From: Haladaptatus litoreus
Lineage (GTDB): Archaea; Halobacteriota; Halobacteria; Halobacteriales; Haladaptataceae
Assembly: GCF_900156425.1 (NCBI RefSeq)
Contig: NZ_FTNO01000002.1
Span: 540,125-604,124 of the forward strand
Direction: 5' to 3'
Length of the DNA: 64,000 nt
Shown: in pieces, positions 1 to 64,000 of the stretch
Numbering within the stretch: the first letter of the stretch is position 1
Layout of the letters: each line of letters opens with the position of its first letter
Translations under genes and position numbers: made by a program
The notes under the pieces: generated by a model
Database searches by the model: none
Seen by the model: the letters and a program-made list of their open reading frames with translations, nothing else
What the model was told of the DNA's origin: nothing

Positions 1-909
1 GGCACTGGCGACACGAAAACGCCGATGTACATAAACGTCGTTTCCAATCTGCTCAACATCGGCGGAACCGTGGCGCTCGGACTTGGACTCGGGCCGTTCC
101 CGAACTTGGAAATCGTCGGCGTCGGAATCGCTACCGCCGTCGGTAATCTGTTCACTGCGACCGCACTCTTGCTTGCGATTCGCACGAACTGGACGCAAGC
201 ATCGTTCGTCCGGCCGCAAAATCAAACCATTACGAAGCAACTCCTCGTCGTCAGCGCGCCACGAATCGGTGAAGGAATCGCCGCGACGATTGCCGAATTT
301 CCGTTCAACGCGATTTTGCTCGCCTTCGGTACGGAAGTCAACGCCGCCTACCAAATCGGTCGTCGAGTGTACCAGCAGGTGACCGGGCCGCTTTCCAGAG
401 GCTACAGCGTTGCTTCGAGCGTCGTCGTCGGCCAAGCCCTCGGAAGTGGCGACCCCGAAAGAGCGCGGTTCGAAGGTTGGGCGACTGTTGCCCTTGGACT
501 CGTGACGGTCGGCGGAATCGGTGGCGTGCTCTTTCTCGTCGCCGAACCGTTGGTTCGGCTTTTCACCTCCGACCCGCCGACCCTCGAATACGCTGCGGAT
601 TTCGCCCGCGTGTACGGACTGGCCGCGCCGTTCCTCGTCTCGTTCGTCGTCCTCGCGGGGTCACTACAGGGCGGAAGCGACACGAAAACACCCTTCTTCG
701 CGCGCACGTCGGGAATGTTCTTGTTCATGGTCGGCTTTTCGTGGTTGGTCGGTGTGCGGATGGACTACGGCGTGATGGGCGTGTACGCCGGAATTTTGCT
801 TCACTACGTCTGGGCGATGGGAATCGTCGGAGCCGGGTTTTACTGGGGTGGTTGGGCCTCTCGCGCCGCGGCCATGATGGAAGAACGCGGAAGTGCGGGA
901 GAGACCTGA
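1..909 (+). CDS. MATE family efflux transporter (5-prime end outside window)
   Basis: The reading frame is open from the first base, so this is the C-terminal ~302 residues of a larger protein (the family is usually 450-490 aa). Hydrophobic helices alternate with short polar loops. The segment GTGDTKTP at the window start recurs as GGSDTKTPFF near residue 225, the internal pseudo-repeat expected of the two six-helix halves of MATE/MOP transporters. These proteins export organic cations or drugs in exchange for Na+ or H+; the substrate cannot be read from the sequence. An esterase gene follows about 100 bases downstream on the same strand. Confidence 0.85.
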   Translation, partial: GTGDTKTPMYINVVSNLLNIGGTVALGLGLGPFPNLEIVGVGIATAVGNLFTATALLLAIRTNWTQASFVRPQNQTITKQLLVVSAPRIGEGIAATIAEFPFNAILLAFGTEVNAAYQIGRRVYQQVTGPLSRGYSVASSVVVGQALGSGDPERARFEGWATVALGLVTVGGIGGVLFLVAEPLVRLFTSDPPTLEYAADFARVYGLAAPFLVSFVVLAGSLQGGSDTKTPFFARTSGMFLFMVGFSWLVGVRMDYGVMGVYAGILLHYVWAMGIVGAGFYWGGWASRAAAMMEERGSAGET

Positions 910-1010
910 CGCGGGACGAACCGAAACGAACTGGTACGAACCGGCACCTAACGGCAGAAAACTCGGGTGCAGAAAACGGTAGGATAGAGGAGGCCCATTC
1001 TACAAATAGC

Positions 1011-1682
1011 ATGACGGACTTCCAGTTCACTACGAGCGACATCGACGGCCCACATTCGGGACAACCGGTCGCAACCGCAGGGACGAATGTAAACGACGCC
1101 GACACCGCGATGCTTCTGGTCCATGGGCGCGGTGCGACCGCCGAAAGCATTCTCGAACTGTCCCACGAGTTCCAACAGCCGGAAATCGCCTATCTCGCAC
1201 CGCAAGCGTCCAGAAACACGTGGTACCCACAATCGTTTCTCGCGCCGATGGAGTCGAATCAGCCGTATCTCTCCTCCGCACTGTCCCTCCTCGAAACGAT
1301 TTTTTCAGACCTCGAATCTGTGGGTATCCCTCCGGAACGAATCTTCATCCTTGGCTTCTCACAAGGTGCCTGTCTGACGACCGAGTTCGTCGCACGAAAC
1401 GCGGAGCGATACGGCGGCGTCGTCGGATTCAGTGGCGGTCTTATCGGTCCGGAGGGGACACCCCGAGAGTACGATGGGTCACTCGATAGAACACCGGTCT
1501 ATCTCGGCTGCAGCGACCGCGACCCACATATTCCGGTCGAGCGGGTTCACAAGACGAGGGACGTGCTCCGCGAACTCGACGGCGACGTGACCGAGCAAAT
1601 CTTCGAAGGAATGGGCCACGGTGTGATTCCGGAGGAAATCGACCACGTCGGTGGAATGTTGGACGAACTGCTGAACGACTGA
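1011..1682 (+). CDS. Alpha/beta hydrolase, phospholipase/carboxylesterase family
   Basis: The 223-residue protein has the esterase triad: nucleophile Ser in GFSQGA (about residue 119), Asp in the SDRDPHIP segment and His in GMGHGV near the C-terminus. An HGRGAT segment near residue 40 can form the oxyanion hole. Length and motif order match the phospholipase/carboxylesterase (YpfH-like) family, which hydrolyses short acyl esters. The reading frame stays open far upstream, but the ATG at 1011 gives the family-like N-terminus; the upstream part is an out-of-frame reading of the MATE gene. No signal peptide is visible, so it is probably cytoplasmic. Confidence 0.85.
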   Translation: MTDFQFTTSDIDGPHSGQPVATAGTNVNDADTAMLLVHGRGATAESILELSHEFQQPEIAYLAPQASRNTWYPQSFLAPMESNQPYLSSALSLLETIFSDLESVGIPPERIFILGFSQGACLTTEFVARNAERYGGVVGFSGGLIGPEGTPREYDGSLDRTPVYLGCSDRDPHIPVERVHKTRDVLRELDGDVTEQIFEGMGHGVIPEEIDHVGGMLDELLND

Positions 1683-1806
1683 ATCACATCAAATTCGACC
1701 GTTTAGAATCGTTCACTACGTTTCGAACTGTTCACCGACGGAAGAATTAGTGGAACGGAGGGGGAGCGTTGACTCGGATTATGTAGCCTGTAGAAAATCA
1801 CGGTGT

Positions 1807-2196
1807 ATGAGCAATCCTCACGGCTTCTCTTCGCGGGTCGCTTCGCCGGAAGAGTTTCGGTCCACGTTGAAGTTGCTACTCGGTCTTCATCACGACTCCT
1901 CAATGCTGTTCGACCGGGCGTGGACGTTTCGGTATCCCGACAGTCACTATCGTGACTTGATGGTCGAAACCACGCGTCTTCTTCCTCCCGAGCCGAGGAA
2001 AACATCTCCCGCGTCGGTAGGTGACGCATCCACTTCACTACCTCAATTCGATTCCATGCTCAGAGAGCTACTGATGAAGGCACAGGACGGTCGAGTAGCG
2101 TTCGACCGTTCGTGGCGGTTCCAGTTCTCGGACGCCGACCGTCCGGATTTGATGGTCGAAATAACGTATCTCGAAAAGAAAGCGTCCGGTGCGTAA
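1807..2196 (+). CDS. Haloarchaeal hypothetical protein with two internal repeats
   Basis: I do not recognise a named function. The 129-residue protein is an internal duplication. The segment FDRAWTFRYPDSHYRDLMVE (about residues 38-57) is matched by FDRSWRFQFSDADRPDLMVE near residues 101-120, each preceded by a leucine-rich helix (FRSTLKLLLG and MLRELLMKAQ). A proline/serine-rich linker joins the halves. A GTG at 1750 would extend the N-terminus in frame; the ATG at 1807 is preferred because the extension looks non-coding. It is convergent with citrate synthase, with 21 bases between the stops. A tandem small domain that binds a partner or ligand is an inference only. Confidence 0.65.
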   Translation: MSNPHGFSSRVASPEEFRSTLKLLLGLHHDSSMLFDRAWTFRYPDSHYRDLMVETTRLLPPEPRKTSPASVGDASTSLPQFDSMLRELLMKAQDGRVAFDRSWRFQFSDADRPDLMVEITYLEKKASGA

Positions 2197-2217
2197 ACCG
2201 ACTGCCGGACGAGTTCG

Positions 2218-3357
2218 TTATCGCTCGTCGAGCGGGACGAAGTCGGCGTCTTCCTCGCCGATGTATTTCGCACGCGGTCGAATCAGGCGGTTGTCGTCGT
2301 ACTGCTCCAGAACGTGGGCAATCCAGCCACCAACACGCGAGACGGCGAAAATCGGCGTGTAGATGTCGATTGGGATACCCATCTGGTAGTACGTCGAAGC
2401 CGAGTAGAAGTCCACGTTCGGCGCGAGGCCTTTCTCCTCTTTGATGTAGTCCTCGATGGCGACGGACATCTCGTACCATTTGGTGTCGCCTGCGGCCTCG
2501 CCGAGTTCCTCGCTCTGCTCGCCGAGAATCTTCGCGCGCGGGTCTTTCACGTTGTAGACGCGGTGGCCGAATCCGGCGACGCGGCGACCCTCGTCGAGTG
2601 CATCCTGAACCCATTCGACTGGGTCTTGGTTCGCGTCGTCCACTTCCTTCAACATCCGCATGACGTTGGCGTTCGCGCCGCCGTGGAGCGAACCGGACAG
2701 CGTGCCGATTGCGCTCGTCACGGCGCTGTGGAGGTCGGCGAGCGTGCTCGCCGTGACCATCGCGGAGAACGTCGAAGCGTTCAGGCCGTGGTCTGCGTGC
2801 AGGACGAGTGCTTGGTCGAACACGTCCGCGAGCACGTCGTCGGGCTCCTCGTCGTTGAGCATGTAGAGGAAGTTCTCGGCGTGCCCGAGGTCGGTTCGCG
2901 GTTCCACCGGTTCGTCACCGTTTCGGATGCGTGTGAACGCCGCGAGAATGGTCGGCATCTTCGCGGTGATTCGTCGGCCCTTCCGGAGGTTTGCCTCGCG
3001 GTCTGCTGGGTCGGACTCGGAATCGTCCGGGTCGTAGGTTGCGAGCATCGAAACCGCGGTTCGGAGCGCTGCCATCGGGTTCGAGTCCGATTCGGCGAGT
3101 TCGCGCACGGTGTCCATGACGCCGTTGTCAACTGCGCGGTCTTCCGCCATCGATTCGCTGAACGATTCCAGTTCCTCACGATTCGGAAGATTACCGTGCC
3201 AAAGGAGATACAGCACTTCTTCGTAACTCGCATCCCTCGCGAGGTCTTCTATCGTATATCCTCGATAAACGAGTTTTCCCGCGTCTCCATCGATGTGGCT
3301 GAGTGCTGATTCCGCAACGACCACGCCCTCTAAGCCTTTTTTGACCTCGTCTGCCAT
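2218..3357 (-). CDS. Citrate synthase
   Basis: The 379-residue protein condenses acetyl-CoA and oxaloacetate to citrate in the TCA cycle. It has the short archaeal/Gram-positive (type I dimer) form: N-terminal GLEGVVVAES and IDGDAGKLVYRGY, the substrate His in the LHGGAN segment, the second catalytic His in GFGHRVYNVKDPRA, and the C-terminal IAHVLEQ and RPRAKYIG segments. Two in-frame start codons exist; the ATG at 3357 gives the conserved start MADEVKKGLEG, while 3372 adds only five residues. 2-methylcitrate synthase activity cannot be excluded from sequence, but no prp genes are nearby. Confidence 0.92.
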   Translation of the reverse strand: MADEVKKGLEGVVVAESALSHIDGDAGKLVYRGYTIEDLARDASYEEVLYLLWHGNLPNREELESFSESMAEDRAVDNGVMDTVRELAESDSNPMAALRTAVSMLATYDPDDSESDPADREANLRKGRRITAKMPTILAAFTRIRNGDEPVEPRTDLGHAENFLYMLNDEEPDDVLADVFDQALVLHADHGLNASTFSAMVTASTLADLHSAVTSAIGTLSGSLHGGANANVMRMLKEVDDANQDPVEWVQDALDEGRRVAGFGHRVYNVKDPRAKILGEQSEELGEAAGDTKWYEMSVAIEDYIKEEKGLAPNVDFYSASTYYQMGIPIDIYTPIFAVSRVGGWIAHVLEQYDDNRLIRPRAKYIGEEDADFVPLDER

Positions 3358-3526
3358 ACCACGACAATTCACGGGGTACCCGCAAAAGGATTATCTTTCG
3401 TGGTCGTTCTGCCGGGACTTGTTCTCTGATGCCTTTTCACGAGGTGCTTGACGCTTCAGACTGGATTGTAGGCCATTGTTCCAGTTCCTACGAACGTTTT
3501 TACGGGAGAACGACCAACCCCGAACT

Positions 3527-4732
3527 ATGGAACCCGCGAGCGGCGAGGTGGAGTACGAACCACGGAGCGTCAAGGAGGTTTTAGCGGAGATGAAAGACAC
3601 TGCCGAACTGCTCATCGACCTCTCCTTTTCTGCCGTGTTCCACGGAAGCGACGACATCGCGTCCGAGGTGCTCGCCCTCGAAGGGAAGATGGACGTGCTG
3701 GAACTACAAGCTCGAATGAGTCTGCTCATGGCTGCCAGAAGTCCGGAGGACGCGGAGGAACTCGCGCCGGTTTTCGGCGTCGTCGGGGCCGCCGAGAAAA
3801 TCAGCGACGCCGCGGGCGACATCGCCAAAGTCGTCTTGGAGGACATCGGCCTGCCACAGACCATGCGCGCGGCGCTTCCGGAGGCAATCGAAACGCTCGT
3901 CCGCGTTTCGATTGCGGATTCCTCACCCCTCGCGGGGCAGACGCTCGGGCGGTTGAATCTCGAAACAGAAACCGGCGTTCGGGTCATCGCTATCCATCGC
4001 GGTGGGGACTGGATTCTGAACCCCGACAAAGACACCGACCTCCGGGTAGACGACAGACTCCTTCTGCGCGGTCCTGACGAAGGAATCGGGTCGGTGTACG
4101 AGCAAGCAACCGGTACAGAGTACGAACCGCCGGAACCGCCGAAGGACGACGACACCGACCTCGAACGCGCGGTCGATTCCATCGTGTTGATGAAAAATAT
4201 GAGCGAACTCGCCGTTGACCTCGCCTACGGGAGCGTTCTCTTCGACAGTGCGGACGTGGCGGAGGAAGTCGTGGAACTCGAAGCGGAAGTCGATGCCCTC
4301 CAATCACGGTTCGAAGCGTGGGTGTTGCAGGCCGCAAGCCGCGCGGACGATCCGGTTTCCCTGCGCGGACTCGTTCACCTCGCAAACAGCACTGAGGTCA
4401 TCAGCGACGCCGCGGTCGAAATCAGCGAGGGGGTGCTCCACGGACTCGGAACCCACCCTGTCGTCGAACATGCCGTGCAGGAAAGCGACGAGGTCATCGT
4501 CCGGGTGACAGTTACGGACGCAAGCGATTTCGACGGAACCACGCTCGGCCACGAACGGGTCGAAACGGAAACCGGAATGCGAGTTATCGCGGTTCGTAGG
4601 CCGCACGACGACTGGGTCATCTCGCCCGGCCCAGAAACAGAAATTCAGGCTGGCGATGTCCTACTGGCCAAGGGTACTCGGTCAGGTGCAGAACGACTCG
4701 CAGAACTCGCAGGAGTGGTCGAACCGGAGTAG
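3527..4732 (+). CDS. Tandem PhoU / TrkA-C (RCK_C) domain protein
   Basis: The 401-residue soluble protein is built as two repeats of PhoU-like helical bundle plus TrkA-C (RCK_C) domain. PhoU halves start near residues 17 (VKEVLAEMKDTAELLIDLSF) and 218 (IVLMKNMSELAVDLAYGSVL). TrkA-C halves contain LGRLNLETETGVRVIAIHRG and LGHERVETETGMRVIAVRRP, clearly homologous to each other. TrkA-C domains bind nucleotides such as c-di-AMP and gate K+ or other ion transport. No membrane helix is present, so it probably regulates a separate transporter. The ATG at 3527 is preferred over an in-frame codon at 3476 because it begins right at the conserved acidic N-terminus. Confidence 0.8.
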   Translation: MEPASGEVEYEPRSVKEVLAEMKDTAELLIDLSFSAVFHGSDDIASEVLALEGKMDVLELQARMSLLMAARSPEDAEELAPVFGVVGAAEKISDAAGDIAKVVLEDIGLPQTMRAALPEAIETLVRVSIADSSPLAGQTLGRLNLETETGVRVIAIHRGGDWILNPDKDTDLRVDDRLLLRGPDEGIGSVYEQATGTEYEPPEPPKDDDTDLERAVDSIVLMKNMSELAVDLAYGSVLFDSADVAEEVVELEAEVDALQSRFEAWVLQAASRADDPVSLRGLVHLANSTEVISDAAVEISEGVLHGLGTHPVVEHAVQESDEVIVRVTVTDASDFDGTTLGHERVETETGMRVIAVRRPHDDWVISPGPETEIQAGDVLLAKGTRSGAERLAELAGVVEPE

Positions 4733-4767
4733 CATCGACATCGACACCGGCATCCGAACTCAATAGC

Positions 4768-5043
4768 TCAGTCGAGGTCGCGTGCGAGATTGCGTGCTGA
4801 CACGAACGTCAACACCGCGGTGATGAGCGCGCCGAGCGTGAGCGCCAGCACGACGGCGAGCGCGAGAAACGAAACCGGCGTCCCGGCCTGTCCCTGCACT
4901 TCGCCGATGAACACGACGCGGTAGGCGTACACGAGTGTGGTGAAGAGCGCGCTCAGCGCGAAACCGATGATGGCGTTCCGGCGGAGGTTCAGCGCCTCGA
5001 TGAGGTTCGCCACTCCGGGGCGGTCAGGAATCTCCTCTTGCAC
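4768..5043 (-). CDS. Small haloarchaeal membrane protein
   Basis: The 91-residue protein has a short polar N-terminus (MQEEIPDRPGVANLIEALNL), then hydrophobic helices at about 24-43 (AIIGFALSALFTTLVYAYRV) and 56-82, and a charged tail ARNLARDLD. It lies 38 bases upstream of the RidA-like gene on the same strand in transcription order (RidA first would be downstream of a separate start). Function is unknown; conserved small two-to-three-helix proteins of this kind are common in haloarchaea. Codon use and acidity match the neighbours, so it is likely a real gene. Confidence 0.65.
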   Translation of the reverse strand: MQEEIPDRPGVANLIEALNLRRNAIIGFALSALFTTLVYAYRVVFIGEVQGQAGTPVSFLALAVVLALTLGALITAVLTFVSARNLARDLD

Positions 5044-5081
5044 GCTCGCCGGTTGGAACGCGCGGATAAAAGAGTCGTCGG

Positions 5082-5471
5082 TCAGCCGTCGATTATCGCG
5101 TCGGCTTCGATTTCGACCAGCATTTCCGGAGCAACTAGCTTGCTCACTTCGACCATACTCGTTGCGGGTCGAATATCTTCGAAGAATTCTGCGTGAGCGT
5201 CACCGACGGCTTCCCACTTTTCGATATTCGTCACGTACATTCGCGTTCGAACCACATCTTCGAGGCTTGCACCTGCGGATTCGAGCGCTGATTCCACGTT
5301 TTCGAGCGTCTGCTTTGTTTGTGCGTAGGGGTCGTTCACGCCGACGATTTCTCCGTTCTCGTCGGTAGCCGTCGTTCCGGACACACGGACTTCGTTTCCG
5401 ACCCGAACTGCGCGCGAGTAACCGACGCGGTCTTCCCACTCGGTTCCGCTCGATACGGTTTCACGGTTCAT
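5082..5471 (-). CDS. RidA/YjgF/UK114 family protein
   Basis: The 129-residue protein has the RidA fold signatures: [20 protein letters not shown], the central [32 protein letters not shown], and the C-terminal [24 protein letters not shown]. The Arg used by true RidA enzymes (normally in the C-terminal PARS motif) is replaced: here the segment reads PATS. It is thus more likely a Rid subfamily protein without the classical imine deaminase residue. The start at 5471 gives [12 protein letters not shown]; an upstream in-frame codon at 5540 adds a basic segment unlike the rest. A second, canonical RidA is at 62568. Confidence 0.8.
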
Positions 5472-5780
5472 GGTCAAGCCACGACGGACGAGCGCAAAAA
5501 TCCACCTCCACCCATCCTCACCTCTATTTTTCATCTCCACCTACCCTCACCTCACATCAGGCGTAGGCGTCGAGTTCCTACTCGAAGGTGAGGAAATAGA
5601 CCGTTCCGTCGATACCGACGACAGTTGCCAATCCGAACGCCAGTATTCGACCGACTGCTTATAGTTTCACTGGATGTGGCAACGTGACTATCGAACTGTG
5701 CGATGTGACAGTTCAATATCGGACTGTTAGCCGGTGGAAATACCGAACTGCTAAGGGAGTTCGGAAACGGTGTACCTGTA
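5472..5780 (+). promoter_or_regulatory. 309-base divergent promoter region with two GAACT palindromes
   Basis: No gene is seen between the divergent RidA-like and aspartoacylase-like genes. A TATA-like CTTATAG lies at about 5658-5664. Two inverted repeats with related half-sites follow: GAACTGT at 5693-5699 facing ACAGTTC at 5708-5714, and CCGAACT at 5743-5749 facing AGTTCGG at 5758-5764, each 22 bases in total with an 8-base spacer. Their position just before the ATG at 5781 makes them candidate operator sites for a dimeric regulator. The regulator is unknown. Confidence 0.4.
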
Positions 5781-6737
5781 ATGACAACGCTCGGTACGGC
5801 GAGCGCGGCCCCCGGAGAAATAGACACGGGCCGACTCGCGGTGGGAGAGACTCGCGATGGGAGCCAGTTCGGTCTCCCCGTCGCCGTGATAAACGGTGCG
5901 AACGAGGGAAAGACGCTGTACATACAGGCCGTAAGCGACGGTGACGAACTCAACGGACTCGGAGTCATCAAGCGAGTCGTCCCACAACTCGCGCCGGAGG
6001 AGATTTCGGGCACGATTCTCGTCGTCGGTCTGGTCAACTATCACGCCTTCCAAGTGGCGGAGCACCGCAATCCCATCGACGACACGAAGATGAACCGAGC
6101 GTTCCCCGGCAACGAGTCAGGCACGTCCAGCGAGCGAATTGCGGCGGCCGTTTTCGAGGCGGCATCGCGGGCCGACCTCATCCTCGACCTGCATCAGGGT
6201 TCGACCAGCCGGATGATAAACGAAACTCGCGTGCGCTGTGGTAAACGCCACCGAATGCACGACGAGTGTTTGGAACTTGCTAAGGTGTTTGGATGTGGAC
6301 ACATCCTCGACCAGAAAGGGCCGGACGGGCAACTCGCCCGTGCTGCCCCGGACGAAGGAATTCCGACCATCGACCCGGAACTCGGCGGCTGTGTCGGTTG
6401 GGACGAAGCAAGCATCCAGTACGGCGTCGATGGCGTGTTCAACGTCCTCCGATACTACGGATTCCTCGACGGTGAAGCCGAGTTCGAACCGCAGACCCGG
6501 GCAACTGGATTCGACCGCTACGGCGCGCCGAACGGCGGTATCGTGACGTTCAAAAAGGAACTCGGCGAAGAAGTTTCCCCGGGCGAAACGCTGTTTGAGG
6601 TCACCGACGTGTTCGGCACGTTGAAGGCCGAGGTGACCGCCGACCGTTCCGGCATCTTCTGGCGCTCGCGCAGACTGCCACAGGTTGCCACTGGCGAATA
6701 CGTCTGTTCAGTCGGCATCAACATCGACGAATATTGA
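5781..6737 (+). CDS. Succinylglutamate desuccinylase/aspartoacylase family protein
   Basis: The 318-residue protein belongs to the M14-like zinc deacylase family that releases an acyl group from N-acyl amino acids. Recognised elements are the RxN-type segment (KMNRAFPG, residues 103-110), the third zinc ligand His138 in LDLHQG, the catalytic Glu200 in DPELGG, and a C-terminal beta-barrel domain (GIVTFKKELGEEVSPGETLF). The first metal motif, normally GxHGDE, reads AVSDGDE, so Asp53 replaces the usual His; Glu56 is kept. The metal site may therefore be altered. The protein is followed after 9 bases by a PLP enzyme, suggesting co-transcription. Confidence 0.75.
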   Translation: MTTLGTASAAPGEIDTGRLAVGETRDGSQFGLPVAVINGANEGKTLYIQAVSDGDELNGLGVIKRVVPQLAPEEISGTILVVGLVNYHAFQVAEHRNPIDDTKMNRAFPGNESGTSSERIAAAVFEAASRADLILDLHQGSTSRMINETRVRCGKRHRMHDECLELAKVFGCGHILDQKGPDGQLARAAPDEGIPTIDPELGGCVGWDEASIQYGVDGVFNVLRYYGFLDGEAEFEPQTRATGFDRYGAPNGGIVTFKKELGEEVSPGETLFEVTDVFGTLKAEVTADRSGIFWRSRRLPQVATGEYVCSVGINIDEY

Positions 6738-6746
6738 CAAACACTG

Positions 6747-7853
6747 ATGAAAACTGACCTCATCTGTTCCGCGTGCGACCGTGAGTATTCTGCCGGGCCG
6801 GACGAGCCATGGCGCTGTGACTGCGGCCAGCCGCTCGATTTCGCAGAGCAACCGCTTCCTGATGCCGACCAACCGCCCGATTTTTGCGAAATCGACACCA
6901 GAGATGGGTTGTGGGCGTTCGAGGAGTTCCTTCCCGTTCGACGGGTCGTTTCGCTCGGCGAAGGCTTCACGCCGCTCACGGACGCGGACGAGTGGAATAC
7001 CCAGTTCAAACTCGACTGTGTGTTTCCTTCGGGAAGTTTCAAAGACCGCGGTGCGACCGCGACCCTCTCCCGTGCGGCGGAACTCGGGGTCGAAACCGTC
7101 CTCGAAGATTCCTCGGGCAACGCGGGTGCGGCAATCGCGCAGTACGCGGCCCGTGCAGGAATCGACGCCGAAATCTACGTTCCGGCGGACGTGAAGAAGT
7201 CGAAACTGACGGCCATCGAGCGCGCTGGCGCGACCCCGGTTCGCGTCGAAGGAACTAGGCAAGATGTGACTGACGCCTGCATCGACGCAGTCGAGGCAGG
7301 CGATGGCTGGTACGCAAGCCACGCGTGGAATCCGGCCTTCTTCGCGGGAACGATGACGTTCGCGCTGGAACTGGCCGCCCAGCGCGATTGGTCGATGCCG
7401 GATGCGGTCGTCTCGCCACTCGGCCACGGAACGCTCTTCCTCGGCATGTATCGCGGATTCAAAGCCTTACTTGACGCCGGGTGGACGGACGAGATGCCTC
7501 GACTGCTCGGCGTGCAGGCCGAAGGTGTCGCGCCGATTGCGAGCGAATTGCAAGGAGATGGCGATACAGACAGCGACGAGAAAAACGACGTCGCGGACGG
7601 CATCCAAATCACCCAACCGGTTCGAAGCAATCAGATCGTTGACGCCATCGAAAAAACGGGCGGTGACGCGATTGCACTCGATGCAGAGACGACACAGGAG
7701 GCGCTCGACAAACTCCACCGAACCGGATTTTACGTCGAACCCACGAGTGCGGTCGCTGTCGCCGGATTGTCGGCATATCGTGAACGGGGAACGCTCGCGG
7801 AGGACGCAGATGTGGTCGTTCCGCTCACCGGAAGCGGCCTGAAATCGTCGTAG
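6747..7853 (+). CDS. Threonine synthase-like PLP-dependent enzyme
   Basis: The 368-residue fold-type II PLP enzyme has the Schiff-base lysine Lys99 in SGSFKDRGA, the phosphate-binding SSGNAGAAIAQYAARAG segment near residue 123, and a glycine loop PLTGSGLKSS at the C-terminus. An N-terminal zinc-ribbon-like segment carries Cys7, Cys10, Cys24 and Cys26, as in archaeal threonine synthases and their paralogues. Threonine synthase (O-phosphohomoserine to threonine) is the most likely role; cysteate synthase-like or another beta-replacement activity is possible. It starts 9 bases after the aspartoacylase-like gene. Confidence 0.78.
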   Translation: MKTDLICSACDREYSAGPDEPWRCDCGQPLDFAEQPLPDADQPPDFCEIDTRDGLWAFEEFLPVRRVVSLGEGFTPLTDADEWNTQFKLDCVFPSGSFKDRGATATLSRAAELGVETVLEDSSGNAGAAIAQYAARAGIDAEIYVPADVKKSKLTAIERAGATPVRVEGTRQDVTDACIDAVEAGDGWYASHAWNPAFFAGTMTFALELAAQRDWSMPDAVVSPLGHGTLFLGMYRGFKALLDAGWTDEMPRLLGVQAEGVAPIASELQGDGDTDSDEKNDVADGIQITQPVRSNQIVDAIEKTGGDAIALDAETTQEALDKLHRTGFYVEPTSAVAVAGLSAYRERGTLAEDADVVVPLTGSGLKSS

Positions 7854-7879
7854 CGGTTTTCGAGCGGTATTTTCACCCG

Positions 7880-9175
7880 TTACCGTTCCGGATGCGTTTC
7901 TCCATCGAATCCACCGCGAACGAGCGGTTTGGCGATATGTCGCCGCGCTTCCGGTGGAACTTCGTACCACCCCGACTCCAATTCTCGTTCGATTTCCTGC
8001 TCGACCTTTCCATCTGCCTGCGTTTTACAACCTCGACAGCGATAGCCCTGCCCTGCTCCTGCGCTTTTCATCGACCGACGACATTCGGGACAGTTTGGCG
8101 TCACGAGTTCCGTGATTTTGAGGCTTCTAACCGCGAACTTTTCGAGTTTCAACGTCCCGCGGGAAACTTCCCCGCAAACCGTGATTTCGTCGCCGGGACG
8201 GAGATTTCTGACGTGGTCGCGGAAGCGTTTGGTCGGTTCGAATGCGGCACAAGGGAGGTTGTCAGTTGATTTCGATTCCGATTCGGTATCTGACTCCGAA
8301 GCGAGCGTGAAAAAGACGTGTCCCCCTCGTCTCGTCTCGGGTTTCGAGACGACAGTCCCGGTGATTCTATAGGCGCGATTCTGTTCGACCTCGCCGAGAG
8401 TTCCATCTCGAAGGTGGGCGTCCGTGCCCTGATTCGTCACGAACAGCGCGGTTCGGGTGACTGGTTCCCCCTCGATTTTGGTGGCGACTCGCCGGACTGC
8501 GTCCGGGTCGTCGCCGCGAATCCCGTACAGAATTGGACAGGGTGTATGTGGGATACAAACCGCTTCGCCGGTTCCGCGGTCTACCGTGTCCCAGACCGTC
8601 GGATACTCCACGTTCGAGGCCTCGAACACCGAATCGACATCCACGTCGCGGGGCGTTCCCCATTGTTCCGATTCGCGATAAGAAATGTGTTCGTGCGTCC
8701 ACGCCGAGAAGGCGTTCCAACTTCCGACCGCCGCGAGCGCGCCGATTTTTCCGCGGGCGTTTTTCCATCCGGCATGGCGGTAGCCCGCCGATTCGATTCG
8801 TCGTTCGGCCTCCTCGCGGGACAGGAGGGTTCGAACCGCACGCCGAGCGAAATCTGAAATTTCGCTCGGCGTGTTTTCCGGTGTATGCGGCGCGATCACG
8901 AGGCCAGGATTCGTGTTCGGGTCGTCCGTCTCCGCGGTGGTTTCGAGTTCCTTTCGCGCGAGTTCGAACGCTGATTCCGGGTCGAGGTCGGTGTGAATCG
9001 CGAGGGCGGCGTTGCCCCGTGTTTTGTGCTTTACTGCGGGATTGAGACGAATCAGAAGCAGTCGCTCCACGTCCCCGCCCGCATCTCGAACTCCGTCCGC
9101 GATGCGCGCGGCGAGGTAGGTCGTACACATCCCGCGTTCTCGGGAGTCGGTGTCGTCCAGCCCGATAACCGTCAC
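7880..9175 (-). CDS. tiaS: tRNA(Ile2) 2-agmatinylcytidine synthetase TiaS
   Basis: The 431-residue protein modifies C34 of the AUA-reading tRNA-Ile with agmatine, an archaea-specific step that lets CAU anticodons read AUA. The N-terminus MTVIGLDDTDSRERGMCTTY is the TCKD ATP-binding signature. A ferredoxin-like region follows, then GKIGALAAVGSW and the CPILYGIRGDDP segment. An OB-fold begins near residue 280 (YRITGTVVSKPETRRGGHVF), and a C-terminal zinc ribbon has CPEC and CRGC pairs. A 15-base-arm inverted repeat lies inside the coding sequence at 8839-8873. The gene is convergent with the PLP enzyme, 26 bases apart. Confidence 0.93.
   Translation of the reverse strand: MTVIGLDDTDSRERGMCTTYLAARIADGVRDAGGDVERLLLIRLNPAVKHKTRGNAALAIHTDLDPESAFELARKELETTAETDDPNTNPGLVIAPHTPENTPSEISDFARRAVRTLLSREEAERRIESAGYRHAGWKNARGKIGALAAVGSWNAFSAWTHEHISYRESEQWGTPRDVDVDSVFEASNVEYPTVWDTVDRGTGEAVCIPHTPCPILYGIRGDDPDAVRRVATKIEGEPVTRTALFVTNQGTDAHLRDGTLGEVEQNRAYRITGTVVSKPETRRGGHVFFTLASESDTESESKSTDNLPCAAFEPTKRFRDHVRNLRPGDEITVCGEVSRGTLKLEKFAVRSLKITELVTPNCPECRRSMKSAGAGQGYRCRGCKTQADGKVEQEIERELESGWYEVPPEARRHIAKPLVRGGFDGETHPER
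8839..8873. repeat. Perfect inverted repeat inside tiaS (15-base arms, 5-base loop)
   Basis: Bases 8839-8853 (CACGCCGAGCGAAAT) are the exact reverse complement of 8859-8873, separated by five bases. It encodes part of the NTPSEISDFARRA segment, so it does not disturb the reading frame. Confidence 0.85.
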
Positions 9176-9292
9176 ACGAGACCCTTGTCGCGTGTCGAAC
9201 TAACGGGTTTCGAAGCCACCTTGTACTATATGAATCTATCGCTGATAAGTAGGGAAATCGCAAGACGGCGGTACGTTATTCAGCCAAAACGT

Positions 9293-9300
9293 ATTTATAT
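9293..9300 (+). promoter_or_regulatory. TATA box of the HTH regulator gene
   Basis: ATTTATAT is centred about 25 bases before the ATG at 9322, with no Shine-Dalgarno motif. This spacing predicts a leaderless transcript starting at or very near the ATG, and supports that start. Confidence 0.7.
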
Positions 9301-9321
9301 CGGACTCACTTACCTCCCACC

Positions 9322-10269
9322 ATGTCCCGGTCTGCACTGGTCGGTAACGTAACCGCGATGCTCGAAGACGCGGGATTCGTGGTTAGTGACCGATGTGCAA
9401 TCCGACCAAAGAGTTTCGATGTAGCGGCACGACGCGGATCAGACCTGCTACTGTTGAAAATTCTTGGTAACATCGACGCGTTCGATGCGCAAACCGGCAT
9501 GGAGATGCGGCGACTCGGAACGTATCTCGATGCGACACCGATGGTCATCGGTCTGCGGACGAGAAATCAAGACCTCGAACCCGGCGTGGTGTACTTCCGG
9601 CACGGTGTTCCGGTGTTCAACCCCGACACTGCCGTCGATTTGTTCGTAGAGGGAGTGCCACCACTCGTCTACGCCGCGCCCGGCGGCCTGTACGTCAACA
9701 TCGACGGCGACGTGCTGAAAGACGAGCGCAAGGGTCGCGGCTGGAGCCTCGGCCAACTGGCTTCCGAACTCGGTGTCTCTCGACGAACTGTCTCGAAGTA
9801 CGAAGACGGCATGAACGCAAGCGTCGAGGTGGCAATCGAACTCGAAGAGCTGTTCGAGGGCGAACTAACGAGTGCCGTTGAGGTGTTCGGCGGCGCGGAC
9901 GAACTCACCGAGGAAGACGAACTGGACGAATCCGAAACCGAACCGGAGGACGAACATATGTTCACCACGCTGACCCGGGTCGGTTTCACCGTCCATCCAA
10001 CGACTCGCGCGCCGTTCAAGACGGTGAGCGAGGACGATTACGAAGAGCGCGTGCTGACGAGTCACTCGGCATTCACCCGAACCGCCGAGAAACGCGCTCG
10101 AATCATGAGTTCTATCAGTCAAGTCGCGCGCACTCGGTCGGTGTACTTCGTTGACGAAGCACGGCGCGAAACCGTCGAAGACACTGCACTGGTCGAACGC
10201 GAGGAAGTCGAAGGAATCGACGACGCCGACGAACTTAGAAAACTGATTCGGGAACGGGCGGAAGCGTAG
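9322..10269 (+). CDS. Archaeal HTH-type transcriptional regulator (XRE-like HTH, MF_00584-like)
   Basis: The 315-residue protein has an N-terminal restriction-endonuclease-like alpha/beta domain (about 1-120; [20 protein letters not shown] and [13 protein letters not shown]). A Cro/C1-type helix-turn-helix follows at about 140-165 ([24 protein letters not shown]), then an acidic C-terminal region. This architecture matches the widely conserved archaeal family annotated as putative HTH-type transcriptional regulator. Targets are not known. It stands alone behind its own leaderless promoter and is convergent with a small lipoprotein gene. Confidence 0.85.
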
Positions 10270-10272
10270 ATT

Positions 10273-10461
10273 TCAGTCCTCGTTTTCGTCGTCGCCTTCA
10301 CCGTCTCCCATTCCACCACCATCTTCTCCATCGCCGCCATCCCCGCCGTCTTCGCCACCATTGTCACCTTCATCGCCGCCGTCCTCGCCCGGCCCTGTGC
10401 ATCCCGCAAATCCGGCGATGAGCAGTCCACCTGCGGTCAGCAGTTTTCTTCTCGTCGTCAT
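10273..10461 (-). CDS. Small Gly/Asp-rich lipoprotein
   Basis: The 62-residue product begins MTTRRKLLTAGGLLIAGFAG followed by Cys21: a twin-arginine motif, a hydrophobic stretch and a lipobox (AGC). The whole mature part is an acidic low-complexity tail of Gly, Glu and Asp. Haloarchaeal lipoproteins are typically exported by Tat and lipidated at this Cys. It would sit on the outer face of the membrane as a short, highly charged peptide; function is unknown. Three bases separate its stop from that of the HTH regulator on the opposite strand. Confidence 0.6.
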   Translation of the reverse strand: MTTRRKLLTAGGLLIAGFAGCTGPGEDGGDEGDNGGEDGGDGGDGEDGGGMGDGEGDDENED

Positions 10462-10676
10462 ACCGCCCCAAAGGCATCGCTGAGAAGTAAATCAAATGGC
10501 CATTTGGTGCAATAATTGTGCTCCCGTGAGGGAACTGATGGCACCAGACTATTCTCTGAGGTTCGTTGATTGTCGCTCGATACGCCGCTACTGTTTCGTC
10601 TCCTGCCGACGGTTCGTCGTGGCTGTGTCGATGGCGATGTTTCGGATAGTTCTCCGGCTTATAATCTGAAGCGGTT

Positions 10677-10925
10677 TTATGCACCGTATGTTTTTTCGAG
10701 ATACTCCACGATGTCGTCGCTTTCCGGCATTCCTTCGACGCCGTGTTCTTCATCGACCAGCACCGGAACACCAGTCTGGCCGCTGATTTCTTTCACTTCG
10801 GTTCGCTCGCTGTGTGCACGCGGGACGAAGTGGGATTCGTAGTCGAGTCCGAGTTCGTCGAGCTTTGACGTTACTTTGGCGCAGAACGGGCATCCTTGGA
10901 GTTCGTACAGTTCGAGGGTGGACAT
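10677..10925 (-). CDS. Glutaredoxin family protein
   Basis: The 82-residue protein is a minimal thioredoxin-fold domain with the dithiol active site CPFC at residues 12-15, the cis-proline segment TGVPVLVD and the C-terminal ESDDIVEYLEKTYG helix. It reduces disulfides or mixed disulfides in the cytoplasm, probably with gamma-glutamylcysteine in place of glutathione, as known for haloarchaea. The ATG at 10925 starts directly at the fold (MSTLELYELQG); longer in-frame readings upstream run through hairpin-rich non-coding sequence and are rejected. Confidence 0.88.
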   Translation of the reverse strand: MSTLELYELQGCPFCAKVTSKLDELGLDYESHFVPRAHSERTEVKEISGQTGVPVLVDEEHGVEGMPESDDIVEYLEKTYGA

Positions 10926-11224
10926 GGGCGCGGATAGGGGCGACTGAAATAAGAGTGTGGTGGAAGTGAGAAAACCGACCGGTTTTCGAACGACGAAAGG
11001 CGCGGTTTGCCTTTCGGTAGTGAGCAAATCACCGGATTTGTGAAGGTTGGGAGACGCGGTTCGACCATTTTCGCGAAGAATCCCAACACCCGAAACGGCT
11101 ATCTGTCTCGTAGTCGTCTTTTCTTCGAATCTCGTCCTGTCGATTCTGGCGGCGAGGTTCGTGGAATGGGGCAATCATGAGCAAGCAATCATTCGTGGCA
11201 AAGCGAATCAGCACCGACTATTCT
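10926..11224. repeat. Intergenic region with three short perfect hairpins
   Basis: No gene is supported here. Within 70 bases there are three perfect inverted repeats: AAAACC/GGTTTT at 10971-10986, CGAAAGGC/GCCTTTCG at 10994-11016 and CAAATC/GATTTG at 11025-11040. They lie upstream of the glutaredoxin gene and could fold in a 5-prime leader RNA or mark repeat-derived sequence. Confidence 0.5.
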
Positions 11225-11265
11225 GCATCTCACACCACCTCCTTGCAGTCGGTGGTGTGAGATGC
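11225..11265. repeat. 15-base-arm hairpin overlapping the start codon of the nuclease gene
   Basis: Bases 11225-11239 (GCATCTCACACCACC) pair perfectly with 11251-11265, leaving an 11-base loop (11240-11250). The 3-prime arm contains the ATG at 11262-11264. In RNA the start codon would be sequestered; in DNA it is a strong palindrome at the gene boundary. Confidence 0.8.
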
Positions 11266-12182
11266 CATTCGGAACGACGACGACGGTGGAAGTCATCGAA
11301 GCGGTCGATGGCGACACCGTCAAAGTCGATTTGCAGGGCGAACGTGAGAATCTTCGAATTCTCGCCCTCGACACTGAAGAATCGAGTGGTGGCGGGGGAA
11401 AACCTGTAACGCCGTGGGGAAAACAGGCGAAGGAGGAAGCGAAGTCGTTCTTTCCGGAAGGCGAATCCATCACCGTCGAGTTCCCCGGCGACGAGGAACT
11501 GGACGACTGCCTGAAACGCTATCGAGACAACTACGGACGACCGCTGGTGTACGTCCACAAAAACGACACCGACTTTCAGGAACACATGATTCGGGCTGGC
11601 TACAGTCCGTATTTCACGAAGTACGGCTATGCGCATTTCGAGGAGTATCACCGTCGGTACCGCGACGCCGAACGAGAGGCGCAGGCCGAGCATATCGGCG
11701 TGTGGAATCAACTGGCCGTGAACGGTGCTGTGATGCGCGACTACAGTTCGATGTGCGCGTGGTGGGAACTCCGCGCTGAAGTTATCCAGGGGTTCAGACG
11801 AGCGTCCCATCCGTCGCTTTTCGACAGCCGTCTCGATTACGAGAAAATCACGAGTCGAATCGGCGAGGAAGTCGTGGTTTTCACCGAACTCAACGACTAC
11901 TGGCGCGCCGGCGCTGAACACGTCGTGGTCGGTATCGGGTCACAGGCACAGCCGTTTCAGTTGTTTCTCCCCAACGTCAGAACGACGGAAGCGGGCCAGA
12001 GACTCCTGTCACTTCTCGATACGCGATACGTCGCCGAAGACGACGGGGTGACGGTGACGAAGCCACACCGAAGCTACGCCTACGTGCAGGGTGAACTGAA
12101 ACTGTACGAAGAAAAACCGGAAATCGTGGTCACCGCAATCGACCAGATTACGGACGAACCGCCGTCAGCGAGGAGTGAGTAG
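11262..12182 (+). CDS. Staphylococcal-nuclease-like (SNase/Tnc fold) protein with C-terminal OB-like domain
   Basis: The 306-residue protein begins with an SNase domain (about 5-140): VEVIEAVDGDTVKVDL, LRILALDTEE, AKSFFPEGESITVEF and YRDAEREAQAEHIGVWNQ are family hallmarks. The active-site Arg of LRILALDTEE and an acidic pair are present. The C-terminal part (about 165-300) has a second beta-rich module (GEEVVVFTELNDYWRAGAEH) that may bind nucleic acid. No signal peptide is visible, so it would act in the cytoplasm unless exported otherwise. A strong inverted repeat covers its start codon; an alternative start is not apparent downstream within the SNase core. Confidence 0.78.
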   Translation: MPFGTTTTVEVIEAVDGDTVKVDLQGERENLRILALDTEESSGGGGKPVTPWGKQAKEEAKSFFPEGESITVEFPGDEELDDCLKRYRDNYGRPLVYVHKNDTDFQEHMIRAGYSPYFTKYGYAHFEEYHRRYRDAEREAQAEHIGVWNQLAVNGAVMRDYSSMCAWWELRAEVIQGFRRASHPSLFDSRLDYEKITSRIGEEVVVFTELNDYWRAGAEHVVVGIGSQAQPFQLFLPNVRTTEAGQRLLSLLDTRYVAEDDGVTVTKPHRSYAYVQGELKLYEEKPEIVVTAIDQITDEPPSARSE

Positions 12183-12220
12183 ACTGGAAGAGAGTAGGCC
12201 GGGAGAATGAGAAGAACCGT

Positions 12221-13666
12221 TCAGACGTTGCCTTGCAACATTCCACTCGTCCGGACGAAGAAGTAGAGGACGAAGGCGACTGCGAGCGCCCAGTGGCCGG
12301 GTCGGGTGTCCTCCAGTTCGCCTGCCGCGAGTTTGACGATTGGGTAGGAGACGATGCCCGCGGCGATGCCGTAGGCGATGGAGAACGTGAAGGGCATAAT
12401 GAGGATGGTCATGCCTGCCGGAACCGTATTGGTGATGTCGTCCCACGCGATGTCAACGACGTTTCCGAGCATCACGACACCGATGACGACTAGCGCGATG
12501 TGGGAGGCGTACTGCGGAATCGCGGCGGCCACGGGAACGAAGGCCAGCGACAGTATGAACAGGAGTCCGACGACGAGCGCCGTCATTCCGGTTCGACCGC
12601 CCTCTTCGACACCCGAGGCGGATTCGATGTAGGTCGTCACGGTCGAAGTGCCGAGCATGCCGCCAACCGTCGTTCCGACTGCGTCGGCCATGAGCGGTTT
12701 GTCGATGTCCGGAAGGTTTCCTTTGTCGTTGAGGAAGCCGCCGACCTGTCCGACGCCGACGAGGGTTCCGGCGGTGTCGAAGAAGTCCACGAAGAAGAAC
12801 GTGAACACGACGAGCGCGAACGAGAAGGCCTCGATGCCATTGAGTCCCGAAATGAACGCTCCGGCGACCGGGGTGATGTCGTAGGTCGCGCCCACCATCT
12901 GCGGCGTGAGCGTGTTGGGCGCGACGAGGCCGAACCATTCTGCGGCGTAGCCGACGAGCGTCGTCAGGCCGATGCCGATGATGATGGAACCCGGCGTGCC
13001 GCGGGCGTATAGCGCGAAGGTGAGGAAGAGGCCGAACACGGAGAGAATCGCCACGGGGTCGGACGCGACAGGGCCGAGCGTGACGTAGGTCGCTTCGTCG
13101 GGAACGACGACGTTCATCGCCTGCAAGCCGATGATGGCGAGGAACAGTCCGATACCGGTTCCGACGGCGAACTTCACCGGTTCTGGAAACAGACGGATGA
13201 CGTATTTTCGTGCGCCGATTGCGGTCAGTGCGATGAAAATGAGTCCTTCCACGAACACCGCGGCCAGCGCGGTCTGCCACGAAATTCCGAGTGCGCCGAC
13301 GACCGTGAACGCGAAGAAGGCGTTCAGGCCGAGGCCGGGTGCCTGCGCGAACGGTCTGTTCGCGTAGAAGGCCATCGTGAGCGTTGCGACCGCGGCCGCG
13401 ATGATGGTCACGACGGCGAGCATCGAAACCGTCTGGCCGTAGGAGTATCCGGCCAGTTGGATGCCGTCTTGAATCGGAATATCCGGGCTGTCTGCGAGGA
13501 TGCTTGGATTGACGACGACGATGTAGCTCATCGTCAAAAACGTCGTTATCCCCGCGACGACTTCCGTTCGTAAATCTGTGCCGTGTTCTTCGAAACCGAA
13601 GTAGTTTGCGAGGACACCGGCCATTCCCGAACTGGCGGTAGTGTCTGTAGTATCACTCGTCCCCAT
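12221..13666 (-). CDS. AzgA-type purine permease (NCS2 family)
   Basis: The 481-residue protein has about 12-14 membrane helices. The N-terminal FGFEEHGTDLRTEVVAGITTFLTMSYI, QAPGLGLNAFFAFTV, GTGIGLFLAIIGLQ and ESASGVEEGGRTGMTALVVG segments are hallmarks of the AzgA branch of nucleobase transporters, which import adenine, guanine or hypoxanthine with H+. A PRTase-type regulator gene (13825-14538) lies directly upstream on the same strand, which suggests that purine or PRPP state controls uptake. The gene is convergent with the SNase-fold gene. Confidence 0.88.
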   Translation of the reverse strand: MGTSDTTDTTASSGMAGVLANYFGFEEHGTDLRTEVVAGITTFLTMSYIVVVNPSILADSPDIPIQDGIQLAGYSYGQTVSMLAVVTIIAAAVATLTMAFYANRPFAQAPGLGLNAFFAFTVVGALGISWQTALAAVFVEGLIFIALTAIGARKYVIRLFPEPVKFAVGTGIGLFLAIIGLQAMNVVVPDEATYVTLGPVASDPVAILSVFGLFLTFALYARGTPGSIIIGIGLTTLVGYAAEWFGLVAPNTLTPQMVGATYDITPVAGAFISGLNGIEAFSFALVVFTFFFVDFFDTAGTLVGVGQVGGFLNDKGNLPDIDKPLMADAVGTTVGGMLGTSTVTTYIESASGVEEGGRTGMTALVVGLLFILSLAFVPVAAAIPQYASHIALVVIGVVMLGNVVDIAWDDITNTVPAGMTILIMPFTFSIAYGIAAGIVSYPIVKLAAGELEDTRPGHWALAVAFVLYFFVRTSGMLQGNV

Positions 13667-13824
13667 AATGCACGAGTGAGCATATCCGTGATAGCATACT
13701 TAACAGTTCCCATTGATTCTGGGCAGCTATACGCAATCGTGTATAATTTATCGGAATAGTGGATTTTAGTCGTCTAATTTCGCATAGATGTGCCTACAAT
13801 TTCGAATCGACGGACGACGTATCC

Positions 13825-14538
13825 TCAGTCGAACGACGCCAGCGCACCGACGGGTGCGTCGGTGCGCGCTTTCGCACGCTCGATACCTTCGTCGCCCGCC
13901 GCGATGAGCGCGAAGACGCCGCCGACATCCGCGTCCGCGTCACTGGCGATTTCCAAAAGCAGTTCTTGGGTTTCGCCGGAGCGAATCAGGTCGTCCACGA
14001 CGAGGACGGTTTCGCCCGACCCGATGGCGGAGGAAGGGAGATAGTAGGTGAGTTCGATACCCGAGGCGAGTCGCTGACGGGCCTCGATGAACTCCTCGAC
14101 GGCGGTTTCCTTGGATTTCTTCGCGTAGGCACAGCGCGCCCCGAAGTAACTCGCCATCGCGGCGGCGAGCGTGATGCCGTCGGTTGCTGCGGTCAACACC
14201 ACGTCTGGGTGTTCGAAATCGAACGTCTCGGCGGCGACGGGCGCGACGAGGTCGAGAAACGACTGGTCGAAAACGACGTCGGAGTTGTCCACGTAGCCCT
14301 CGGTGTCGAGTCGAGTGCGGGCTTGCAGTTCCTCCGCGAGTTCTTTCTTTCCGACGCCCTCGACGACCGCCTCCGCGCGGTCGGTGCTCGGCAGGACGTG
14401 GCCGTTCACGTAGCGGTTCAAATCGCCTGCCGGAAGTTCGGTTACTTCGGCGAGTTCGTCGTAGGTTCGGGTCTCTTTTAACATCCGCAGAACTGAGACT
14501 GCCTGTAGTTGGAGAGTGGCCTTCTCTGCTCGATTCAT
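13825..14538 (-). CDS. GfcR-like transcriptional regulator (HTH plus PRTase domain)
   Basis: The 237-residue protein joins an N-terminal helix-turn-helix (about 15-45, MLKETRTYDELAEVTELPAG) to a type I phosphoribosyltransferase domain. The PRPP loop reads VLVVDDLIRSGET near residue 185. This is the architecture of the haloarchaeal regulator GfcR, described as controlling sugar catabolism in Haloferax; related proteins were formerly annotated as PyrE-like. Here the next gene downstream is a purine permease, so a purine/PRPP-sensing role is an alternative. The ATG at 14538 gives MNRAEKATLQLQ; an in-frame extension to 14604 is unlikely. Confidence 0.8.
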   Translation of the reverse strand: MNRAEKATLQLQAVSVLRMLKETRTYDELAEVTELPAGDLNRYVNGHVLPSTDRAEAVVEGVGKKELAEELQARTRLDTEGYVDNSDVVFDQSFLDLVAPVAAETFDFEHPDVVLTAATDGITLAAAMASYFGARCAYAKKSKETAVEEFIEARQRLASGIELTYYLPSSAIGSGETVLVVDDLIRSGETQELLLEIASDADADVGGVFALIAAGDEGIERAKARTDAPVGALASFD

Positions 14539-14644
14539 ACCTCTGTACTCACCATCGTGCAACCTTGAACACTTCGATGGAGAATGTAGTGTGTCTGGGC
14601 ACACCCGTGCTATTTATCCACGCACCTGTTCTTGTTTTTTTGAC

Positions 14645-16585
14645 TCAGTCGAGGAAATCGGCTTTCCGACGCTTTTCCTCGTATTCCGCTTCGAGATGTG
14701 CGCGAAACGTCGAACGTTCGATGTCCCCCTGCTGGCGTTCGTTTCTATCTCGAACCGAAATCGTCCCCGACTCTGCTTCGTCACTGCCGACGATGACCAT
14801 GTACGGAACGTTTTCGTCGTGTCCTGCACGGATTTTCTTGCCGAGCGTCCAGTCTCGATTATCCACTTCGACGCGGAAATCGCCGAATTCCTCGGCGATT
14901 TCCGCGGCATATCCCGCATCGTCGTCCGTAATCGGAAGCACACGAACCTGCTCAGGTGCGAGCCAAAGCGGGAAATCGCCCGCGAAATGCTCGATACACA
15001 CGCCCATAAACCGTTCCAGCGAGCCGAGAAGCGCGCGATGAATCATCACCGGGCGGTGTTCCTCGTTGTCCTCGCCGACGTAACTGATACCGATTCGTTC
15101 GGGCTGGACGAAATCCAACTGTACCGTTCCAATCGTCCACTCGCGTCCGATTGCATCCTCCGCATTAATCGCGATTTTCGGTCCGTAGAACGCGCCTTCT
15201 CCCTCGGCGACTTCGTACTCTAACTCCTCGTCCGAAAGCGCGTTTCGGAGGGCGTCGTGCGCACGCTCCCAGAGCGCATCATCGCCGATGGCATCGTCGG
15301 GTTTCGTCTCCAGTTTTAGCAGTACGTCAAGCCCAAAGACGGCGTACATTTCGCGGATGACGGCCAGCGTTCGAGCGATTTCGTCCCGAATTTGGTCGGG
15401 GCGAACGAAGGCGTGCCCGTCGTCCTGCGTGAACCCGCGCACTCGCAACATACCCGAAAGCTCCCCCGATTGCTCGTTCCGGTAGCACATTCCGAACTCC
15501 GAAAACCGCAGAGGCAGGTCACGATACGACCGTCTGTCGTGGTCGTAGAGATAGGCGTGATTCGCACAGTTCATCGGTTTCAGGCCGTATTCGTGCCCAT
15601 TCTGCTCCCACGCGAACATCTCACCTTCCTCCTTGAAATGCTCGTAGTGGCCCGACTTCTTCCACAGTTCGGCGCGGTTGAGTTCCGGCGTCTTCACCTC
15701 TTCGTAGCCCAATTCGCGGTTCTTCTCGCGCACGAACTCCTCTAACTCCCGGCGTATCGCCATCCCGTTCGGATGGAAATGCACGCACCCCGGCGAGTGG
15801 TCGGGAACCGAAAACAACTCCATCGCCGACCCGATTTTGCGGTGGTCGCGTTTTTCCGCTTCCTCCTTTCGTTCGAGGAACGCTTCCAACTCGGATTCGC
15901 GGTCGAATGCCGTGCCGTACACTCGCGTCAGCATGGCTTCGTCCTCGTCGCCGCGCCAGTACGCGCCCGCGATTTCCAGCAGTGAGAGCGCGCCGATTTT
16001 GCCCGTCGATGCGACGTGCGGGCCAGCACAGAGGTCTTCGAACTCACCCTGTCGGTAGAACGTCACCGATTCGCCTGCTTCCTCGATTTCCGAAAGCAGT
16101 TCGAGTTTGTAGGGTTGGTCTGCCAGTCGCTCCCGTGCTTCTTCGGGCGGCACCTCCTCGCGCACGATGTCGTAATCCTCGGCCACGATTTTCCGCATCT
16201 CGTCCTCGATTTCCGCGAGGTCGTCGCTGTCGAGTTCGACGCCGTCGAAATCGTAGTAAAATCCCTCGTCCGTCGGCGGTCCGATGGCGAGTTTCGCGTT
16301 CGGGAACTGCCGGAGAACTGCCTGCGCGAGAACGTGCGCCGCGGAGTGGCGAAGGACGCGAACGTACTCGTCGGAATCCGGCGTTACGATTCGCAGGTTC
16401 GCGTCGGATTCGATTCGATATTCGGGCGCAACGAGGTCGCTGTCTACGATTCCGGCGACGCAATCCTCCCCGAGTCCCGGCCCGATGTCGTAGGCGACAT
16501 TCTCGACAGATACCGGGTTGTCGAACTCGCGGTTCGACCCATCTGGAAGCGATACGACGACTGCTGACTGTTCTTGTTGACTCAT
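14645..16585 (-). CDS. thrS: Threonyl-tRNA synthetase, bacterial-type domain architecture
   Basis: The 646-residue enzyme charges tRNA-Thr. It has a TGS domain (about 8-70), then an N2 editing domain with His80 and His84 (HSAAH) and Cys186 and His190 (DLCAGPH). The class II catalytic core follows, with zinc ligands in MNCANH and related segments and motif 2 around FRNEQSGELSGMLRVRGF, then a C-terminal anticodon-binding domain. The TGS plus HxxxH/CxxxH editing module is the bacterial form; most archaea use an unrelated DTD-like editing domain. The ATG at 16585 is chosen because upstream in-frame sequence (to 16654) is basic and non-conserved. A 15-base-arm inverted repeat lies at 14872-14906. 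Confidence 0.93.
   Translation of the reverse strand: MSQQEQSAVVVSLPDGSNREFDNPVSVENVAYDIGPGLGEDCVAGIVDSDLVAPEYRIESDANLRIVTPDSDEYVRVLRHSAAHVLAQAVLRQFPNAKLAIGPPTDEGFYYDFDGVELDSDDLAEIEDEMRKIVAEDYDIVREEVPPEEARERLADQPYKLELLSEIEEAGESVTFYRQGEFEDLCAGPHVASTGKIGALSLLEIAGAYWRGDEDEAMLTRVYGTAFDRESELEAFLERKEEAEKRDHRKIGSAMELFSVPDHSPGCVHFHPNGMAIRRELEEFVREKNRELGYEEVKTPELNRAELWKKSGHYEHFKEEGEMFAWEQNGHEYGLKPMNCANHAYLYDHDRRSYRDLPLRFSEFGMCYRNEQSGELSGMLRVRGFTQDDGHAFVRPDQIRDEIARTLAVIREMYAVFGLDVLLKLETKPDDAIGDDALWERAHDALRNALSDEELEYEVAEGEGAFYGPKIAINAEDAIGREWTIGTVQLDFVQPERIGISYVGEDNEEHRPVMIHRALLGSLERFMGVCIEHFAGDFPLWLAPEQVRVLPITDDDAGYAAEIAEEFGDFRVEVDNRDWTLGKKIRAGHDENVPYMVIVGSDEAESGTISVRDRNERQQGDIERSTFRAHLEAEYEEKRRKADFLD
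14872..14906. repeat. Perfect inverted repeat inside thrS (15-base arms, 5-base loop)
   Basis: Bases 14872-14886 (CGCGGAAATCGCCGA) are the exact reverse complement of 14892-14906. It encodes the AAEIAEEFGDFRV region of the anticodon-binding domain and keeps the frame open. Geometry is the same as the tiaS repeat. Confidence 0.85.
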
Positions 16586-16908
16586 GGTTGTGACTGGTGT
16601 TGATTTTTTGACTGCCCTGCTCTCCATTCGAGTGCGCAACAGACACCCGGACACGAAATCGAGCGCACATCTACAGACTGGCGCAGAAACGCATCGCTCT
16701 CCGTGTCAGAAGCGGGCGGGAAAACGACGATGGTGGTGACTAGATTATCGGGCGAGAACCCGGCGTGTAAAGCAGTCACCCAACATCGTGTTGCTTATCG
16801 AGATAGTAGTCTTGGAATGGTATTTATACCTTGTGTGAAATTGGAGTGTGTTTGGTAATGGTTGCGTTTCGTCGTTTGCTGTCATTTTCCGGTGCTGCCA
16901 GCAAATCA
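16586..16908. other. Gene-free stretch upstream of thrS
   Basis: No credible coding region is seen. It must hold the thrS promoter on the minus strand. A TATTTATAC segment at about 16820-16828 resembles a TATA box but faces no recognised downstream gene. The stretch runs into the repeat element that starts at 16909. Confidence 0.5.
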
Positions 16909-17089
16909 CGACTCCAATCAGACCGCAACCGAACTGCATTAGCCACGCCCTCTCCAACCGATTGCGTTTCTCACTCACTGCGTTCGTTGCGATACCTGCG
17001 GGCCACGGCCGCAGGTCAGCGAGTCGCTTCACGTCTCGCAAGCCTCATCCCTCGTGTGAGCGAACCTGACGGTTCGCCTTCGCGCGCCA
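16909..17089. repeat. Copy A of a dispersed non-coding repeat (one-ended)
   Basis: It begins CGACTCCAAT at 16909, continues with a block ending TCTCCAACCGATT near 16963, and ends with GGTTCGCCTTCGCGCGCCA at 17071-17089. The same three blocks in the same order occur in the reverse-complemented right half of the element at 57288-57578. The middle contains small hairpins (CCTGCGG/CCGCAGG and GCGAACC/GGTTCGC). No open reading frame is conserved, so it looks like a non-autonomous MITE-like or REP-like sequence. The left terminal repeat has no visible mate here. Confidence 0.6.
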
Positions 17090-17137
17090 AGAATCAAAAT
17101 CAGTCTTTAAAGTAAATCGCTTCTCACTCCCGGTTCG

Positions 17138-17662
17138 CTACTCTTCCTGTTCGAGCAAATCCGAGGCCGAAAGCAGTGCTTCCATCTCCACACCTGCGTC
17201 TTCCAGATTCTCCCTGCCACCCTCTTCTCTGTCCACGACGACGAGAATTTTGTTCACCTCCGCACCTGCATCCCGGAGGGCTTCCACGGCGTCCACCGCG
17301 CTCTGGCCCGTCGTCACGATGTCTTCGAGGACGACGACTTCCTCGCCTTCCTCCAATCGACCTTCCACGAGGTTCGCCGTGCCGTATTCTTTTTTCTGTT
17401 TTCGCGCGATGACGTAGGGATTGCCCGTTTCGACGCTCGTGACGGCCACGAGCGGAACTGCGCCGAGGGCGACTCCCGCGAGTTTCGTCTCTCCGAGTCG
17501 CTCCGCGAAGGCTTCCGCGATGAGTTCGAGGCAGTGCGGGTCGGTTTCGAACAGGTATTTGTCCACGTAGTAACTGCTCGTTCCGCCGTGCGAGAGTTCA
17601 AATTCGCCGTACTGGACGGCGTCCGCCGAGCGCAGGGCCGCGATGAGTTCCTGATTCGCCAT
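17138..17662 (-). CDS. pyrE: Orotate phosphoribosyltransferase
   Basis: The 174-residue enzyme makes OMP from orotate and PRPP in pyrimidine synthesis. Key segments are [20 protein letters not shown] at the N-terminus, [20 protein letters not shown], the [16 protein letters not shown] flexible loop, and the PRPP-binding [20 protein letters not shown]. The ATG at 17662 is preferred over a GTG three codons upstream. The carS gene follows the start side, with 48 bases between them on the same strand (carS upstream in transcription), so co-transcription is possible. Confidence 0.92.
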
Positions 17663-17710
17663 GTGCGACAACGGGCGGGGAGGTGGGTTAAAAGTAGTTT
17701 TTTGCGGTCG

Positions 17711-18277
17711 TTACCACGGTTCGTTCTTCAATCCGAGCATGTACGCGAGCATGTTCGTCGTCAGATGCAAGAACGGCGTCACCACGACGACCACGGTGAG
17801 CACTGGAAGGGTAAACGTCTCCAACGTCCACTCGGGCGCGGCAATCGACGTGAGCAAGAGTGCCATCACGACGAAATCCAACTGGTCAACGCCCGGGAAC
17901 GCCGCGCCGCGCTGTCGCCCGGTTCGACGCTTCAGGAAGGACGCCCCCATATCGCCGAGCATCGCACCGAGTGGCATCGCGACCATGACGGTCGCGGGGA
18001 ACTCCGGCAGTGAGACATTCAGAACGTCCGCCGCTGTTCCATTTATGATGTTCAATCCGAGGGCGAGCAGTGCGCCGACTGCGACTCCGGCGATGGTACC
18101 GCGCCACGTTTTTCCGTCGCCGAGGAGTCGTTCCCCGTTCCACGTCCGTCCGCCGTCGATGGGTGCGCCACCGCCCGCAACCACTGCTACATTGTTCGGC
18201 ACGTATGCGGGCAACATCGCCCACACCGCGACGATGAGGACGCCGAAATCGAAAATATCCACACCGAGTATATCCAT
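17711..18277 (-). CDS. carS: CDP-archaeol synthase
   Basis: The 188-residue integral membrane enzyme activates 2,3-bis-O-geranylgeranylglycerol phosphate with CTP, a central step in archaeal ether lipid synthesis. The N-terminal LPAYVPNNVAVVAGGGAPID and the GERLLGDGKTWRGTIAG motif with its Lys and Asp are diagnostic. The GDMGASFLKRRTGRQRG segment carries the second conserved motif, and the C-terminal NMLAYMLGLKNEPW completes the fold. About five helices are visible. The ATG at 18277 matches the hydrophobic N-terminus. Confidence 0.92.
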   Translation of the reverse strand: MDILGVDIFDFGVLIVAVWAMLPAYVPNNVAVVAGGGAPIDGGRTWNGERLLGDGKTWRGTIAGVAVGALLALGLNIINGTAADVLNVSLPEFPATVMVAMPLGAMLGDMGASFLKRRTGRQRGAAFPGVDQLDFVVMALLLTSIAAPEWTLETFTLPVLTVVVVVTPFLHLTTNMLAYMLGLKNEPW

Positions 18278-18366
18278 ATCGAGACAGAAACTCCCCGGGT
18301 CTTAAGAACCGACGGTCTGGCGCGGGCATATATAACCCTAAGGCACGGGGGTGCAAATCCCGGGAT

Positions 18367-19197
18367 ATGATACCTCCGATTGCCAGTCGGTTCGTCGCGG
18401 GAGAAACTCCGGCGGAGGCGCTTGAGCATACACAGAAACTGAATCAGCGAAACGTCAACGTTATTCTCAACCTTCTTGGCGAACATTATCACGACCGAAA
18501 ACCGGCGGACGAGGACGCCGAAGTGTACGTTCGACTACTCGAAGACATCGAACGCTCCGGCCTTTCTGCCTGCGTTTCGGTCAAACCCTCGCAGGTTGGA
18601 CTCGACATCGGTACACACGTCTTTCGGGAAAATATGGAGCGCATCGCGGACGCCGCGAACGACACGTTCGTCTGGATAGATATGGAAGACCACGAGACGA
18701 CGGACGCGACCCTCGACGTGTTCGAGCAGTTGACGCGCGAACACGACGGTGGCGTCGGTGTCTGCATCCAAGCGAATCTGAAGCGCACGGAAGACGACCT
18801 CGAACGACTCGCTTCCCTCCCCGGCAAGGTTCGACTGGTCAAGGGTGCCTACGACGAACCGAAGGAAATCGCGTACAAGGACAAAGCGAAGGTCGATGCA
18901 GTGTACCGCGAATACCTCGAATACATGTTTCAGGAGTTCGAGGGCGGTATCGCAGTTGGCAGTCACGACCCGGCGATGATAGAGTACGCGAAGGAACTCC
19001 ACGAGGAGTACGGCACGGACTTCGAAATCCAGATGCTGATGGGCGTGCGTGAGGACGCCCAGTACGAACTCGCGGAGGAGTACGAAGTCTGGCAGTACGT
19101 TCCCTACGGTGGCAAATGGATGTCCTACTTCTACCGTCGTGTCATGGAACGCAAAGAAAACCTGCTGTTCGCGGCTCGCGCGGTGCTCGGTCGATAA
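18367..19197 (+). CDS. Proline dehydrogenase family protein
   Basis: The 276-residue flavoprotein belongs to the monofunctional proline dehydrogenase family (oxidation of proline to pyrroline-5-carboxylate with electrons passed to quinone). Features are the N-terminal FVAGETPAEALEHTQKLN, CVSVKPSQVGLDIG, FVWIDMEDHETTDATLDVFE, VRLVKGAYDEPKEIAY and the C-terminal VPYGGKWMSYFYRRVMERKEN with the substrate-binding RRxxER arrangement. Length fits the short archaeal/Gram-positive form. No pyrroline-5-carboxylate dehydrogenase is visible in the window. Confidence 0.9.
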   Translation: MIPPIASRFVAGETPAEALEHTQKLNQRNVNVILNLLGEHYHDRKPADEDAEVYVRLLEDIERSGLSACVSVKPSQVGLDIGTHVFRENMERIADAANDTFVWIDMEDHETTDATLDVFEQLTREHDGGVGVCIQANLKRTEDDLERLASLPGKVRLVKGAYDEPKEIAYKDKAKVDAVYREYLEYMFQEFEGGIAVGSHDPAMIEYAKELHEEYGTDFEIQMLMGVREDAQYELAEEYEVWQYVPYGGKWMSYFYRRVMERKENLLFAARAVLGR

Positions 19198-19215
19198 CGG
19201 AAACGTTGCAACTGG

Positions 19216-19221
19216 TTTATA
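19216..19221 (+). promoter_or_regulatory. TATA box of the DUF502 gene
   Basis: TTTATA is centred about 29 bases before the ATG at 19248, consistent with a leaderless or near-leaderless transcript and with the chosen start. Confidence 0.6.
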
Positions 19222-19247
19222 TTCCTGCACTCGCATGCTACACACAA

Positions 19248-19904
19248 ATGTCTTCGTGGAAGCGTGACGCCGGAAGTGGTCTCATCGTCCTCGCCCCGTT
19301 ACTGGTCACTGCGTACATCGTCGCATGGATGTTCCTGAAAATTGCCGGTTTGCCGTTTTTGGAGAACATTTCGGATTACACCGTTATTGAAGGAATACTG
19401 ACCATTCCCGGAAGTCTCATTCGGGTCGGAATCGTCCTCACCGTCTTCGCTATGCTCGTGCTGAGCATGGGATATCTCATGCGGACGACCGTCGGTGGCA
19501 TCGTCGAAAACGCCATCGACGGCGCAATGAACCAACTTCCGGGCCTCCGAATCGTCTACAATGCGTCTAAGATGGCCGCAGAAACCGCTCTTTCTGACAC
19601 CAATCAACTCCAGAAACCCGTCAAAATCGAGACGTGGGAAGGAATGCGGATGACCGCCTTCAAAACCGGCAAGAAAACCGACGACGGACGCGAACTTCTG
19701 TTTTTGCCCACCGCACCGAACATCACGACTGGATTCGTCGTGGAAGTCGAACCTGACCAGTTTACCGAAACCGACGAATCCGTCGAGGATGCCTTGACCC
19801 GTGTCCTCAGTGCCGGATTCGGCGAAAACAGCGAAAGTGGAATCCCCATCAACGTAACCGACGAAGGAGAGGACGGCACCAAGACACCACCGCCGACCAG
19901 ATAA
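19248..19904 (+). CDS. DUF502 family membrane protein
   Basis: The 218-residue protein has two N-terminal transmembrane segments (about 11-33, GLIVLAPLLVTAYIVAWMFL, and 55-78, IRVGIVLTVFAMLVLSMGYL) and a soluble C-terminal domain. The segments GAMNQLPGLRIVYNASKM and LLFLPTAPNITTGFVVEVEP are typical of DUF502, a family whose bacterial and archaeal members are uncharacterised. An acidic, proline-ending tail (GEDGTKTPPPTR) closes the protein. Starts upstream of 19248 overlap the proline dehydrogenase gene out of frame. Confidence 0.8.
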   Translation: MSSWKRDAGSGLIVLAPLLVTAYIVAWMFLKIAGLPFLENISDYTVIEGILTIPGSLIRVGIVLTVFAMLVLSMGYLMRTTVGGIVENAIDGAMNQLPGLRIVYNASKMAAETALSDTNQLQKPVKIETWEGMRMTAFKTGKKTDDGRELLFLPTAPNITTGFVVEVEPDQFTETDESVEDALTRVLSAGFGENSESGIPINVTDEGEDGTKTPPPTR

Positions 19905-19956
19905 TATCAGAGCAAAAACTAGTAGGTTTTTCAACAAAGCGATTCTACGTTCATCC

Positions 19957-20352
19957 ATGACGTGCCCTGACTGCGGAGAGGAACGACTTCCGTTCGCCGT
20001 TCCGTCTGCACTCCGCGAGGATGTTCCCGGCAAACCGTCTTCGGTACTTCTCTGTCCGCACTGCCTTCAACTCGAACCAGTCGAAAACCCAGATGCTGAA
20101 CTCAGCGATTTCACCACGATAAGCGACGTGCTTCCCGAAGACAGGGACGCGGCCGCCGCGATGACGCTCGCTACCGCGCTCCTTTCGTCGCTGGCCCTCC
20201 ACCGTCAACGCATCGACGCCCTGCTCGACAGGGTGGAAGCGGCCGGGGTTGACCCCCTGCTCGTCCTCGACAGACTCGCGGACGATCCGGAACTCGAACC
20301 TAACTTCGACATCGAATCGCGGCGTCGGCAACTGCTCCAACTGCGAGAATAA
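19957..20352 (+). CDS. Haloarchaeal zinc-ribbon hypothetical protein (DUF6276-like)
   Basis: The 131-residue protein has an N-terminal zinc ribbon with CPDC (residues 3-6) and CPHC (residues 33-36). A helical acidic region follows (AAAAMTLATALLSSLALHRQRIDALLDRVEA). The layout resembles the haloarchaeal family numbered DUF6276, recalled rather than searched. Function is unknown; such proteins may bind nucleic acid or act as protein adaptors. The gene stands between the DUF502 and HIT genes on the same strand, about 50-75 bases from each. Confidence 0.7.
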   Translation: MTCPDCGEERLPFAVPSALREDVPGKPSSVLLCPHCLQLEPVENPDAELSDFTTISDVLPEDRDAAAAMTLATALLSSLALHRQRIDALLDRVEAAGVDPLLVLDRLADDPELEPNFDIESRRRQLLQLRE

Positions 20353-20428
20353 ATCAGCGCTTTCCTTTCCCGTCTCTCGTCCTCACGAAGCCTCAACTTT
20401 CATCATGCCGTCTCACAACTAGACGAGC

Positions 20429-20854
20429 ATGGTCAACGACTGCATCTTCTGCCAAATCGTCGCAGGCGACATCCCGAGTAAGACTGTCTACGAGGACGAC
20501 ACCGTGTTCGCCTTTCTCGACGTGAACCCCCTCGCGCCGGGCCACACGCTCGTCATTCCGAAAGACCATCACGAAACGCTCGCCGATGTGCCCGAAGATA
20601 CCGCCAGCGACCTGTTTTCGGCGCTTCATCGACTCACGCCCGTTGTCGAGGACGCGGTTGACGCCGACGCGAGCAACGTCGCGTTCAACAATGGCGAGGC
20701 GGCTGGACAGGAAGTTTCACACGTTCACGCACACATCATCCCTCGATTCGACGGCGACGGCGGCAATCCGATTCACGCCATTGCCGGAAACACGCCCGAC
20801 CTCTCCGACGAGGAATTGGACGAAATCGCGAGTGACATCGCCGACGCCCGGTAA
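20429..20854 (+). CDS. HIT family nucleotide hydrolase/transferase
   Basis: The 141-residue protein has the full histidine-triad signature HVHAHIIPRF near residues 96-105, with the N-terminal zinc-type CIFCQIVAGDIPSKTVYEDD of the HINT branch. Members hydrolyse nucleoside phosphoramidates or AMP-lysine-type adducts; the physiological substrate here is not known. A short acidic helix (ELDEIASDIADAR) forms the C-terminus. The next gene begins 46 bases downstream behind its own TATA-like element. Confidence 0.9.
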   Translation: MVNDCIFCQIVAGDIPSKTVYEDDTVFAFLDVNPLAPGHTLVIPKDHHETLADVPEDTASDLFSALHRLTPVVEDAVDADASNVAFNNGEAAGQEVSHVHAHIIPRFDGDGGNPIHAIAGNTPDLSDEELDEIASDIADAR

Positions 20855-20864
20855 CTCCCAGATT

Positions 20865-20872
20865 TTTTATAC
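20865..20872 (+). promoter_or_regulatory. TATA-like element before the ParA-like gene
   Basis: TTTTTATA lies about 30 bases before the GTG at 20901, supporting this GTG as the start in place of longer in-frame readings that run back through the HIT gene. Confidence 0.55.
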
Positions 20873-20900
20873 CAGCACGAATCTATTCCGCGATAGACCC

Positions 20901-21683
20901 GTGAAACGAACTACCGCATTCGTCGGTGCAACTGGCGGAGCAGGGACGACACGTCTCTGCATCGAACTCGGGGCCATCCTCACACACGCTGGCCGCGACG
21001 TGGCGATTCTCGACGCCGCGTTCGCCACGCAAGGCTTGGCCCGCCACATTCCCGGACGTATCGACACCGACCTCACCGCGCTTTTGCTCGATGGAGAAAT
21101 CGACTCTGACGAGGACAAACTGAACGAGGCGCTCATCGACCATCCTGTCGAAACGCCCGGGCGACTCGCGCTCTGTCCGGTGTACGCACCGTTCGAACGA
21201 CTCGCACGCGCGAAAACAGTTGAGGCGGCGAAGCGATTCGAAACGCTCGTCGAAACCGCGTCGAATCGTTTCGACTACATTTTGATTGATACACCTCCAA
21301 TCGCCGCGAATCAGGCCGTTGCGGCGGTCAACGCCGCCGATTCCATTGCACTGATTGCGCCCGCGTCTCGTTGCGGTTCGGACGCTGTGCAAGCGATGCG
21401 TGGCAGATTGGCCGACCTCGGGACGAGTGCAGACACTGTCATCGCCAATCGTGCAGGAGCAGACGGCGACCATCAACTCACCGACGAACTGGCGATTCCG
21501 TCGAGCGAAACGACTTCCGCCGAAAACGCTCCGGCGAGTGCTCCCAACCTCGATACGTCGTTCTCACCCGCCGTCGCGCTCGCCGCCGAAATCGTCTTCG
21601 ACACGTCGCTCGACATCGAGTTTCCTGAGGACAGTCTCCTCGATATTGACCCGAACGACTATCTGCCGGAGTCGCTTTCGTAA
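20901..21683 (+). CDS. MinD/ParA-like protein with degenerate P-loop
   Basis: The 260-residue protein follows the SIMIBI ParA/MinD fold. Its N-terminus reads VKRTTAFVGATGGAGTTRL, where the deviant Walker A (KGGxGKT) has Thr11 and Thr16 in place of both lysines. Later segments fit the family: VAILDAAFATQGLARHI (Walker A-prime-like), FDYILIDTPPIAANQAVAAV (Walker B-like) and ADSIALIAPASRCGSDAVQA. ATP hydrolysis of the usual kind is unlikely. A canonical ParA is encoded 1.6 kb away on the other strand. It may be a non-catalytic partner or scaffold; that is inference. Confidence 0.75.
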   Translation: MKRTTAFVGATGGAGTTRLCIELGAILTHAGRDVAILDAAFATQGLARHIPGRIDTDLTALLLDGEIDSDEDKLNEALIDHPVETPGRLALCPVYAPFERLARAKTVEAAKRFETLVETASNRFDYILIDTPPIAANQAVAAVNAADSIALIAPASRCGSDAVQAMRGRLADLGTSADTVIANRAGADGDHQLTDELAIPSSETTSAENAPASAPNLDTSFSPAVALAAEIVFDTSLDIEFPEDSLLDIDPNDYLPESLS

Positions 21684-21750
21684 CCGTCGATTGCCAATCG
21701 ACGATTACCAACGAAATGAGTGCCAACGAAACGATTTTTCGCGCTTTCGA

Positions 21751-22266
21751 TTAGAATAAGTCGCCGACGCCGCTCATCGTCTCCGCCAGCGCATCCCGCT
21801 TTCTCACCGCAGCATCGCCGCCGAACGTCAGTGCGCCTTCGACTACTTCTGCCGCCCCCGCTATCGGTTCGTGCGTTTCGATGAACGTCGCCAGTGCGAA
21901 CTCGGTTTCGTTCGCGCCGGTCAACGCCCGCGCTTCCGAGCGCGAGAGGTCGGCCGAGAGCCAATCTCGAATGATTTCGTGCCCCATCGGTGGAAGTGGC
22001 GAAACGCCGTGCACGCCGAGTAGGTGGAGTGTCTTTGCCGCGGTAATCGGCGCGACTCCACTTTGGCGCGCACTTTCGCCGACAGACGTTCCGGAGGCGT
22101 GGGTTTCCAGTATCGTTTCCGCCGTGTCAGCAGCACACGGAAGGTCGTCGGCAAACGTTTCCAGTCGTTCGCGGAGGTTTCGGCCAGTGTCGTCTACGGT
22201 TGCGACACCGCGGTTTCTCTGTTCCGTCGTCACCTCCAGACCCTCCGCAATATCCGACAGTGCCAT
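21751..22266 (-). CDS. Haloarchaeal protein of unknown function with HTH-like segment
   Basis: The 171-residue protein starts MALSDIAEGLEVTTEQRNRG. A central helical stretch, GTSVGESARQSGVAPITAAK followed by TLHLLGV, looks like a helix-turn-helix. Its C-terminal half contains GANETEFALATFIETHEPIAG. I do not recognise a named function; it may belong to the consecutively numbered haloarchaeal DUF785x families (memory, not checked). The ATG at 22266 is preferred over 22287. It is divergent from tfb with a palindrome between them. Confidence 0.65.
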   Translation of the reverse strand: MALSDIAEGLEVTTEQRNRGVATVDDTGRNLRERLETFADDLPCAADTAETILETHASGTSVGESARQSGVAPITAAKTLHLLGVHGVSPLPPMGHEIIRDWLSADLSRSEARALTGANETEFALATFIETHEPIAGAAEVVEGALTFGGDAAVRKRDALAETMSGVGDLF

Positions 22267-22337
22267 ATGATTTTCTTGTCTTCTCACCGACTTGAATGTT
22301 TGTGACAGGTATCAAATCTGGTAATTGGCTGCCGGAG

Positions 22338-22364
22338 AGAGCGTACCGGCTACCGGTACGCTCT
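22338..22364. repeat. 12-base-arm palindrome in the divergent tfb promoter region
   Basis: AGAGCGTACCGG (22338-22349) faces its exact reverse complement at 22353-22364, with a three-base centre. It lies about 75 bases before the tfb ATG and 72 bases before the divergent gene start, so it could be an operator or an RNA hairpin. Confidence 0.6.
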
Positions 22365-22404
22365 GCTTCGCCGAATCACTCTTCTACCCCGATTTCTCCG
22401 CTCG

Positions 22405-22412
22405 TTTAAATA
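22405..22412 (+). promoter_or_regulatory. TATA box of tfb
   Basis: TTTAAATA is centred about 30 bases upstream of the ATG at 22439, fitting a short or absent leader. Confidence 0.65.
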
Positions 22413-22438
22413 CCATCTCGGGAGAAGTTTTCACTGAG

Positions 22439-23317
22439 ATGAGTACGACACAGACACACGAAGAAACGTGCCCAGAATGTAGAAGTCGAGTCCGCGAACA
22501 CGGCGCAGAAGCCGTCTGCACCGAATGCGGCCTCGTCGTCGCGGAGGACAACTTAGACCGCGGCCCGGAGTGGCGGTCGTTCAGCGACGACGAGACGGAT
22601 AAGAAACGAACCGGTGCGCCGCTGACGCGTTCTCGACACGACCGCGGTCTGTCCACCGAAATCGGCTATCGTGACAGCTCGGTTCGATTGACCGGTCGCA
22701 AGCGACGGCAGATAACGCGAATGCGTCGGCAACACAACCGTGCCAGAATCTCTTCGAAATCCGAGCGGAATCAGGTGTACGGATTTACCGAAATACGCCG
22801 TCTCGTCGGCGCGCTCCAACTCCCCATGAACGTGCGCGACCAAGCCTGTGTACTGTTCGAATCCGCACAGAACGAAGACTTACTTCGCGGTCGCTCGCTG
22901 GAAGGATTCGCTGCGGCGGCCGTCTACGCGACTTGCCGAACCGCAACCGTCTCGCGGACGCTGGACGAAGTCGTCGAAAAAGCGCGTGCCGAACGGGACG
23001 AACTGACTGTCGCCTACGATGCACTGAATCGCGAACTCGGACTTCCCACCGGGCCGATTGACCCTCGTGAGTATCTTCCTCGATTCGCCAGCCAACTCGA
23101 CCTCTCGATGGCAGTCGAGCGATGTGCAACGGAATTTATCGAAGCGGCAGAAACGAAACATTTAGTCAGCGGTCGCAATCCGAGCGGTGTCGCCGCGGCC
23201 TGTCTCTACGCTGCCGCCCGCAAATGCAACGAGAAGGTCACCCAGCGCGCCGCAGCAGAAGTCGCAGACGTAACTCCTGTCACGCTTCGTTCGACGTATC
23301 ACGACCTACAGCGGTGA
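22439..23317 (+). CDS. Transcription initiation factor IIB (TFB)
   Basis: The 292-residue protein recruits RNA polymerase to TBP-bound promoters. It has the N-terminal zinc ribbon (CPECRSRVREHGAEAVCTEC), the B-reader/linker region GPEWRSFSDDETDKKRTGAP, and two cyclin folds; LEGFAAAAVYATCRT and NPSGVAAACLYAAARK are the paired repeat signatures. The last helix carries the BRE-recognition HTH (TQRAAAEVADVTPVTLRSTY). Haloarchaea encode several TFBs, so this may be one of a set. Its 3-prime end overlaps the convergent parA-like gene by 19 bases. Confidence 0.93.
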   Translation: MSTTQTHEETCPECRSRVREHGAEAVCTECGLVVAEDNLDRGPEWRSFSDDETDKKRTGAPLTRSRHDRGLSTEIGYRDSSVRLTGRKRRQITRMRRQHNRARISSKSERNQVYGFTEIRRLVGALQLPMNVRDQACVLFESAQNEDLLRGRSLEGFAAAAVYATCRTATVSRTLDEVVEKARAERDELTVAYDALNRELGLPTGPIDPREYLPRFASQLDLSMAVERCATEFIEAAETKHLVSGRNPSGVAAACLYAAARKCNEKVTQRAAAEVADVTPVTLRSTYHDLQR

Positions 23318-23961
23318 ACCGCCCGTCCGAGTTCCGCGAATCGCTCCGCTGACGTGCTTTCCGATGCAGTCGTTGCAACTGGCCGACCGTGTCGCTGTGC
23401 CTGCGCAAGTGTTTTCGACTCCGGAATCGCGGTTACCGGTGCCCCGAGCGTTCGTTCGACGATTTCAACCGGCGGATTGTCTCCTGTTCTGTTCAATACC
23501 ACCCGTAAGAGACCCGTATCGAGTTGTCGCGCCAGCGTTCTCGTCCGAACTGCATCCGCCAGCGCGAATCGCTGAGGAACCGTGACGAGCAAACACGAAT
23601 CCGCGGCGACCAGCGGTAGTCCCGCATCCGCGGCCATTCCCGCCGGACAGTCGATGACGATGTGTTCGTACTCTTTTGCAACCTGCTCAATTGTTTCCGT
23701 GAATGCAAGCAAATCGCATCCTCGCGCGCCAGCGAGGGTGCGACCACAGGACAACAAGGAAACCGTTCCGACCGTCGAAATCGCTTCGAGTGGTTCCGCA
23801 CGCCCTGCAAGCACGTCGTGCAAGTCTGGGCCACGCGTCGCCGGAAGGTCTGCCATTGCGAGGTCTGCATCCACGACGACAGCATCGAGTTCACTCCCAA
23901 GATTCAGCGCGACGGTCGATTTCCCGACCCCACCTTTTCCGCCCGTCACTGCGACAATCAT
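23299..23961 (-). CDS. MinD/ParA family ATPase
   Basis: The 220-residue protein has an intact deviant Walker A motif GGKGGVGKST (about residues 7-16), the Walker A-prime region AVVVDADLAMADLP and Walker B HIVIDCPAG. It lacks an obvious amphipathic membrane-targeting tail. ParA/MinD ATPases position chromosomes, division sites or surface machines. It overlaps by four bases (ATGA) with the upstream gene at 23958-24575, a sign of translational coupling within one operon, and overlaps the 3-prime end of tfb by 19 bases on the other strand. Confidence 0.88.
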   Translation of the reverse strand: MIVAVTGGKGGVGKSTVALNLGSELDAVVVDADLAMADLPATRGPDLHDVLAGRAEPLEAISTVGTVSLLSCGRTLAGARGCDLLAFTETIEQVAKEYEHIVIDCPAGMAADAGLPLVAADSCLLVTVPQRFALADAVRTRTLARQLDTGLLRVVLNRTGDNPPVEIVERTLGAPVTAIPESKTLAQAQRHGRPVATTASESTSAERFAELGRAVHRCRS

Positions 23962-24575
23962 CCGTCTGCCCCGACTTGTTCTCGAAGATTGTCAATTCGC
24001 TCTGCGACTTCACGAAGCACCCGTTTGTCTTCTGAAAGCGGTTCTTCCCCGGCACGTCCCGTTCGTTTGCGGCGCTCGATTCGCGCTTCGACCCGCGACA
24101 GCCACGATTTGACCGCCTCCGGTAGTTCGGGATTGGTCGGTATCGCAACGGCATCCGCGGGAGGTCGGGAATCTCCGAGGGCTCGAACGACGCTTTCTGC
24201 CGTCGGTTGAATCTCTTCGGACGAATCCCCACCGTCGAAATCGCTTCTTCTGAGCGTTTCCTCGCTTCGCGGTTCGGCCGCCCGTTCTGTCCAGACGATT
24301 TCGGCAGGAACGTCGTCCGGTCCGGTCAGTTCCGATGGGCTCGCATAGCCGAGCGACCGTCGTTCGCCAGCAGCCACGACGCCTTCGAATCCACCGTCGT
24401 CCCATCCGGTTTCCGGAACACCCTCCCGGTGGGGCGGCCAAACCCGTCCATCGAGTCGATTGCCGACGCGTATCCGAACTGGCGTCTCGGTCGAATTTTC
24501 GATTACCAGTTCGACCAACGTGATTGTTTTTCGTCCGTCCGACCGTTCGTCCGTGGTCCAGCGTAGCGTCACCAT
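23958..24575 (-). CDS. Haloarchaeal hypothetical protein, operon partner of ParA
   Basis: The 205-residue protein has a beta-rich N-terminal half (TLVELVIENSTETPVRIRVG followed by NRLDGRVWPP, then GVVAAGERRSLGYASP) that resembles a small Ig-like or CARDB-like module. A disordered acidic linker follows, and the C-terminus has charged helices (VEARIERRKRTG and LREVAERIDNLREQVG) that may form a short coiled coil. No named function is recognised. It starts 26 bases after the coiled-coil gene and overlaps the ParA gene by four bases, so the products are probably made together. Confidence 0.7.
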   Translation of the reverse strand: MVTLRWTTDERSDGRKTITLVELVIENSTETPVRIRVGNRLDGRVWPPHREGVPETGWDDGGFEGVVAAGERRSLGYASPSELTGPDDVPAEIVWTERAAEPRSEETLRRSDFDGGDSSEEIQPTAESVVRALGDSRPPADAVAIPTNPELPEAVKSWLSRVEARIERRKRTGRAGEEPLSEDKRVLREVAERIDNLREQVGADG

Positions 24576-24601
24576 GCCCCGGGTTGGGTTCGTCTTCGCT
24601 C

Positions 24602-25459
24602 TTAAACCTGTAGCACGGGCGTATCGAGACAGTCGCTCGCTGAGTTTGCAGTCTCGAATCGGTCACACGAAAGGACGATTGGTGCCCGAAGATTTGCGAT
24701 TCGTGCTATCGCTAACGCCACAGTTACGGAGTCACTTTCTAACGGCCCCAAAAGAGTCGGATCCGACAGCTGCTCATTTCCATTTTCATCTTTCGGAACC
24801 GCCGAAACCCCGGCGACGAACTCTTCTCGAATCTGCTGCCCGAGGTACTTTCGAGCGGTTCGTTCGAGATTTTCCTTCCGGTCGCGGAGGCGCAAGTGTT
24901 CTACTCGTTCGTCTCGTATCGAGTGCAGTCGTTTCTGTGCCTGTTCGAGCGCCTGTTCGGCGGCAATTCGCTCTGTTTCCATCTCCGAGAGTTTTTGGGT
25001 CGCCTCTCGAAGTCTCGACTCGGCCGATTCCGCGTTCATGTCCGTTTCTCGGAGCGTTTGTACTCGTCCTCGAAGCGCCGCAACTTGCTCCCGAAGTTCC
25101 GTTTCCGACCCGCTGGCGTCCGCAACCCGCCGTCGCTCTGACCGAAGTGAAACGTCCCGCACATCGAACGAGTTCAGCTTTTTCGTGAGTATCGCTATCT
25201 CTTCGTCCTGTGGCGCGCTCAAACCGTTGGAGCGTGCGGCGCTGGCCATCGCAGGCCGAACGGTGAGCGACAACTCCGGTTCGATGAGTCCGACGTGTTT
25301 GTGTATCGGTCTAGGTTCGGGACAATCAACTGCGAGCGATTCGTCGTCCGATTCTCCATCCTCTCGAACTGCGGCGACAACCTCGGTCGGCGTCACCGAC
25401 CATCCCCGTAGGTCGATAGCGCGTCCGGTCTGGGTTTCACCGTTGATTCTAACTTTCAT
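24602..25459 (-). CDS. Coiled-coil haloarchaeal protein, operon partner of ParA
   Basis: The 285-residue protein has a conserved-looking N-terminal domain (MKVRINGETQTGRAIDLRGW, HKHVGLIEPELSLTVRPAMA). A long heptad-rich coiled coil spans about residues 85-205 (ELREQVAALRGRVQTLRE, LREATQKLSEMETERIAAEQ). The C-terminal domain contains VALAIARIANLRAPIVLSCD. Coiled-coil partners are common in ParA-type positioning systems, where they act as cargo adaptors; that is analogy only. It is sandwiched between small hypothetical genes on the same strand, 13 and 26 bases apart. Confidence 0.7.
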   Translation of the reverse strand: MKVRINGETQTGRAIDLRGWSVTPTEVVAAVREDGESDDESLAVDCPEPRPIHKHVGLIEPELSLTVRPAMASAARSNGLSAPQDEEIAILTKKLNSFDVRDVSLRSERRRVADASGSETELREQVAALRGRVQTLRETDMNAESAESRLREATQKLSEMETERIAAEQALEQAQKRLHSIRDERVEHLRLRDRKENLERTARKYLGQQIREEFVAGVSAVPKDENGNEQLSDPTLLGPLESDSVTVALAIARIANLRAPIVLSCDRFETANSASDCLDTPVLQV

Positions 25460-25472
25460 CGACGGTACATCC

Positions 25473-25811
25473 TCACAGTTCTTCGTCGCGCATACTATCC
25501 GGAGACGGATGGTCAGTTCCGACCGCGAACTTGCTGTACGACGTGCTCGGATGTTCGCGGTTTTCGTACGCGCATGCGGCGTCTCGAACCGATTTCGGCA
25601 CTTTTCGGAACTCGTTCAGCGGCGTGGTACGTTCGATTTGCACGTCCGTACCGTGTTTTTCGCGGAGACGGAGCGCGAGAAACGCACTCAATTCCGTCTC
25701 GCACAGTAGAACGGCACGCCCGAATCGGCGGACGACGCACTCCTCGTATGTCGTGCAGACGTTTCGAAGCGTCTGCCGAGCGGACTGGGAGTACGTGGCC
25801 ACGAGTAACAT
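25473..25811 (-). CDS. Small haloarchaeal hypothetical protein
   Basis: The 112-residue product begins MLLVATYSQSARQTLRNVCT, an alpha/beta-like start, and continues with FGRAVLLCETELSAFLALRL and a basic/polar C-terminal half. No known motif is recognised. A longer reading from 25901 overlaps the neighbouring gene at 25858, so the ATG at 25811 is chosen. Spacing of 13 bases to the coiled-coil gene and same strand place it in the ParA operon. Confidence 0.6.
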   Translation of the reverse strand: MLLVATYSQSARQTLRNVCTTYEECVVRRFGRAVLLCETELSAFLALRLREKHGTDVQIERTTPLNEFRKVPKSVRDAACAYENREHPSTSYSKFAVGTDHPSPDSMRDEEL

Positions 25812-25857
25812 GTCAGTCGTATCGGGTTGTTCACCGCTAATATGATTTAAAATTATC

Positions 25858-26463
25858 TCACCGCGTTCTAACCGACCAATCGCCATCTTCGAGTTCTGCA
25901 ACGGCGTCGAACAGCGTTTTCAGCGTGTTGATTGTTTGCGAATCGTGGGCTTCGGGGTCGAGGTGGAAGTGAGCGCTCACGCCCGCGGTGGCGAAGCGTC
26001 CCGTAAGCACGTGAAGGAACTTGTAGACGGTTTGTACGTCGGAGTACTGGAGCAGCGCGGTGAGCGAATGGAAACACGCAACAGTCTCATAGCTGTTTCC
26101 GTGCCACTGCTGGAGGATCTCGCTGACTTTGATTCCGAGCCCGGTCAAATCGCCGGGATTGGAGAGGGTGTCGATAACCGCTTCGTTCGGCGTCTCCTGC
26201 ATGGACGAGGATGCGGCAACGGAGCGAACCGTCTCTCCCACGCTGAGAAACCGGAGATTTGCCGGGCGTCCACCAGCGTGTGAGAGCCAATCCTGCAAAC
26301 AGCCGTCCGGCGACCGAGTGAACGTGACCCAGAGAACGTTTTCCTGTTCCGATGGCGCTTGCGTGAGCAAATCGATGCACGTTTCGTCGGCCTCCGTGCT
26401 CATCGACGGTGCGAGAACTAAAATACTGGATTCGCCGTCCAAACTCGCCGGAACACTGCTCAT
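25858..26463 (-). CDS. RecA/KaiC-like protein without a P-loop (DUF7504-like)
   Basis: The 201-residue protein follows the RecA/KaiC core pattern: SILVLAPSMSTEADETCIDL at the first strand, ENVLWVTFTRSPDGCLQDWL, LRFLSVGETVRS, YETVACFHSLTALLQYSDVQ (position of Walker B) and VYKFLHVLTGRFATAGVSAH. No GxxxxGK[ST] is present at the first loop, so ATP binding is doubtful. Similar P-loop-less KaiC relatives are frequent in haloarchaea (DUF7504, by memory). The ATG at 26463 is preferred over 26520. It is the first gene of the same-strand run ending with ParA. Confidence 0.65.
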   Translation of the reverse strand: MSSVPASLDGESSILVLAPSMSTEADETCIDLLTQAPSEQENVLWVTFTRSPDGCLQDWLSHAGGRPANLRFLSVGETVRSVAASSSMQETPNEAVIDTLSNPGDLTGLGIKVSEILQQWHGNSYETVACFHSLTALLQYSDVQTVYKFLHVLTGRFATAGVSAHFHLDPEAHDSQTINTLKTLFDAVAELEDGDWSVRTR

Positions 26464-26682
26464 ACTAGGCTGTCCTCGGCGATACCGCGTTCGCTCTTTG
26501 TGTGATCCGTCCCGTGCCATCCAGTGTGTATCGTTTGGCCACCTGCATTATTATGGGCTGGATAAGTCCCGAAATCTTTGTCGATGCTGTCCCATTTGAT
26601 ACACCTGCGAACGCAGTTCTATGTCTCTCCTATTCCCGGAGCATGTTTATTTATTTTTCCATATTTCAAATTTTGACAGTCA

Positions 26683-26961
26683 CTATATAATATCTATTCT
26701 AAAATCGACATCACGGTCGCCGAGCAGTTCGTAAACCCGCGTTCGCGCGGAGTCCGCTGACTCCGCAACGACGACGACACCGTCGGCCCGGTCGTCTCCT
26801 CGTGCCCGATATGCGGACAAATCACCCTCACTCTCGAACTCGGTTGCGTATGTTCTGAGTACCGCCAGCACTCGCTCCTCTGTGGCCTGCAGGTCGTTCT
26901 CGCCGGACTCGAACGCGGAAAGTGCATCCTCGATGTTACGGAGTGCGGAGATTCTGTCCAT
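26683..26961 (-). CDS. Small acidic hypothetical protein downstream of mcm
   Basis: The 92-residue protein has an N-terminal helical half (ALRNIEDALSAFESGENDLQ) and a C-terminal alpha/beta half (DGVVVVAESADSARTRVYEL, then DRDVDFRIDII). No family function is recognised. It starts one base after the mcm stop codon on the same strand, so it is very likely co-transcribed with mcm; a link to replication is inference from that context. Confidence 0.65.
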   Translation of the reverse strand: MDRISALRNIEDALSAFESGENDLQATEERVLAVLRTYATEFESEGDLSAYRARGDDRADGVVVVAESADSARTRVYELLGDRDVDFRIDII

Positions 26962-26962
26962 G

Positions 26963-29059
26963 TTAGGTCGTTCGAAGGTGGTCGGTGGAGGGTTCGTACA
27001 CCTCGCCTTTCTGCTTTAGCTTGTCAATTTCATGCTCCGCCTTGGACGGGTCTAAACCGATTTCATCCGCCCTGTCGAGGACGACTTCGACAGGAGCACC
27101 TTCGTCGTACTCCTCCTCGATATTCGCAATGAGCTGTTTGATATTTTTGATACGGTCGCGCTGAGTTTTCGACGTTCCCGTTTCGACCACGTCGGCGTCG
27201 AACTGCCCCGTTTCCGGGTCAACACCGATGTCCTGTAGACACGACCGAACGATTTCGATGACGCGGTTTGCGTCCTGTTGTTCGACCGTATCCGACAGCC
27301 GAACTCGGGCGCTGGCCTCTGCCAGTCGAACCAGTGCCTCCAGTTTCCGGGCCGTCACTGGAACCGGCGCGTCCTCGTCGGCACCCTTCGAACGCAAATC
27401 GACGTAGAAATCCCGAATCGCCTCGCGGGCCTCCGGTTTCATCGTCGGATAAATGTTCGATTTTGCGTAAGCGATGTACTTTCGGAGGAGTTCCGCGTCG
27501 ATGGCCGGAGCGACCTCTTCCGTCTGACTTTGTACTTGTTCTTCGCTGATGTTCGGAGCGTTGATTTCCGTCCGCTGGGTGTTCAACTCCCCGGCGAAGT
27601 TGGTTTGTAGGATGTGTTCTGCGAGCCGTGCGTCGTGGTCTGGGTCGGGTTTGTCCGTCACCGTGAAGATGAGGTCGAAGCGCGAGATGAGCGCGGGTTC
27701 GAGGTCGATTTGCTCTCCGATGGGTTCGTACTGGTCGAATCGTCCGTACTTCGGGTTCGCTGCGCCGAGAAGCGAACAGCGGGACTTTAACGTTGCATTA
27801 ATTCCGGCTTTGCTCACGCTGATCTTCTGCTGTTCCAACCCCTCGTGCATGGCGGAGCGGTCGTCCGGATTCATTTTGTCCAGTTCGTCCACCGCCGCGA
27901 TTCCCTTGTCTGCAAGAACGAGCGCACCTGCTTCCAGCGTCCACTGTTGCCCGTCGCCGAAGTCGTCGCGGACTGCGGCGGCAGTAAGCCCTGCTGAGGA
28001 TGAACCCTTACCGGAAGTATAGACGGAACGGGGTGCAATATGTTGTATATATGATAGCATCTGCGATTTACCCGTACCCGGGTCACCTATCAGGAGCATA
28101 TGTAAATCGCCGCGAATCCGCGACCCGTCGGGGAGATGTTTGGTCACGCCGGAGAACAGTTGAAGAATCATCGCCAACTTCTCCTCATCGTACCCGTAGA
28201 TGGCCGGTGCAATGGACGCGACCATTTGCTCGTAGATGTCCGGTTCGTTCGAGAGTTCGACGATTTCCTCTTTGTCCTCGTCGGTGATGTCCATGTCCTC
28301 GAACTCTTCGTCCTCGATGACGACCGAAACGCCGTCCATGTAGACGTCGAAAACGGCGGACTTCTCCTGTCCGCTTCCCTGCTGTTCGAGGTGGAGAATG
28401 CCGGTTACTGTCACGTGGTCGCCGGGAGAGACGTTGCCGGTGATGTCGTCTTCGATGTGGATGTCGATACTCTGTGGCGTCTCGCCGCCGCGGAGTCCTT
28501 CCGGACTCTCTTGCACGCGAAGTTTCTGCGAGTCGATGAACTCGGATTGGTCGAAGTTGATTCGGAACGGGCCTTGTCGTTCACACCCCTGACATTCGTG
28601 TGGTTCCTGAAAATCGCCGCCTGCTTGCGGAATGAGCGTCAGCGTTCCACAGCGTTGGCATTCGAAGGCGGCCTCCTGAATCTTCGGTCGGACGCCCGTC
28701 GCCTTGCGGATGATTCCCTGCACGCTGACCATCGTGTTGACGTGCCGGGCACGAATCGCGCGGATGTCCGTGTGTTCCGGCAGGTCTTGCAGGCGGACGT
28801 GTGCCTGTCCGAGGCTCACGTCCACGGGGAGGTCGTACAGTCGAAGTGCCTCCTCTGCGTACTCTTGCAACTGCTGTGGTTGCGCGAGGTAGTCGTCTGC
28901 GATGTCCGCGTCGAACCGATACAGGTCGTTCCAGTCGATGTACAGCGACCGCTTTTCGTTCGGGTACTGCTGGGCGAGTTCCCCGACTTGGTCGCCGTAA
29001 TATCGCCGGTAGAACTGCTCGAATCGGTCAACCAGTTCCGTATTTTCCGCGCGAGCCAT
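26963..29059 (-). CDS. mcm: Replicative DNA helicase MCM
   Basis: The 698-residue protein is the hexameric 3-prime to 5-prime helicase of archaeal replication forks. It has an N-terminal OB/DNA-binding region with a zinc finger (Cys134, Cys137, Cys156, Cys159) and the AAA+ core. The core carries Walker A GDPGTGKS near residues 325-332, Walker B GIAAVDELDKM, the sensor-1 ANPKYGRF and the arginine-finger SRFDLIF. A C-terminal winged helix follows. Inteins are common in haloarchaeal MCMs, but none interrupts this copy. A 92-residue gene follows after one base. Confidence 0.95.
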   Translation of the reverse strand: MARAENTELVDRFEQFYRRYYGDQVGELAQQYPNEKRSLYIDWNDLYRFDADIADDYLAQPQQLQEYAEEALRLYDLPVDVSLGQAHVRLQDLPEHTDIRAIRARHVNTMVSVQGIIRKATGVRPKIQEAAFECQRCGTLTLIPQAGGDFQEPHECQGCERQGPFRINFDQSEFIDSQKLRVQESPEGLRGGETPQSIDIHIEDDITGNVSPGDHVTVTGILHLEQQGSGQEKSAVFDVYMDGVSVVIEDEEFEDMDITDEDKEEIVELSNEPDIYEQMVASIAPAIYGYDEEKLAMILQLFSGVTKHLPDGSRIRGDLHMLLIGDPGTGKSQMLSYIQHIAPRSVYTSGKGSSSAGLTAAAVRDDFGDGQQWTLEAGALVLADKGIAAVDELDKMNPDDRSAMHEGLEQQKISVSKAGINATLKSRCSLLGAANPKYGRFDQYEPIGEQIDLEPALISRFDLIFTVTDKPDPDHDARLAEHILQTNFAGELNTQRTEINAPNISEEQVQSQTEEVAPAIDAELLRKYIAYAKSNIYPTMKPEAREAIRDFYVDLRSKGADEDAPVPVTARKLEALVRLAEASARVRLSDTVEQQDANRVIEIVRSCLQDIGVDPETGQFDADVVETGTSKTQRDRIKNIKQLIANIEEEYDEGAPVEVVLDRADEIGLDPSKAEHEIDKLKQKGEVYEPSTDHLRTT

Positions 29060-29106
29060 TCATCAACTCTTGGTCGCCGATTACGTAAGAACTTTCGCAA
29101 AATTCG

Positions 29107-29550
29107 TCAGCGTTCTGGGATTGGAACAGGGTCGATTCGGCGAGCAAACGTGGGCACGAAATTGGGGAGATAAACTACGTTTTCATTTCCGAGACGAACA
29201 CGAACAATTTCGCCCCGTGCTTCCATCTTCCCGAGCAATCTGCTGACTGTCGAACGCGACCAGCCGGTTTCTGCGATGAGTTCCTGCTGGCGTCGTTTGC
29301 CGTCGTGTCCTTCGAGCAACTGCACGATGTATTCCCCGGGTGTTAGCCCGCTTTCGAATGCGAAATCAGTCATCGACACCTGCTTTGGTTCCGATTTGAA
29401 TTCCGCTGTTCGTTCGGGCTTCGATTCGATGATTTCGACTCGTTGTTCGTTTGCTCCCGCTTCGGCGTTGTTCCCCAACCCCGCGCGTTTCATCCACTTC
29501 TCGATAGCCTCACCACTCACCAGTTTTCGTGTCACGGCCCAAATCATCAT
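29107..29550 (-). CDS. Winged-helix transcriptional regulator
   Basis: The 147-residue protein has a C-terminal winged helix: GEYIVQLLEGHDGKRRQQEL, then AETGWSRSTVSRLLGKMEARGEIVR and a beta wing VRLGNENVVYLP. The N-terminal part is basic then polar. The fold resembles IclR/MarR-type HTH domains often seen in haloarchaeal regulators; the target is unknown. A TTG two codons upstream (29556) is possible, but the ATG at 29550 is preferred. It lies 47 bases upstream of mcm on the same strand. Confidence 0.75.
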   Translation of the reverse strand: MMIWAVTRKLVSGEAIEKWMKRAGLGNNAEAGANEQRVEIIESKPERTAEFKSEPKQVSMTDFAFESGLTPGEYIVQLLEGHDGKRRQQELIAETGWSRSTVSRLLGKMEARGEIVRVRLGNENVVYLPNFVPTFARRIDPVPIPER

Positions 29551-29752
29551 TATCAATTATGTGTTACGAGGGCATAAGTTATTCTATTCTCTCTTTTTTG
29601 ATACTGCTCTTCGTAGACAGGATTGCGGTTACAGTGAACCATTGACATTCATGCTTCTCAACCAATAAATCCAGCAGCGATTAGGGATACGTAATAATCC
29701 CCTTGCGATTGCAACCCCATCACCTTCTCCGCTGTACGCCAATCTATCCGCT

Positions 29753-29962
29753 ATGCTTGGACCACTGACGGTCGGTAAAAAGGCCGCAAAATTCGGATAC
29801 CGAAAATTCGGCAAAGTCGGGGCGGTTGCATTCGGCGCGCTCGCGGTTGGTGGCTACTTCGTCGTCAAGCGAAAAATCAAGACGGCGATGAGTGGCGATT
29901 CGACTACGACGGACGACGAAGATGCTGCGGAGTCGGAAGCGCAGGCGGAACAGAGCCAGTAA
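29753..29962 (+). CDS. Small single-helix membrane protein
   Basis: The 69-residue protein has a basic N-terminus (LTVGKKAAKFGYRKFGKVG), one hydrophobic helix (about 23-39, AVAFGALAVGGYFVVK) and an acidic Asp/Glu/Ala-rich tail. The positive-inside rule suggests the N-terminus and KRKIK are cytoplasmic flanks, though both sides are basic. Function is unknown. Codon use fits the genome. Confidence 0.6.
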   Translation: MLGPLTVGKKAAKFGYRKFGKVGAVAFGALAVGGYFVVKRKIKTAMSGDSTTTDDEDAAESEAQAEQSQ

Positions 29963-30303
29963 GCGACGCAACTTCATCGCATTTACTTTTTCAAGCAACC
30001 GACCGACCAAAATCAGACGGTCAGCGTCGCTCATGGACTAAGAAATCAAGAATGGAATCGCCCGGATTTGAACTACGTCAAAACATTCCTGCTCGTTCGT
30101 TCACTCGTGGTTTCACCACTCGTATCACTCACCACGCGAGCGTGCGACTCGTACATTGCTGTGCGGTTACGTTTCACGTTATTCTACTGCGAGCGAAGCG
30201 AGCAGACCAAGTGACGACCATCGGGAGGAGCGTAGTGTTTTTCATCAACGCTTTGCCAGTGAAGAAGTGCCTCTGGCACTTCTGAACGCAGGAAAAGGTT
30301 GTA
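29963..30303. other. Gene-free region between the small membrane protein and tRNA-Pro
   Basis: No coding region is supported. It holds the tRNA-like fragment at 30053-30073. It also has a perfect hairpin GAAGTGCC/GGCACTTC at about 30263-30281, and CTGCTCG facing CGAGCAG roughly 100 bases apart. The stretch may be the remnant of an element inserted at the tRNA. Confidence 0.5.
30053..30073 (-). repeat. Duplicated tRNA-Pro 3-prime fragment (att-like)
   Basis: These 21 bases match the 3-prime end (T arm and acceptor) of the tRNA-Pro gene at 30304-30324 with a single difference (A30056 versus G30307), in the same orientation and about 250 bases away. Integrating elements that use a tRNA 3-prime end as attachment site leave exactly this kind of duplication. 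Confidence 0.65.
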
Positions 30304-30376
30304 TGGGATCGCCCGGATTTGAACCGGGGTTATCGGCACCCAAGGCCGAAAGGATACCAAGCTACCCCACGATCCC
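30304..30376 (-). tRNA. tRNA-Pro (TGG)
   Basis: Read on the minus strand, the 7-base acceptor GGGATCG pairs with CGATCCC, followed by discriminator A. The anticodon loop CTTGGGT sits on a TCGGC/GCCGA stem and gives anticodon TGG. The T arm contains GGTTCAAATCC. No intron is present and CCA is not encoded. Confidence 0.95.
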
Positions 30377-30432
30377 GTACTCACGAGTAGCGCACTTGCA
30401 CTGTAAAGCGTTTCGTTTCGCGCTCGGGAGTG

Positions 30433-32487
30433 TTACTCGTCATCATCGAACAGTTCGAGGTCGGCGACGATGTCGAACGGATGTCTGTCCTTCCTGATGC
30501 CGTCCACGATTCGGAAGGCTTCGTCGGGCGCGAGGAAGTGGCTCGTGATGACGCGCCCGAGGTGGGTTGGCGAAAAGCCGTCGATGAACTCGTATTCGAG
30601 CAGTTTGCCGAGTGCGTGCTTCGTCGGCACGTCGCCAATCATGCGGTCGTTCAGGCGCTTTGCGGCCTTGCCGCCGACCGTGACGTTCGCCAGCGTCTCC
30701 TCGATTGCGGCGCTCTCGTCGTAGAGCGTGCGCACGTCTTCCATCTCGCCTTTCAGCAGTTTAAACGCCACTTCGTCTTCCGACATCTCCATGCTGTTGT
30801 GATAGCTCCCGTCGGGTTCCACGAGGACGTACACTTTCCCGCGGTCGTGGTAGTCCGGGCGACCGGCGCGTCCGAGCATCTGGTGGAACTCCTGTACGGT
30901 GAGCCATTCGATACCCATCGCAAGCGAGTCGAAGATGACCTGTGAAGCAGGGAAATCGACACCCGCCGCGAGTGCCGCGGTCGTCACGACCGCCGACAGT
31001 TCCTGCTCGGCGAACATGCGCTCGACCTTCTTCCGCCGTCCGTAATCCAGTCCAGCGTGGTAGGGCGCGGCGTTGTACTCCAACTTTCGGGAAATCTCGT
31101 GACAGCGCCGCCGCGAGTTGGTGAAGATGATCGTCTGACCGCGATACCCCTTCGAGGATTCGCGGTCGAACTCGCGCTTGACGAGTTTGTTCTCGATGTT
31201 GGGTTTTTCCTGCCCGCTGGCGAAGGTGACGTGACGCTCCAGCGCGACCGGTCGTTCTTCGAACTCCACGAGATTCGCTTCGAGCGCCTGCGCGAGGTCG
31301 CGTGGATTGCCAACTGTCGCGGAGAGATACACCCACTGTGCGCCGCCGTAGTTCTGTTTTTGCTTCGCGCGCTTCTCGCAGTAGTATTTCAACCGCGAGA
31401 TGAGTCCGTCGAGTCGGTGCCCGCGCTCCTGTTCTTGTAGGGTGTGAACTTCGTCGATGACGACGGTTCCGATGTCGCCCAAATCGCGTCCGGTTCGCAG
31501 TGCGTGGTCGATTCCCTCGTAGGTTCCGACGATGATGTCCGCGTTCGGGTCGAATCTGTTACCGTCATCGCGCACGCGACTCGCGCCGACGCGGATGGTG
31601 ACGTTGGCGAGGTCGCCGTATTCGTCCTTGAAATCCTCGTGTTTCTGGTTCGCCAGTGCGACGAGGGGAACCAGAAAGAGCATCTTGCCTTGTCCGTTCA
31701 GCACCCGGTCGAGGCCGGTCATCTCTCCGACGAGGGTTTTTCCGGTCGCGGTCGCGCTGACGACGAGTTGGTCGTCGCCATCGAGTAGTCCGTTCTGTAC
31801 CGCGAGGCTCTGCACCGGAAGCAGGGTATCGAACCGTGATTCGAGTAGATTTTGAACACCGGGATGGAGATTCAGTGAATCCACTCGTTTCAGGTCTACA
31901 TCCTCCACGTTCGCGCTGATTTCGTCGAACTTCGTCAAATCCGGGTCGAGTCGCCCCTTGAGCAGGTTCGTGATTCGCTGCAAATCCTGCACCTCCAGCA
32001 GGAGGTCTTCGAGTCTGTCTTGAGCAGACCCAGTTAGGTTGCCCCTGAAGGAGAGTTCGCGCTCCAACTCCTCTGTCGCGCAGTCAGGACAGATGTACTC
32101 TTCTCCCGTATCGATCGCCGTTTCACTGCTGATTGGCGAATACTCCCCTTTGTTCGCACAGAGTCGGCAGGTTCGAACCGCCGTTGCATCGAGTTGATAC
32201 CCCGACAACATTTCTTTCAGCTCAGCTCGGCCATCAGGCGAGGTCTGCTGTGAAATCCGAATACGGTCTGCACCCCGGGCGAGTTCGATGAACTCGCCCG
32301 GACTGCGTGGCTTTTCGTTCGACCCGTCTTTCTGCATAAATCGCGCCGGACGCGGCCCGGCGCTCGTTTCCTTGAGTTCGAGAATTGCTCGGAACAGCCG
32401 CTTTCCGCCCTGCTGGGCGACGACTCGATAGCCGCGATCCGTTTCGTGGCAGAAGAGCGTCTCCACCTGCTGAGCCTGCTTCGACAC
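30433..32487 (-). CDS. DEAD/DEAH-box helicase, Ski2-like, with zinc-ribbon insert
   Basis: The 684-residue protein has an N-terminal domain with a four-Cys ribbon near residues 113-137 (CRLCANKGEYSP and CPDC). The superfamily 2 helicase core follows: Q-like region, motif I SATATGKTLVGE, motif II VIDEVHTL (DEVH), motif III LSATVGN, and a C-terminal domain with TIIFTNSRRRCHEISRKL and MLGRAGRPDYHDRG (motif VI). It is close to Ski2/Hel308-type enzymes that unwind RNA or DNA. A TATA-like TATTTTAG near 32510-32517 sits about 26 bases before the GTG at 32487, supporting that start. Confidence 0.85.
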   Translation of the reverse strand: MSKQAQQVETLFCHETDRGYRVVAQQGGKRLFRAILELKETSAGPRPARFMQKDGSNEKPRSPGEFIELARGADRIRISQQTSPDGRAELKEMLSGYQLDATAVRTCRLCANKGEYSPISSETAIDTGEEYICPDCATEELERELSFRGNLTGSAQDRLEDLLLEVQDLQRITNLLKGRLDPDLTKFDEISANVEDVDLKRVDSLNLHPGVQNLLESRFDTLLPVQSLAVQNGLLDGDDQLVVSATATGKTLVGEMTGLDRVLNGQGKMLFLVPLVALANQKHEDFKDEYGDLANVTIRVGASRVRDDGNRFDPNADIIVGTYEGIDHALRTGRDLGDIGTVVIDEVHTLQEQERGHRLDGLISRLKYYCEKRAKQKQNYGGAQWVYLSATVGNPRDLAQALEANLVEFEERPVALERHVTFASGQEKPNIENKLVKREFDRESSKGYRGQTIIFTNSRRRCHEISRKLEYNAAPYHAGLDYGRRKKVERMFAEQELSAVVTTAALAAGVDFPASQVIFDSLAMGIEWLTVQEFHQMLGRAGRPDYHDRGKVYVLVEPDGSYHNSMEMSEDEVAFKLLKGEMEDVRTLYDESAAIEETLANVTVGGKAAKRLNDRMIGDVPTKHALGKLLEYEFIDGFSPTHLGRVITSHFLAPDEAFRIVDGIRKDRHPFDIVADLELFDDDE
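32275..32301. repeat. Perfect inverted repeat inside the helicase gene
   Basis: CCGGGCGAGTTC (32275-32286) faces its reverse complement at 32290-32301 around a three-base centre, inside coding sequence for the SPGEFIELARG segment. Confidence 0.8.
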
Positions 32488-32516
32488 GGCGAGTGCTACA
32501 CGCTGAAGCTATTTTA

Positions 32517-32652
32517 GCGATTCGGACTGACCGAATCGCCCCATCGTTCAACGATGCCGTTTTTCCGCCGTGTTAGGCAGCACCAACTCCCATCGAAATC
32601 GGCCATTGAAAACCGTCAATGGTAGAATAACGCTCGCTCGCGGGCGTTATTC
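32517..32652. repeat. Four clustered hairpins upstream of the helicase gene
   Basis: Perfect inverted repeats: GCGATTCGG/CCGAATCGC at 32517-32539; CATCGT/ACGATG at 32542-32556, followed by a T run; CCATTGA/TCAATGG at 32603-32622; GAATAACGC/GCGTTATTC at 32625-32652. The 260-base gap between the helicase and the DUF7331-like gene holds no other gene. Confidence 0.7.
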
Positions 32653-32747
32653 CCGAAATACCGTTTTGGCAACCGGCTCATAACAAAGCCAGTCCATCCG
32701 CTAGCGCCAGTCAGCGCGCAGTAGCGCTCCACAGGTGACAGAACGTA

Positions 32748-32924
32748 ATGGACGGCACGCAAGAAGAAACACTCCCACGGCGGTTCGACGACAAGATTAT
32801 CTTAGAGATTGAGGACGGTTCGGATAAGGAACGACCGCTAATCCGAATGCGAGATACGCGAGCAGAAAAAGCGTGGGTATCCGCATCCATCGACACCGTG
32901 ATTTCGCTCTCTGAGCACCGCTAG
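32748..32924 (+). CDS. 58-residue haloarchaeal protein (DUF7331-like)
   Basis: The short ORF encodes MDGTQEETLPRRFDDKIILE, then IEDGSDKERPLIRMRD, and ends ISLSEHR. The acidic, compact composition and the pattern of a short strand followed by the RMRDTRAEKAWVSA segment match a small haloarchaeal family recalled as DUF7331. It is preceded by its own intergenic region and overlaps the cupin gene by four bases at the convergent 3-prime ends. Function is unknown. Confidence 0.65.
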   Translation: MDGTQEETLPRRFDDKIILEIEDGSDKERPLIRMRDTRAEKAWVSASIDTVISLSEHR

Positions 32925-33283
32925 ACGAGGTTAATTTCGTCGTCCCCGTTCGGCACCGCACAGAGGAACGCACCCGATTCGTCGCTTTCGTTTCGATACC
33001 AGTGAACAGCACCGGCAGGAATGAGCAGCGAGTCGCCAGCACTGACTTCGTACTCTTCGCCTTCGATGCCGACGGTGTACTCGCCCTCTAAAACGTACTG
33101 TTCGTGTTCGACTTCGTTCGTGTGCTCCGGCACTTCTGCTCCGGGTTCCAGCGTAAACCGCCGAATCGCAAAGTTCGGCGCGCCCTGTTCGTCGCCGATG
33201 AGGACGCCTTTCGCCATTCCTTCTGCGGCTCCGACTGCTTCGTACTCTACCTCGTCTCCGTTCCGCACGATTGGGTCGGCCAT
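32921..33283 (-). CDS. Cupin domain protein
   Basis: The 120-residue single-domain cupin has the metal-binding motifs PEHTNEVEHEQYVLEGEYTV (His54, His60 and Glu64-type ligands) and GDSLLIPAGAVHWYRN with the second-motif His. The barrel may bind a metal and act as a small enzyme or sensor; substrate unknown. It begins 24 bases after the stop of the TnpB-like gene on the same strand, with a GCCGC/GCGGC hairpin between, so the two are probably one transcription unit. No clear TATA box separates them. Confidence 0.85.
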   Translation of the reverse strand: MADPIVRNGDEVEYEAVGAAEGMAKGVLIGDEQGAPNFAIRRFTLEPGAEVPEHTNEVEHEQYVLEGEYTVGIEGEEYEVSAGDSLLIPAGAVHWYRNESDESGAFLCAVPNGDDEINLV

Positions 33284-33285
33284 AC

Positions 33286-33302
33286 GCCGCTTTTCACGCG
33301 GC
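33286..33302 (-). repeat. Small hairpin between the TnpB-like and cupin genes
   Basis: GCCGC at 33286-33290 faces GCGGC at 33298-33302 with a seven-base loop. It fills most of the 24-base gap. It could be part of a TnpB-associated guide RNA 3-prime end or a short processing hairpin; this is inference. Confidence 0.4.
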
Positions 33303-33307
33303 AGGGG

Positions 33308-34549
33308 CTAAGGTTTTTGCACTTCCGCGAGTTCCTCGTTCGGAACGAAATCCCCGTCCGGGGTGACTCGCCCCGAACCGAGCGCACAGTATTTCGCGCC
33401 GACGCCGCGCGACGAGAGTGGCCCGCGGCGAATGCATCGAAACCCGACGTTTTTCGCCGCGTTGTAGTGGTCGTTCGCCTCGTTACCGCATTTGAGACAT
33501 TCGAAATGAGTTCGTTCGGCGTCGCGGTTCTGCGGGTGCGTGAATCCGCAGGACGTACATCGCTGGCTAGTGTACTCCGGATTCACCTGTGCAACCGTGA
33601 TTCCGTGCTCTTCTGCCCGGTAGGCGACGAAATCGAACAGTCGCTCGAACGCCCACGCGTGGAACTCGTCGGCTTCGGGAAGCAGTTCTCGTACCGCTTC
33701 GAGTTCACCGAACGCGATGACTGAACAGCCGTGTTTTTCGGCTTCCTCGACAATTCCGCCCGCGACGGTGTGGAGGGTATCTCGCGCGAAATTGTCGTTT
33801 TTGTCGCCTGCCTGCCGAAGGGTTCGGAGTGCGCTCCGGGTGTCTGTTTCGTGGAGGGCCGTCCGGAGTTCCGAAAATTCGCGGTGACGATGGTCGAGTT
33901 TCTCGCCGGAAAAGAACCGAGCGGTGCTGGTTACTGCCACGTTTTCGACGCCGAGTGCGACCCCGAGAACCGTGGCGTCGTTTTCGCTCGATTCGACTTC
34001 GTCCGACGCGCCGATTTCCGGTCGCTCTGCTCGAAAGCCGAGATGTAAATCGAACTGGCCGTCGCGATAGCAGAGGTTACTCTTTGCCGCTTCCCATCGG
34101 TCATCGTTCAAATACTGCGTCAGATAGCTCCCGTCGGGAAAGACGAGGTCGCAGTGAACGCGCTCTTCGGTCGTCGTCAAACTGACCGCCCTGTCGTCGA
34201 ACAGCGTCATCGTCCGCGTGTCGTAGACAACCGTCGGACTGGTGAAGGTCGGCTTGTCGGCGTTTTCGGTTGTACCGTCGTTTCTATCGAGAACGCCTTT
34301 TATCGCTTCCGCGGCGCGATGGGTTGCGAGGACGGCGTGCTGACTGCCGAGGTCGGTTCGCTCGCGGAGGACATCGTAGGCGAGCTTTTGCACCTCACTG
34401 CGCGTGTGGCAGTTCCCCCATGCTGTGTTAACAGCTATTTGACACCCGCGTTTCCATTCGCGCACCATCGCCAGCAGGTGCTCGTGGTCGGTCGAATCGA
34501 CCGCGAGGCGAGTTACTGCTGTCCGCTTGAAATATTCAGGACCGCTCAC
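33308..34549 (-). CDS. TnpB (IS1341-type) homologue, predicted nuclease-dead
   Basis: The 413-residue protein is full length for the haloarchaeal IS1341 TnpB family. Its N-terminus (YFKRTAVTRLAVDS), TFTSPTVVYDTRTMTLFDD wedge region and C-terminal zinc finger (Cys331, Cys334, Cys351, Cys354) are intact. The three RuvC acidic positions are all changed. The usual GVDLG reads GVALG (Ala198, codon GCA at 33956-33958), the usual AFEDL reads AFGEL (Gly281), and the usual ADYNAA reads NDHYNAA (His361). Cleavage should be lost while RNA-guided DNA binding could persist. No tnpA or clear element ends are seen. The family alignment is from memory. Confidence 0.85.
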   Translation of the reverse strand: MSGPEYFKRTAVTRLAVDSTDHEHLLAMVREWKRGCQIAVNTAWGNCHTRSEVQKLAYDVLRERTDLGSQHAVLATHRAAEAIKGVLDRNDGTTENADKPTFTSPTVVYDTRTMTLFDDRAVSLTTTEERVHCDLVFPDGSYLTQYLNDDRWEAAKSNLCYRDGQFDLHLGFRAERPEIGASDEVESSENDATVLGVALGVENVAVTSTARFFSGEKLDHRHREFSELRTALHETDTRSALRTLRQAGDKNDNFARDTLHTVAGGIVEEAEKHGCSVIAFGELEAVRELLPEADEFHAWAFERLFDFVAYRAEEHGITVAQVNPEYTSQRCTSCGFTHPQNRDAERTHFECLKCGNEANDHYNAAKNVGFRCIRRGPLSSRGVGAKYCALGSGRVTPDGDFVPNEELAEVQKP

Positions 34550-34639
34550 GCTATTTTCTCCCCGGAGCGCCCCCTTGAATACTTCGGAGACGATTTGAGC
34601 GCGAAGAAGTTTAAGACGTTTCCGACGCTAGATACCCCC

Positions 34640-35806
34640 ATGCGTAGCTTCAAAATCGGGAGTGCGTTCGGCATCCCGATTAAACTCGACCTCACCTTCC
34701 TGCTCATCCTGCCCGTGTTCGCGTGGCTCATCGGGACGCAGGTCGGCGACTGGGTCGAAATAATGAACCCGCTGTTGGGACTCGGACTGACAACCGAACC
34801 GCTGACGACCGGAATGATGCCGTGGATTCTCGGAGCCGCCGCCGCAGTCGGTCTGTTCGTTGGCGTCGTCCTCCACGAACTCGGCCACTCGGTCGTCGCA
34901 ATGCGATTCGGTTTCCCGATAGACTCAATCACACTGTGGATTTTCGGCGGTATCGCCCGCCTCACGGACCAACCGGAGGACTGGCTCGAAGAACTGCTCA
35001 TCGCAATCGCAGGGCCGGTCGTCAGCATCGCCCTCGGCGTCGGTTCCTATCTCGCGCTGTTCGCCATTCCGGTGCAGATGGACGCGGTTCGGTTCGTCGT
35101 CGCCTACCTCGCGCTGATGAACATCGTGCTTGCCGTGTTCAACCTCCTTCCCGGTTTCCCGATGGACGGCGGGAGAGTCTTGCGCGCACTGCTCGCACGA
35201 ACGCGGCCGTTTGCCGAAGCAACGCAAACCGCCGCCGAAGTCGGAAAACTGTTCGCCATCCTCCTCGGCCTGTTCGGCCTATTCGCTGGCAACATCATCC
35301 TCATCGGTATCGCCTTTTTCATCTACATCGGGGCGACCGGCGAAGCGCAGCAAACCGTCCTCTCGGCGGCTTTCAGCGGCGTTCTCGTCCGCGACGTGAT
35401 GACCGACGAAACGGACTTAGAAACCGTCTCGTCGGACACCTCCATCGCCGACCTGCTGGAAATGATGTTCCAACAGCGTCACACCGGCTATCCGGTCGTT
35501 GACGACGGCGAACTCGTCGGGATGATAACCTTGGACGACGCGCGGAGCGTTCGACCTGTCGAACGCGACGCCTACAGAGTTCGGGAAGTGATGTCCACCG
35601 ACGTGAAGACGATTCCCGCCGACAGCAATGCCTTGGACGCCCTCGAAACCATCCAACAGCACGGCATCGGTCGTTTGCCGGTTATCGACGCCGAGGGAGA
35701 GATTGCGGGTATCATCTCCCGAACCGACCTGATGACGGCGTTCGACATCATCAAAAGCAGCGGTCGCTCCGAAGAAGAACTGGCGCCCCGCGAACAGCCT
35801 TCCTAA
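34640..35806 (+). CDS. Site-2 protease family (M50) metalloprotease with CBS pair
   Basis: The 388-residue protein has six or so membrane helices and the intramembrane zinc site HELGH (residues 79-83) with the distal NLLPGFPMDGGRVL motif near residue 170. Two CBS domains follow (about 245-300, VRDVMTDETDLETVSSDT; and 310-370, VREVMSTDVKTIPADSNALD), which usually bind adenosyl ligands and regulate activity. S2P proteases cleave membrane-bound regulators. It is divergent from the TnpB-like gene, with a 90-base gap. The ATG at 34640 begins the conserved FKIGSAFGIPIKLDLTF. Confidence 0.9.
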   Translation: MRSFKIGSAFGIPIKLDLTFLLILPVFAWLIGTQVGDWVEIMNPLLGLGLTTEPLTTGMMPWILGAAAAVGLFVGVVLHELGHSVVAMRFGFPIDSITLWIFGGIARLTDQPEDWLEELLIAIAGPVVSIALGVGSYLALFAIPVQMDAVRFVVAYLALMNIVLAVFNLLPGFPMDGGRVLRALLARTRPFAEATQTAAEVGKLFAILLGLFGLFAGNIILIGIAFFIYIGATGEAQQTVLSAAFSGVLVRDVMTDETDLETVSSDTSIADLLEMMFQQRHTGYPVVDDGELVGMITLDDARSVRPVERDAYRVREVMSTDVKTIPADSNALDALETIQQHGIGRLPVIDAEGEIAGIISRTDLMTAFDIIKSSGRSEEELAPREQPS

Positions 35807-35865
35807 CTGTCCTCCCGTTGACTCCTAACGTCGTGTTTAACCCTGTTCCGAGCGAACGTTCTTCC

Positions 35866-36546
35866 ATGTGCGGTCGTCTCTCACTGTTCGCTCCCGAAGC
35901 CGACCTCACGGAGCGATTCGACGCAGTCCCGACCCGCCCGATCCGACCCCGATACAACGTCGCGCCGGGCCAAGACCATCCAGTTGTCCGGAATGACGCA
36001 CCCGACGAAATGCACTTTCCGACGTGGGGTTTCGTCCCCCACTGGGCCGACGAGTTCGGCGGCGGCCACATCAACGCTCGCGCGGAGACGCTGGCCGAGA
36101 AACCGACGTTTCGGGACGCTTACCGCGAACGCCGCTGTCTCGTCCTCGCGGATGGCTTCTACGACTGGAAGAAAACGGCGACCGGAAAACAGCCATATCG
36201 GATGACCAGAGCGGATGGAAAACCGTTTGCGATGGCCGGACTGTGGGAACCGTGGCAGAACGGCGAACAGAAAACCTCGTTTACGGTGGTCACGACCGAA
36301 CCGAACGACCTCGTCGGCGAGATTCATCATCGAATGCCCGTGATTCTGGCGGAAGACGAGGAATCACGGTGGCTTCACGATGACGAAGAGGAGTTCGAAT
36401 CGGTGTTGGATACGTTCCCCGGCAACGAGATGCGAGCCTATCCCGTCTCGAAGCGGGTCAACAGTCCGAAAAACGATTCGCCGGAGTTGGTGGCAGAAGT
36501 GATGGCGGAGGAGGATGCACAGACAGGGTTGGGAGATTTTAGCTAA
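35866..36546 (+). CDS. SOS response-associated peptidase / HMCES (YedK) family protein
   Basis: The 226-residue protein begins MCGRLSLF, so Cys2 becomes N-terminal after Met removal and can form a thiazolidine cross-link with abasic sites in single-stranded DNA. Further family landmarks are RPRYNVAPGQDHPVV, TWGFVPHWADE, INARAETLAEKPTF, CLVLADGFYDWKK and EIHHRMPVIL with the conserved His. It protects abasic sites during replication. The ATG at 35866 is essential for the Cys2 chemistry, so the upstream in-frame codon at 35818 is rejected. Confidence 0.93.
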   Translation: MCGRLSLFAPEADLTERFDAVPTRPIRPRYNVAPGQDHPVVRNDAPDEMHFPTWGFVPHWADEFGGGHINARAETLAEKPTFRDAYRERRCLVLADGFYDWKKTATGKQPYRMTRADGKPFAMAGLWEPWQNGEQKTSFTVVTTEPNDLVGEIHHRMPVILAEDEESRWLHDDEEEFESVLDTFPGNEMRAYPVSKRVNSPKNDSPELVAEVMAEEDAQTGLGDFS

Positions 36547-36706
36547 GCGGTTTTTCTGGAGTGAGAACAAACCTACGTAACTGTGTTCTTGGATTTTGCG
36601 CGTTTACTGCTCAGATTCAAATGTTTTCCTCTGATACTTACGAGACGCATAACCCGCAGGTTACGGGGTCCATAATAATCCCACCAGGGCGTTACGACGA
36701 GAATGG

Positions 36707-37396
36707 ATGAAACGCAACGGACTTCTCACGATAGCAGTCGTTTTCACTGTTTTATTGGCTGGCTGTAGCGGTTTCGGCTCGTCCGGAGAGACAACCACCG
36801 AAACGACGACGACGGGAGCTTCCCCGACCGAACAGACCACGACGGAGACAGCGGGCTCTTCCACGACAACAACTACCACGACTATGACGATGACCACCAC
36901 GACGACCACCGAATCGGAGTCGGAATCGTGGTCGGAACCGACGCCGCCGAACACACCGCTCCAGAACAACATGGACGAGGAAGACCGGGACGAACCTCGA
37001 ATCCAGAACGTCGAACTCGTGGACACGACTGAGGCGAGCAGTGGCGGCTACTCGGACTTCAGCCTGCAAATCAACGCCGACACGGTGATGGACGACATCG
37101 ACCCGGCGGAACACGGTACTGTGCAGGGTGAACCGTACTTCCTCGTCTACGCTAACGGAGAACTCAGCAACGAGTCGCGCTTCACTCGCACCGACGGCAC
37201 TCTCATCGAGCGAACGCAACAGGTTTCCCAAGACGAAAACGGTGAATACGTCATCGACGTTCGCCCTGGTGGCCTCGAAGAAGCGGGAGCAGACGGTGAG
37301 GTTACGCTACTGATTCTGCTGATGGACGAGGACAAAGACTGGGACGACATCTACGGTGTCAGCAGGATAACCGTCGAATACTCCGCCGAGGAGTAG
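36707..37396 (+). CDS. Haloarchaeal lipoprotein with Thr-rich linker
   Basis: The 229-residue protein starts with a basic n-region, a hydrophobic stretch and lipobox LLAGC near residue 20. A long Thr/Ser/Glu low-complexity region (about 25-75) likely carries O-glycans. A folded domain follows (LVDTTEASSGGYSDFSLQIN, VLVYANGEL-type strands, VIDVRPGGLEEAGADGEVTL) with beta-sandwich character. It is probably anchored outside the cell. Function is unknown. Confidence 0.75.
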   Translation: MKRNGLLTIAVVFTVLLAGCSGFGSSGETTTETTTTGASPTEQTTTETAGSSTTTTTTTMTMTTTTTTESESESWSEPTPPNTPLQNNMDEEDRDEPRIQNVELVDTTEASSGGYSDFSLQINADTVMDDIDPAEHGTVQGEPYFLVYANGELSNESRFTRTDGTLIERTQQVSQDENGEYVIDVRPGGLEEAGADGEVTLLILLMDEDKDWDDIYGVSRITVEYSAEE

Positions 37397-37466
37397 GCGG
37401 TCTGCGTTCTGACGGATTCGAACTCACATATTTTCACCGGTCGCTGACGCTCGTATCGAATCCGGC

Positions 37467-37474
37467 TATTTAAT
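37467..37474 (+). promoter_or_regulatory. TATA box of the RHH-like gene
   Basis: TATTTAAT is centred about 28 bases before the ATG at 37499, consistent with a leaderless transcript. Confidence 0.6.
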
Positions 37475-37498
37475 CCGTCTCTGGTACGGAGTGGATGT

Positions 37499-37729
37499 AT
37501 GGCAAAATTCGAAGTGGCGATACCCGACCGTATCGACAGCGACATCGACCGTCTCGTCGACCAAGGCGATTTCCTGAACCGCGAGAAAGCGGTCGAAGAC
37601 CTGCTCTCGCTCGGCATCTCGTCCTACGGAGCGGTTGACGACACTGACGACCAACTGGACGATGACCTGTTCACCCAGGCTGTCGATGACCAGCACGACC
37701 CTGCCAGCCAGCGCGACGAACCGCTCTAA
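37499..37729 (+). CDS. Ribbon-helix-helix-like protein (CopG-type)
   Basis: The 76-residue protein begins MAKFEVAIPDRIDSDIDRLV, a beta strand followed by helices (FLNREKAVEDLLSLGISSYG), matching small RHH DNA-binding proteins of haloarchaea. The acidic tail DDTDDQLDDDLFTQ is disordered. It may be an autoregulator or a partner of an unseen gene; no toxin gene is adjacent. Confidence 0.7.
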   Translation: MAKFEVAIPDRIDSDIDRLVDQGDFLNREKAVEDLLSLGISSYGAVDDTDDQLDDDLFTQAVDDQHDPASQRDEPL

Positions 37730-37838
37730 CGTTTCGAGACACCTGTCGTTTCATCAGTGAATTTTGGTAGAACGGTAGCGCAGACGCTAACGCGAGCACA
37801 CGCTACGCGGTGCTCGCGGATTTGTGTACGGAAGAAAG

Positions 37839-37912
37839 GTCCAGGTGCGAGAATCGAACCCGCGTCCCAGCCTCCACAAGGCTGGAGGATAGTCCACTAC
37901 CCCAACCCGGAC
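37839..37912 (-). tRNA. tRNA-His (GTG)
   Basis: On the minus strand the anticodon loop TTGTGGA on a CAGCC/GGCTG stem gives anticodon GTG. G-1 is encoded (complement of C37912) and pairs with C73 (complement of G37839), the identity pair of tRNA-His. The acceptor TCCGGGT pairs with ACCTGGA with one G-T wobble. The T arm contains GGGTTCGATTCTC. No intron. Confidence 0.95.
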
Positions 37913-37997
37913 ACGCATATCGTGGTTACCCGGTGAGATTAAAATACGTTTCGAAAGTGGGCGTGTACTGTGGTTATCTCTACCGTGCGAACGCGAC

Positions 37998-38390
37998 TCA
38001 CCTCTCCGGATTCTCCAGTCGAAACCGACGGGTTCGCTGGCCGTCGAACCACGGGCCGGATTCGGATTCCTCGAACCCGGCGTTCTCTGCAACCTCCGCG
38101 ATGTCTTCTTCCGGTTCTGGGAGGAGAATTTCGACCGGCATCGATTCACGTTCGGCGAACCGAATCGGTTCGTCGATGAGGCGCTCGCAGGCCGTTTTCG
38201 CGCCGAATAGGTGCGTGACGTGAACCGTCTCCTCGTCGGCTTCGAAGCCGACGAATCCCTCTATTTTCTCGTCGGATTCGGCCACGGAGACGGTTCGGTC
38301 GTGTACCACGTCGGCCATCACTTCGGTTGGAACGTCGGCGAGTGCCGCGAGGCGTCCCCCGTCCGCTTCCACTGCATCTCGAACGCGCAT
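37998..38390 (-). CDS. GNAT-like acetyltransferase fold protein
   Basis: The 130-residue protein begins MRVRDAVEADGGRLAALADV, the typical first strand-helix of GNAT enzymes. Later strands are VSVAESDEKIEGFVGFEADE and VHVTHLFGAKTACERLIDEP, and a C-terminal MPVEILLPEPEEDIAEVAEN closes the fold. The acetyl-CoA loop QxxGxG/A is not obvious, so catalysis is uncertain. A TATA-like ATTAAAAG about 27 bases upstream of 38390 supports that leaderless start over 38411. It is divergent from the KaiC-like gene. Confidence 0.7.
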   Translation of the reverse strand: MRVRDAVEADGGRLAALADVPTEVMADVVHDRTVSVAESDEKIEGFVGFEADEETVHVTHLFGAKTACERLIDEPIRFAERESMPVEILLPEPEEDIAEVAENAGFEESESGPWFDGQRTRRFRLENPER

Positions 38391-38461
38391 AGGTGGTGTT
38401 CTCACTCTCACGCATTAAAAGTGGGAGTAGCTTCATTTCGTTCGCGTGCCAACGTTTGTTC

Positions 38462-39634
38462 ATGAGTGACATACCCGGCGGAAATGAGCGAAATCGGTGT
38501 GATTTCTGTCGCCTTCCCTGTCCCGAAGAGCCTGTTCTGTCACAGTACGAGGCCGACACCTACGAATTTTGCTCGGAGACGTGCCGGGACGAAATGGCGG
38601 AAAACGACCGGGTGTTCACCGAATATCACGGATTTCGACAGATTGCTACAGGCGTTTCTGGATTAGATGACCATCTTCCGCAGGGGTTGCCGCGCAACTC
38701 CTTCGTCCTCGTGTCGGGGGAAGGCGGCACGCGGGACAGTGCGATTCAGTCCGAACTCGTCTGGCGAGCACTCGAACGCGACGAACCTGCGATTGTTCTC
38801 AGTTTCACCGAACCGCCCGTCTCCGTGGTCGAACAGTTCCTCTCCTTGGAGTGGAACGTTCTGCCGTACCTCGAAACGGGGCAACTGCACGTCATCGACT
38901 GCTTTACCTACCGAGTTAGCGACCGAAAACGGATGTTCGCCAGAATGGACGACTGGAACCAATTTCTTCATCGCGTCACCAGTTCCGCGACGACCACCGT
39001 GCGCGACCCGAGCGATACGAGCGAACTCCAAAACAAACTCGACAACTGCCTCGAATCGCTGTCGATGAGCGACTCCGGCGTCGTCGTCATCGACTCGTTG
39101 ACCGAGTTCGGAACGCTGGTGCAACCAGTGCAAGCCTACGATTTCGTCAAGGACGTGCGGGCAGACGTGTGCAAAGGTCGCTTCGTTCCGGTGTTTGCGG
39201 GGGCTACCTTCGCCGGAGAAGGAGATGTCTTCCCGCACGACATGGCCTACGTCATGGACGGCCTCATCGACTTGCAGTTGAACGGCTCGGTCATCGAGGA
39301 CGTGCTGGTCAAACGGATTCGAATCCGAAAGATGAACGGCGTCCTCACGATTCCCGAATGGATCGCCTACGAGTACACGGCCGGAGATGGATTGGTTTCG
39401 TTCGACCCCCTCGAAGAACTCGAAAAATCGGAAGCGCTGTTGGATTCGCCATCAAAATCCGAGGATGACTCTCACCTCGGCGAGTCATCCTCGAAAAAAT
39501 CGTCGCCCGGTCGAACATCCGACGCGACAGACAAAGCCGATGATTCTCACCCCGACGAATCCGAACCGACCGAATCCCCCGATGAGAAACCGTCTCCACC
39601 GGGTGAACCGTCGGAAGCGGACGCTGAGAATTAA
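38462..39634 (+). CDS. KaiC/RecA-like protein with N-terminal Cys cluster and degenerate P-loop
   Basis: The 390-residue protein has a TRASH/zinc-like N-terminal cluster (Cys13, Cys16, Cys20, Cys37, Cys41). The KaiC/RAD55-type core follows with ATGVSGLDDHLPQGLPRNSF. The P-loop reads GEGGTRDS (residues 86-93): the GK of GxxGxGKS is replaced by Arg91-Asp92. VIDSLTEFGTLV near residue 205 fits Walker B. A disordered Ser/Asp/Pro tail of about 70 residues closes the protein. ATP hydrolysis is doubtful; a sensor or adaptor role is inferred. A 12-base-arm inverted repeat lies at 39460-39493. Confidence 0.75.
   Translation: MSDIPGGNERNRCDFCRLPCPEEPVLSQYEADTYEFCSETCRDEMAENDRVFTEYHGFRQIATGVSGLDDHLPQGLPRNSFVLVSGEGGTRDSAIQSELVWRALERDEPAIVLSFTEPPVSVVEQFLSLEWNVLPYLETGQLHVIDCFTYRVSDRKRMFARMDDWNQFLHRVTSSATTTVRDPSDTSELQNKLDNCLESLSMSDSGVVVIDSLTEFGTLVQPVQAYDFVKDVRADVCKGRFVPVFAGATFAGEGDVFPHDMAYVMDGLIDLQLNGSVIEDVLVKRIRIRKMNGVLTIPEWIAYEYTAGDGLVSFDPLEELEKSEALLDSPSKSEDDSHLGESSSKKSSPGRTSDATDKADDSHPDESEPTESPDEKPSPPGEPSEADAEN
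39460..39493. repeat. Inverted repeat in the KaiC-like gene
   Basis: CGAGGATGACTC (39460-39471) and GAGTCATCCTCG (39482-39493) are exact reverse complements with a 10-base spacer, inside the disordered tail of the protein. Confidence 0.75.
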
Positions 39635-39681
39635 CTGGCAGAAATTCCGGACATGAAAGCAGTTATCTTGCCACCGTTGCT

Positions 39682-40905
39682 ATGCCTGCGCATGAATTGC
39701 CGACCACGGACGGTGGTTCGGTGCGTGTAGTCGCCAAATTCGGAGGCACCAGCCTCGGAAGCGGTGACCGCATCAACCGGGCCGCAGATTCCATTGCCGC
39801 CGCAGTAGAGGCGGGACACGAAATCGCCGTCGTCGCCAGCGCGATGGGCAACACTACCGACGAACTGCTGGACGAAATCAAATTCGACGCGGACGAACCC
39901 GACCGCGCGGAAATCGTCAGCATGGGCGAGCGAACGAGCGTTCGAATGCTCAAAGCCGCCCTCTCCGCACGCGGAGTGGATGCACTCTTCGTCGAACCGG
40001 GCAGAGACGAGTGGCCCATCGTCACCGACTCGCGCGGCGAAGTGAACGCCGAGAAAACCAAAGAACGCGCCGCCGAACTCGCCAGCGAGTTGAACGGAAC
40101 GGTTCCGGTTATCACGGGATTCCTCGCCGAAAACGAAGAGGGCGGCGTCACCACCCTCGGACGCGGTGGAAGCGACACGACGGCCGTGATGCTCGGCACC
40201 TACATGGACGCCGACGAAGTCGTCATCGTGACCGACGTGGAGGGCGTCATGACCGGCGACCCGAGCGTCGTGGAGGGCGCGCGAAACGTCGGGGAAATCA
40301 CGGTGGACGAACTCAGAAATCTTTCCTTCCGCGGGGCGGAAGTCGTCGCACCGTCGGCCCTTTCGTACAAGGACGACGACCTACACGTTCGCGTCGTTCA
40401 CTACCAGCACGGCGACCTGCTCGCTGGCGGAACGAGCGTCACCGGAAAGTTCGAAAATCTCATCGACATGCGAGAGTCGCCTCTCGCCTGCATGACGCTG
40501 GCCGGACGCGCGATTCGAAACCGTCCCGGTATCCTCGCCGACCTCTCCACCGCGCTCGGTGACAGCGAAATCAACATCGACGCCGTAGCCAGCGGGATGG
40601 ACAGCATCACGTTCTACGTCGATACCGAACTCGCGGAACGCGCCGAGAACATCCTTCATCAGGAGGTCATCGGCGAACCTTCGTTATCCAGTGTCACCGT
40701 GGACGACCCAATCGCCGTGATTCGGGTTACTGGCGGCGAACTCCCGAACCAACCGGGTATCATCCACGAACTCGTTCAGCCAGTTGCAGAGGCTCACATC
40801 AACATCCACGACTTGATTACCAGCGCAACCAGTGTTGCTTTGTTCGTGGATTGGGATGACCGCGAGAAGACGCTTGAAATCCTGCAAGACCACTTTCAGC
40901 AGTAA
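39682..40905 (+). CDS. Aspartate kinase
   Basis: The 407-residue enzyme phosphorylates aspartate, the first step toward lysine, threonine and methionine. The signature VVAKFGGTSLGSGDRI lies near the N-terminus. The amino-acid kinase core has TLGRGGSDTTAVMLGTYMDA and VTDVEGVMTGDP, and two ACT domains at the C-terminus (RPGILADLSTALGDSEINID, QPGIIHELVQPVAEAHINIH) give feedback control. A GTG at 39721 would also start near the conserved region; a TATA-like TTATCT near 39662 fits the ATG at 39682. Confidence 0.93.
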   Translation: MPAHELPTTDGGSVRVVAKFGGTSLGSGDRINRAADSIAAAVEAGHEIAVVASAMGNTTDELLDEIKFDADEPDRAEIVSMGERTSVRMLKAALSARGVDALFVEPGRDEWPIVTDSRGEVNAEKTKERAAELASELNGTVPVITGFLAENEEGGVTTLGRGGSDTTAVMLGTYMDADEVVIVTDVEGVMTGDPSVVEGARNVGEITVDELRNLSFRGAEVVAPSALSYKDDDLHVRVVHYQHGDLLAGGTSVTGKFENLIDMRESPLACMTLAGRAIRNRPGILADLSTALGDSEINIDAVASGMDSITFYVDTELAERAENILHQEVIGEPSLSSVTVDDPIAVIRVTGGELPNQPGIIHELVQPVAEAHINIHDLITSATSVALFVDWDDREKTLEILQDHFQQ

Positions 40906-40943
40906 GCAATTTAGTTTGGAGGCTGACTTTCGATTTCTCTTGA

Positions 40944-41177
40944 TCAACTCTCTGCCAGCACTTTGTACGCGATTGCGACCACACTACTGATGAATGCGAT
41001 ACCGCTTGCGAGGAGGACGACGACTGCCCCGAACTGCATAATCGGTTGTACCGATGTTTGCAACACGAACTGGGTGAAAAACGCCAAAACCCACGACCCA
41101 ATGAGACTCCCGTAGAGTTTCAGCATCTCGTCACCAGTCGCATACAGGAGGGCATCGCGGGCAGAAACCGTCGTCAT
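40944..41177 (-). CDS. Small membrane protein
   Basis: The 77-residue protein begins [20 protein letters not shown]. Two hydrophobic helices follow (about 22-42, [20 protein letters not shown]; 48-72, [20 protein letters not shown]). Function is unknown. The ATG at 41177 is preferred over a longer reading from 41258 with Cys-rich non-conserved sequence. It is convergent with aspartate kinase and divergent from hemL. Confidence 0.65.
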
Positions 41178-41288
41178 GGATCTCAATTCAAACAATCGAC
41201 AGATACCTATTTCGAACCGACAATTTGTTTCACCCTGTCCGCGCTTTTCTCGACACAAACTTTACCCGGCAGTCCGAATCGGCCGACT

Positions 41289-42629
41289 ATGAACCGCGAG
41301 CGCTCTCGAAACCTGTACGACCGCGCGCTATCCGTGACGCCGGGTGGCGTCAACTCCCCAGTCCGGGCAGTTCGGCCGCATCCGTTCTTCGTGAAACGCG
41401 GCGACGGCGCGCACGTCATCGACGCCGACGGGAACCGCTATCTCGACTACGTGGGCGGCTACGGGCCGCTTTTGTTGGGTCACGACTTGCCCCAGTCCGT
41501 TCAGTCGGCGCTCCAGTCCCAACTCGCGGACGGGCCGATGTACGGTGCACCTGCCGAGGTTGAAGTCGAACTCGCGGAGTTCGTCACTCGCCACGTCCCG
41601 AGCGTCGAGATGATTCGGTTCGTCAACAGCGGGACGGAGGCGACCGCGTCCGCGGTTCGCCTCGCCCGCGGCTACACCGGACGCGACAAAATCGTGGTCA
41701 TGCAGGGTGGCTACCACGGCGCGCAGGAATCGACGTTGGTGCAGGGCGCGGCTGGCCGAACCTCGGAACCGAGTTCCAGCGGCATTCCGGCGGCATTTGC
41801 GGAGGAAACGATTACACTGCCGTTCAACGACGCCGAGGCCGCGCGCGAACTGTTCGAGGAACGCGGCGACGAAATCGCGTGCGTGATGACCGAACCGATT
41901 CTCGGGAACTACGCCAGCGTTCCCCCGGTTGACGGCTATCTGGAAACGTTGCGAGAACTGACCGAGGCGCACGGGTCACTGCTCGTCTTCGACGAAGTGA
42001 TGACCGGGTTCCGAATCGGCGGCCTGCAGTGCGCTCAGGGCAAGTTCGGTGTTACGCCAGACCTGACGACCTTCGCCAAAATCATCGGCGGCGGCTTCCC
42101 GGTCGGCGCAATCGGCGGGCGGGCGGACATCATCGAACAGTTCGCACCGACCGGAAACGTGTTTCAGGCAGGAACTTACTCCGGCCATCCGCTCTCGCTC
42201 ACTGCGGGATTGGAGATGCTTCGATTCGCCGCGAAAAACGACGTGTACGACCACGTCAACAGCCTCGGTGACGAACTTCGGTCGGGGCTGACCGACATCC
42301 TCGCAGACCGCGCGCCGGAGTACACCGTGGTTGGACAGGACAGCATGTTCAAAGTCATCTTCACGCGTGACGGCCCCCGCGACTTGGAAGGCCAGTGCGA
42401 GGCAGGATGCCAGCAGAATCCGGACTGTCCGCGATTCGACTTCTGTCCGAAGGACAAAACCGACGTTGATCGCGCGGAAACCGAACGTTGGGAACGTCTC
42501 TTCTGGCCCGCCATGCTCGACCAAGGAATCTTCCTCACGGCGAACCAGTTCGAATCCCAGTTCATCAGCTACGCACACACCGAGGAAGACATCGAGGAAA
42601 CGCTGGAAGCGTACAAAAAAGCGCTCTAG
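41289..42629 (+). CDS. hemL: Glutamate-1-semialdehyde 2,1-aminomutase
   Basis: The 446-residue PLP enzyme makes 5-aminolevulinate from glutamate-1-semialdehyde in the C5 pathway. It has the N-terminal [48 protein letters not shown] and the PLP lysine in [14 protein letters not shown]. An insert near the C-terminus carries four cysteines (Cys370, Cys374, Cys380, Cys386; [17 protein letters not shown]), absent from textbook bacterial GSAM and possibly metal-binding. The porphyrin genes hemC and hemD lie 2 kb downstream on the same strand. Confidence 0.94.
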
Positions 42630-42717
42630 ATGCCGTAACTGGCCACAAATATACGAAATTTTTGAAACTTCGAAAGAAGTAACAAGGTTAATTAGTTCGG
42701 TTCGAGAATAATTATGT

Positions 42718-43530
42718 ATGGCCGTCATTAGTGCCCTCCGAACCGCCGGTGGAGCAGTCCTCCGGAACCCCGTTATCATCCTCGTTACAGCCCTCTTTGG
42801 GCTGATTCAACTCCCGCAACTTCTCGCACAGGCTATCAATCCCGTTGTCGCGGGCCTGCTGTCGCTCGCTCTTAGCCTCCTGATGATATTCGTCACGCCC
42901 TTCGTTCAAGACGGACTCATCGGCATGGCAAACGAGGGAATCGAAGGAAAAACACGCTTCGGCACGTTCATTTCCGAAGGCAAATCCCACTACGTCCCGG
43001 TGTTCGGCGTCTACCTGCTCCTCATCGCAGTTGGATTCGTGATTAGTATCATGTTCGTCTTCGGGGCTTTCATCGGCATCGGTACGATATTCGCCACCAA
43101 CGGAGAACCGAGTCTCGCGGTGCTCGGCGTCTTCGCCCTCCTCGCCATCCTCGTGTTCGGCGCGTTCTTCCTCACGTTCTTCTTCCTTCAGTTCTACGTA
43201 CAGGCCATCGTCATCGAGAACATTGGGGCCATCGCGGGATTGAAGCACAGCTACCGATGCGTTCGTTCCCACCTCCTCGGCACGTTCGGCTACGTGATTC
43301 TCGCAACCGTCGCTGGTTCCGTCTTTGGCGTCTTCGGTGCGGTTGTGTCCATTCTCACGAATCCAACGTCGCAATCCGCTGAGATGCCGATTGCGGCTTC
43401 CGACCCCTCGCTCGGGATTCTTCTCGCAATTGCAGCTCTGTTCGTCGTCCTCTCCGGCGTTTTCGGCGGCTTCATGGCGACGTACTCGGTCGCGTTCTAC
43501 CGCGAAATCCGGGTTCCCGTTTCGGGATAG
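42718..43530 (+). CDS. Multi-pass membrane protein (DUF7847-like)
   Basis: The 270-residue protein has about six transmembrane segments (for example IILVTALFGLIQLPQLLAQA, VYLLLIAVGFVISIMFVFGA and SVFGVFGAVVSILTNP). The conserved polar segment IAGLKHSYRCVRSHLLGTFG lies between helices. It resembles haloarchaeal DUF7847 proteins, related to a bacterial family of uncharacterised glycine-rich membrane proteins; this is recall, not a search. Function unknown. Confidence 0.7.
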   Translation: MAVISALRTAGGAVLRNPVIILVTALFGLIQLPQLLAQAINPVVAGLLSLALSLLMIFVTPFVQDGLIGMANEGIEGKTRFGTFISEGKSHYVPVFGVYLLLIAVGFVISIMFVFGAFIGIGTIFATNGEPSLAVLGVFALLAILVFGAFFLTFFFLQFYVQAIVIENIGAIAGLKHSYRCVRSHLLGTFGYVILATVAGSVFGVFGAVVSILTNPTSQSAEMPIAASDPSLGILLAIAALFVVLSGVFGGFMATYSVAFYREIRVPVSG

Positions 43531-43584
43531 TCTGCTGTTCCGCAGGCGACATTCGTTTTATCCCCCCGTCCCAACAACGTGGTA

Positions 43585-44040
43585 ATGAGACGCCCACAGC
43601 TTTCCGGCGACCGGGTGCAGTCGCGCTGGTGGTACTGGATTGCGGCGGTGCCCATCGTCTTCGGCTTCTGGCTCGTGACCGTCGCGTGGGTCGCGTTCGC
43701 CATCTCGATGGAACCGGATTTGCTGTTCGGCCCGGACAATCCACTCGAACACGCGCTGCTCGTTTCGATGGCCGCGATGGGGATTCCATTCGCTATCCTC
43801 ATCGTCATTCTCCCGCTGGCAGTGTTTCAGGATACGGTCGCCATCAACCGCGCCGAAACGGGGTGGGAGCCATCGAGTCAAAATTTCGCTCTCGTAGGAC
43901 TGCTTGGAGTCGTCGTCACGGTGGTTGTCGGTATCCTCACCATCGACATCTCGCTCGCCCTCGTCGCTGGATTCGCCCTGAGCGTTCCCCTCGCGCTGTA
44001 CTATCTTCGGGAACGCCACCTGAATCTCGGCGTTCCGTGA
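43585..44040 (+). CDS. Multi-pass membrane protein, hypothetical
   Basis: The 151-residue protein has four hydrophobic helices (about 16-40 YWIAAVPIVFGFWLVTVAWV; 58-82; 103-125; 123-140). It starts MRRPQLSGDRVQSRWW at the ATG at 43585; a GTG two codons upstream is possible. It follows the DUF7847-like gene by 54 bases on the same strand. No function is recognised. Confidence 0.65.
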   Translation: MRRPQLSGDRVQSRWWYWIAAVPIVFGFWLVTVAWVAFAISMEPDLLFGPDNPLEHALLVSMAAMGIPFAILIVILPLAVFQDTVAINRAETGWEPSSQNFALVGLLGVVVTVVVGILTIDISLALVAGFALSVPLALYYLRERHLNLGVP

Positions 44041-44621
44041 ATATATGAGATTTATGACGAGTTCTATATTTCTCCTGTTGCGGATGTTCTGTACTCTCTA
44101 GCTGGCCGATTTACAGCACAGCAGGAACTCCAGACTCCAAAAAACCGCATGCGGACAGTCGTGCCAGCAGTCGGCACGACTGTCCTCGCTCGCGGGTCGT
44201 TCCTCCCCGCTCGCAGTCGAGGCAGAACGCTTGCCTCGTACTCTCCTTTCCTCCTGGTCGTTCGGACACCTGCGCCGACCGCTGGCGCAGGTGTCCGAAC
44301 CACGCTTCCTGAAATCAGCAGACCAACCAACTGCTACGCTATTGCCGATGACACGACTGCAGCGGGCTAGCCGCTTCTCCGCGAGTGAGGAACGCAGTGA
44401 CGAACGAGCGGGCCGACGAATCCCCCGGAGGTGGTGAGGAATGTCTTCGTGAGAGGAGCGAGCGAATGGCTCGGAAGTCGCACGCCCGCGGAACGCAGTG
44501 AGCAGGAACGTCTTCCGGTGCTTTTGGTCCAGATTTTGCCAGTGAGCGCGGCACTGCCGCGCTCACACAGCAAAAGGTGGTGTTCGAAGATGGTTTTACC
44601 ATCCGGTGCGCAGAGTGTGAT
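44041..44621. repeat. 581-base gene-free region packed with hairpins
   Basis: No credible gene is present. Perfect inverted repeats: GACAGTCGTGCC at 44154-44165 with 44173-44184; CGAGGCA/TGCCTCG at 44218-44238; a 17-base-arm repeat, 44260-44276 with 44284-44300 (arm GTTCGGACACCTGCGCC); and GTGAGCGCGGC at 44542-44552 with 44556-44566. The 3-prime part must hold the hemC promoter. The hairpins look like REP-type or MITE-type sequence. Confidence 0.7.
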
Positions 44622-45734
44622 ATGAGCAATCGCGGAAAGGAGATTACATTGGCGACGCGGGGGTCAGACCTCGCCATTCGACAATCTGGGGAGGTAACGG
44701 CGGCGCTGGAAGACCGCCGGTTTTCGGTGGAACTGGTCGAAGTGGAAACGACGGGCGACCAGTTGGACGACGCACTCATCACGGAACTCGGGAAGACGGG
44801 CGCGTTCGTCCGGGACTTGGATCGAAAAGTGCTGGACGAAGAAGTGGATGGGGCGATTCACTCGATGAAGGACATGCCGACAGAGCATCCAAGCGAACTC
44901 ATCGTCGCGGGCGTTCCCGAGCGCGCGAGCGCGAACGACGTACTCGTTACGCCGGATGGGAAGCCAATCGACGCGCTCCGAGAGGGTGCAGTGGTCGGTA
45001 CGTCCAGCCTACGCCGGAAAGCACAACTGCTGAACCACCGACCTGACCTCACGGTCGAACCGCTCCGCGGAAACGTCGATACGCGAATCGAGAAACTACT
45101 CGCGCCGGTACTCCAAGCGGAACACGAAGAACGCACCGAGGAGGAAAAGGAGCGAAAGGCCCATTCTGGAAAGAAGGACAGCTACGAGTTCCCTTACGAC
45201 AAGCGCGTCGAGGAGTGGTTCGACGACCTTTCCGAAATCAAACGACGAGCGCTCGAACGCGAGGTCGAGACGGAGTACGACGCAATCGTTCTCGCCGAGG
45301 CGGGACTCCAGCGAAGCGGACTCGCTCACCAAGTCGAATACGACCGATTGCCACAGAGCCAGTTCGTTCCCGCGCCCGGACAAGGTGCGCTGGCGGTCAC
45401 GACGCTCGACAACGAGCTTTCGCAGGACATTAACACGGTGCTCGACCATCCACGGACGCGGGTCGAAACGACCGTCGAGCGGACGATTCTCCGCGAACTG
45501 AACGGCGGTTGTATCGCCCCGATTGGCGTCCACGCCATCATTCAAGGTGAGAACGTCCACGTCGAAGTCCAAGTGTTCAGTCAGGACGGGTCGGAAACCG
45601 TTTCGATGAAGCGCGATGTTCCGATTCAAACGCACGTTACCGGCGCGAAGAAAGTCGCGGCAGAACTGGCGGACAAGGGTGCCCGCGACCTCATCGCCGA
45701 GGCTCGAAAGGAAACGGGGGCTGATGCTGAATGA
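44622..45734 (+). CDS. hemC: Porphobilinogen deaminase (hydroxymethylbilane synthase)
   Basis: The 370-residue enzyme joins four porphobilinogens into hydroxymethylbilane. Signatures are TLATRGSDLAIRQSGEVTAA, VDGAIHSMKDMPTE, GTSSLRRKAQLLNHRPDL and the dipyrromethane cofactor Cys in LNGGCIAPIGVHA. A charged insertion around residues 150-190 (ERTEEEKERKAHSGKKDSYE) is a haloarchaeal-type expansion. Its stop overlaps the hemD start by four bases. Confidence 0.94.
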   Translation: MSNRGKEITLATRGSDLAIRQSGEVTAALEDRRFSVELVEVETTGDQLDDALITELGKTGAFVRDLDRKVLDEEVDGAIHSMKDMPTEHPSELIVAGVPERASANDVLVTPDGKPIDALREGAVVGTSSLRRKAQLLNHRPDLTVEPLRGNVDTRIEKLLAPVLQAEHEERTEEEKERKAHSGKKDSYEFPYDKRVEEWFDDLSEIKRRALEREVETEYDAIVLAEAGLQRSGLAHQVEYDRLPQSQFVPAPGQGALAVTTLDNELSQDINTVLDHPRTRVETTVERTILRELNGGCIAPIGVHAIIQGENVHVEVQVFSQDGSETVSMKRDVPIQTHVTGAKKVAAELADKGARDLIAEARKETGADAE

Positions 45735-46471
45735 AAATCGCCGTCTTCCGTCCGGATGACGAGCGACTGGAAGATGCAGTCTCCCTCCTCGAATCACTCG
45801 ACGCAGACCCGGTTCCAGACCCGATGCTGGCGGTTCATCCGACGGGGAAGAAACCGAACCACGCCGATTTCGTCGTCCTGACGAGCAAGACGGGCGTCGA
45901 ATTGGCATACGAAGCGGGTTGGAATCCCGGCGAGGCCACCGTTTGCGCCATCGGCGAGGGAACCGCCGCGAGCCTCCGCGAGCACGGCTACGAGGTCGAT
46001 ATCGTTCCCGACAAATTCTCCTCGCGCGGCCTCGTCGCAGTGCTCGCAGACCACGTGGACGGAAAACGCGTCGAAGTCGCCCGCAGCGACCACGGAAGCG
46101 ACGTGCTGCTCGACGGCCTCGAAGACGCTGGCGCGGAGGTGCACGAAACTGTGCTTTACGAACTCGTTCGACCGAAGGGTTCGGGAGAGTCCACAGAACT
46201 CGCCGCAGAGGGCGACCTCGACGCCGCTTTGTTCACCTCGCCGCTCACGGTCGAACATTTCTTGGAGGCCGCGGAAGAGCGCGGAATTCGAGACGAGACG
46301 CTGGACAACCTCGAAGACGTGACCGTCGGTGCGATTGGCGGGCCAACTCACGATACCGCTCGCGACCACGGGATTCGCGTCGATGTCGTCCCGCAAACGG
46401 CCTCGTTCGACCAACTGGTACGCGAAGCGGTCGAACGAATCACCGATACGACCGACAGGGCGGAGATTTAA
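45731..46471 (+). CDS. hemD: Uroporphyrinogen-III synthase
   Basis: The 246-residue enzyme cyclises and inverts ring D of hydroxymethylbilane. This fast-evolving family is recognised from FVVLTSKTGVELAYEAGWNP, CAIGEGTAASLREHGYEVDI, VARSDHGSDVLLDGLEDAGA, ALFTSPLTVEHFLEAAEERG and AIGGPTHDTARDHGIRVDVV, and by its ATGA overlap with hemC. The product feeds siroheme and cobalamin synthesis. Confidence 0.92.
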   Translation: MKIAVFRPDDERLEDAVSLLESLDADPVPDPMLAVHPTGKKPNHADFVVLTSKTGVELAYEAGWNPGEATVCAIGEGTAASLREHGYEVDIVPDKFSSRGLVAVLADHVDGKRVEVARSDHGSDVLLDGLEDAGAEVHETVLYELVRPKGSGESTELAAEGDLDAALFTSPLTVEHFLEAAEERGIRDETLDNLEDVTVGAIGGPTHDTARDHGIRVDVVPQTASFDQLVREAVERITDTTDRAEI

Positions 46472-46498
46472 ACGGGAAGACGAATCAAGGATGTACCG

Positions 46499-47920
46499 AT
46501 GAGTGCTCCGGTTCCGGAACTGAGCGAGCGTGCGATGACCTGTGCGGATAGATTACGCGACGCGGATGAAGTTCTCCTCGCTTCGCACATCGACGCAGAC
46601 GGGCTGACGAGCGCCGCGATTGCGTCGTCCGCACTTTCCCGCGCTGGGATTCCGTTCGAAACGGTGTTCAGCAAGCAACTCGACGCCGAAGAAATCGCGT
46701 CTATCGCGGCCACAGAATACGACACAGTGCTGTTCACCGACTTCGGAAGCGGACAACTCGACATCATCGCGGAACACGAATCCGCTGGTGATTTTACGCC
46801 CGTCATCGCCGACCACCACCAGCCAGCCGACGCAGACACCGAATTTCATCTCAATCCTCTACTGTTCGGTCTTGACGGCTCGTCGGAACTCTCCGGTGCC
46901 GGGGCGAGTTACGTCCTCGCGCGGGCGCTCGAAGCCGAGAACGCTGACCAGTCCGACAACCGCGACCTCGCCGCGCTCGCCGTCGTCGGTGCCGTCGGCG
47001 ACATGCAAATCTCGGACGGCGAACTCGTGGGTGCGAATACCGGAATCGTAGAGGAGGGAATCGAGGCTGGTGTCGTCGAAACCGGAACCGACCTCGCGCT
47101 GTACGGGAAACAGACCAGACCGCTCCCGAAACTGCTCGAATACGCCACCGACGTGTACATCCCCGGCATTTCGAACAACAAAAACGGCGTCCTCCGATTT
47201 CTCGACGGTGTCGGTATCGATCTGATGGAAGACGGCGACTGGCGGCGCTGGGTCGATTTGACCGACGATGAACGCCAAACCGTCGCCAGCGCGCTGGTCA
47301 AACGTGCGATGCGAAAAGGTGTCCCTGCGAAGAAAATCGAAGGACTCGTCGGCACATCCTACACTCTCGCGGCCGAGGAAGAGGGAGCTGAACTCCGCGA
47401 CGTGAGCGAATTTTCGACCCTGCTCAACGCAACAGCGCGGTACGAACGGGCGGATGTCGGACTCGCCGTCTGTCTCGGCGACCGCGGCGATGCGCTGGAG
47501 CGCGCGCGAACACTGCTGACGAACCACCGACGCAACCTTTCGGAGGCAATCAGTTGGGTGCAGACCGAGGGAGTTACGAAAGAAGAGAACGTGCAGTGGT
47601 TCCACGCCGAAGACCGCGTTCGCGAAACCATCGTCGGCATCGTCGCCGGGATGGCGGTCGGCGCGGACGGTATCGACCGCGGAACGCCAATCTTCGCCTT
47701 CGCCGAGAAAAACGAAGAGGAGGTGAAAGTGTCCGGGCGCGGGACGCCCGGACTCACGCGCAAGGGACTTGACCTCTCGGTGGTGATGAAAGAGGCATCC
47801 CGCGCGGTCGGCGGCGACGGTGGCGGTCACAACGTCGCCGCCGGAGCGACGGTGCCGAAAGGAGAGGAATCCACATTTATCGAGCGCGCCGACGAAATCG
47901 TCGGCGAGCAGTTGGAATAA
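46499..47920 (+). CDS. DHH family phosphoesterase, RecJ-like
   Basis: The 473-residue protein has the DHH motifs: ASHIDADGLTSAAIA (motif I Asp), TDFGSGQLDIIAEHE, IADHHQPA (DHH) and the C-terminal DHHA1 signature GGDGGGHNVAAGATV. Members include archaeal RecJ/GAN-type exonucleases, Cdc45-like proteins and nanoRNases. Length and motif set fit archaeal single-strand exonucleases that associate with the replisome. It starts 27 bases after hemD, perhaps by read-through. Confidence 0.87.
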   Translation: MSAPVPELSERAMTCADRLRDADEVLLASHIDADGLTSAAIASSALSRAGIPFETVFSKQLDAEEIASIAATEYDTVLFTDFGSGQLDIIAEHESAGDFTPVIADHHQPADADTEFHLNPLLFGLDGSSELSGAGASYVLARALEAENADQSDNRDLAALAVVGAVGDMQISDGELVGANTGIVEEGIEAGVVETGTDLALYGKQTRPLPKLLEYATDVYIPGISNNKNGVLRFLDGVGIDLMEDGDWRRWVDLTDDERQTVASALVKRAMRKGVPAKKIEGLVGTSYTLAAEEEGAELRDVSEFSTLLNATARYERADVGLAVCLGDRGDALERARTLLTNHRRNLSEAISWVQTEGVTKEENVQWFHAEDRVRETIVGIVAGMAVGADGIDRGTPIFAFAEKNEEEVKVSGRGTPGLTRKGLDLSVVMKEASRAVGGDGGGHNVAAGATVPKGEESTFIERADEIVGEQLE

Positions 47921-47947
47921 ACGGGTCTGAATTCCGTCAATGCGAGG

Positions 47948-48943
47948 TCACAGAACGACGTGGAGCACTGCGAGCACACTTCCACTCACGACGACGAAAC
48001 TCACCAGTACGACCGCAATCGGTTCGAAGCCTGTTTCGCGCAGTTCGTCGAGTTGGAGTTCCAGACCCAATCCGGCAAAGGCGAGCATGAACAGCCAGTT
48101 CGAGGCGTGTTCGAGCGACGTGACGTGATTCGCGTCGATGACGCCGACGGTTGCTAAAAGCATCAAGAGTAGAAATCCGAAGACGAATTTCGGAAAGGTT
48201 TGCCAGAGATGACCCGTTTTTCGTGTCCTTTCGCAATCGTTCGTATTTCGGAGATAGTACAGCGCGTATCCGGCGGCGGTGAGGCCGATGAGCGCATTTC
48301 GGGCCAGTTTGACCAGCACTGCCCACTCCCCTGCCGTGTCCGAAACCGAAAAGCCGACCGCAGTGGCCGGGCCAGTGCTGAACATCGTCAATCCTGCCCA
48401 GATGCCGAACACCTTATCCGGGATGGAAAACGCGTGCCAGAACATGGGATAGACGATGAGCGTCAGGGTATCGAACAGCAGGACAGTTCCGGCGGCGTAG
48501 GCGATTTGGCTTTCGTCGGCGTCGATACTGCCAGCAACCGCGACGACCGCCGACACGCCGCAGATGCTCGACCCGGCGGCGAGCAGTGACCCAGTTTTTT
48601 CCGTGATGCTAAAACAGTGGCGCGAGAGTAACTCGACGGAGAGGACTGCGATGACGACGGTTCCCAGAATGAGCAGGAGGAGGGTTGCCCCGGCGTCGGC
48701 AATGCGGTCGAAGGCGACGCTTGCGCCGAGGAGGACGATTCCCGCCTCCAGCCAGAGTTTGTGCGTCTCGACGCCTGCTTTCGCCCACGCCGGTTTTCCG
48801 ACCGTGTTTCCGACGAGGACGCCGACGAGAATCGTCGCGATGAGGTAATCGAGAAACGGCAGGGCGAGCGAAATCGCTCGCCCGAGCAGACCGATTGCAA
48901 AGAGAAGGAGGACACCGAGAAGGAGATTCTTTCTGTTTTTCAT
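47948..48943 (-). CDS. YeiH family (UPF0324) putative exporter
   Basis: The 331-residue protein has about 10 helices. Segments YLIATILVGVLVGNTVGKPA, VLLGASVAFDRIADAGATLL, ITEKTGSLLAAGSSICGVSA and NALIGLTAAGYALYYLRNTN are family landmarks. Members are called putative sulfate exporters, but transport has rarely been shown. The ATG at 48943 (MKNRKNLLLGV) is chosen over an extension to 48967. A 40-residue ORF ends four bases before its start. An inverted repeat with 10-base arms lies at 48862-48883. Confidence 0.88.
   Translation of the reverse strand: MKNRKNLLLGVLLLFAIGLLGRAISLALPFLDYLIATILVGVLVGNTVGKPAWAKAGVETHKLWLEAGIVLLGASVAFDRIADAGATLLLLILGTVVIAVLSVELLSRHCFSITEKTGSLLAAGSSICGVSAVVAVAGSIDADESQIAYAAGTVLLFDTLTLIVYPMFWHAFSIPDKVFGIWAGLTMFSTGPATAVGFSVSDTAGEWAVLVKLARNALIGLTAAGYALYYLRNTNDCERTRKTGHLWQTFPKFVFGFLLLMLLATVGVIDANHVTSLEHASNWLFMLAFAGLGLELQLDELRETGFEPIAVVLVSFVVVSGSVLAVLHVVL
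48862..48883. repeat. Perfect inverted repeat inside the YeiH gene
   Basis: GGGCGAGCGA (48862-48871) faces its reverse complement at 48874-48883 with a two-base centre, in coding sequence. Confidence 0.75.
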
Positions 48944-48947
48944 CGTG

Positions 48948-49070
48948 TTACCACGGAATCGTCCCACCTGCTAGCACGAAACAAAGAAGACAGAGGCCGA
49001 CGAGTACTGCTTGCCAGTCTCGGTCGAGATTTCCGACCCACTGTTGTAGTGTCCTGACCACCCGAATCAT
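48948..49070 (-). CDS. 40-residue membrane microprotein upstream of YeiH
   Basis: The short ORF begins MIRVVRTLQQWVGNLDRDWQ and has a hydrophobic half (AVLVGLCLLCFVLAGGTIPW) to the stop. Its stop lies four bases before the YeiH start, so coupled expression is likely. A single transmembrane helix is predicted; it may be a subunit or modulator of the exporter. It is too short for routine gene finders. Confidence 0.5.
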   Translation of the reverse strand: MIRVVRTLQQWVGNLDRDWQAVLVGLCLLCFVLAGGTIPW

Positions 49071-49205
49071 GGATTTGCGACTTTCACGGTTCGCCCGATA
49101 TGGTGTATCCAGTTCGTCCCGCCACGAATATATTCCCTTTCGTGGCGGCCAACCAGTCGTGTCACTCTCCCATACACTAATAGCGAACGGTTGTGTATCT
49201 GTATC

Positions 49206-49562
49206 ATGGATTCGAACAGTTCGGCTGGCGGTATCGACTGGCGGCTTCTCGGTATGGCAGTCGGAACTGCCGGAATCACAGCACTCCTCACAGTTGGTGT
49301 CGTCATTTTCGGCATCTCTGTTGGCTTCGGCGGGCCAGTCGCGTTGCTCGGAACCGGACTCGGCGCAGTCGTACTCCTCGGCTACTTCGCGGCGACGACT
49401 GCCACGCCGGGTAACACTGCACACGCCGCCGTCGAAATCGGCTACACTGCGAAAGACGCGCATCTGAACGCCGACAACGCATTTCACGTCGTGGATTCAG
49501 TTCTGTTCGTCGGCGTCGGTTTGGTTATCGGTGGCCTCCTCGGTCTCGTCGTCGTGTGGTGA
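49206..49562 (+). CDS. Haloarchaeal membrane protein, hypothetical
   Basis: The 118-residue protein begins MDSNSSAGGIDWRLLGMAVG. Hydrophobic helices lie at about 14-36 (GMAVGTAGITALLTVGVVIF) and 44-63 (GPVALLGTGLGAVVLLGYFA), and a third at the C-terminus (VLFVGVGLVIGGLLGLVVVW). The polar loop with AVEIGYTAKDAHLNADNAFH is the likely conserved face. The ATG at 49206 is preferred over 49191. Function unknown. Confidence 0.65.
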   Translation: MDSNSSAGGIDWRLLGMAVGTAGITALLTVGVVIFGISVGFGGPVALLGTGLGAVVLLGYFAATTATPGNTAHAAVEIGYTAKDAHLNADNAFHVVDSVLFVGVGLVIGGLLGLVVVW

Positions 49563-49610
49563 ACGCCTCGAATAGTCCCATTTTTACCCGGCCCTCTCTA
49601 CGTTTCGTCC

Positions 49611-49937
49611 ATGACCGAGTTCGACCCCGAAAAGTTCGAGGACAAGTACGTTCATTACTTCAACGAACTCCAGCGAGCGTACAAGAACGCTTTCAACTAC
49701 ATGAACGAGGAGTACGACTCACAAGTCATTCACGCCATCGACCAGCAAGTGCTGAACGAGAGCGAACCGTTCTACGAGGGCGATGGCGAGTTCCGCGTCG
49801 AACTCCCCGAGAATCCCGTTGACCGGGTTCAGGGAGTGCTCGTCAAGGACGAGAAATTGGAAGAACTCCTCGATACCTACGTCGAGCGAATCGAGTCGGA
49901 ACTGGCGCGTGTGTTTGGACTCCAATCGAGTAACTAA
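49611..49937 (+). CDS. Haloarchaeal hypothetical protein (DUF5783-like)
   Basis: The 108-residue acidic protein is mostly helical, with EDKYVHYFNELQRAYKNAFN and MNEEYDSQVIHAIDQQVLNE, a short strand region (GEFRVELPENPVDRVQGVLV) and a C-terminal helix. It matches the haloarchaeal family recalled as DUF5783. Function is unknown. A NifU-like gene follows 108 bases downstream. Confidence 0.75.
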   Translation: MTEFDPEKFEDKYVHYFNELQRAYKNAFNYMNEEYDSQVIHAIDQQVLNESEPFYEGDGEFRVELPENPVDRVQGVLVKDEKLEELLDTYVERIESELARVFGLQSSN

Positions 49938-50045
49938 CGTTTTCGGCGAACGACGCGAATCCGAGGAAAATAATCGGCAAAGCTCGCCAAATTCGATTCG
50001 TGGACAGTGGAAAGGCCTAAGGAGGCTGGAACCATATCTGGCCAT

Positions 50046-50396
50046 ATGAGCACCGAAACTCAGGGAGACGGCGACGACCTCGAAGAACGGGTCAGCAACT
50101 TCCTGCGCCGTAACTTCCCGCAGATTCAGATGCACGGTGGCAGTGCGGCAATCCAGCACTTAGACCGTGAAACCGGCGAAGTAACCATCATGCTCGGTGG
50201 CGCGTGCAGCGGTTGTGGCATCTCCCCGATGACGATTCAGGCTATCAAGAGCCGAATGGTCAAAGAGATCCCGGAAATCGAGAAAGTCAACGCCGACACC
50301 GGAATGGGTGGCGGCGGTGGCGGAATGAGTCCATCCTTCCCCGGCGAAACTAGCGACGACGACGGCGACGACGAAGGGCCGCAAGCTCCCTTCTAA
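50046..50396 (+). CDS. NifU family iron-sulfur scaffold domain protein
   Basis: The 116-residue protein has the NifU C-terminal domain: FLRRNFPQIQMHGGSAAIQH, then GACSGCGISPMTIQ with the CxxC that carries a transient Fe-S cluster, and SRMVKEIPEIEKVNADT. A glycine-rich and acidic tail follows. It delivers or stores Fe-S clusters in the cytoplasm. The ATG at 50046 follows a short GCCAT context; upstream in-frame sequence is not conserved. Confidence 0.9.
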   Translation: MSTETQGDGDDLEERVSNFLRRNFPQIQMHGGSAAIQHLDRETGEVTIMLGGACSGCGISPMTIQAIKSRMVKEIPEIEKVNADTGMGGGGGGMSPSFPGETSDDDGDDEGPQAPF

Positions 50397-50440
50397 CACC
50401 CGTATTTTTAGTTTTCGGCCGATTCCACGCACGGAATCAC

Positions 50441-50449
50441 GATATTTAT
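50441..50449 (+). promoter_or_regulatory. TATA box of the sulfatase-like gene
   Basis: GATATTTAT is centred about 32 bases before the ATG at 50478. Confidence 0.6.
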
Positions 50450-50477
50450 CCCACCGGACGCTGTAGCAGGCGACAGT

Positions 50478-51980
50478 ATGACGAACGACGACGCCACGGC
50501 GAAGAATGTGGTATTCGTTGTGATGGATACGGTGCGTAAAGACCACCTCTCCGTCTACGGATACGACAAACCGACGACGCCGGGCCTCGAACGGTTTGCA
50601 GAGGATGCAACTGTTTTCGAGCAAGCAGTTGCTCCGGCCCCTTGGACTCTGCCGGTTCACGCCTCGCTGTTCACTGGCATGTATCCCAGCGAACACGGTG
50701 CGAGTCAGGAAAACCCATATCTCGAGGGTGCGACGACGCTCGCAGAAACGCTCTCTGCCGCCGGATACGACACCTCCTGTTACTCCTCGAATGCGTGGAT
50801 AACGCCGTACACCCATCTCACCGATGGCTTCGACGACCAAGACAACTTCTTCGAAGTGATGCCCGGCGATTTCCTCTCCGGGCCGATGGCGAAGGCGTGG
50901 AAGATGATGAACGACAACGAGAACCTCCGCACTGTCGCGGACAAACTCGTCAGTCTCGGCAACGTCGCCCACGAGTACCTCGCCAGTGGTGAGGGTGCGG
51001 ACTCGAAGACGCCGCAGGTCATCGACCAAACAATCGAGTTCATCAGAGACTCGGATGGGCCGTACTTCTCGTTCATCAACCTGATGGACGCTCACCTGCC
51101 GTATCATCCGCCGAAGGAGTACCGACAGCAGTTCGCGCCGAACGTCGATTCGACCAAGGTGTGCCAGAACTCGAAGGAGTTCAACTGCGGTGCGCGCGAC
51201 ATTAGCGACAAAGAGTGGGACGCGATTCGCGGCCTCTACGACGCGGAAATCCGTCACATCGACGACCAACTTCAGCGACTGTTCGCGTGGATGCAGGCGA
51301 ACGACGAGTGGGACGACACGATGGTCGTCATCTGCGCCGACCACGGCGAACTCCACGACGAACACGACCTGTACGGCCACGAGTTCTGTATCTACGACCC
51401 GCTCATCAACGTTCCACTGATGGTCAAACATCCGGAACTAGACGCCGACGTGAGCGACGAACAGGTCGAACTCATCGACCTCTACCACACCATCCTCGAC
51501 CACGCGGGCGTCTCTGCATCGCGTTCGACTCGTCCGCTGGATGAAGCGCGGTCACTCCTCAACCAAGACTATCGCTCCTTCGCAGACGACGTTCCAGGCG
51601 ACGGCGAGTGTGCCTTCGTGGAGTACTACCGCCCTGTCGTAGAACTGAAACAACTCGAAGAGAAAGCGAAGCGCGCGAACATTCAGTTAGACAAGGATTC
51701 GCGGTTCTACTCCCGAATGCGTTCGGCTCGCCGTCCGGACGCCAAATACATCCGCAACGAACGCATCCCGGACGAGTTCTACCACTTGGACGACGACCCC
51801 GACGAACTCCACAATGCCCGTGGCGAAGGAAGCGAGGAGGAAGTCGAACTCGAAGCCGCACTCTCGGAGTTCGAGGAAACCGTCGGCGGCGAGTGGAAGG
51901 AAATCTCCGACGACGATGTGTTGGGCGACATGAGCGACGACGCAAAGGGTCGATTGCAAGACCTCGGTTACATCGACTAA
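50478..51980 (+). CDS. Sulfatase-fold (alkaline phosphatase superfamily) enzyme
   Basis: The 500-residue protein has the metal-binding start NVVFVVMDTVRKDHLSVYGY (Asp17), the active-site loop APWTLPVHASLFTG and the distal metal motif CADHGELHDEHDLYGHEFC. The formylglycine position, C/SxPxR in true sulfatases, reads TLPVH (Thr57, His61), so it is probably not a type I sulfatase. Thr nucleophiles are used by phosphodiesterases and phosphoglycerol transferases of this superfamily. It is one base from the LPG-flippase-like gene, which hints at envelope lipid or glycan chemistry. Confidence 0.85.
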   Translation: MTNDDATAKNVVFVVMDTVRKDHLSVYGYDKPTTPGLERFAEDATVFEQAVAPAPWTLPVHASLFTGMYPSEHGASQENPYLEGATTLAETLSAAGYDTSCYSSNAWITPYTHLTDGFDDQDNFFEVMPGDFLSGPMAKAWKMMNDNENLRTVADKLVSLGNVAHEYLASGEGADSKTPQVIDQTIEFIRDSDGPYFSFINLMDAHLPYHPPKEYRQQFAPNVDSTKVCQNSKEFNCGARDISDKEWDAIRGLYDAEIRHIDDQLQRLFAWMQANDEWDDTMVVICADHGELHDEHDLYGHEFCIYDPLINVPLMVKHPELDADVSDEQVELIDLYHTILDHAGVSASRSTRPLDEARSLLNQDYRSFADDVPGDGECAFVEYYRPVVELKQLEEKAKRANIQLDKDSRFYSRMRSARRPDAKYIRNERIPDEFYHLDDDPDELHNARGEGSEEEVELEAALSEFEETVGGEWKEISDDDVLGDMSDDAKGRLQDLGYID

Positions 51981-51981
51981 C

Positions 51982-53028
51982 GTGACAGACGAGTCGGCAC
52001 CGGACGGCGGAGAAGCGCTGTCCGAAGGGCTTTCGGAACGCTTGAGTACCGGAAAGCTACTGCTGGGGTTCGTGATTGCGGGCGTCCTTCTCTATCTGCT
52101 CGTGGTCGTCGCCGGGTGGCGGCGCGTGATTTCCGCATTGCAAGGGGCGGATTACACGTGGGTGTGGATCGCCTGTGCCTCCACGATCGTCGGGTTGGCG
52201 GCGTGGGGCAAAGCGTGGCAAATCGTCCTCGCGGTGCTCGACATCAAAGTGGAGTTCAAACGCCTCGTCGTCACGTATTTCGCGGCGACGTTCGCCAACT
52301 ACGTCACACCGCTCGGACAGGCGGGTGGCGAGCCATTTATCGCCTACATCCTGTCGCGGGATACGGAAGCGAGCTACGAGGATAGCCTCGCCAGCGTCGT
52401 GACGGCGGACTTGCTCAACCTCCTGCCGTTTTTCAACTTCGCGGCGCTCGGGTTAAGCTATCTCCTGTTGCAGGCGTCGCTTCCGGACAACGCGAAGACG
52501 CTCGCGCAGGGACTCGTCGTGCTGGCGTTCGGTGTTCCGGCACTTGCCTACGCAGGATGGCGATTCCGCGAACGCGTCCAAGACCTCGTCCTTGGGCTTG
52601 CTCGTCCGTTCACCAGTCGAACGAACCGAATCACGGTTGACGGCATTCGAACCCGAATCGAGCGGTTCTATGCGTCGTTGGAACGAATCGCGGCAGAACC
52701 CCGCGAACTGCTGTTCGCGCTGGTCTTTTCGTACACCGGATGGATTTTCTTCGCCCTACCGCTGTACTTCGCCGGACGGTCGCTCGGACTGCCGCTGGGA
52801 CTCCTGCTCGTGCTGTTCATCGTTCCGGCCAGCACGCTGGCAGGATTGACGCCGACGCCTGGCGGACTGGCAGGAGTCGAGGCCGCGCTGGTCGTTCTCA
52901 TCGTCGGACTCGCCCCGATTACGACGGGGTCGGCGGTTGCGGCGACCCTCATCTACCGATTTGCGAGTTACTGGTTCGTTCTCGTCATCGGCGGTCTGGC
53001 GGCGCTGTTCGTGATTATGCGGTCGTGA
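51982..53028 (+). CDS. Lysylphosphatidylglycerol synthetase/flippase-like membrane protein (UPF0104)
   Basis: The 348-residue protein has about eight helices and the UPF0104/AglD-type features LLLGFVIAGVLLYLLVVVAG, YFAATFANYVTPLGQAGGEP and the C-terminal PASTLAGLTPTPGGLAGVEA. The family includes the flippase half of MprF and archaeal glycosyl-lipid handling proteins. It starts with GTG one base after the stop of the sulfatase-like gene, so the two are co-translated and likely act on the same lipid-linked or surface substrate. Confidence 0.85.
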   Translation: MTDESAPDGGEALSEGLSERLSTGKLLLGFVIAGVLLYLLVVVAGWRRVISALQGADYTWVWIACASTIVGLAAWGKAWQIVLAVLDIKVEFKRLVVTYFAATFANYVTPLGQAGGEPFIAYILSRDTEASYEDSLASVVTADLLNLLPFFNFAALGLSYLLLQASLPDNAKTLAQGLVVLAFGVPALAYAGWRFRERVQDLVLGLARPFTSRTNRITVDGIRTRIERFYASLERIAAEPRELLFALVFSYTGWIFFALPLYFAGRSLGLPLGLLLVLFIVPASTLAGLTPTPGGLAGVEAALVVLIVGLAPITTGSAVAATLIYRFASYWFVLVIGGLAALFVIMRS

Positions 53029-53046
53029 CAACCACTGTTATCCGTC

Positions 53047-53940
53047 TCACTCGTTTTCCCGCTCCCACGTTTTCACGAGTCCCGACAGCGTCCGGTTTAC
53101 CGGCGTTTCGATACCGTGCTTTCCCCCCCGAGCGACGACGTATCCGTTTATCGCGTCGATTTCTGTTTTCCGCTCCGATTCCACGTCTTGACGCATTGAC
53201 GAGACGTTCGAGACGGTCGCATCTGCGACCGTCTCGACGGCAGAAACGGCATCCTCGTCGGTCAGTTCGACGCCGTCCGCACGAGCAACTCGCGCGGTTT
53301 CGCGGGCCGCAGTTGCGGCGATTTCGTTGGCTTCACCGGAAAGCACGGCACCGTTTTCCACCCGAGAAAGCGCGGTTGTCGGATTGATTCCGGCGTTCAC
53401 CGCGAGCTTTTCCCACAGTCGTCGCGGCATGTCGGCCGCGATTTCCGTCTCGATTCCGGCGCTCGTAAACGCGGTTCCGAGGCGGCGCGCCGCCTCGGAA
53501 CCGCCCCCCTTCCGTGCCCCGAGGACGATTTCCCCGATTCCGGTGCATTCGACCGTTCCGGGGTCGGTCAGCACCGCGCCGTAACTCGCGGTTCCGGCGA
53601 GAATCGGACTATCGAGGTGTTCTGCAAGAATCTCTTCGTTTCCCATCCCGTTCTGGAGCGAGAGTACGGCGTCGAACTCGCCGGTCGCCAACTGCTCGGC
53701 GGCGGCCTCCGTTTGGAACGCCTTGACCGTCACGATGGCGCAGTCTGCTCGTAGTTCGTTCCCGTCGCTGGTCGCGTTCGGATGGACTCGAAAATCGAAC
53801 TCGCCACCGACGCGAAGACCTGATTCGCGCACTTCGGTCGCGTGGGGGTCGCGGCCAACGAGGGTGACCTTGTGCTCTCGGGCGAGCAAGCCACCGACGA
53901 GGCTTCCGAGGCTTCCCGCACCGAACACGACGATGTCCAT
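53047..53940 (-). CDS. Ketopantoate reductase family protein
   Basis: The 297-residue NAD(P)-dependent enzyme has the N-terminal Rossmann motif FGAGSLGSLVGGLLAR and the DCAIVTVKAFQTEAAAEQLA and LSLQNGMGNEEILAEHL segments. The catalytic LWEKLAVNAGINPTTAL has the Lys and Asn of ketopantoate reductases, and ERKTEIDAINGYVV is the C-terminal signature. It reduces 2-dehydropantoate to pantoate for CoA synthesis. Two long perfect palindromes lie inside the gene. Confidence 0.87.
   Translation of the reverse strand: MDIVVFGAGSLGSLVGGLLAREHKVTLVGRDPHATEVRESGLRVGGEFDFRVHPNATSDGNELRADCAIVTVKAFQTEAAAEQLATGEFDAVLSLQNGMGNEEILAEHLDSPILAGTASYGAVLTDPGTVECTGIGEIVLGARKGGGSEAARRLGTAFTSAGIETEIAADMPRRLWEKLAVNAGINPTTALSRVENGAVLSGEANEIAATAARETARVARADGVELTDEDAVSAVETVADATVSNVSSMRQDVESERKTEIDAINGYVVARGGKHGIETPVNRTLSGLVKTWERENE
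53209..53236. repeat. 13-base-arm palindrome inside the ketopantoate reductase gene
   Basis: CGAGACGGTCGCA (53209-53221) and its reverse complement (53224-53236) are separated by two bases. The coding region (AVETVADATVS) stays open. Confidence 0.85.
53471..53504. repeat. 34-base perfect palindrome inside the ketopantoate reductase gene
   Basis: The 17-base half GCGGTTCCGAGGCGGCG (53471-53487) is followed directly by its exact reverse complement (53488-53504). It encodes the SEAARRLGT segment. No spacer is present. Confidence 0.92.
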
Positions 53941-53995
53941 ATCCGACCGAGGAAGTGGGGGGTGAAAAACCCAGTCTTCCGTTCAGGACGCGATT

Positions 53996-54319
53996 TTAAT
54001 CTTCAGTCCAGTAGTAGAGGTCTTCTTTCGGCTTGTCACAGTTCGGGCAGGTATCCGGAAGGCCGTCGTCCAAATCACCCATTTCGCCGCAGTTCGAACA
54101 GCGCCACATCAACTCCGCTTCGCCGAACTCGTGGCCTGCGCGGGCGTGCCCAATGGAGAGGGCTTCGTACCCCTCCCGCATCGTGACGTAAAACCCCGAC
54201 TCGTCGAAGCCGCGGATGGTGCCGAGTTTGGTTCCGTCGCCGTCGTAGATTTCCTGTCCGAGTTCGACTTTTTCCACGTCGGTTTCCTCGTCCGGCCGCT
54301 CACCAGAGTCACTCACCAT
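53996..54319 (-). CDS. Rubredoxin/rubrerythrin-like zinc-ribbon protein (DUF7130-like)
   Basis: The 107-residue protein has an N-terminal beta module (VELGQEIYDGDGTKLGTIRG) and a C-terminal four-Cys ribbon (WRCSNCGEMG and DTCPNCDKPKEDLYYW), similar to the metal site of rubrerythrin or rubredoxin. It may bind Fe or Zn. A TTTAAG-like TATA just before 54343 lies about 27 bases from the ATG at 54319, supporting this start over 54343. It is divergent from the following gene. Confidence 0.75.
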   Translation of the reverse strand: MVSDSGERPDEETDVEKVELGQEIYDGDGTKLGTIRGFDESGFYVTMREGYEALSIGHARAGHEFGEAELMWRCSNCGEMGDLDDGLPDTCPNCDKPKEDLYYWTED

Positions 54320-54544
54320 GCGAGATGAATCGTCGTTCTTCATCTTAAATCCGACCGCCGTGCTGTATTTCGCCGCTTCGTGTTCGGAACGCTGTTTTTC
54401 TTGTCCTCGAAACGTAACATATACGCTCTTTCGACCGAACCTGCTTACATCACACCAGATGCCCGAACTCGTTCACGTCTCCCTGCATTCGCAAGCATCA
54501 GGCTCAGGCACACGTTTCACTAACGGAATATTGTTCAGAAGAGT

Positions 54545-54889
54545 ATGACGGATGCCAATCTCGATACGGAACACAGTCGAGTGACGACAGACCACCGGAC
54601 TATCAGACAGTGGGTCGAAAAAAACGGTGGCAGTCCTGCCGTGGAAAAAGCGGGTGGAAAAGGCATCACCATCCCTCGGATTCTGTTCTCGGATGACCAT
54701 TCGGACGACGACACAACCGCCGATGACGCAACTGACGAAAACGACAAATCTCCCATCTCGTGGAAACGGTGGTTCGACGCGTTCGACGCCGGTGATTTTG
54801 CGTTCGCCTATCAGGAGCGAACCGCCGACGGCGATGCGGAGCGGTTTTACAAATTGGTTGATAGAACGACCGCCAGAGAACACGCTTAA
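54545..54889 (+). CDS. Haloarchaeal hypothetical acidic protein
   Basis: The 114-residue protein is highly acidic and partly disordered. It begins MTDANLDTEHSRVTTDHRTI, with RQWVEKNGGSPAVEKAGGKG as a conserved-looking helix-turn, and ends FYKLVDRTTAREHA. No function is recognised. It precedes pheA by 49 bases on the same strand. Confidence 0.6.
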   Translation: MTDANLDTEHSRVTTDHRTIRQWVEKNGGSPAVEKAGGKGITIPRILFSDDHSDDDTTADDATDENDKSPISWKRWFDAFDAGDFAFAYQERTADGDAERFYKLVDRTTAREHA

Positions 54890-54937
54890 TTTGCCGTCCC
54901 CGACGCGTTTTTCCCCGCTGAACAGAGATTTCTCCGC

Positions 54938-55750
54938 ATGCAGGCAGTTACGCTCGGCCCGGCGGGAACGTACTCGCATCGTGCCGCCCGTGCAGTCGCG
55001 GACGACGTTTCGTTCCGCGAGTCGGTCACGTCCATCGTGGAATCGGTCGCCGACGGCGAGTATCACCGCGGCGTCGTCCCAATAGAGAACAGCATCGAAG
55101 GAAGCGTTACGACCACGCTCGACGCTCTCGCGGAAAACGACGTCGCCGTCGTCCGCGAACTCGTGACGCCGATTCGCCACGCCCTGATTTCTCAGACCGG
55201 CGACTTCGAGACAGTCGCCAGCCACGCACAGGCGCTCGCGCAGTGTCGGGCCTACCTCGAATCGGAGTACCCCGACGCGAATCGGGAGGCAGTCGCAAGC
55301 ACCGCCCGCGGCGTCGAACGCGCCCGCGAAGACTCTTCCGTGGCGGCGATTGCTCACCCCGACAACGCCGAGGAACTGACGGTTCTCGCGGAAGACATTC
55401 AGGAACGAACCTCGAACGCGACTCGGTTTTTCGTCGTTGCACCTGCAAACGAACGCTCGCGGGCTGGCGGCAAAACGTCGCTCGTCGTCTATCCCAGTGC
55501 GAACTATCCCGGACTCCTACTCTCGCTTCTCGAACCGTTTGCCCAACGTGATATCAACCTCACGCGGGTCGAATCGCGTCCGAGCGGCGAACGCCTCGGG
55601 GATTACGTCTTCCACGTTGATTTCGAGGCCGGATTGTACGAAGAGCGAACCGAAGAGGCGCTCGCGGAAGTCGAAGCACTCGCCGAAAACGGTTGGGTTC
55701 GAAAACTCGGCTCCTACGACACGGAACACGTTTTGTTCGGTTCTGACTGA
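54938..55750 (+). CDS. pheA: Prephenate dehydratase
   Basis: The 270-residue enzyme converts prephenate to phenylpyruvate in phenylalanine synthesis. The PDT domain has LGPAGTYSHRAARAV, VPIENSIEGSVTTTLDAL and the catalytic TRFFVVAP. The C-terminal ACT domain includes ESRPSGERLGDYVFHVDFE, which gives feedback by phenylalanine. There is no fused chorismate mutase, as is usual in archaea. Confidence 0.93.
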   Translation: MQAVTLGPAGTYSHRAARAVADDVSFRESVTSIVESVADGEYHRGVVPIENSIEGSVTTTLDALAENDVAVVRELVTPIRHALISQTGDFETVASHAQALAQCRAYLESEYPDANREAVASTARGVERAREDSSVAAIAHPDNAEELTVLAEDIQERTSNATRFFVVAPANERSRAGGKTSLVVYPSANYPGLLLSLLEPFAQRDINLTRVESRPSGERLGDYVFHVDFEAGLYEERTEEALAEVEALAENGWVRKLGSYDTEHVLFGSD

Positions 55751-55785
55751 GATTTGGCTCGGCCCAGTATTTAAACCGGCATGAA

Positions 55786-55824
55786 TTTTTAAGCGTTAGC
55801 ACGTTGAACGGATTCACAGGTGAG
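55786..55824 (+). promoter_or_regulatory. TATA-like element and ribosome binding site of hsp20
   Basis: TTTTTAAG lies near 55786-55793, and GGTGAG at 55819-55824 precedes the ATG at 55828, so this gene may have a short leader with a Shine-Dalgarno site, unlike most leaderless genes in the window. Confidence 0.45.
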
Positions 55825-55827
55825 AGC

Positions 55828-56262
55828 ATGTCACGACGAAAGAATCCATTCGATGAACTAGAGGAGATGTTCGAGCGCATGGGCAGGCAGTTCGACGAGA
55901 TGGGCGGCCAGCTCGGCGGTGGAATGGACTGGCAGACCGGCGGGATTTCGGTCGATGTAGTCGATAACGGCGACGAGTACGTCGTCACCGCCGACTTGCC
56001 GGGATTCGAAAAGGACGACCTCGACATCACGCTTCAGGAAAACCGCCTTCGAATCTCCGCGGAACACGAATCCGAAGTCAAGGAGGAAGGCGAGGAGTAT
56101 CTCCGACAGGAGCGAAGTCAGCGCTCGGTCAGCCGTACCGTCTCGCTCCCCGACCCAGTAGACGAATCGAGCGTCTCCGCCGAGTATCGAAACGGCGTGT
56201 TGACCGTGTCGCTCCCGAAAATTAACGGAAGCGACGATTCGCACAACATCGAAGTCAGCTAA
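55828..56262 (+). CDS. Hsp20/alpha-crystallin family small heat shock protein
   Basis: The 144-residue protein has a Gly/Met-rich N-terminal arm (FDELEEMFERMGRQFDEMGG). The alpha-crystallin domain contains YVVTADLPGFEKDDLDITLQ and SRTVSLPDPVDESSVSAEYR, with the conserved AEYRNGVLTVSLPK, and a short C-terminal tail. It holds unfolding proteins in the cytoplasm. It probably has an SD-like leader, as often seen for stress genes. Confidence 0.9.
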   Translation: MSRRKNPFDELEEMFERMGRQFDEMGGQLGGGMDWQTGGISVDVVDNGDEYVVTADLPGFEKDDLDITLQENRLRISAEHESEVKEEGEEYLRQERSQRSVSRTVSLPDPVDESSVSAEYRNGVLTVSLPKINGSDDSHNIEVS

Positions 56263-56313
56263 TCCGGAAGAGCAACCACAAACGGCTTGCCACTTCAGGC
56301 GTAATCGCCGGAC

Positions 56314-56766
56314 ATGACGCTCGAAGCAGGTGACGACGCGCCCGCAGTAACGGCGAACAATCAGCACGGCGAGACGGTTTCGCCGGAGTTCGAAGCCCCC
56401 ACAGTCGTGTACTTTTATCCCCGTGACGACACGCCGGGATGCACCGTCGAAGCGAAGCAGTTCAACGCGGAACTGGAGTCGTACCGCGATGCAGGTGCGA
56501 CGGTGTACGGCGTCTCGACCGACGACGTGGAGAGTCACGAAGCCTTCGCCGAGAAGTTTGACCTCGGATTCGACTTGCTGGCCGACCCAGACGGCGAGAT
56601 TGCCGACGCCTTCGGCGTGGAAGTGGAGAACGATTACACCCCGAGGACGACGTTCGTACTGGCGGATGGCGAGGTGAAGGCGGTTTACGACGGCGTTGAC
56701 CCGGATGGCCACGCCCGCGAAGTGCTGTCGGATATGCTTGACGACGAACTAGTTGCACTGAACTGA
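56314..56766 (+). CDS. Peroxiredoxin of the BCP/PrxQ family, single Cys
   Basis: The 150-residue thiol peroxidase has the PxxxTxxC motif YPRDDTPGCTVEAKQF with peroxidatic Cys43 and the downstream Arg in TPRTTFV. Cys43 is the only cysteine, so the resolving Cys usually five residues later (CTxxxC) is absent; it must be a 1-Cys type reduced by an external thiol. It detoxifies peroxides in the cytoplasm. Confidence 0.92.
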   Translation: MTLEAGDDAPAVTANNQHGETVSPEFEAPTVVYFYPRDDTPGCTVEAKQFNAELESYRDAGATVYGVSTDDVESHEAFAEKFDLGFDLLADPDGEIADAFGVEVENDYTPRTTFVLADGEVKAVYDGVDPDGHAREVLSDMLDDELVALN

Positions 56767-56817
56767 TTGGTCGGCCTGAACTACCATATTTTTGTCCACT
56801 GGCTGAGCAGTTCGGCT

Positions 56818-57259
56818 ATGGAACTTCGTTCGAACTTTCGAGAAGGGGCCGTCGGCGCTGTTCAGGGGCTTATAACTGGATTTCATCTCGTTTTTGGCGG
56901 GTTCGCTGTCCTCGTCTGGTATCTTTCTACAACGCGAGAAATCCACTTCCTTCAGTGGAACGGGAATCGCCGTCGGATTCCTCATCGCCATGGTACTCGG
57001 GGGCTTCGTTTGGGGGACTCGAAATCCGGATGGACATCGGAGGCGAATCGAGGTCATCATCTGGTTGTTCGTCCTCGGTTTCGTACTGCCGATGCTATTC
57101 TATGCGACTCTCGCCCTTTTCGGACTTTCCATGGTTGAAATCCCGTTTTTGCTTATTCCTGTCGTTTCGTATGGGTCAACGCTTCTCATCGCCTACGGCG
57201 TGGTGTATGGACTCGACTATCGCCTCTTTCTGTCGAAGTCAGCCGATTCTGTTGAGTAG
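56818..57259 (+). pseudogene. Frameshifted four-helix membrane protein
   Basis: Frame 1 from the ATG at 56818 gives MELRSNFREGAVGAVQGLIT and a first membrane helix ending ...WYLSTTREIHFLQW. Frame 2 resumes near 56955 with GIAVGFLIAMVLGGFVWGTR, then helices VIIWLFVLGFVLPMLFYATL and LLIPVVSYGSTLLIAYGVVY. The two halves complement each other, so a one-base change near 56940-56968 broke one gene, unless it is a sequencing error. Function unknown. It is next to a repeat element and another frameshifted gene. Confidence 0.6.
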
Positions 57260-57287
57260 CTTTGGCCGAGTTTTTATCCGCAGTTCA

Positions 57288-57578
57288 CGACTCCAATGAG
57301 AACCGCCCCGCACCCGCCCACACGCCTCCCCAACCGATTCCCTCATTTCACTCGGTCATCCCTCGCGCGAACCCAGAGCAGACCCTCGGCGGTGAACGCC
57401 TCGGGTCTGCTGGCGCACGCGCCAGAGTGATTGTGAGGATTCCGAAACTCAACGTTTTCATGTGGCGCGCGAAGGCGAACCAACGGTTTGCCCGCGCGAG
57501 GGGCGACTGAGCGAAGCGAAGGAGTCGGTTGGAGAGGGAGTGGCCTGTTGTGGTGCGGTTGCGGTCTCATTGGAGTCG
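57288..57578. repeat. 291-base MITE-like element with terminal inverted repeats (copy B)
   Basis: The ends are exact 14-base inverted repeats: CGACTCCAATGAGA at 57288-57301 and its reverse complement at 57565-57578. Subterminal blocks CCTCCCCAACCGATT (left) and the matching right block read inward are also inverted. The middle holds palindromes such as AGCAGACCC/GGGTCTGCT. No ORF is conserved. Copy A at 16909-17089 matches the right half in reverse complement, including GGTTCGCCTTCGCGCGCCA. Confidence 0.75.
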
Positions 57579-57653
57579 GAAATAGCTAGCTACATAAAAA
57601 ACAAGTCACTGGAAATCTGGATAGTAACAACTGACAACTCTCATCACGCCAAC

Positions 57654-58134
57654 TCAAACTCGCCGAACAATCTTCTCGACGGTCTCCTCGGCAACTGCTT
57701 CCCACTCCTCGGGCCACTCGCCGCCCCGCTTTGGCGGTTCGAGGCCGAATGTCACTGGCGAAAACGAAACCTGCGAGAAAGAGTCCGCGGCCACGTCGCC
57801 GACGAATTCGGCGATTTCGCGCTTCGAGGAAATCCCGCCGGACGCCAAATCGTAGTACCCCGTAAAAACCTGAAACACGGAAATACGGTCGTAGTCGTCC
57901 AGTTCGCCTTCGTCCACGTAGTAGAGTAGTTTCGCGGTGTTGTTCACCGGGTCGGCCCTGCGCCATTCCAGTTCAACTGCGACGAAATGCTCGTCGGCGT
58001 GTCCGACAACGTCCACTGGCGTTCGCCGAATCCGGGTGTTCCGTCTCCCAGACGAACCGCGGCAGACGCTCGGCGAGAGTGTCGCGGATGTGGTCGCGCG
58101 CGGTTTCGCAGAACTCGCCCACGAGCTGGCTCAA
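57654..58134 (-). pseudogene. Frameshifted nuclease-like protein
   Basis: The upstream frame (from a TTG at 58134 or GTG at 58122) reads GEFCETARDHIRDTLAERLP and RFVWETEHPDSANA. After a shift near 58018-58030 the downstream frame (57654-58016) continues VDVVGHADEHFVAVELEWRR and VNNTAKLLYYVDEGELDDYD. The joined sequence looks like a PD-(D/E)xK-type fold with an ELEWRRADP core. The frame break indicates decay or a sequencing error. It lies 76 bases from the MITE-like element. Confidence 0.55.
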
Positions 58135-58252
58135 CTCGTGTTGCTTGTATCATTCTTTCGAATACTTGTAACAATTGCCACAACCTGACAGACAGAACAG
58201 TCAGAACGGTCAGGTGTGCTATCTCTTTCCTTCACAAGCCCGAACGACAGGT

Positions 58253-61102
58253 ATGGACTACGAGCCACGAGAAATCGAGTCGAAGTGGCAATCCCGATGG
58301 GCGGAAACCGGCCAGTACGAGGCCGAACCGTCGGATTCAGAAGCTACCTTCGTCACGGTGCCCTATCCGTATCCGAGCGGCGGGATGCATATCGGCCACG
58401 CGCGAACCTACACCGTTCCCGACGTGTGGGCGCGCTACCGGCGTCTGCAAGGCGACAACGTGTTGTTTCCAATCGCATGGCACGTCACCGGAACGCCCAT
58501 CGTCGGCGCGGTCGAGCGACTGCAAAACCGCGAGGAAAAACAGCTCTCGGTTCTGCAAGACACGTTCAACGTCTCGGACGAGGAGTTGCCCGAACTGGAG
58601 ACGCCGATGGGGTACGCTCGGTATTTCATCGAAAACAGCTACAAGAAGAATATGCAGTCGTTGGGTCTCTCCGTGGACTGGCGGCGCGAGTTCACGACGA
58701 ACGACGAACGATACTCGAAGTTCATCACGTGGCAGTACGAGACGCTGAGAGAGCGCGGTCTGCTGGAGAAGGGCCTCCACCCGGTCAAATTCTGCACGAA
58801 CGAAGAAAATCCAGTCACGACTCACGATTTGCTGGAAGGAGAAGATGCGGAGTTTCAGGAGTACACGCTCGTGCAGTTCGATTGGGACGGACTCACGGTT
58901 CCGATGGCGACCCTGCGCCCGGAGACGGTTCACGGCGTGACGAACGCCTTCATCGACCCGGACGCGAATTACGTCGAGGCTGACGTGGATGGCGACCGCT
59001 GGGTCGTCTCGGAATCCGCCGTCGAAAAACTGGAACTGCAAGCCCACGACGTGGAAATCCGTGACTACTTTTCGGGTGAGCGATTGGTCGGCGAGTCCGT
59101 CACGAACCCGATTACAGGCGACGAGGTTCTGGTTTTGCCCGCGGATTTCGTGGACGCCGACAACGCCACTGGCGTCGTGATGTCCGTTCCGGCGCACAGT
59201 CCCGACGATTGGGTGGCCTTGCAGGAGGCGAAGGCCGACGACGCTCGGATGGAACGGTACGGCATCGACCCCGCCGAAGTCCATGCCATCGGACCGAAGG
59301 CAATCATCGACGTGGGGGGCTACGGCGAGTTCCCCGCGAAGGATGCCGTGGAAGAACACGGAATCGAAGGCTCCGCCGACCCGGCGCTGGAAGACGCGAC
59401 ACAGGAAGTGTACAACCGCGAGTTTCACAGCGGAACGCTGCGCGAGATGTACGACGAGTTCGCTGGCGAACTCGTCGAAGACGCCCGCGACGAACTGAAA
59501 GCCGAATTCCGGAAGCAGGGGTCGTTCGGCACGATGTACGAGTTCACCGAGGAAGTCGTCTGTCGCTGTGGCGGTGCTGTCGAAGTCGCGGAACAGGAAA
59601 CGTGGTTCCTGCGCTATGACGACCCTGAATGGAAGGAGAAAGCCCACGACGCGGTTGCCGGATTGGATGCGATTCCGTCGAATACCCGCGAGCAGTACGA
59701 CCACACCGTCGATTGGCTGAACGAGTGGCCCTGCATCCGAAACTACGGACTGGGCACGCGACTGCCGTGGGACGACCGGTTCGTCATCGAGCCCCTGTCG
59801 GATTCGACCATCTACATGGCGTACTACACCTTCGCCCATCGCCTGTCGGACGTTCCGCCGGAGGAGATGGACAAGGAGTTTTTCGACACGCTGTTCCTGA
59901 ATAGCGGCGACAACCAAACCGCCCGCTCCCTGCGCGAAGAATGGGAGTACTGGTATCCCGTCGATTATCGCTGTTCGGCGAACGATTTGGTCAGCAACCA
60001 CCTGACGTTCTTTCTGTTCCACCACGCGGAGTTGTTCGAACCGGAAAACTGGCCGCAGGGTATCACGGTGATGGGACTGGGTCTGCTGGAGGGCGAGAAG
60101 ATGTCCTCCTCGAAAGGTCATGTCGTCCTGCCGGAGGAGGCAATCGAGAAGTACGGCGCGGACACGGTGCGCTTTTTCCTGATGAACAGCGCTGAACCAT
60201 GGCAGGATTACGACTGGCGGAGCGAGCAGGTCGAGAGTGCCCAGAATCAACTACGGCGGTTCTGGAACCGTGCAACGGACGTAATCGAGTCTGACGAAAT
60301 CGAGGACGACGACAGCGACTACGACATCCCCGACTTACACCGAATCGACCGCTGGTTGCTGTCGAACCTACAAGCCACGGTACGGGAAGCCACCGAGGCG
60401 ATGGAGGGATTCGAAACGCGAACCGCCAGTCAGGCAGTCTTCTACGGATTCGAAGAACATCTGAAATGGTATCGCAAGCGTACCGACGTGGAACGTCCGG
60501 GAGCGCGCTGGACCCTGCGTGAGGTTCTCGACACTCGTCTGCGGTTGCTGGCCCCGTTCGTCCCGTTCATGGCGACCGAACTGTACGAGCAGTTGACCGG
60601 CGATTCAATCGAAGGGTCGTCGTGGCCGGAACCGAATCCCGAGTTCGAGAGTACGACCATCGAAATCGAGGAATCGCTGGTCGAGAACCTGACCGACGAC
60701 ATCCGCGACATCGTCGCGGTGACGGACACCGACCCGGAAACCGTTCGCGTGTACGTCGCCACGGACTGGAAACGGAGAGTACTCGCCGAAGTCACGAAAA
60801 CCGGCCCGGACGTTGGTGCCGTGATGGGGAACGTCATGCAGGACGCGGAACTGCGCAAGAAAGGTGACGAGGTAAATCGACTCGTCCAGAAACTGGTCGA
60901 AAACGTGCGCGAACGACCTGCCGAGGAAGTCGCTGTGCTGACCGATGTGGACGAACTGGCGGTGTACGAGGACGCTCAGGAGTTCCTTGAACGGGAATTT
61001 GACGCAGAAATAGAACTGTATCGCGAGGGCGAGGATGTCACCTACCCTGCCGACAAGGCCCGGCACGCGATTCCGTTTCGGCCTGCGATTCATCTGGAGT
61101 AG
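58253..61102 (+). CDS. leuS: Leucyl-tRNA synthetase
   Basis: The 949-residue class I enzyme has the HIGH motif in GGMHIGHART (residues 46-49). A large CP1 editing domain is inserted (about 230-420), and the KMSSS motif lies at 616-620 (GEKMSSSKGHVVL). The C-terminal anticodon region and extension carry the tRNA-Leu-specific features of archaeal/eukaryotic type. It charges tRNA-Leu. The start at 58253 gives MDYEPREIESKWQSRW, while the longer reading from 58175 adds unconserved sequence. Confidence 0.95.
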   Translation: MDYEPREIESKWQSRWAETGQYEAEPSDSEATFVTVPYPYPSGGMHIGHARTYTVPDVWARYRRLQGDNVLFPIAWHVTGTPIVGAVERLQNREEKQLSVLQDTFNVSDEELPELETPMGYARYFIENSYKKNMQSLGLSVDWRREFTTNDERYSKFITWQYETLRERGLLEKGLHPVKFCTNEENPVTTHDLLEGEDAEFQEYTLVQFDWDGLTVPMATLRPETVHGVTNAFIDPDANYVEADVDGDRWVVSESAVEKLELQAHDVEIRDYFSGERLVGESVTNPITGDEVLVLPADFVDADNATGVVMSVPAHSPDDWVALQEAKADDARMERYGIDPAEVHAIGPKAIIDVGGYGEFPAKDAVEEHGIEGSADPALEDATQEVYNREFHSGTLREMYDEFAGELVEDARDELKAEFRKQGSFGTMYEFTEEVVCRCGGAVEVAEQETWFLRYDDPEWKEKAHDAVAGLDAIPSNTREQYDHTVDWLNEWPCIRNYGLGTRLPWDDRFVIEPLSDSTIYMAYYTFAHRLSDVPPEEMDKEFFDTLFLNSGDNQTARSLREEWEYWYPVDYRCSANDLVSNHLTFFLFHHAELFEPENWPQGITVMGLGLLEGEKMSSSKGHVVLPEEAIEKYGADTVRFFLMNSAEPWQDYDWRSEQVESAQNQLRRFWNRATDVIESDEIEDDDSDYDIPDLHRIDRWLLSNLQATVREATEAMEGFETRTASQAVFYGFEEHLKWYRKRTDVERPGARWTLREVLDTRLRLLAPFVPFMATELYEQLTGDSIEGSSWPEPNPEFESTTIEIEESLVENLTDDIRDIVAVTDTDPETVRVYVATDWKRRVLAEVTKTGPDVGAVMGNVMQDAELRKKGDEVNRLVQKLVENVRERPAEEVAVLTDVDELAVYEDAQEFLEREFDAEIELYREGEDVTYPADKARHAIPFRPAIHLE

Positions 61103-61235
61103 GCACGCAACGACTCCGCCTCCAGTCCTCGTTTTCAAAGATATTCACTCGAAATCGGATTCTCTCCCACAGTCACGACCGATTCGACCGGTGTGCTTCC
61201 CAAACGATAAAGCGACCGGAAAACTACCGACCACC

Positions 61236-62447
61236 ATGCTAGAACTAGAGGACGTGCAAGAGGCGCGCGAGCGCGTCGCCGAAACCTCTCGGCACACACC
61301 GCTCGACTACTCACACACTTTCTCTCGGATGACGGGCGCCGAAGTCCACCTGAAACTGGAAACGTTCCAGCGAACTGGGTCGTTCAAAATCCGCGGCGCG
61401 ACGAACCGAATCACGACGCTCTCGCAGGAAGAGAAAGAAGCGGGCGTCGTCACGGCCAGCGCGGGCAACCACGCACAGGGGGTCGCGCTCGCGGCCACGC
61501 GAAGCGGCGTCGATTCGAAAATCGTGATGCCGGAACACGCCCCGATTTCGAAGGTTCGGGCCACCGAGAACTACGGCGCGGAAACCGTCCTCCACGGAGA
61601 AGATTACGACGAGGCCGCGGAACGCGCTCACGAAATCGAGGAAGAAGAAGGACGCACCTACGTCCACGCTTTCGACGACGAGATGGTGATGGCCGGACAG
61701 GGAACCATCGGCTTGGAAATCGTGGACGATTTGCCTGAGGTTGACACTGTCGTCGTCCCCATCGGCGGCGGCGGCCTCATCAGCGGCATTGCAACCGCAA
61801 TCAAGGGCCAGAATCCGGACGCACGAATCGTCGGGGTGCAGTCCGAAGGTGCATCGAGCGTCGCCGACTCGCTCCAGAAGGGGTCGGTGCAGACCCTCGA
61901 CAGCGTGGACACCATCGCGGATGGAATCGCCACTCGAAGCGTCGGCTACAAGAACTTCGACATCATTGAATCCCGTGTTGACGAGGTCGTCACCGTCTCG
62001 GATTCTGAAACCGCGGTCGCACTCGCCTACTTGCTCGAACGCGGAAAAACGCTCGTGGAAGGGGCAGGTGCAGTCACCCTCGCCGCAGTCCTCGAAGGGA
62101 AGTTCGACTTCGAGGACGACGAAGTCGTGGTTCCAGTTCTGAGCGGCGGCAACATCGACATGAACGTCCTCACGACGGTCATCATGCGCGGACTGGTCGA
62201 AACGGGGCGCTACCTAAAAATCAAAACCGTTCTCAAAGACCGCCCCGGGTCGCTCCGCCAACTGCTCGACGTTATCGCGGAGGCACAGGCGAACATCTAC
62301 GCCATCCAGCACGACCGCACCTCCCGCGACATCGCCATGAACGCCACCGAAGTCGAACTCGACCTCGAAACCCGCGGCGAGGCACACGTCGAAGCGTTGC
62401 TCGAATCGCTTCGGGAAAGTGGCTTCGACGTGGAAGTTCTCGTCTAA
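61236..62447 (+). CDS. Threonine ammonia-lyase (threonine dehydratase)
   Basis: The 403-residue PLP enzyme deaminates threonine to 2-oxobutanoate for isoleucine synthesis or catabolism. PLP lysine Lys51 lies in TGSFKIRGATN, and phosphate binding is by ASAGNHAQGVALAAT and PIGGGGLISGIATA. The C-terminal ACT-like domain (RPGSLRQLLDVIAEAQANIY) suggests allosteric control. RidA, which hydrolyses its reactive enamine product, is the next gene on the same strand. Confidence 0.92.
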   Translation: MLELEDVQEARERVAETSRHTPLDYSHTFSRMTGAEVHLKLETFQRTGSFKIRGATNRITTLSQEEKEAGVVTASAGNHAQGVALAATRSGVDSKIVMPEHAPISKVRATENYGAETVLHGEDYDEAAERAHEIEEEEGRTYVHAFDDEMVMAGQGTIGLEIVDDLPEVDTVVVPIGGGGLISGIATAIKGQNPDARIVGVQSEGASSVADSLQKGSVQTLDSVDTIADGIATRSVGYKNFDIIESRVDEVVTVSDSETAVALAYLLERGKTLVEGAGAVTLAAVLEGKFDFEDDEVVVPVLSGGNIDMNVLTTVIMRGLVETGRYLKIKTVLKDRPGSLRQLLDVIAEAQANIYAIQHDRTSRDIAMNATEVELDLETRGEAHVEALLESLRESGFDVEVLV

Positions 62448-62538
62448 TCTGAATCGCTTTTTGACTCTGTTCTTTCGTTTACAGTTCGCTCTGATTTCTG
62501 AGTGAATTCGTCTGTCTTTCGTCTCCTTTTGACGTAGG

Positions 62539-62544
62539 TTTAAG
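62539..62544 (+). promoter_or_regulatory. TATA box of ridA
   Basis: TTTAAG is centred about 27 bases before the ATG at 62568, indicating a leaderless transcript separate from threonine dehydratase. Confidence 0.6.
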
Positions 62545-62567
62545 TTGTGGGGGGCGAACACACCGAC

Positions 62568-62948
62568 ATGAAGCGCGTTATTAGCACGCAGGACGCTCCC
62601 GAGGCGGTCGGCGCGTACAGTCAAGCAACCACGAACGGCAACATCCTGTTCACCGCTGGACAGATTCCGATGACGCCGGACGGCGACCTGCTCGACGACG
62701 AGGACATCGCGGTTCAGACCCGACAGAGTTTGGAGAACGTCAAAGGTATTCTCGAAGAGGAAGGGCTGACGATGCAGAACGTGCTGAAGGTAACCGTCTT
62801 CATGGACGACATCGAGGATTTCGACGAGATGAACGACTCCTACAAGGAGTATTTCCAAGACAACCCGCCAGCACGAAGCGCCGTCGAAGTCGCTAATCTG
62901 CCAAAAGGCGTCGGCGTCGAAATCGAAGCCATCGCCAGCACGGAGTAA
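62568..62948 (+). CDS. RidA family 2-iminobutanoate/2-iminopropanoate deaminase
   Basis: The 126-residue protein has the classical RidA signatures: STQDAPEAVGAYSQATTNGN, LFTAGQIPMTPDGDLLDDED, QTRQSLENVKGILEEEGLTM, and the PARSAVEVANLPKGVGVEIE motif with the catalytic Arg. It hydrolyses the enamine/imine released by PLP dehydratases; its place after threonine dehydratase fits that role. Compare the Arg-less paralogue at 5082. Confidence 0.92.
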   Translation: MKRVISTQDAPEAVGAYSQATTNGNILFTAGQIPMTPDGDLLDDEDIAVQTRQSLENVKGILEEEGLTMQNVLKVTVFMDDIEDFDEMNDSYKEYFQDNPPARSAVEVANLPKGVGVEIEAIASTE

Positions 62949-62951
62949 GCC

Positions 62952-63140
62952 ATGCACCCCCGCGTCAAGGCGAGTCTCCTGTGGGGCGTCGTCGGCCTCC
63001 TCTCGTTTCTCGTTCTTTTGCAGGGGTACGAACTCTTCACCGAGTATCGGTACTCCATCGGACTGAAGGTCGGGATGGCGCTCCTCGTCACTGTCGGCGC
63101 GTCGGTTTCGACCTACGTCGCCGACGGAGTTCTCGATTAG
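62952..63140 (+). CDS. Small two-helix membrane protein
   Basis: The 62-residue protein has two hydrophobic helices (about 7-24, ASLLWGVVGLLSFLVLLQGY, and 37-57). It begins three bases after the ridA stop, suggesting co-transcription. Function unknown. Confidence 0.6.
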   Translation: MHPRVKASLLWGVVGLLSFLVLLQGYELFTEYRYSIGLKVGMALLVTVGASVSTYVADGVLD

Positions 63141-63182
63141 AACAGAAGGGTTTAAAAGCTCCACCCGGTTACAAATTGGTAG

Positions 63183-63264
63183 GCCGGGATGGCCGAATGG
63201 CAAAGCGCACGCCTGGAAAGCGTGTTCCCGTATGGGATTCTGGGTTCAAATCCCAGTCCCGGCG
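63183..63264 (+). tRNA. tRNA-Ser (GGA)
   Basis: Acceptor GCCGGGA pairs with TCCCGGC, followed by discriminator G at 63264. The anticodon loop CTGGAAA on a CACGC/GCGTG stem gives GGA. A long variable arm (TTCCCGTATGGGATT) is typical of tRNA-Ser. The T arm has GGTTCAAATCC. CCA is not encoded. Confidence 0.96.
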
Positions 63265-63334
63265 TATTCTCTGTGAACTAATCGGTGAGCATCGCGTAGC
63301 GTATGCTCGCCAAACCAGCGAACGAGAAACGAAG

Positions 63335-63538
63335 CTATTCTTTAAAGCGATACTTCGTCATTCCCTTCTCCCGCCGTCGCTCCACACGCTGTTCGACCAC
63401 CAACTCGCTCAGCGCATTTTCGACCGTTTCCCGCGAATCGTCCTCCACGAGCGAAACCAGCGAGCGCCCCGTCATCGCCCCCGGATACGCCCGTTCGAGT
63501 TCCGAAAGTACTGCCCGTTTCGTTTGTTCTGATGCCAT
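63335..63538 (-). CDS. Small winged-helix-like protein
   Basis: The 67-residue protein reads ASEQTKRAVLSELERAYPGA, GRSLVSLVEDDSRETVENAL and SELVVEQRVERRREKGMTKY, a helix-turn-helix pattern with a basic C-terminal wing. It may bind DNA. No named family is recognised. It lies alone between tRNA-Ser and the Lrp-type gene. Confidence 0.6.
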   Translation of the reverse strand: MASEQTKRAVLSELERAYPGAMTGRSLVSLVEDDSRETVENALSELVVEQRVERRREKGMTKYRFKE

Positions 63539-63633
63539 TGCTCCCTGACGACGTTCGGCTTCCTGTCTCTTAGAACCCTGAGTGGTAATCGTCGCTCAAC
63601 CGTCCGCCGTTGACCGACTCACGCCTACGAGGA

Positions 63634-63864
63634 CTACTCCATGGCCATGTAGGTGTGCGTGTTTTCGACACCTGTAATCGTCAGAACGCCGGACGTGACG
63701 ATTTCTCTCACATCGGCGGGCGTCTCGACGTCGATTTTTGTGATAATATCGACGTCTCCGGCGACGATGTTGGTGGCAACGACACCGTCGAGTTCCGTGA
63801 TTGCATCGCGTATCTGGTCTACTGCTGGAACATTTGCTTTGATGAGAACGTATGCGGTGACCAT
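63634..63864 (-). CDS. Stand-alone Lrp/AsnC ligand-binding (RAM) domain protein
   Basis: The 76-residue protein is a bare RAM domain: AYVLIKANVPAVDQIRDAIT, GVVATNIVAGDVDIITKIDV and SGVLTITGVENTHTYMAME. It has no DNA-binding half. Such SraM-like proteins bind amino acids and may modulate Lrp partners or potassium channels; in haloarchaea they often lie beside TrkA genes (memory). Confidence 0.85.
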   Translation of the reverse strand: MVTAYVLIKANVPAVDQIRDAITELDGVVATNIVAGDVDIITKIDVETPADVREIVTSGVLTITGVENTHTYMAME

Positions 63865-63944
63865 CGTACTTCCCCTAGTAACTAGATGCTAGCGACCAGC
63901 ATATCCTTCGCGACTACGGACGAAAGGAGGTTTCTACGGCTGAC

Positions 63945-64000
63945 TCAGTCCACCGAAACCCAGTTCCATTCCTCGTCCGCTTCCTCACTATCGTGGAGAT
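63945..64000 (-). CDS. C-terminal end of a gene running out of the window
   Basis: On the minus strand an open frame ends at a TGA (63945-63947) with the acidic tail LHDSEEADEEWNWVSVD. Only about 17 residues are seen, so the protein cannot be identified; a TrkA-like neighbour is a guess from typical context. Confidence 0.35.
   Translation of the reverse strand, partial: LHDSEEADEEWNWVSVD

What the first reader, a model, noticed from the sequence alone, without database searches (positions are those of the whole stretch)
33308..34549. Full-length TnpB homologue with all three RuvC catalytic residues replaced
The protein keeps the whole haloarchaeal IS1341 TnpB layout, including both Cys pairs of the zinc finger and the conserved C-terminus. 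The three acidic residues needed for cleavage are gone: Asp to Ala198 (GVALG), Glu to Gly281 (AFGEL) and Asp to His361 (NDHYNAA). Loss of exactly the three catalytic positions, with the frame otherwise intact, suggests selection for binding without cutting. Bacterial TnpB-like nuclease-dead repressors (TldR) are known RNA-guided transcription factors; an archaeal counterpart would be new as far as I know. The motif comparison relies on my memory of family sequences.
Basis: partly seen in the sequence, partly recalled or inferred. Interest (0 to 1): 0.93.

Follow-up and report, generated by a model that had tools for sequence, protein, structure and literature searches.

The report
Domesticated nuclease-dead TnpB in archaea
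A salt-loving archaeal family has kept, as one ordinary inherited gene, a transposon-derived RNA-guided DNA cutter that here has lost its cutting residues and, as far as sequence shows, also its own guide RNA, which suggests it now binds nucleic acid for some host job.

Summary
In detail: minus-strand ORF 33308-34549 (413 aa) is a full-length TnpB with Ala198, Gly281 and His361 at the RuvC positions and all four zinc cysteines. It is not random decay: an orthologue in 27 of 28 family genomes, one clade (100/100), dN/dS about 0.15, one locus between an M50-CBS protease and a cupin gene that is empty in 11 of 20 loci fetched from other families. Loss was stepwise: Glu281 is Gly in 27 of 27, Asp198 is lost in 9, Asp361 in 4, so "all three" holds only for the window's sub-clade. 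Against a plain TldR reading, the cis omegaRNA is missing: a covariance model finds it in 20 of 20 active relatives (95.8-212 bits) but at most 15.3 bits in 27 orthologues, and synonymous sites at the 3' end are unconstrained. A conserved promoter carries an invariant AAGTATTCAAG. I read it as an archaeal, separately domesticated dead TnpB that resembles TldR but fails one defining feature; most likely a local DNA-binding regulator without a cis guide (inferred). I found no archaeal case in print; two key papers were not held.

The parts
33308..34549 (-). nuclease-dead TnpB homologue, 413 aa, GTG start
   Evidence: orthologues; tree
33956..33958 (-). codon 198: Ala in place of the RuvC-I Asp
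33707..33709 (-). codon 281: Gly in place of the RuvC-II Glu (Gly in 27 of 27 orthologues)
33467..33469 (-). codon 361: His in place of the RuvC-III Asp (4 of 27 orthologues)
33488..33559 (-). zinc finger of the TNB domain (C331, C334, C351, C354), kept
33311..33439 (-). C-terminal tail (residues 371-413): conserved as protein while synonymous sites vary; in active relatives this DNA also encodes the omegaRNA
34574..34584 (-). invariant AAGTATTCAAG element upstream of the GTG, probable TATA region and possible operator; contains TTCAA, part of the motif before the left ends of active relatives
34640..35806 (+). divergent M50 (site-2-type) protease with CBS domains (name recalled from sequence, no family search run)
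32921..33283 (-). cupin-like gene, same strand, 24 bp downstream of the tnpB stop (name recalled, no family search run)

Best explanation
Shown by comparison: a tnpB came to lie between the divergent M50-protease and cupin genes in an ancestor of this haloarchaeal family. It lost the RuvC-II glutamate first, and in the window's lineage then both aspartates. Its overlapping omegaRNA eroded. It has since been inherited vertically, one orthologue per genome, under purifying selection. Inferred: the protein no longer cuts, cannot rely on a cis-encoded guide, and is kept as a nucleic-acid-binding protein. The most likely job is local transcriptional control through its conserved REC/WED/TNB parts, reading DNA at its own strictly conserved promoter and perhaps the divergent protease promoter 90 bp away. 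My estimates: dead and domesticated about 0.95; cis omegaRNA lost about 0.85; local DNA-binding regulator about 0.45.
For: Orthologues in 27 of 28 family genomes; the missing one is 62% complete. Monophyly 100/100. dN/dS median 0.147 and 0.158. Same locus: M50 in 19 of 20 and cupin in 19 of 20 fetched loci, each locus having at least one. Empty site with a 64-129 bp gap in 11 of 20 loci picked from other families, and a tnpB match in 0 of 20. Of 113 positions invariant in 19 active proteins 77 are invariant in 21 dead ones; kept 11/15, 14/18 and 12/19 in residues 1-60, 61-120 and 121-185, 8/10 and 10/13 in 301-345 and 346-380, but 4/14 in 241-300. Residues 271-300 around the lost Glu are the most divergent 30-residue window in both dead groups (0.33 and 0.33) against 0.08 in the closest active group. 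OmegaRNA: 20 of 20 active loci at 95.8-212 bits, dead loci at most 15.3 bits, window 2.4 bits at the homologous place with filters off. Four-fold sites at the 3' end: 0.18 against a mean of 0.35 in one active group and 0.24 against 0.41 in the other, but 0.36-0.43 against means of 0.42 and 0.36 in dead. Promoter identity 0.86 in both groups, against 0.48-0.78 for the control genes. AAGTATTCAAG at the locus in 21 of 21 rows seen, with 9 other copies in 17 family genomes.
Against: No binding, expression or knock-out data exist here. AAGTATTCAAG may be only a strong TATA/BRE element of a leaderless promoter; the helicase promoter is nearly as conserved (0.78 and 0.77), and no regulon motif was found. 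DNA binding by TnpB without guide RNA is not established. Conservation of the REC/WED lobe could equally mean RNA binding. Eighteen of 27 orthologues (17 of genus g3 and the one of g2) keep both aspartates, so they could in principle still have some activity. The RuvC-II window is not specially conserved over all 19 active rows (0.38, within the range 0.23-0.42) nor in the second active group (0.15), so its relaxation in dead rows is clear only against the closest active group. Seven of 26 dead loci give weak omegaRNA-model matches (E 0.0078-0.98).
Confidence: 0.47

Rival explanations
1. TldR-like after all: an RNA-guided repressor that uses a guide RNA supplied in trans, or a cis RNA so changed that the model misses it.
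For: Much of the nucleic-acid-binding lobe is conserved. 24 of 28 family genomes hold at least one match to the omegaRNA model at E <= 1. Seven of 26 dead loci still show weak model matches, E 0.0078-0.98. Bacterial TldRs are reported to keep gRNA and DNA binding (PMC13418256, passages).
Against: Four genomes with the orthologue (G005, G009, G020, G026) have no model match at E <= 1. The 3' end shows no synonymous constraint and no terminal hairpin or GTTGAC end. All 11 non-orthologous relatives at 46% identity or more in the family genomes do have an omegaRNA match.
Confidence: 0.25
2. Antagonist: the dead protein binds omegaRNAs or target sites of active TnpBs and shields the chromosome from them.
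For: TnpB relatives with omegaRNA matches occur in many of the same genomes. TTCAA, part of the motif before the left ends of active relatives, is kept in its promoter.
Against: Kept in four genomes with no match to the omegaRNA model. The fixed locus and the conserved promoter are not needed for this.
Confidence: 0.1
3. Rearranged active nuclease: the glutamate moved elsewhere, the g3 and g2 orthologues still cut, and only the window's genus is dead.
For: g3 and g2 rows keep D198 and D361. RuvC-II rearranged TnpBs exist, with one active ortholog reported (PMC10278001, passages). E325 and D360 are invariant in all dead rows, E285 in all g3 rows. Three paralogues in the own genome have Gly at this place plus a glutamate at the Fanzor-like position.
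Against: The Fanzor-like position (seven before the first zinc Cys) is Pro324 in all 28 dead rows aligned; E325 is one residue off and also occurs in rows with the canonical Glu. The omegaRNA is missing in g3 too, and residues 271-300 are the most divergent window in g3. It cannot rescue the window protein, which lacks both Asp.
Confidence: 0.08
4. Decaying remnant with no function.
For: Catalytic residues and omegaRNA lost.
Against: No stop inside any of the 27 orthologous frames, dN/dS 0.084-0.229 over 83 pairs, promoter more conserved than the control genes.
Confidence: 0.02

Closest known systems
TldR, TnpB-like nuclease-dead repressors of bacteria
   Same: TnpB body, inactivated RuvC, full-length conserved frame, fixed association with non-transposon genes, domestication
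   Different: Archaeal, chromosomal, between an M50 protease and a cupin gene; arose inside a haloarchaeal TnpB clade (bacterial TldRs were not in my tree, so a separate origin is inferred); no detectable cis guide RNA, whereas TldRs keep theirs
Active haloarchaeal IS200/IS605 (IS1341-type) TnpBs, e.g. L089, L093
   Same: 48-53% identity over almost the full length; same zinc finger and C-terminal layout
   Different: Active ones keep D-E-D and carry a structured omegaRNA, mostly ending in GTTGAC; the window family sits at one locus, one orthologue per genome
Cas12m and Cas12k (binding-only type V effectors)
   Same: RuvC does not cut dsDNA yet the protein is kept for binding (Cas12m2: start of the abstract of PMC10442227 in the search listing; Cas12k recalled)
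   Different: CRISPR-associated and guided by crRNA (recalled)
Glu-rearranged TnpB / pro-Fanzor (Ealt)
   Same: another residue at the canonical RuvC-II Glu
   Different: They carry a Glu seven residues before the first zinc Cys (pattern in PMC10711439, passages); here that residue is Pro324 in all 28 rows

Membership tests
TnpB superfamily | sequence and fold of TnpB | tested here: met
   NCBIfam NF040570 122.5 bits; Foldseek top hits Cas12f, with TnpB 8h1j at 1.7e-14 and 8exa at 4.2e-11; model pLDDT 73.6, pTM 0.48
TnpB superfamily | RuvC D-E-D triad of an RNA-guided nuclease | tested here: not met
   A198, G281, H361
TnpB superfamily | omegaRNA at the 3' end | tested here: not met
   only weak relic-like matches, at most 15.3 bits
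TldR | inactivated RuvC with the rest of the TnpB kept | tested here: met
TldR | kept guide RNA next to the gene | tested here: not met
   best match in 20 dead loci 15.3 bits against 95.8-212 in 20 active loci; 26 dead loci; no synonymous constraint
TldR | fixed association with non-transposon genes | tested here: met
   M50 19 of 20, cupin 19 of 20
TldR | guide complementary to a target promoter; RNA-guided repression | not testable with these tools
   no guide found to match; needs RIP-seq and ChIP-seq
Glu-rearranged TnpB (Ealt) | Glu seven residues before the first zinc Cys | tested here: not met
   Pro324 in 28 of 28 rows; met instead by own-genome paralogues L015, L024, L025
Mobile IS1341 element | multiple copies, variable sites | tested here: not met
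   one orthologue per genome at one locus in 20 of 20 fetched

The most novel reading that the evidence does not exclude
A TnpB that has become guide-free: a former RNA-guided nuclease that lost both catalysis and its own guide RNA, and now works as a protein-only, motif-reading DNA-binding regulator of its own locus, the first such step out of RNA guidance and in archaea.
Probability: 0.33. Interest if true: 0.9.

Novelty: new variant of a known kind. Interest (0 to 1): 0.74.

Why it matters
Domesticated dead TnpBs are, in what I saw, described in bacteria with their guides kept. Here is an archaeal lineage where the order of events is visible: Glu lost first, then one Asp, then the other, with the guide RNA eroding while much of the binding lobe and the promoter stay under selection. 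It makes a clear question testable: what does a TnpB do without scissors and without a cis guide? A guide-free or trans-guided answer would both be new. The 27 orthologues, the empty sites and the active sisters in the same family form a ready comparative set in harmless archaea.

Tried and rejected
Rfam: no known RNA in window 32000-36000 (three chance-level matches below gathering score). At gathering scores Rfam also lists no omegaRNA in the 20 active loci, so its silence means nothing here; I therefore built a model. Cis guide: not sought beyond scaffold landmarks, since no scaffold was found. Regulon motif: CGAAGTATTCAAGNNG with up to 2 mismatches gives 17 places in the own genome against 18 for the reversed control, so no regulon signal. 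Retained TAM as an insertion-site relic: the 11 empty-site gaps printed do not carry AAGTATTCAAG. The 1.0-2.5 kb gaps between M50 and cupin in 7 other loci hold no tnpB match. TAM-contact residues of ISDra2 (named in PMC10097598) could not be mapped residue by residue, because no full-length alignment to ISDra2 was obtained. The 15.3-bit omegaRNA trace in L045/L082 matches mainly the coding part; the terminal hairpin is skipped, so I read it as a relic.

Weak points of my counts: the omegaRNA model was built from 9 of the 20 active loci, which match by construction; 11 were not used. In the filters-off scan of the window the best match overall, 6.7 bits (E 0.032), is on the other strand at 34481-34633. 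The alignment A2 leaves out L091, so 19 of 20 active loci. The dN/dS groups leave out the window itself (its 95% sister is in) and L073, and hold 11 of 17 g3 orthologues. One search leaves out L073; cupin and helicase have 10 rows in g3. The 20 loci were picked by hand from places. The 30-column windows count in each group's own alignment; one search repeats the amino-acid part on common numbering, and there the contrast at 271-300 holds against the closest active group (0.08) but not against all 19 active rows (0.38) or the second group (0.15).

Full report
Observation. The ORF 33308-34549 lies on the minus strand, is 413 codons long, starts with GTG and has no internal stop. The protein matches NCBIfam guided_TnpB with 122.5 bits, over its cut-off, and the Pfam TNB domain with 67.9 bits; Pfam OrfB_IS605 stays below cut-off with 18.6 bits. 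An AlphaFold model (mean pLDDT 73.6, pTM 0.48) finds Cas12f and TnpB structures first (7wju E 5.7e-20; TnpB 8h1j 1.7e-14; 8exa 4.2e-11).

Active sites of relatives. Relatives from other loci and families (48-53% identical), here called active because their triad is whole, keep Asp, Glu and Asp at these positions in every row shown. The positions correspond to D191, E278 and D361 of ISDra2 TnpB as named in PMC10097598 (passages read). As a control, 25 of the other 29 TNB-domain loci of the own genome gave an ORF and 20 rows were at least 270 aa. L001 and L028 are the same ORF, so 19 are distinct: 16 keep D-E-D and 3 (L015, L024, L025) have Gly at the canonical Glu but a Glu seven residues before the first zinc Cys, the rearranged layout described in PMC10711439 (passages).

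Orthologues. Each of 27 of 28 family genomes has one close orthologue, 63-100% identical (the search's own identities); the exception, G025, is 62% complete. L061 is the same contig as L033 (Haladaptatus pallidirubidus). The 27 rows form one group with support 100/100, with the active rows on the other side. Gly281 is in 27 of 27. Asp198 is Ala or Ser in 9 rows, all of the window's genus, and Asp in the other 18. Asp361 is His in 4 rows (window, L032, L033, L034) and Asp in 23. On the tree these nest, so the loss was stepwise: Glu, then Asp198, then Asp361.

Selection. Median dN/dS is 0.147 in 28 pairs of the window's genus (0.100-0.207) and 0.158 in 55 g3 pairs (0.084-0.229), against 0.109 and 0.102 in active groups. 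Of 113 positions invariant in 19 active proteins, 77 are invariant and unchanged in 21 dead ones. Retention is 11/15, 14/18 and 12/19 over residues 1-60, 61-120 and 121-185, and 8/10 and 10/13 over 301-345 and 346-380, but 4 of 14 over 241-300. On common numbering, residues 271-300 around the lost Glu are the most divergent 30-residue window in both dead groups (0.33 and 0.33). The same window is 0.08 in the closest active group, 0.15 in the second one and 0.38 over all 19 active rows, where it is not special (range 0.23-0.42). So relaxation there is clear against the closest sisters only. Changes fixed in the dead rows and absent from active ones include E281G, A360D, Q78R, E156K and K311R (commonest active residue given).

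Locus. In 20 fetched orthologue loci the divergent M50-CBS protease is found in 19 (not L073), the cupin gene in 19 (not L078) and the helicase in 18. In the window the cupin starts 24 bp after the tnpB stop, and the protease ATG lies 90 bp from the tnpB start. In other families the two genes can be direct divergent neighbours: of 20 loci picked have a 64-129 bp gap, 7 have other DNA between them, 2 show no cupin in the stretch, and none has a tnpB match. So tnpB most likely came in there in an ancestor of this family.

OmegaRNA. Active relatives carry a structured RNA over the 3' end of the gene; most end in a hairpin and GTTGAC. The consensus fold has 50 pairs, 11 of them with changes on both sides. 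The model R1 finds it in 20 of 20 active loci at 95.8-212.2 bits, 11 of which were not used to build it. In 20 dead loci the best match is 15.3 bits, at the homologous place in L082. Over 26 dead loci seven give weak matches (E 0.0078-0.98), the best again 15.3 bits (L045, the same genome), matching mainly the coding part. The window scores 2.4 bits at the homologous place with filters off; its best match there, 6.7 bits, is on the other strand and elsewhere. Relatives at 46-56% identity within the same family genomes have a match of at least 56 bits in 11 of 11 cases; overall 33 of 52 typed rows do, the 19 misses lying at 38-42%. Independently, four-fold sites of the active groups drop at the 3' end (0.18 and 0.28 against a mean of 0.35; 0.35 and 0.24 against 0.41), while those of the dead groups do not (0.36 and 0.43 against 0.42; 0.43 and 0.39 against 0.36; each from 16-21 sites), although residues 361-390 of the dead groups differ by only 0.05 and 0.01. 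The tail is therefore kept as protein, not as RNA. In ISDra2 the C-terminal domain is dispensable for cleavage (PMC10097598, passages). A trans supply is not excluded: 24 of 28 family genomes have some R1 match at E <= 1, but G005, G009, G020 and G026 have none and still hold the orthologue.

Promoter. AAGTATTCAAG stands upstream of the start codon in the window and 20 of 20 loci. The 45 bases before the start are 0.86 identical in both groups, against 0.72 and 0.59 (M50), 0.70 and 0.55 (cupin) and 0.78 and 0.77 (helicase); two further controls were scored only in the window's genus (0.48 and 0.78). In 17 family genomes searched, the 11-mer is present at this locus in all 17, with 9 further copies elsewhere in all; the reversed control gives 4. 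A relaxed own-genome search shows no regulon (17 places against 18 for the reversed control). The element contains TTCAA. Of 13 active copies printed, the left end follows TTCAAC in 9 and TCAAC in 11, judged by eye. It may be nothing more than a TATA region; an operator is a lead, not a result.

Mechanism. Shown: all three RuvC residues lost in the window lineage, domestication at one locus, no recognisable cis omegaRNA, conserved binding lobe and promoter. Inferred: the protein binds nucleic acid and regulates locally without a cis guide. Main rival: RNA guidance by an RNA in trans or one not recognised. A rearranged active nuclease is possible in g3 and g2, which keep both aspartates, but hardly for the window protein.

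Known systems. [quoted passage not shown] The window family meets the first part and not the guide part at its locus, so I do not file it as a TldR although it may work like one. Literature searches (listings, capped) showed no archaeal nuclease-dead TnpB by title or start of abstract. PMC12558985 (passages) treats archaeal omegaRNAs and has no occurrence of nuclease-dead, TldR, domesticat-, inactive or catalytic. The TldR discovery paper and the 2023 TnpB/Cas12 survey were not held, so absence from print is not established.

Noticed in passing
L088, L092, L093, L098, L100, L101, L102, L103: 8 of 20 active tnpB loci have a tRNA gene within about 200 bp of the tnpB, as if tRNA genes were preferred sites or guide targets.
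   Followed up: no
G000:C6 (397787 bases): 23 of the 30 TNB-domain matches of the own genome lie on this one contig: an element-laden replicon.
   Followed up: no
L015, L024, L025 (own genome): Three paralogues have Gly at the canonical RuvC-II Glu and a Glu seven residues before the first zinc Cys, the Fanzor-like rearranged layout, in an archaeon.
   Followed up: partly
L100:40-992: A CRISPR array (repeat family RF01337, 15 repeats listed) lies on the same 7 kb stretch as an active tnpB.
   Followed up: no
L186-L192: In some other families 1.0-2.5 kb of non-tnpB DNA lies between the M50 and cupin genes; content not identified.
   Followed up: no
window 33284-33330 and orthologous loci L065-L072: The end of the dead tnpB frame (GTGCAAAAACCTTAG or similar) may double as the cupin promoter in the window's genus.
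   Followed up: no
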